Positions 1-12,019 of a stretch of 12,019 nt of DNA are shown here, one piece after another (position 1 is the stretch's first letter; each line of letters begins with the position of its first letter). The translations under genes and the position numbers were made by a program. The notes under the pieces are model-generated. The model had not been told where the DNA came from and searched no databases. It saw nothing but the letters and a program-made list of their open reading frames with translations. Origin of the DNA: Pseudomonadota bacterium (GTDB lineage: Bacteria; Pseudomonadota; Alphaproteobacteria; Rhizobiales; Hyphomicrobiaceae); contig JAEVZQ010000384.1 in assembly GCA_023392135.1 (NCBI GenBank), forward strand, positions 1 to 12,019, written 5' to 3'.

Positions 1-649
1 GCTCGTAGCCGAGCAGCATGTCTTCCCGCTCCGCGTTGAGCGAGCCGCCGACGAGGAAGAGATCGCCTTGGCCGGCCGCGATGCGGCGCACTGCATTCTC
101 TGCAGCGGCGAGCCCGGCCATCTCCTCGCCCATGAAGGTGCGCGACGAGCCGGTGACGTTGTGCACGACCGAAATGTTGCCGGCGAGGAGGTTCGAGAGC
201 TGGGCAAGAAACAGCGTCGGACGCAGCGCGCTCGGCAGGACCTCCTTGGCCAGTACGCCCGTATCCTCGCGGCCGTCGAGCTTTTCGAGAACGGTGCAGT
301 CGACAGCCGTGTCCCGCTCGCCGCTCCCTGCCGCAACAGCCAGGCCTGTTCTGTCCAGGAGCTCCGGATTGCCGGCTATTCCTGCGTCGGCGAGCGCCAA
401 CCCGGCCGCATACACGCCAATGCGCTGCCAGCCTTCCATTTGCCGCTGATCACTTTTCTTCGGGATCTGCTTGGACAGGTCGAGGGGCACCAGCGGGTGT
501 ACGACATAAGGGGCGTACGCCGTCTCATTCAGCACGGGCGCGTGGCGCGCGGCAGGTGAGAGCAGGGCGGCGTGAGCGTCCACGCCCTCGCCCAGCGAGG
601 TGACGAGCCCGATTCCCGTTATCCAGACATCGCGCGGATTTCCCGGCAT
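1..649 (-). CDS. Ketosynthase-like protein without nucleophile Cys (second fabF2XL-type paralog), 3' end outside window
   Basis: The first 216 codons are present; the gene continues beyond base 1. The start is an ATG at 647-649, 19 bases after the stop of the MDR gene, with only a weak ribosome site. The protein opens with the thiolase-fold motif VWITGIGLVTSLG. It aligns without gaps to the protein at 3030-4250 over all 216 residues, about 65% identical by hand count (140 of 216), so the two are paralogs. Where active FabF proteins carry the nucleophile Cys, this copy reads GEEMAG, with Glu176 in the Cys position, as in its paralog. It is therefore probably not a condensing enzyme itself but a chain-length-factor-like partner of the active ketosynthase at 1748-3028. 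It occupies the place where lpxXL often follows in related clusters. The missing C-terminal half means its His residues cannot be judged. Confidence 0.85.
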   Translation of the reverse strand, partial: MPGNPRDVWITGIGLVTSLGEGVDAHAALLSPAARHAPVLNETAYAPYVVHPLVPLDLSKQIPKKSDQRQMEGWQRIGVYAAGLALADAGIAGNPELLDRTGLAVAAGSGERDTAVDCTVLEKLDGREDTGVLAKEVLPSALRPTLFLAQLSNLLAGNISVVHNVTGSSRTFMGEEMAGLAAAENAVRRIAAGQGDLFLVGGSLNAEREDMLLGYE

Positions 650-668
650 CAAAATACCCCGGCCTTTG

Positions 669-1751
669 TCACAGCGTGACGATGATCTTGCCAAACACCT
701 GACGGCTTTCGAGCCGCTGCAGCCCTGTCTCTATCTGCTCGATCGGGATCACGGTGTCGACGACGGGCTCTACCTGGCGCTCGGCCATCTTGCGCATCGC
801 CGTGCGCATGTTGGCCATCGTGCAGCCGAAGCTTCCGATCAGCCGAAGCTGTTGCTGGAACAGCATGAAGAGATTGATCTTGGCGCTGATGCCGGTGGTC
901 GAGCCGCACGTCACCAGGCGGCCGCCGCGCTGCATCGACAGCATGCTGCCCTCCCACGTGTCTGCGCCCACATGCTCGAACACGACCTCGACGCCGCGCC
1001 GCCCCGTGATCTGCCGGACGCGCCTCTCGAAGCGCTCTTCCCGGTAGTTGATGACGTGATCAGCCCCGAGAGATTTGGCCTTCGCGGCCTTCTCGTCGCT
1101 GCCGACGGTCGTGATCACCGTCGCTCCGGCCGCCTTGGCGAGCTGGATTGCGGCCGAGCCGATGCCGCTGCCGCCCGCGTGCACGAGCACCGTCTCGCCC
1201 TCTCGCAGCCGGGCGTTGTCGAACAGCATGTGCTCCGGCGTGCCAAAGGTGATGGCCGCCAGCGCAGCCCCTGTCACGTCGACACCATGTGGTGCCCGGA
1301 CGGCAAGGCGCGCGGGGATGTTCATCAGCTCTCGGGCGAACCCGTCGATGTGGAAGCCGTAGATGTTGTCCTGCGCCGTGCAGAAGTTGTCGCGGCCCTC
1401 GCGGCAAGCCGGACAGATCCCGCAGGTATGGGCGCCGTAAAGCGCCACGATGTCCCCCGGCCGCAACTGGTTGACGGCCGGCCCGACGGCAGCGATCTCA
1501 CCGGCCGCTTCGGCACCGGCGATGAGCGGCAGCTTTCGACGCGCGAACGCCATGCCGCGCCAGCCCCAGACGTCGATGTGGTTCAAAGCGACGGCGCGGA
1601 TCCGCACCTGCACTTCACCCGGACCGGGTGCAGGCGGCCGCTCCGCTTCGATGACCGCAAGCTGCCGCTCCCCCCGGACCTCGATGGCGCGCATGGAGGT
1701 GCGGCCTGGGGCGTCAGCCGTCCGCAATCCAGTCGGTGCATTCCCTGTCAT
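669..1751 (-). CDS. adh2XL: MDR-family (zinc-type alcohol dehydrogenase-like) oxidoreductase of the VLCFA cluster, probable enoyl reductase
   Basis: A 360-residue NAD(P)H-dependent medium-chain reductase. The start at 1751 is chosen because its ATG overlaps the stop of the upstream ketosynthase (ATGA) and has a good ribosome site; an internal ATG at 1694 is the alternative. A GroES-like domain covers about residues 20-150 and a Rossmann domain about 150-320, with the nucleotide loop HAGGSGIGS at 191-199. The structural-zinc cysteines C110, C113, C116 and C124 are present. The catalytic-zinc ligands are not: the usual Cys position is N57 (ALNHID) and the GHE motif is GAE at 79-81. This pattern fits quinone oxidoreductases and polyketide or fatty-acid enoyl reductases better than alcohol dehydrogenases. 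Rhizobial homologues in the acpXL operon are called alcohol dehydrogenases by similarity. Enoyl reduction during VLCFA elongation is an inference. Confidence 0.88.
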   Translation of the reverse strand: MTGNAPTGLRTADAPGRTSMRAIEVRGERQLAVIEAERPPAPGPGEVQVRIRAVALNHIDVWGWRGMAFARRKLPLIAGAEAAGEIAAVGPAVNQLRPGDIVALYGAHTCGICPACREGRDNFCTAQDNIYGFHIDGFARELMNIPARLAVRAPHGVDVTGAALAAITFGTPEHMLFDNARLREGETVLVHAGGSGIGSAAIQLAKAAGATVITTVGSDEKAAKAKSLGADHVINYREERFERRVRQITGRRGVEVVFEHVGADTWEGSMLSMQRGGRLVTCGSTTGISAKINLFMLFQQQLRLIGSFGCTMANMRTAMRKMAERQVEPVVDTVIPIEQIETGLQRLESRQVFGKIIVTL

Positions 1752-3028
1752 GCCGGCTCTCCCGAGAAGACGACACACGCGTTCTGACCGCCAAAACCGA
1801 ACGAGTTCGAAAGCACCGTACTGACCTTTGCGGCGCGCGCCTCGTTCGGGACAACGTCGAGGGGAATTTCGGGATCGGGAATGTCGTAATTGATCGTCGG
1901 CGGCAGCATGCCATTGCGCAGCGTCAGCACCGAGAGCACGGCTTCGACCGATCCGGCCGCGATCAGCGTATGCCCGACCATCGATTTGTTGGAGCTGATC
2001 GGGGTTTTGTGCAGGTGGTCGCCGAGCACGGCCGCGAGCGACAGATACTCCATCCTGTCGTTTTCCGGCGTGCTGGTGCCGTGCGCGTTGATGTAGTCGA
2101 TCTCATCCGGCGCAACGCCGGCGTCATCGAGCGTCTTGCGGATGGCGCCGATGATGGCCGTGCCATCCGGCCGCGAGCGCGTGCGGTGGTAATCGTCCGC
2201 CTTCTCACCGCAGCCCCGTACCACGGCGAGGATCGGTGCACCGCGGGCGCGGGCGCTCTCGTAGGCCTCCAGGACGAGGGCGCCGGAGCCCTCGGCAATG
2301 ACGAAACCGTCGCGATCCTTCGAGAACGGTCTGGAGGCCTTTTCCGGCGGATCGTTTCGCGTGGAGAGCGCCGACAGAAGCGAGAAGCGGATCAGGCCTT
2401 CGGGATGCACCGTGGCATCCGTGCCGATGCAAAGCGCGGCGTCCGCCTCGCCGCGGCGGATCGCTTCGAGGCCGAGCTGGATGGTGGTCGTCCCCGAGGC
2501 GCAGGCCGTGCAGATCGACAGCGGTTCGCCATAGCAGCCGAAGCGGTCCTTCAGCCGGTCGGCGATACTGGCAAACCTGAGATGGCGCGCCATGTCGCGG
2601 TAGTTGCCGGTGCGTGCGGCCGCCAGCAGCCGGGCGTAGCCACCGGGCTCCGGCTCGGAGCTTTCGTCGTACAAATTCCGGAGCAGCGGCCATTCGAACT
2701 CGGAGGGCGGTGTCGCGACGATCAAGGGGCCGGGAAACGCGCCGCCCTCGATGCGGGCCTCTGCGAGGGCTTCCTCGGCCGTTGCGATCGCCATGGCCAG
2801 CGACAGGTCGTGAGCGGAATACGGGTCGACCTCCATGAAGTCGACGGTACCCGCCACGGTCGATCGCAGCCCTTCCGTGGGGAAGCGCGAGATGCGCTTC
2901 AGCCCGGATCGCCCGGCGATGACACCTGCCCAGGTCTCCGCCTTACCGCGCCCCAGCGAGGTGATGAGACCCATACCCGTCACGACGACGACGCGACGCC
3001 CCAGATGATCACGAACGGGCCTGGCCAT
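1748..3028 (-). CDS. fabF1XL: Beta-ketoacyl-ACP synthase II-type, active subunit of VLCFA elongation
   Basis: A 426-residue FabF-like condensing enzyme, normal in length for the family. The open frame extends upstream to 3157, but the ATG at 3026-3028 is chosen because it begins one base after the upstream stop and the KAS fold begins at VVVVTGMGLITSLG. The full catalytic triad is visible: C176 in TACASG, H316 in NAHGTST and H353 in NKSMVGH. By family it condenses malonyl-ACP with acyl-ACP in the cytoplasm; by context the carrier is AcpXL and the product is the C26-C30 acyl chain of lipid A. It is flanked by Cys-less paralogs, which suggests it works as the catalytic half of a heterodimer, as KSalpha does in type II polyketide systems (inference). 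Its stop overlaps the start of the MDR gene. The 1/2 naming follows rhizobial gene order and could be swapped. Confidence 0.9.
   Translation of the reverse strand: MARPVRDHLGRRVVVVTGMGLITSLGRGKAETWAGVIAGRSGLKRISRFPTEGLRSTVAGTVDFMEVDPYSAHDLSLAMAIATAEEALAEARIEGGAFPGPLIVATPPSEFEWPLLRNLYDESSEPEPGGYARLLAAARTGNYRDMARHLRFASIADRLKDRFGCYGEPLSICTACASGTTTIQLGLEAIRRGEADAALCIGTDATVHPEGLIRFSLLSALSTRNDPPEKASRPFSKDRDGFVIAEGSGALVLEAYESARARGAPILAVVRGCGEKADDYHRTRSRPDGTAIIGAIRKTLDDAGVAPDEIDYINAHGTSTPENDRMEYLSLAAVLGDHLHKTPISSNKSMVGHTLIAAGSVEAVLSVLTLRNGMLPPTINYDIPDPEIPLDVVPNEARAAKVSTVLSNSFGFGGQNACVVFSGEPA
1759..1763 (-). promoter_or_regulatory. Ribosome binding site GGGAG selecting the MDR start at 1751
   Basis: On the minus strand GGGAG lies 7 bases before the ATG at 1751 and inside the end of the upstream ketosynthase gene. 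No comparable site precedes the internal ATG at 1694, so the longer protein with the ATGA overlap is preferred. Confidence 0.55.
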
Positions 3029-3029
3029 T

Positions 3030-4250
3030 TCAGTCCCAATCCGCTGCTTCGAGGAGTGCCAGTCCTTCGCCACGCCAGTGGCCGAACCCGGTGACGAGCA
3101 CGCGGCGCGGCACACCCGGGAACGGCCGCTCGAAACCGGACGCATCAAAGGGCGCAAAGTAGCTCCGTCGCGACACCGCGAGCGCCGCGAGCGCCACGCC
3201 AGTCATGAAATGGGCTTCGACCGAATGCCCGAGGACGGACCCATAGGCGCGAACGGCCGGGGGCCAGTCGCGCGACTCGAGTTGTTTCAGGAATGCGCGC
3301 TCCTGGCTGGTGATCGGCCCCACGCCGCTGGCGCCACTCAGCACCGGCAGCGGTCCCGGACGCAAGCACTCGACGACACGATCGAAAAGTTTCATCGCCG
3401 TGCCGGAGACAGGCTCGGCTTCGCGGCAGGCCCGATCTGAGGCGACGCCCGTAATGGCGGCGTAAGGTGTCACACCCCGGAAAGCGCCGTGCAGCTCCGA
3501 CTCGAGGACGAGGAAGATACCGACGCTGCCCGGCACGAAGCCGCCGTTGCCGTCGCGCATCCAGACGGAACGAAACGGGCCGCGGAGCAGAGAGTTCTCG
3601 AGCTCATAGCCGAGCAGCAGATCCTCGCGCTCGGCATTGAGTGCGGCGCCGACCAGAACGAGGTCCGATTCGCCATGGGCGATGCGGCGCACGGCGTTTT
3701 CGACGGCCGCGACTCCCGCCATCTCCTCGCCCTTGAACGTGCGCGACGACCCCCTGGCCTTGTGGATGATCGAGATGTTGCCCGCCAGCAGATTCGAAAG
3801 CTGGCCGAGGTAGAGCGTCGGACGCAGCCCCGTCGCGAGCACCTTGTTCAGATACACACTCGGCTGCGCCTCACCCCCGATCGTCTCCAGTACCCGCGCA
3901 TCGAGCTCGAGATCACGCTCGCCGTTGCCGGTCGCGGTCACTACGTCGGTGCGATCGAGGAGCTCCGTGTCGCCCGCGATCCCAGCATCGGCCAAGGCCA
4001 ACCCCGCAGCGTAGACTCCCGTCCGCTGCCACTGCTCCATCTGCCGCTGATCGCTCGTCTTGGGGATTTGTTGTGCGATGTCGAGCTTTGTCAGTGGATG
4101 AACGGAGTAGGGGGTGAACCGCGTTTCGTCGACCACCGGCCGCGGCTGCGCGGTGCTCGTGAGGCATTGCCAATGGGCCTCGACACCTTCACCCAGCGAG
4201 CTGATGAGGCCGATCCCCGTGATCCAGACCTCGTGGGGCAATGCGCTCAT
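3030..4250 (-). CDS. fabF2XL: Ketosynthase-like, chain-length-factor-type protein of the VLCFA cluster (Cys replaced by Glu)
   Basis: A 406-residue protein with a KAS fold: VWITGIGLISSLG at the N terminus and a GGFVPGSVG glycine motif near 236-244. The active-site pattern is degenerate. Aligned through the shared G-E-x-D motif (193-196 here and in the active KAS at 1748-3028), the nucleophile Cys176 corresponds to Glu176 in GEEMAG. The first catalytic His (NAHGTST in the active enzyme) falls in SGASGVG, without His. The second His is kept as H342 in GSVLGHS. Loss of Cys with an acidic or amide residue in its place resembles the chain-length factor (KSbeta) of type II polyketide synthases, where Gln stands there. 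The likely role is as a non-condensing partner that shapes the acyl tunnel (inference). Its ATG overlaps the fabZXL stop (ATGA), implying translational coupling. It has a paralog at the left edge. Confidence 0.87.
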   Translation of the reverse strand: MSALPHEVWITGIGLISSLGEGVEAHWQCLTSTAQPRPVVDETRFTPYSVHPLTKLDIAQQIPKTSDQRQMEQWQRTGVYAAGLALADAGIAGDTELLDRTDVVTATGNGERDLELDARVLETIGGEAQPSVYLNKVLATGLRPTLYLGQLSNLLAGNISIIHKARGSSRTFKGEEMAGVAAVENAVRRIAHGESDLVLVGAALNAEREDLLLGYELENSLLRGPFRSVWMRDGNGGFVPGSVGIFLVLESELHGAFRGVTPYAAITGVASDRACREAEPVSGTAMKLFDRVVECLRPGPLPVLSGASGVGPITSQERAFLKQLESRDWPPAVRAYGSVLGHSVEAHFMTGVALAALAVSRRSYFAPFDASGFERPFPGVPRRVLVTGFGHWRGEGLALLEAADWD

Positions 4251-4717
4251 CGGCTGTCCGCCAGTCCGAAGAAGCCCAGTCGCTCTCCCTCACGCCGGAC
4301 ATGCTGCTCGAGAGCGGGCACCGGGAACGGCACCTGCCGGAAGGTCATCTGCGCGTCGCTGACGCGCGTGCCGCCGCGCAGAACTCGTGAGCTCATGACA
4401 GCGTAGCCGGAGCCGGCGTGCACACGCTCTGCCTCGATGGCGAGTTCGTCGCCCGGTAGCACGAACGACCTGAAGTTGGCCGATTTGACGTTGGCGAAGA
4501 ATGGCATGCGCGAAAAACCGTCGAGCGCCAGCAGCAGATAGCCCGAGGCCTGGGCCATCGCCTCCAGCAGCAGCACGCCCGGCATCAGAGCATGGCCCGG
4601 AAAATGGCCTTCGAAGATCGAGCTTTGCTCGGGCACGGACGCGAATGCCGTCAGCGCCGCGCGCTCCCTGTGGAAGGCATCGACCCGGTCCAGCATCTGG
4701 AAGCGTTCGAGAAGCAT
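4247..4717 (-). CDS. fabZXL: FabZ-like 3-hydroxyacyl-ACP dehydratase of the VLCFA cluster
   Basis: A 156-residue hotdog-fold protein, normal FabZ length. The FabZ signature is clear: FEGHFPGHALMPGVLLLEAM with catalytic H38 and, 14 residues later, E52. The family dehydrates (3R)-hydroxyacyl-ACP to trans-2-enoyl-ACP in the cytoplasm. Its place between acpXL and the ketosynthase pair matches the rhizobial order acpXL-fabZXL-fabF2XL-fabF1XL-adh2XL, so the substrate is probably the growing very-long chain on AcpXL. It starts 15 bases after the acpXL stop with only a weak ribosome site and ends in an ATGA overlap with the next gene, so translation is likely coupled along the operon. Confidence 0.92.
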   Translation of the reverse strand: MLLERFQMLDRVDAFHRERAALTAFASVPEQSSIFEGHFPGHALMPGVLLLEAMAQASGYLLLALDGFSRMPFFANVKSANFRSFVLPGDELAIEAERVHAGSGYAVMSSRVLRGGTRVSDAQMTFRQVPFPVPALEQHVRREGERLGFFGLADSR

Positions 4718-4732
4718 GGCCTGATCAGCAGG

Positions 4733-5011
4733 TCACGCCGCGGCCGCCCTGAGGCTGTCGATCTGTGCACAGAGGTTTCGCAGCACGAAGTAGTCCTCGC
4801 TATTGACCTTTCCCTCGTTGACTTGCTCGAGCCAACGATCGAGCGGCACTTCGATGCCGAACCGCCGGTCGATCTCGAAGGTGATGTCGAGGAACGCCAG
4901 GCTGTCGATCTCCAGATCCTTCATGACGTGGCTGTCCGGAGTGATCTCATCGACTGGAATATCGCTGGTCGATGCGATGATTCCGGCGACAGTCTCGAAC
5001 GTTGATGGCAT
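4733..5011 (-). CDS. acpXL: Acyl carrier protein AcpXL for very-long-chain fatty acid of lipid A
   Basis: A 92-residue acidic carrier protein, longer than housekeeping AcpP (about 78) and the usual size for AcpXL. The phosphopantetheine site is S37 in [10 protein letters not shown]. The C-terminal part with [18 protein letters not shown] is the hallmark region shared with rhizobial AcpXL proteins. AcpXL carries the (omega-1)-hydroxy C26-C30 acyl chain that the acyltransferase LpxXL moves to lipid A. The gene is first in the minus-strand operon, and a GAGGGA ribosome site lies 9 bases before the ATG (complement of 5021-5026). It is divergent from the MaoC-SDR gene, with 200 bases between them. 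Identification is strong; it is the best taxonomic marker in the window. Confidence 0.95.
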
Positions 5012-5137
5012 GAAGCGCTTTCCCTCATTGAGCGCGCGATATGCGCAACGATCGCGAGGCCGGGGCCGCCGAGCCTTGCCCAGGGCCCGGCGTGCGGCCG
5101 CCGCAATCCGGCCGTCTAGCGCAGACGCTCAGGGGTG

Positions 5138-5157
5138 CACTTAACCGTGGTCAAGTG
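5138..5157. promoter_or_regulatory. 20-base near-perfect palindrome between divergent operons, candidate operator
   Basis: The left arm CACTTAACC and right arm GGTCAAGTG flank a GT centre; 8 of 9 arm pairs are complementary. It sits in the 200-base gap between acpXL and the MaoC-SDR gene, 54 bases before the latter's ATG and 126 bases before acpXL. On the minus strand the right arm contains TTGACC, which could serve as a -35 box for acpXL, but no good -10 box was found at 16-18 bases. The symmetry suits a dimeric repressor of the TetR or MarR kind. The binding protein is unknown and is not encoded next to it. Confidence 0.45.
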
Positions 5158-5211
5158 GTTCGCCCGCCTCCGTGGCTAACCCCGTCGCAGGAATCATTCG
5201 ATCGTGGACAG

Positions 5212-6429
5212 ATGACAGACAGCCAGGACCGCCTCCTCGAGCTGCAGTTGGGGCAGACCGAAAGCGTGTCGCGGACGATCACGTCCGACGACGTCGCCGC
5301 GTTTGCGCGGTTGTCGGGGGATTACAACGCGCTGCACCTCGACGAGGAATTTGCGGCCCGGACGGAGTTCGCGCAAAGGGTCGTCCACGGCTTTCTGCAT
5401 GCGAGCCTGTTGTCGACGCTCGTTGGCACCAAGCTGCCGGGGCGCGGCGCGCTCTACACTTCGCAGACCATCGAGTTCACGCGGCCCGTTTTCATCGGCG
5501 ATACGGTCGAGGCCCGCGCCACCGTCGAGAAGATCGATCGCGAAACCCGCCTCGTTACACTTTGCACGGAAATCCTGAACCAGCATGGGGAGTGCGTTCT
5601 GCGCGGCCGCGCCCAGGTCAAGGTGCTCCGGCTCGCAGAAGACAACCCGCCGGAGCGGGATTTGGCGCCGCCCCGTGGAGAGGGGCTGCTGGCAGGCCGC
5701 AAGGCACTCGTGACGGGCGCCTCGCGCGGTATCGGTCGTGCAGTGGCACGGCTGCTCGCCCACCACGGCGCCCAGGTGTGGATCAATTATTTCAAGAGCA
5801 GCACGGCAGCGGATGAACTGGCGTCCGAAATCTCAGGAGCAGGTGGCTGCTGCCGGATCGCAAGGGCCGATGTCACCGACCAGCACGACGTCGACCGCCT
5901 TCTCGCGGCGGTTGCCGACGACGGTCGGCTAGACATTCTCGTCAATAATGCCGGTCCGAAAATTCATTCGGCGTCTTTCGACCGGCTCGGCTGGGACGAT
6001 ATGTCCGCAGCCCACGATGCAATCGTCGGCAGTGCGTTTCGCATCACTCAGGCAGCATTGCCCGCGCTCAAGGCAAGCCGTGGCGCTGTCGTCAACGTCC
6101 AGACCTCGGCGGCGCTCGGCCGCACGGCGCACCACTGGCTCCCGTACGTCACCGCCAAGGCCGCGCTGCTCGCCATGAGCAAGAACCTGGCGCAGGAGCT
6201 TGGCCCACAGGGCATCAGGGTGAATATGGTGTCCCCGTCGATGGTCGATACCGATCTCGTGGCCAACGTGCCGGACCGCATGCGGCAGATGGTCGTGGCA
6301 AGGACACCACTGCGGCGGCTGGCGACTCCCGAGGACATCGCCGGTGCGGTGCTGATGCTCGTTTCTCCCTATGCCGCATTCATCACTGGCGAGAACCTGC
6401 TGGTCACCGGCGGCGAAGTGATGGTGTGA
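5212..6429 (+). CDS. MaoC-like hydratase/dehydratase fused to FabG-like SDR ketoreductase
   Basis: A 405-residue two-domain protein. The frame is open back to 5041, but the ATG at 5212 is chosen because the upstream 57 residues are Pro/Arg-rich and unlike either family, and would run through the intergenic palindrome. Residues 10-140 form a MaoC/R-hydratase hotdog domain with catalytic D37 and H42 (SGDYNALHLDEEFA). Residues 160-405 form a classical SDR: TGASRGIG at 168-175, NNAG at 245-248, S299, Y312 and K316. Together they can interconvert 3-ketoacyl, (3R)-hydroxyacyl and enoyl thioesters, so one chain supplies a ketoreductase and a dehydratase. The divergent VLCFA operon lacks a ketoreductase, which this could provide. 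It may instead process the product of FkbH on the ACP two genes downstream. The stop is followed at once by the ribosome site of the FkbH gene. Confidence 0.9.
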   Translation: MTDSQDRLLELQLGQTESVSRTITSDDVAAFARLSGDYNALHLDEEFAARTEFAQRVVHGFLHASLLSTLVGTKLPGRGALYTSQTIEFTRPVFIGDTVEARATVEKIDRETRLVTLCTEILNQHGECVLRGRAQVKVLRLAEDNPPERDLAPPRGEGLLAGRKALVTGASRGIGRAVARLLAHHGAQVWINYFKSSTAADELASEISGAGGCCRIARADVTDQHDVDRLLAAVADDGRLDILVNNAGPKIHSASFDRLGWDDMSAAHDAIVGSAFRITQAALPALKASRGAVVNVQTSAALGRTAHHWLPYVTAKAALLAMSKNLAQELGPQGIRVNMVSPSMVDTDLVANVPDRMRQMVVARTPLRRLATPEDIAGAVLMLVSPYAAFITGENLLVTGGEVMV

Positions 6430-6434
6430 GGAGG
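6429..6434 (+). promoter_or_regulatory. Ribosome binding site AGGAGG fixing a GTG start
   Basis: AGGAGG begins on the last base of the MaoC-SDR stop codon and lies 4 bases before GTG 6439-6441. It supports GTG as the start of the FkbH-like gene rather than the in-frame ATG at 6481, which has no comparable site. It also implies coupled translation with the upstream gene. Confidence 0.7.
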
Positions 6435-6438
6435 GGGC

Positions 6439-8649
6439 GTGTCATTCAGCGACGCACATCAGGGCGCTGAGCGTCTGCGGATGGCTGGCGACGGGGCAGT
6501 GGACCAACTCGTCGAAGCCGCCATCGCGTCGGCGGCAGACTGCCTGCGCGCGGGCGTGCTCCTGCAGGGTATCGATTGGGCCCGTGTCGCGCCGGAGCGT
6601 GTCAGGGCGATGCTCCGGGATCTGGAAGCGAACCACGTGCGTGTTCCGGATTGGCTCACCCGTGCCTTGCTCTTAGCCGGGCATGTCCTGCCGGGCGAGC
6701 TCGTCAGGGCCTTTCCGGAGGAGCTCGCGGCACTGGACGAATTGAACAGCGCCACCGGCACGGCCGACGAGCGGCGCGCGTTTGCGGCGATCCATCGCAG
6801 GCTGCGCCACCGCGAAAGCGGCGAGGGCGATGTCCTCACCGCGATTGTGAAACGGCTGCAGGCGTTGGGTTGGAACGACGAGGCCGCGGAGCTGGCGCTC
6901 TCCTTCCAAGATGAGGCCCCGCGTGTGCTGACGTCTGCGGCAGCTTCACTCAAGCACTACCGCCAAAGTTTGCAGATCGCGCGAATTCGCGTGTGTGGGT
7001 TTTCGACGACCCATACGCTCGCGCAGGATCTCGTCCCGGCATTTGCAGCGCATGGCTGGCAGGCCCAAGTCAGCGAGGCCAATTTCGGTGAAGGCATCGC
7101 CGAGCTGCTGCGCCCGGCTGCGGATTGCGACGCGCTTGTTTTGCTCATGGATTTTGACGGATTTGCTGCGCGCGAATGGCGCCGTACCGCCGATGAAAGC
7201 CTGCGCTTGGTTCGTGAGTGCGCAGATCTCCTTGGCTCGGCGCTGGCCACTTTTGCGGAGCGCGCACAGCAACCGCTGATTATTAACACCATTCCGTCTG
7301 CGCCGGCGCCGACGGCGGGTCTGCTCGATCGCCAGCACGCCCTCGGCTTGCGGTGCGCCATCGATCTCGTCAATCAGCGCATTCTCGACGCTGCCGAGCA
7401 GTCGGGCCGGATCGTCGTCTGCGATGCGGACTCTGCGCTCGCCAGGGTGCCCCTTGCTCACCAGACCGATCCGAAGCTCTGGTACTACGGCCGCATCGCC
7501 TATTCGGCTGCTGCGTCACGCGCGCTCGCCAGGAGATTTGCCGCGGCGTGGCATCTGGTGAAGCGCGGCCCCCTGAAAGTTCTGGCGCTCGACTTCGACA
7601 ATACCCTCTGGGGCGGCGTCTACGGCGACGACGGAATCGATGCGCTGGTCTGTGGCCCGGAGTTTCCGGGCAATGCGTACAGTGCGTTCCAGCAGGAATG
7701 CCTGCGGCTGAAGCGTCAGGGCATGCTGCTGGTCGGGCTCAGCAAGAACAATCCCGATGCCATCACCGTTTTCGAGCGTCACCCGGGAATGATGCTGCGG
7801 GCCGACGACTTTGCAGCGACAGCCATCGACTGGAACCCGAAGCCCGAGAACATCCGCAGGCTCGCCACCGAGCTCAACCTTGGCCTCGACAGCTTCCTTT
7901 TCCTCGACGACAGCCCGCACGAGCGTGAGGCGATGCGTCAGGTGTGTCCGGAGGTGAGCGTGCCGGAGATGCCGGCTGATCCGGCTCAGCGCCCGCTCTG
8001 GCTGAGGAGCCTTGCCGTGACGTGGCCGGCGCGGCTGACGGCGGAAGACGAGCGGCGGGCCGAGATGTATGCGGCCGAGCGCGCCGGCAGGGAGTTCCGC
8101 GCGCGGGCCGTCAGCCTCGCCGATTACCTCCGCGGGCTCGAGCAGCGGCTCTATGTCGGGCCGGTCCGTCCCGAGACACTTTCCCGCATCGCCCAGCTCC
8201 ATCAGCGGACCAATCAATTCAACCTCACCACCGTGCGCTATACGGAGGCCGATCTCGGCACCATGATCGCGGACGAGCCGCAATACCTGGTCCTTTACGG
8301 ACGGGCCACCGACCGTTTCGGTGATCACGGCATCGTCATCGCCGCGACCGCGCGCATCGACGGGACCGTTGCGGAAATCCTCACCTTTCTGATGAGCTGC
8401 CGCGTGATTGGCCGCGAGGTCGAGCGCGCCTTCCTGGGGGCGATGCTAGAAGAGCTCCACCGGCGCGGCGTGCGTGAGGTCACTGGCACCTACGTTCCAT
8501 CGGCGAAAAACGGCCAGGTTCGCGAGCTCTATTCTTCGCTAGGGTTTCGGGAGGTATCGACCGGGCCCGGCCAAACCACCTGGAGCCGGACGATCGGCAA
8601 GGCCGACCTGCCGGGTTCCGACTTCGTCGTTGTTCAATGGGAGACGTGA
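6439..8649 (+). CDS. FkbH-like HAD-IIIC phosphatase / glyceryl-ACP loading enzyme
   Basis: A 736-residue FkbH-family protein starting at GTG. Residues 1-180 are helical-looking and not recognised. About 190-365 is the family's N-terminal domain (CGFSTTHTLAQDL onward). The HAD-IIIC core follows, with nucleophile and acid D385/D387 (LDFDNTLWGG), S435 (GLSKNN), K468 (WNPKPENI) and D490/D491 (LFLDDSPHE). The C-terminal 170 residues are GNAT-like and carry the conserved MSCRVIGREVE block, whose C654 may hold the acyl group. Studied members take 1,3-bisphosphoglycerate, remove phosphate and load a glyceryl unit on a dedicated ACP; some lead to lactyl-ACP. The ACP gene follows with no gap, the usual partner arrangement. 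No polyketide synthase or methyltransferase is visible, so the destination of the C3 unit is unknown here. The actual substrate could be a different phosphorylated acid. Confidence 0.9.
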   Translation: MSFSDAHQGAERLRMAGDGAVDQLVEAAIASAADCLRAGVLLQGIDWARVAPERVRAMLRDLEANHVRVPDWLTRALLLAGHVLPGELVRAFPEELAALDELNSATGTADERRAFAAIHRRLRHRESGEGDVLTAIVKRLQALGWNDEAAELALSFQDEAPRVLTSAAASLKHYRQSLQIARIRVCGFSTTHTLAQDLVPAFAAHGWQAQVSEANFGEGIAELLRPAADCDALVLLMDFDGFAAREWRRTADESLRLVRECADLLGSALATFAERAQQPLIINTIPSAPAPTAGLLDRQHALGLRCAIDLVNQRILDAAEQSGRIVVCDADSALARVPLAHQTDPKLWYYGRIAYSAAASRALARRFAAAWHLVKRGPLKVLALDFDNTLWGGVYGDDGIDALVCGPEFPGNAYSAFQQECLRLKRQGMLLVGLSKNNPDAITVFERHPGMMLRADDFAATAIDWNPKPENIRRLATELNLGLDSFLFLDDSPHEREAMRQVCPEVSVPEMPADPAQRPLWLRSLAVTWPARLTAEDERRAEMYAAERAGREFRARAVSLADYLRGLEQRLYVGPVRPETLSRIAQLHQRTNQFNLTTVRYTEADLGTMIADEPQYLVLYGRATDRFGDHGIVIAATARIDGTVAEILTFLMSCRVIGREVERAFLGAMLEELHRRGVREVTGTYVPSAKNGQVRELYSSLGFREVSTGPGQTTWSRTIGKADLPGSDFVVVQWET

Positions 8650-8904
8650 ATGGGTCCGTCCACTTCGGTCAATGGGATCGCCTACCCGCAGCTTGCGGCC
8701 ATTTTCGAAGACGTCTTCCAGCATACCGAGTCGCTTTCGCCGTCGACCTCGCCGGATGACGTCTCCCGGTGGGATTCCCTCCAGCACATCGCCCTGGTGC
8801 GCTCTCTCGAGGAGACGTTTGCCATCCAGCTCTCGATGGACGAGATGATGGAGATCCGGACCGTCGCCGATATCGAGAACGTGTTGCGGCGGCACGGTGT
8901 TTGA
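8650..8904 (+). CDS. Stand-alone acyl carrier protein paired with FkbH
   Basis: An 84-residue acidic carrier protein whose ATG directly follows the FkbH stop (no gap); a GGGAG ribosome site at 8639-8643 lies inside the FkbH gene. The phosphopantetheine site is S43 in RWDSLQHIAL; the W-D-S-L form is typical of ACPs that partner FkbH-like enzymes, and differs from the EIDSL of AcpXL. It probably receives a glyceryl- or lactyl-type unit from the upstream enzyme, which the MaoC-SDR protein or an enzyme elsewhere then uses. It is the last gene of the three-gene plus-strand operon. Sequence and context agree well, although the loaded acyl group is inferred. Confidence 0.9.
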   Translation: MGPSTSVNGIAYPQLAAIFEDVFQHTESLSPSTSPDDVSRWDSLQHIALVRSLEETFAIQLSMDEMMEIRTVADIENVLRRHGV

Positions 8905-9037
8905 GAGCAGCTGAATCCGCTTCGGGTGACGAGCTCTCGACGATGAAGGCCCAGAAGTGCTACCCGGCTAGAACGACGGCTGCGCCGTCATGTCGAAGAA
9001 GCCGCGCAAGGAATGCAACCCGAGCCCACCGATTCTC

Positions 9038-9739
9038 TCACAATGCGTCGCACACCCGGCTCATCGTCGCATCGAGATGGCGGGCCATGACATTGGCCAG
9101 GCGCTCGCCATCGCGCGCGACGAGCGCCTCGATCATTTCCTCGTGCTCCGCAACCGCCCCGGCCCACTGCGATGGCGTGTCATTACCCGTGTAGCGGACC
9201 CGCCTGATCCTGGCTTGCAGCAGCTCATGCGTTTCGGCGAGGGCAGCGTTTCCGGATGCCTGGACGATGGCGGTATGAATGGCCTGATTGAGCTTGAAAT
9301 ATCCGAGCCGGTCCCTGCTCCCATAGAATTCGAGCATGCGCTGGTGCAGCCGGTAAATGTGCGTGATGGACGCATCGTCCGCACGCTCACAAGCGAGCCG
9401 CGCTGCAAGCTGCTCCAAAGCCTTCAGCACTTCGTGGATCTGAGCGATATCCGCCTCGCTGAAGCGCCGCACGATGGCTCCCCGCGAGGGCACGTTCTCG
9501 ACCAGGCCTTCTCGCGCCAGGGTCTTGATCGCCTCCCGCAGGGGGGTGCGCGAGACACCGAGCAAAGCCCCCACCTGGACCTCGTTGATCCGTGTGCCGG
9601 GTGCAAGCCGACCCTGAATGATGAGATCACGCAGACGATCCACGACCTCGTCATGCAGCGTCCGGCGCGCGATTGGCAGCATGCCTTCCATGCCGTCAGC
9701 CACCGACGGCGGGATGTCACCCGGCGTGTCCGCACTCAT
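9038..9739 (-). CDS. GntR-family transcriptional regulator, FadR/FCD subfamily
   Basis: A 233-residue regulator, normal for the subfamily. The winged helix-turn-helix covers about residues 27-90, with the recognition segment VSRTPLREAI at 62-71. The all-helical FCD ligand domain covers about 98-225 and keeps the likely metal/ligand histidines H155 (NQAIHTAI), H199 (AEHEEMIEAL) and H221 (ARHLDA). A strong AGGAG ribosome site (complement of 9746-9750) supports the ATG at 9737-9739. FCD regulators usually bind an organic acid and repress the adjacent catabolic operon. This one is divergent from the PdxA-family gene, with an inverted repeat and promoter between them, so it very likely controls that gene and perhaps itself. 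It converges with the FkbH-ACP operon and is probably unrelated to it. Confidence 0.93.
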   Translation of the reverse strand: MSADTPGDIPPSVADGMEGMLPIARRTLHDEVVDRLRDLIIQGRLAPGTRINEVQVGALLGVSRTPLREAIKTLAREGLVENVPSRGAIVRRFSEADIAQIHEVLKALEQLAARLACERADDASITHIYRLHQRMLEFYGSRDRLGYFKLNQAIHTAIVQASGNAALAETHELLQARIRRVRYTGNDTPSQWAGAVAEHEEMIEALVARDGERLANVMARHLDATMSRVCDAL

Positions 9740-9802
9740 CCCAATCTCCTACGGCGGCAGTTTTAACGACGCTTGCTCTCCGCCGGTCGTTCAGTGAGCG
9801 TC

Positions 9803-9815
9803 ATGCATTCTGCAT
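9803..9815. promoter_or_regulatory. Inverted repeat, candidate GntR/FCD operator
   Basis: ATGCA-TTC-TGCAT is a perfect inverted repeat with a 3-base centre. It lies 9 bases before the -35 box of the promoter driving the PdxA-family gene and between that gene and the divergent GntR gene. A neighbouring TGCATACAAA (9811-9820) resembles half of the TTGTATACAA-type sites bound by some FCD regulators. Binding by the product of 9038-9739 is inferred from position. Confidence 0.4.
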
Positions 9816-9824
9816 ACAAAATAC

Positions 9825-9852
9825 TTGAATCGCAAGGCGGCACCCATATACT
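9825..9852 (+). promoter_or_regulatory. Sigma70-type promoter for the PdxA-family operon
   Basis: TTGAAT (9825-9830) and TATACT (9847-9852) are separated by 16 bases. Each matches the consensus at four or five of six positions, which is unusually good for this GC-rich genome. Transcription would begin near 9859, leaving a leader of about 25 bases before the ATG at 9883. The inverted repeat just upstream would let a bound regulator block the polymerase. Confidence 0.55.
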
Positions 9853-9882
9853 CGCCGAAACAGGAACACTGGAACGGTCAGG

Positions 9883-10929
9883 ATGGGCCAAATGGAATCC
9901 GGCAGCGGTGATGTTCAGCCCACCATTGCATTCGCGCTTGGTGATCCCGCCGGGATCAGCCCTGAACTGAGTGCGCGTCTCATCGCAGACGCGGGAATCC
10001 GCGTGAAGGCGAGGCTCGTCGTCTTCGGGGACAGACGCATTCTGGAGATGGGAGCGGCGGTCGCAGGCGTCGACGTGGACGTACACGTCGTGACATCGGA
10101 GGACGCGATTCCCGCGGACGCAGCCGGCCCGATCCTCGTCGACCTTGGGAATCTCGATCCCGCGAATGTCACCGCAGGCACGGCCACGCTTGTAGGCGGC
10201 AAGTTCGCCAGCGAGAACTTCCGCCGCGCGCTGCAATTCGCGGCTGCCGGACAGGCCGGCGCGGTGTTCTTCACGCCGTTCAACAAAGCCGCCATGCGGC
10301 TCGCCTATCCCGGTTACGACGACGAAATTCGCTTCGTGCGCGACGTGATCGGCTACGATGGGCCGGCAAGCGAGTTCAATGTCCTGGGTAGGCTCTGGAA
10401 TGCGCGCGTCACGTCGCATATTCCGCTGAGCGCGGTGGCAGGCGCGATAACGGAAGAGCGCATTCTGCGCTCACTCACCCTCGCTCAGTCGTCCCTGCGC
10501 GCAGCCGGTTTCACAAATCCGCGCATCGCCGTTGCGGGGCTCAATCCGCACGCCGGCGACGGCGGCATTTTCGGTCGCGAGGAAATTGATATCATCGAGC
10601 CCGCGGTCGCCAAAGCGCAGCAGATGGGCTTCGACGTCAAGGGCCCTTATCCGTCGGACACGGTGTTCCTGCGCGCAAAAAAAGGCGACTTCGACGCCGT
10701 TCTCACCATGTATCACGACCAGGGGCAGATCGCGATGAAGCTCATGGGCTTCGACCGGGGCGTCACCCTGATCGGCGGATGTCCATTCCCCATCTGCACC
10801 CCGGCCCACGGTACGGCCTACGACATCGCCGGCAAGGGGATCGCCGATCTCGGCGCCAGTCGGGCGGCACTGCTCCTGGCCATCGAGATGGCGGGCAACC
10901 GAAAACGTCCGGATGCGAGAGCCGCGTGA
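9883..10929 (+). CDS. pdxA2: PdxA-family (4-hydroxythreonine-4-phosphate dehydrogenase-like) dehydrogenase, probably catabolic PdxA2 type
   Basis: A 348-residue NAD-dependent dehydrogenase of the PdxA fold. GDPAGIS at 20-26 and TPFNK at 131-135 match the family, and the three metal-binding histidines are present: H179 (SHIPL), H223 (GLNPHAG) and H278 (MYHDQGQ). The C-terminal TPAHGTAYDIAGKG (306-319) is typical of PdxA2-like proteins. The GHTE segment that holds the substrate phosphate in biosynthetic PdxA reads GYDDE at 144-148, so the substrate is probably not 4-phosphohydroxythreonine. Catabolic relatives act on four-carbon sugar-acid phosphates or, as TphB, on a dihydrodiol of terephthalate; the choice cannot be made here. 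The GntR regulator and the solute-binding protein gene favour a catabolic role. A second ATG at 9892 (preceded by AGGA) is an alternative start. Confidence 0.88.
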   Translation: MGQMESGSGDVQPTIAFALGDPAGISPELSARLIADAGIRVKARLVVFGDRRILEMGAAVAGVDVDVHVVTSEDAIPADAAGPILVDLGNLDPANVTAGTATLVGGKFASENFRRALQFAAAGQAGAVFFTPFNKAAMRLAYPGYDDEIRFVRDVIGYDGPASEFNVLGRLWNARVTSHIPLSAVAGAITEERILRSLTLAQSSLRAAGFTNPRIAVAGLNPHAGDGGIFGREEIDIIEPAVAKAQQMGFDVKGPYPSDTVFLRAKKGDFDAVLTMYHDQGQIAMKLMGFDRGVTLIGGCPFPICTPAHGTAYDIAGKGIADLGASRAALLLAIEMAGNRKRPDARAA

Positions 10930-11005
10930 AGATCTTGAGCCCAAGTCCATGCGACGGCTGACCCAACAGCCGCAACTACGATCAACCTGAAGAGGAAATC
11001 GGGAA

Positions 11006-12001
11006 ATGCTCCACGTTCGCCAATTGATCGGTATCGCTGCCGCAGTATCGATGTTCAGTATTCCGGCCGCTAATGCCTGGGAGCCGACGAAATCGATCGA
11101 GTTCGTCGTGACTGCAGGGGCCGGCGGCGGCACCGACAACTTCGCCCGCGTCGTTCAGTCGGTCATCACCAAGAACAAGCTCATTGATAAGGCGATCATC
11201 GTCACCAACAAGGGTGGCGGCAGTGGCGCTGAAGGCTACATTTATGCGCGCGGCGCGGCCGGGGATACCCATAAGGTGATCTTCGGCACCAACAATGCCT
11301 ATCTTCTGCCCTATGTCGCCAACGTCGCGTTCAAGAAATCGGATCTTACGCCAGTCGCCGCCTTGGCGCTCGACGAATTCCTGCTGTGGGTCAATGCCGG
11401 CTCGGAATACAAGACGGCCAAGGACTACATCGCCGCCGCCAAGGCCAAACCCGAAACTCTGAAAATGGGTGGCAGCCAATCGAAAGATACGGACCAGACG
11501 TTGGTGAGCCTCATCGAGTCAGCGGCTGGCGTGAAGTTCATCTACGTGCCCTTCAACGGCGGCGGCCTCGCAGCGGTGCAGCTCGCCGGCGGCCATATCG
11601 ATTCCAATACCAACAACCCGAACGAGAACATCGGCCAGTGGAAGGCGGGCCAGGTCCGTCCGCTGTGCGTCTTCAGCCCAACCCGGCTGCCCGAGGGCCC
11701 GAAGGTCACGGCCGAAATGGGCTGGTCAGACATCCCGCTCTGCAAGGACGAAGGCATTCCGCTCGATAGCTTCCAGATGCCGCGCACGATCTGGTTGCCG
11801 GCCAATGTGCCCGCCGAAGCCGTCGCCTTCTACACGGAGCTTTTCAAGAAGGTGAGCGAATCGCCGGAGTGGAAAGAGTACGTCACACGCACCGTGCAGA
11901 CCGCCCGCTTCATGTCCGGCGACGAGCTCGCCAAGTTCGTTTCCGACGACGAGGCCAAGAACAAGAAGGTGTTCGAGAAGGAAGGCTGGCTGGTCAAATG
12001 A
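11006..12001 (+). CDS. Tripartite tricarboxylate transporter solute-binding protein (TctC/Bug family)
   Basis: A 331-residue periplasmic binding protein of the usual length. Residues 1-24 are a Sec signal peptide (two basic residues, hydrophobic core, AxA-type site ending ANA before W25). The mature part starts with the family pattern: a KSIEFVVTAGAGGGTDNFAR block at 29-48, then IIVTNKGGGSGAEGY. The protein captures a carboxylate in the periplasm for a TctA/TctB membrane pair, not seen in the window; Bug genes are often orphans. An AGAGGA ribosome site (10991-10996) lies 9 bases before the ATG. It follows the PdxA-family gene by 76 bases on the same strand and is probably co-transcribed, so the ligand may be the precursor of that enzyme's substrate. 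A terminator-like hairpin overlaps its stop codon. Confidence 0.92.
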   Translation: MLHVRQLIGIAAAVSMFSIPAANAWEPTKSIEFVVTAGAGGGTDNFARVVQSVITKNKLIDKAIIVTNKGGGSGAEGYIYARGAAGDTHKVIFGTNNAYLLPYVANVAFKKSDLTPVAALALDEFLLWVNAGSEYKTAKDYIAAAKAKPETLKMGGSQSKDTDQTLVSLIESAAGVKFIYVPFNGGGLAAVQLAGGHIDSNTNNPNENIGQWKAGQVRPLCVFSPTRLPEGPKVTAEMGWSDIPLCKDEGIPLDSFQMPRTIWLPANVPAEAVAFYTELFKKVSESPEWKEYVTRTVQTARFMSGDELAKFVSDDEAKNKKVFEKEGWLVK

Positions 12002-12010
12002 CCAGCCTTT
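11988..12010 (+). terminator. Terminator-like hairpin overlapping the stop codon of the binding-protein gene
   Basis: GGCTGGTC, the loop AAAT and GACCAGCC form a perfect 8-base-pair stem followed by TTTCCTC. The TGA stop (11999-12001) lies in the loop and right arm. The T run is short, so termination may be partial. That would suit a binding-protein gene followed by less-expressed membrane genes. Confidence 0.5.
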
Positions 12011-12019
12011 CCTCACGGT

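Follow-up and report, generated by a model that had tools for sequence, protein, structure and literature searches.

An FkbH operon co-inherited with an acpXL-type very-long-chain fatty acid cluster in Hyphomicrobium-like bacteria, possibly as its starter-unit branch

Introduction

FkbH proteins are mostly familiar from the biosynthesis of polyketide and peptide antibiotics, and one such system, the BryA loading module of bryostatin, is said to combine dehydratase (DH), ketoreductase (KR), FkbH, and ACP domains, with a proposed lactyl starter. BryA is described as a “putative loading module” (PMC7230173), and a literature search did not find the bryostatin lactate precedent in print. FkbH chemistry is described as giving glyceryl-ACP, a C3 unit (PMC7489565; PMC8949500). 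The other relevant system is the rhizobial cluster for very-long-chain fatty acids (VLCFA), acpXL-fabZXL-fabF2XL-fabF1XL-adhXL-lpxXL, as the gene order is given for Agrobacterium (PMC11901934); the rhizobial VLCFA described are even-chain and (omega-1)-hydroxylated (PMC7663294).

The locus studied here lies in a window of 12,019 nucleotides, the whole stretch of DNA analyzed, and resembles both systems in part. As in the rhizobial cluster, acpXL, a FabZ-like gene, PRK06519, PRK06501, and an MDR dehydrogenase follow in order, and from position the PRK06519 and PRK06501 genes probably correspond to fabF2XL and fabF1XL; unlike that cluster, it has a second ketosynthase pair, a divergent FkbH operon, and no LpxXL found nearby. 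With the FkbH glyceryl-ACP systems (methoxymalonyl, tetronate, NRPS/PKS) it shares FkbH with a dedicated ACP, the HAD motif, and the conserved Cys, but FkbH and its ACP are accompanied here by a MaoC-SDR fusion and also a VLCFA cluster, and the window genes scanned include no PKS, O-methyltransferase, or FkbI/K-type dehydrogenase pair. The FabH-like enzyme that marks tetronate glycerate operons alongside FkbH and ACP is absent from the genes scanned, as are the two dehydrogenases and O-methyltransferase of methoxymalonyl-ACP formation, the operon consisting of MaoC-SDR, FkbH, and ACP only. Dehydratase, ketoreductase, FkbH, and ACP do occur together, as in the BryA-type lactyl loading set, here encoded by separate genes, and the scan of the window genes showed none for a modular PKS; whereas BryA belongs to a trans-AT PKS, these separate proteins would feed a fatty-acid-type synthase. 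Finally, genome G180 carries MaoC-SDR, FkbH, and ACP in identical gene order at a distantly related locus (L109), which differs in its low identity (34–44%; MaoC-SDR 43–44%, FkbH 34%), in its polysaccharide-like surroundings (genes that look, on reading and not by profile, KAS III-like, acyl-AMP-ligase-like, and polysaccharide-export-like), and in that acpXL lies elsewhere in the genome.

Results

The features of the locus are collected in Table 1. A preliminary description had reported a three-gene FkbH-ACP-(MaoC-SDR) association beside an acpXL-type VLCFA cluster and without a polyketide synthase, and both points were borne out, the first by open reading frames, Pfam, and NCBIfam, the second by a scan of the window genes that revealed no modular PKS. 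It had overlooked the mobility of the block, the second pair of ketosynthases, and the dyad that lies between the operons.

Table 1. Features of the FkbH operon and the facing acpXL cluster
Feature	Position	Strand	Basis or remark
Second PRK06519-type gene, N-terminal part (cut by the window end)	2..649	-	65% identity to first copy
MDR-type dehydrogenase	669..1748	-	PF00107/PF08240
PRK06501-type ketosynthase, FkbH-associated clade (KS-A)	1748..3028	-	NF005076 691.4 bits, cut-off 629
PRK06519-type ketosynthase homolog, chain-length-factor-like	3030..4250	-	NF005084 515.6 bits, cut-off 320
FabZ-like 3-hydroxyacyl-ACP dehydratase	4247..4717	-	PF07977 72.2 bits
acpXL, ACP for VLCFA	4733..5011	-	NF005079 150.1 bits, cut-off 83
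Divergent intergenic region common to acpXL and FkbH operon	5012..5211		compared across loci
Dyad TTRAC-N4-GTCAA	5141..5154		candidate operator or promoter element common to both operons
MaoC-SDR fusion: hot-dog dehydratase/hydratase domain + FabG-like ketoreductase domain	5212..6429	+	Pfam
FkbH: helical N-terminus, SGNH-like, HAD phosphatase, GNAT-like acyltransferase regions	6439..8649	+	GTG start; TIGR01686
Dedicated ACP with Ser in the WDSL motif	8650..8904	+	PF00550 32.6 bits

The spacing of the trio (9 bp from MaoC-SDR to FkbH, 0 bp from FkbH to ACP) suggests co-transcription. The open frame of MaoC-SDR reaches back to 5041, with the ATG at 5212 taken as the start that fits relatives; the product, a single protein, matches PF01575 (MaoC_dehydratas, 84 bits) and PF13561 (adh_short_C2, 192.6 bits), and its MaoC GDxNxLH and SDR YxxxK motifs are present in 22/22 aligned rows, a set that takes in two duplicate loci as well as the distant copy at L109. 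FkbH scores 264.3 bits against TIGR01686 (cut-off 146.65). Its D385 and D387 (HAD DxDNT motif) and C654 (conserved Cys of the C-terminal acyltransferase region) are invariant across 26 aligned sequences, the window's FkbH counted; in another alignment set the surrounding SCRV is found in 25 of 26 rows, the remaining row being a gap. The predicted FkbH structure has a mean pLDDT of 82, with parts matching 3slr, MDP-1 phosphatase, and GNAT folds, and residues 1–176 form the helical N-terminus. The WDSL of the ACP is kept in 18/18 aligned rows; the catalytic motifs of the operon genes are intact. Between 4700 and 9100 no sigma-70-type promoter was found by scanning, and four terminator-like matches (2.3 expected) all fall inside genes, none after the ACP.

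In the facing cluster, the order acpXL, FabZ, PRK06519, PRK06501 is that which defines an acpXL VLCFA cluster. The top NCBIfam matches of the FabZ-like gene are FabZ models, with scores under their cut-offs. The first PRK06519 homolog has R at the position expected for the active-site Cys in an alignment read by eye, a Cys that is seen in the PRK06519 of two FkbH-negative rows, and KS-A carries the motif ICTACASG. The MDR-type dehydrogenase, which may act as enoyl reductase in VLCFA synthesis, occupies an equivalent position in many FkbH-negative acpXL clusters. The second PRK06519-type gene is 65% identical over 216 aa to the first copy (3033–4250); the second ketosynthase pair lies mostly beyond the window.

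An FkbH ortholog and acpXL were both found, at the thresholds used, in the same 23 of 103 Hyphomicrobium-family genomes, with neither in the other 80 and no discordant case, and because of this identical presence the association is far beyond chance. Weaker FkbH relatives in six acpXL-negative family genomes (E 2.4e-87 to 2.2e-32) were not scored as orthologs. The two genes are divergent neighbors on one contig in 22/23 genomes, which is 22/22 of the same-contig cases, and the divergent order recurs in 15/15 close loci having upstream sequence; locus L123 comes from the FkbH-positive genome G162, where the contig ends before FkbH. The preliminary description held that relatives standing next to capsule or natural-product genes, away from acpXL, would speak against the link; close relatives with flanking DNA all stand beside acpXL (15/15), and at the level of genomes the figure is 23/23; the link is real, specific, and repeatedly co-inherited. 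In the survey of co-occurrence that it proposed, the match within the family is complete, and 71 of 78 acpXL genomes in a sample of the order do not have this FkbH. The operon was on this ground rejected as a general (omega-1)-hydroxylation system, and its suggested part as the general origin of the (omega-1)-hydroxyl falls with it.

Apart from the genes of the block, 4 of 15 loci was the most that any ORF family had in common (ORFs of at least 90 aa, simple caller). A patatin-like gene follows the ACP in L008, L120, and L121. The acpXL cluster of the L014/L120/L121 type also has a separate SDR, while Hyphomicrobium-type clusters have none between KAS and ADH.

PRK06501 ketosynthases number two per genome in 12/12 FkbH-positive genomes examined and one in 40/40 FkbH-negative acpXL genomes examined. 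In an unrooted tree the copy adjoining acpXL in FkbH-positive loci forms its own clade, the window's KS-A included (branch SH-aLRT 99); in the PRK06519 tree the copies from L011 and from L013 are intermingled. KS-A is possibly a plain duplicate.

By sequence comparison, MaoC-SDR, FkbH, and ACP make up one block with acpXL, fabZ, two pairs of ketosynthases, and in most cases the dehydrogenase, and this block appears to be retained, lost, and exchanged as a whole in Hyphomicrobium-like bacteria. On an rpoB tree of 78 family genomes its presence requires 17 changes, at least 12 of them forced by supported branches, and across 11 genomes the gene distances of block pairs correlate at r 0.58 (FkbH/acpXL, the lowest) to 0.90 (FkbH/MaoC-SDR, the highest), with 0.72 for FkbH/KS-A, against only 0.27–0.45 for block genes with rpoB. 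Both results argue for movement as a unit, although physical linkage alone accounts for part of the co-inheritance of neighbors. Genomes G004 and G006 share 97% identity in rpoB, and their two LpxL are 92% and 80% identical, but FkbH reaches just 45%. Of the ten loci scanned for tRNA genes as signs of mobile elements, nine had none; L006 has one tRNA-SeC some 7 kb from the block.

The divergent intergenic region measures 180–354 bp, by match ends, in 16 FkbH-positive loci. The dyad is present without mismatch in 10/16 and with at most one mismatch in 12/16 of the FkbH-positive loci, the very loci from which the motif was derived; with at most one mismatch it was found in 0/40 upstream regions of FkbH-negative acpXL. 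The window has one exact match (0.03 expected).

The window's VLCFA cluster ends at position 1, so the comparison for LpxXL rests on relatives. No LpxXL or lipid A acyltransferase was found near acpXL in 12 FkbH-positive genomes (G052 and G162 being too fragmented for position), and one was found there in 12/12 FkbH-negative genomes. None of the 103 family genomes scores above the cut-off of the LpxXL model NF005120, and for this reason attachment of the VLCFA to lipid A is unproven. The preliminary label of a lipid A operon is thus insecure. Among the papers listed in literature searches, none analyzed the lipid A or the VLCFA of Hyphomicrobium.

Discussion

We favor, with a probability of about 0.4, a reading in which the FkbH operon supplies the starter unit within a mobile VLCFA synthase module that makes lactyl-ACP-primed, odd-chain (omega-1)-hydroxy VLCFA. 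From family chemistry, FkbH would take 1,3-bisphosphoglycerate, its HAD domain removing the phosphate, and would pass the glyceryl group to the dedicated ACP, probably via Cys654. In the least certain steps, the MaoC domain might dehydrate glyceryl-ACP to enolpyruvyl/pyruvyl-ACP and the SDR domain might reduce the 2-ketone to give lactyl-ACP; this lactyl step relies on domain content and the BryA precedent. KS-A would then condense lactyl-ACP with malonyl-AcpXL, and the canonical ketosynthase pair would extend the chain to an odd-numbered product such as 26-OH-27:0 or 28-OH-29:0, its (omega-1)-hydroxyl supplied by the starter with no need for an oxygenase. Such a starter is not necessary for an (omega-1)-hydroxyl in general, given that rhizobial VLCFA are even-chain and (omega-1)-hydroxylated and that most acpXL genomes sampled across the order are without this FkbH. 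The preliminary preference for a C4 unit was set aside, as C4 starters are not FkbH chemistry, whose described product is C3 glyceryl-ACP (PMC7489565).

Among the alternatives, the C3 hydroxyacyl-ACP (glyceryl or lactyl) could instead be attached as an ester to the (omega-1)-hydroxyl of a VLCFA started in the conventional way, which we consider unlikely. Short hydroxyacids are known on this hydroxyl, 3-hydroxybutyrate and malate being substituents in rhizobial and Oligotropha lipid A, and the authors of that account call the attachment unexplored (PMC7663294); vioprolide, as described, joins an FkbH-domain glycerate to a fatty acid by an ester (PMC8949500), and at three loci a patatin-like gene stands after the ACP. 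However, the 15 loci compared share no acyltransferase gene (same ORF limits), and esterification leaves the second, distinct ketosynthase beside FkbH unexplained, a dedicated extra ketosynthase pointing to a part in starting or extending the chain and not to decoration by an ester.

Slightly less probable is that unreduced glyceryl-ACP primes an omega,(omega-1)-dihydroxy odd-chain VLCFA, with MaoC-SDR as ketoreductase/dehydratase for the first extension rounds. Glyceryl-ACP is the described product of the FkbH family (PMC7489565), and in Hyphomicrobium-type clusters, with no separate SDR between KAS and ADH, MaoC-SDR could be the ketoreductase; but a FabZ-like dehydratase is already in the cluster, and the separate SDR of the L014/L120/L121 type implies that MaoC-SDR is not just a missing ketoreductase, which weakens its assignment as merely the VLCFA ketoreductase. 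We regard as improbable that KS-A joins glyceryl-ACP to a finished beta-ketoacyl chain, so that the C3 unit ends the chain as a head group. Tetronate clusters are described as carrying out this condensation (PMC4979870; PMC7489565), and it would suit a chain left without a candidate acceptor where LpxXL is missing, but the tetronate enzyme is FabH-like, with none among the window genes scanned, KS-A is FabF-like, and MaoC-SDR would have no role. A polysaccharide or natural-product operon beside acpXL by chance, as the distant trio in its polysaccharide-like locus might suggest, is highly improbable and was rejected in view of the identical presence in 23/103 genomes, the divergent order, and the correlated divergence.

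The wider form of the starter-unit reading, a VLCFA synthase primed by lactyl (or glyceryl) from 1,3-bisphosphoglycerate, giving an odd-chain (omega-1)-hydroxyl oxygen-free, in an accessory, mobile block that either supplants the canonical route or supplements it and reaches its acceptor other than via LpxXL, is slightly more tentative. The results suggest that these VLCFA are started from, or decorated with, a sugar-derived three-carbon unit. An FkbH tied to a membrane-type fatty-acid synthase cluster in 23/23 genomes points to a lipid use of glycerate-loading chemistry, and would offer a genetically testable, oxygenase-free route to a hydroxyl at the far end of a very long fatty acid. For the Hyphomicrobium family, the pattern suggests that VLCFA synthesis is an accessory, exchangeable trait, carried without the usual LpxXL transferase.

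Results

The MaoC-SDR, FkbH and ACP genes of the window, separated by spacers of 9 bp (MaoC-SDR/FkbH) and 0 bp (FkbH/ACP), lie at the place given in the preliminary description and have clear domains, and they face a cluster built around acpXL. The two ketosynthases beside acpXL look like a pair of a ketosynthase and a chain-length factor. After the operon come genes for a GntR-FCD regulator, a PdxA-like protein and a solute-binding protein of the periplasm that reads as TctC-like; none of these had a match beside the other close loci, and the group resembles a catabolic set with no relation to the operon.

Features of the window and of three related loci
Locus	Feature	Position	Remarks
Window	Second PRK06519 gene, start only	window edge	facing cluster
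Window	PRK06501 and PRK06519 ketosynthases	1748-4250 (-)	facing cluster, with acpXL
Window	KS-A, the PRK06501-type ketosynthase adjoining acpXL	1748-3028 (-)	
Window	FabZ-like gene, MDR dehydrogenase		facing cluster, with acpXL
Window	acpXL		facing cluster; 150 bits, cut-off 83
Window	Dyad	5141-5154	TTRAC-N4-GTCAA
Window	MaoC-SDR fusion	5212-6429	MaoC and SDR domains in a single protein
Window	FkbH	6439-8649	FkbH domain, 264 bits, cut-off 147
Window	ACP	8650-8904	PP-binding domain
Window	GntR-FCD, PdxA-like and solute-binding genes	9041-12001	after operon
L006	Selenocysteine tRNA gene	19319-19413 (-)	about 7 kb off the block
L121	Patatin-like gene	12163-13608 (+)	3' of ACP; also in L008, L120
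L109 (G180:C16)	Distant MaoC-SDR, FkbH and ACP	7253-12889	
L109	ABC-2-type permease	3119-4036	named by reading, not profile

A scan of genome contigs gave 405 confirmed stretches, and among the best 80 of these an ortholog group of 18 loci (L001-L018) stands out at 46-70% identity, the nearest match outside it being at 36%. The record titles name Hyphomicrobium, Hyphomicrobiaceae, Hyphomicrobiales, Filomicrobium, Alphaproteobacteria and, once, just a bacterium. The divergent arrangement of acpXL and MaoC-SDR-FkbH is found in 15 of the 18, and in the remaining three (L008, L010, L017) the available DNA stops no more than 120 bp from where FkbH matches. In alignments, the catalytic motifs of all three operon proteins are retained: D385, D387 and C654 of FkbH are invariant across 26 aligned sequences, the WDSL motif of the ACP is present in 18/18 rows, and GDxNxLH (MaoC) and YxxxK (SDR) in 22/22 rows each. 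In an AlphaFold model of FkbH (mean pLDDT 82, pTM 0.65) the N-terminus is helical, and SGNH/GDSL-like, HAD phosphatase and GNAT-like regions are present, with C654 in the GNAT-like one.

The region between acpXL and MaoC-SDR (180-354 bp) carries a dyad that is exact in 10 of 16 FkbH-positive loci and has at most one mismatch in 12; it is absent from L014, L015, L016 and L018. None of 40 regions upstream of acpXL at FkbH-negative loci holds the dyad with at most one mismatch, and shuffled regions do so in about 1%. This contrast is suggestive and not a test, because the motif was derived from these same loci.

In a sample of 297 genomes of the order, an FkbH ortholog (E ≤3.4e-193, next match 2.8e-81) occurs in seven, all among the 78 with acpXL; MaoC-SDR is found in the same seven, with a 44% relative in genome G180, and 12 further genomes hold weaker FkbH relatives only. 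In a class sample of 385 genomes, MaoC-SDR at E 1e-60 was found in no genome but the centre genome. Within the family of Hyphomicrobium zavarzinii (103 genomes; FkbH E ≤1.1e-166, next match 2.4e-87), FkbH and acpXL each occur in 23 genomes, the two sets are identical, and no genome has either alone. Many of these genomes are drafts in which single absences may be false, but the discordance is zero. Both genes lie on a single contig in 22 of the 23 carriers (on two in G700), divergently in 22/22, with 1425-1604 bp between the matches. Weaker FkbH relatives occur in six other family genomes, which lack acpXL. A remote relative (about 31% identity) is found on 40 Sinorhizobium plasmid records.

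FkbH-positive genomes also carry an additional ketosynthase. Exactly two strong PRK06501-type matches were found in each of the 12 FkbH-positive genomes checked, of 28 identified in this analysis (E ≤5.6e-114, next 5.7e-66), and exactly one in each of 40 FkbH-negative acpXL genomes, of 71 (E 1e-100). The extra pair lies past the dehydrogenase in Hyphomicrobium-type loci, or past the first pair where there is no dehydrogenase, and past the FkbH operon in L008, L014, L120 and L121. In an unrooted tree of 76 rows (L122 duplicates L014 and L124 duplicates L011), the KS-A copies, including that of the window, form one side of a branch with SH-aLRT 99, and the second copies of FkbH-positive loci cluster with the FkbH-negative ones. 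Three residues before the active Cys, KS-A has Cys in 19/19 rows; the second copies have S in 17/17, and the FkbH-negative copies S or T (37 of 40 rows listed). The PRK06519 partners have no Cys at the apparent active site in any FkbH-positive row listed (33 of 36), while two FkbH-negative rows retain it; the window's partner has R at this position, where T is commonest in relatives. The PRK06519 tree is less clean than that of PRK06501, as the L011 and L013 copies mix: in either genome the two copies pair with each other, as would fit conversion or renewed duplication.

A quick rpoB tree (SH-aLRT support only) took in 78 of the 103 family genomes, including 20 of the 23 carriers; 18 genomes had no match and seven only short pieces. 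The carrier label requires 17 changes on this tree, at least 12 of them forced by supported branches, which is about equal to the 18 needed by shuffled labels. Neighbors on the tree can differ in carriage, as in the pairs G711/G246 and G732/G735. Across the 11 genomes with every gene (L018, without KS-A, was left out), distances correlate at r = 0.90 for FkbH/MaoC-SDR, 0.72 for FkbH/KS-A, 0.58 for FkbH/acpXL and 0.80 for acpXL/KS-A (partial r on rpoB 0.89, 0.69, 0.53 and 0.75, respectively), whereas block genes correlate with rpoB at only 0.27-0.45. Between genomes G004 and G006, identity is 97.3% for rpoB and 91.7% and 79.9% for their two LpxL proteins, whereas 55% of their FkbH positions differ. 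Together, the tree, the distances and this contrast argue that the block has been exchanged and lost as one. Physical linkage by itself would carry neighbors together, and the absence of half-block carriers is the stronger argument.

Discussion

Known FkbH proteins transfer a glyceryl unit from 1,3-bisphosphoglycerate to an ACP, as described in passages of two studies (PMC7489565; PMC8949500). In the mechanism proposed here, the fused dehydratase and ketoreductase of MaoC-SDR would then convert glyceryl-ACP to pyruvyl-ACP and further to lactyl-ACP. A glyceryl-pyruvyl-lactyl conversion has reportedly been proposed for the BryA loading module. Since a dedicated ketosynthase belongs to the block, the simplest reading is that the C3 unit serves as a starter for very-long-chain fatty acids (VLCFA), so that the VLCFA would be odd-chain and (omega-1)-hydroxylated. 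The main rival, in which the ketosynthase has no such evident part, is that a short ester is placed on the (omega-1)-hydroxyl of the VLCFA; such substituents are known, namely malate in Oligotropha and 3-hydroxybutyrate in rhizobia, their attachment being unexplored according to the part of PMC7663294 that treats them. The trio could also act as a cassette supplying acyl-ACP elsewhere, as is suggested by the distant trio of G180, which sits in what looks like a polysaccharide acylation locus, L109, that also has the permease; adjoining the trio are SDR and second ACP genes and genes resembling acyl-AMP ligase and KAS III (named by reading, not profile).

LpxXL, the usual VLCFA acyltransferase, was not found in the FkbH-positive genomes analyzed. 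All of 12 FkbH-negative genomes have a gene for a lipid A acyltransferase no more than about 6 kb away from acpXL. None of 12 FkbH-positive genomes does; among these, G052 and G162 are too fragmented for position and G003 has one on the acpXL contig, but 0.8 Mb off. An LpxXL seed matches at 232-709 bits in 39 of 40 FkbH-negative loci (the top match being the seed itself; at one such locus, L164, the sequence ends early), as against 116-142 bits for 17 LpxL genes of FkbH-positive genomes. The NF005120 cut-off of 273 is exceeded by 2/2 FkbH-negative proteins and 0/3 FkbH-positive proteins scanned, and in 0/103 family genomes, whether or not they have the block, 93 of which have a weaker match. 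The preliminary description, which placed the operon against a lipid A fatty-acid operon and offered as one hypothesis that its product is a starter or substituent of the (omega-1)-hydroxy VLCFA, is confirmed and much strengthened as an observation, and its interpretation is supported in part: the link to acpXL holds (the same 23 of 103 family genomes), and the lipid A label is insecure (0/103 over the LpxXL cut-off). Lipid A is a possible destination via a resident LpxL or another enzyme, because one of the two VLCFA of Bradyrhizobium ORS278 persists when lpxXL is mutated, as stated in a portion of PMC5613085. Tandem LpxL-family genes with 46-49% mutual identity occur in two FkbH-positive genomes (L170, L172), and adjacent pairs are also found in block-negative genomes, e.g. 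G704.

Among 23 open-access papers that mention both FkbH and an acyl carrier protein, no title concerns lipid A or VLCFA, and an earlier description elsewhere is possible. Given that acpXL was not found in 80 of the 103 family genomes, this type of VLCFA synthesis looks like an accessory trait in the Hyphomicrobium family. The prediction of FkbH-linked VLCFA is biochemically unusual and directly testable.
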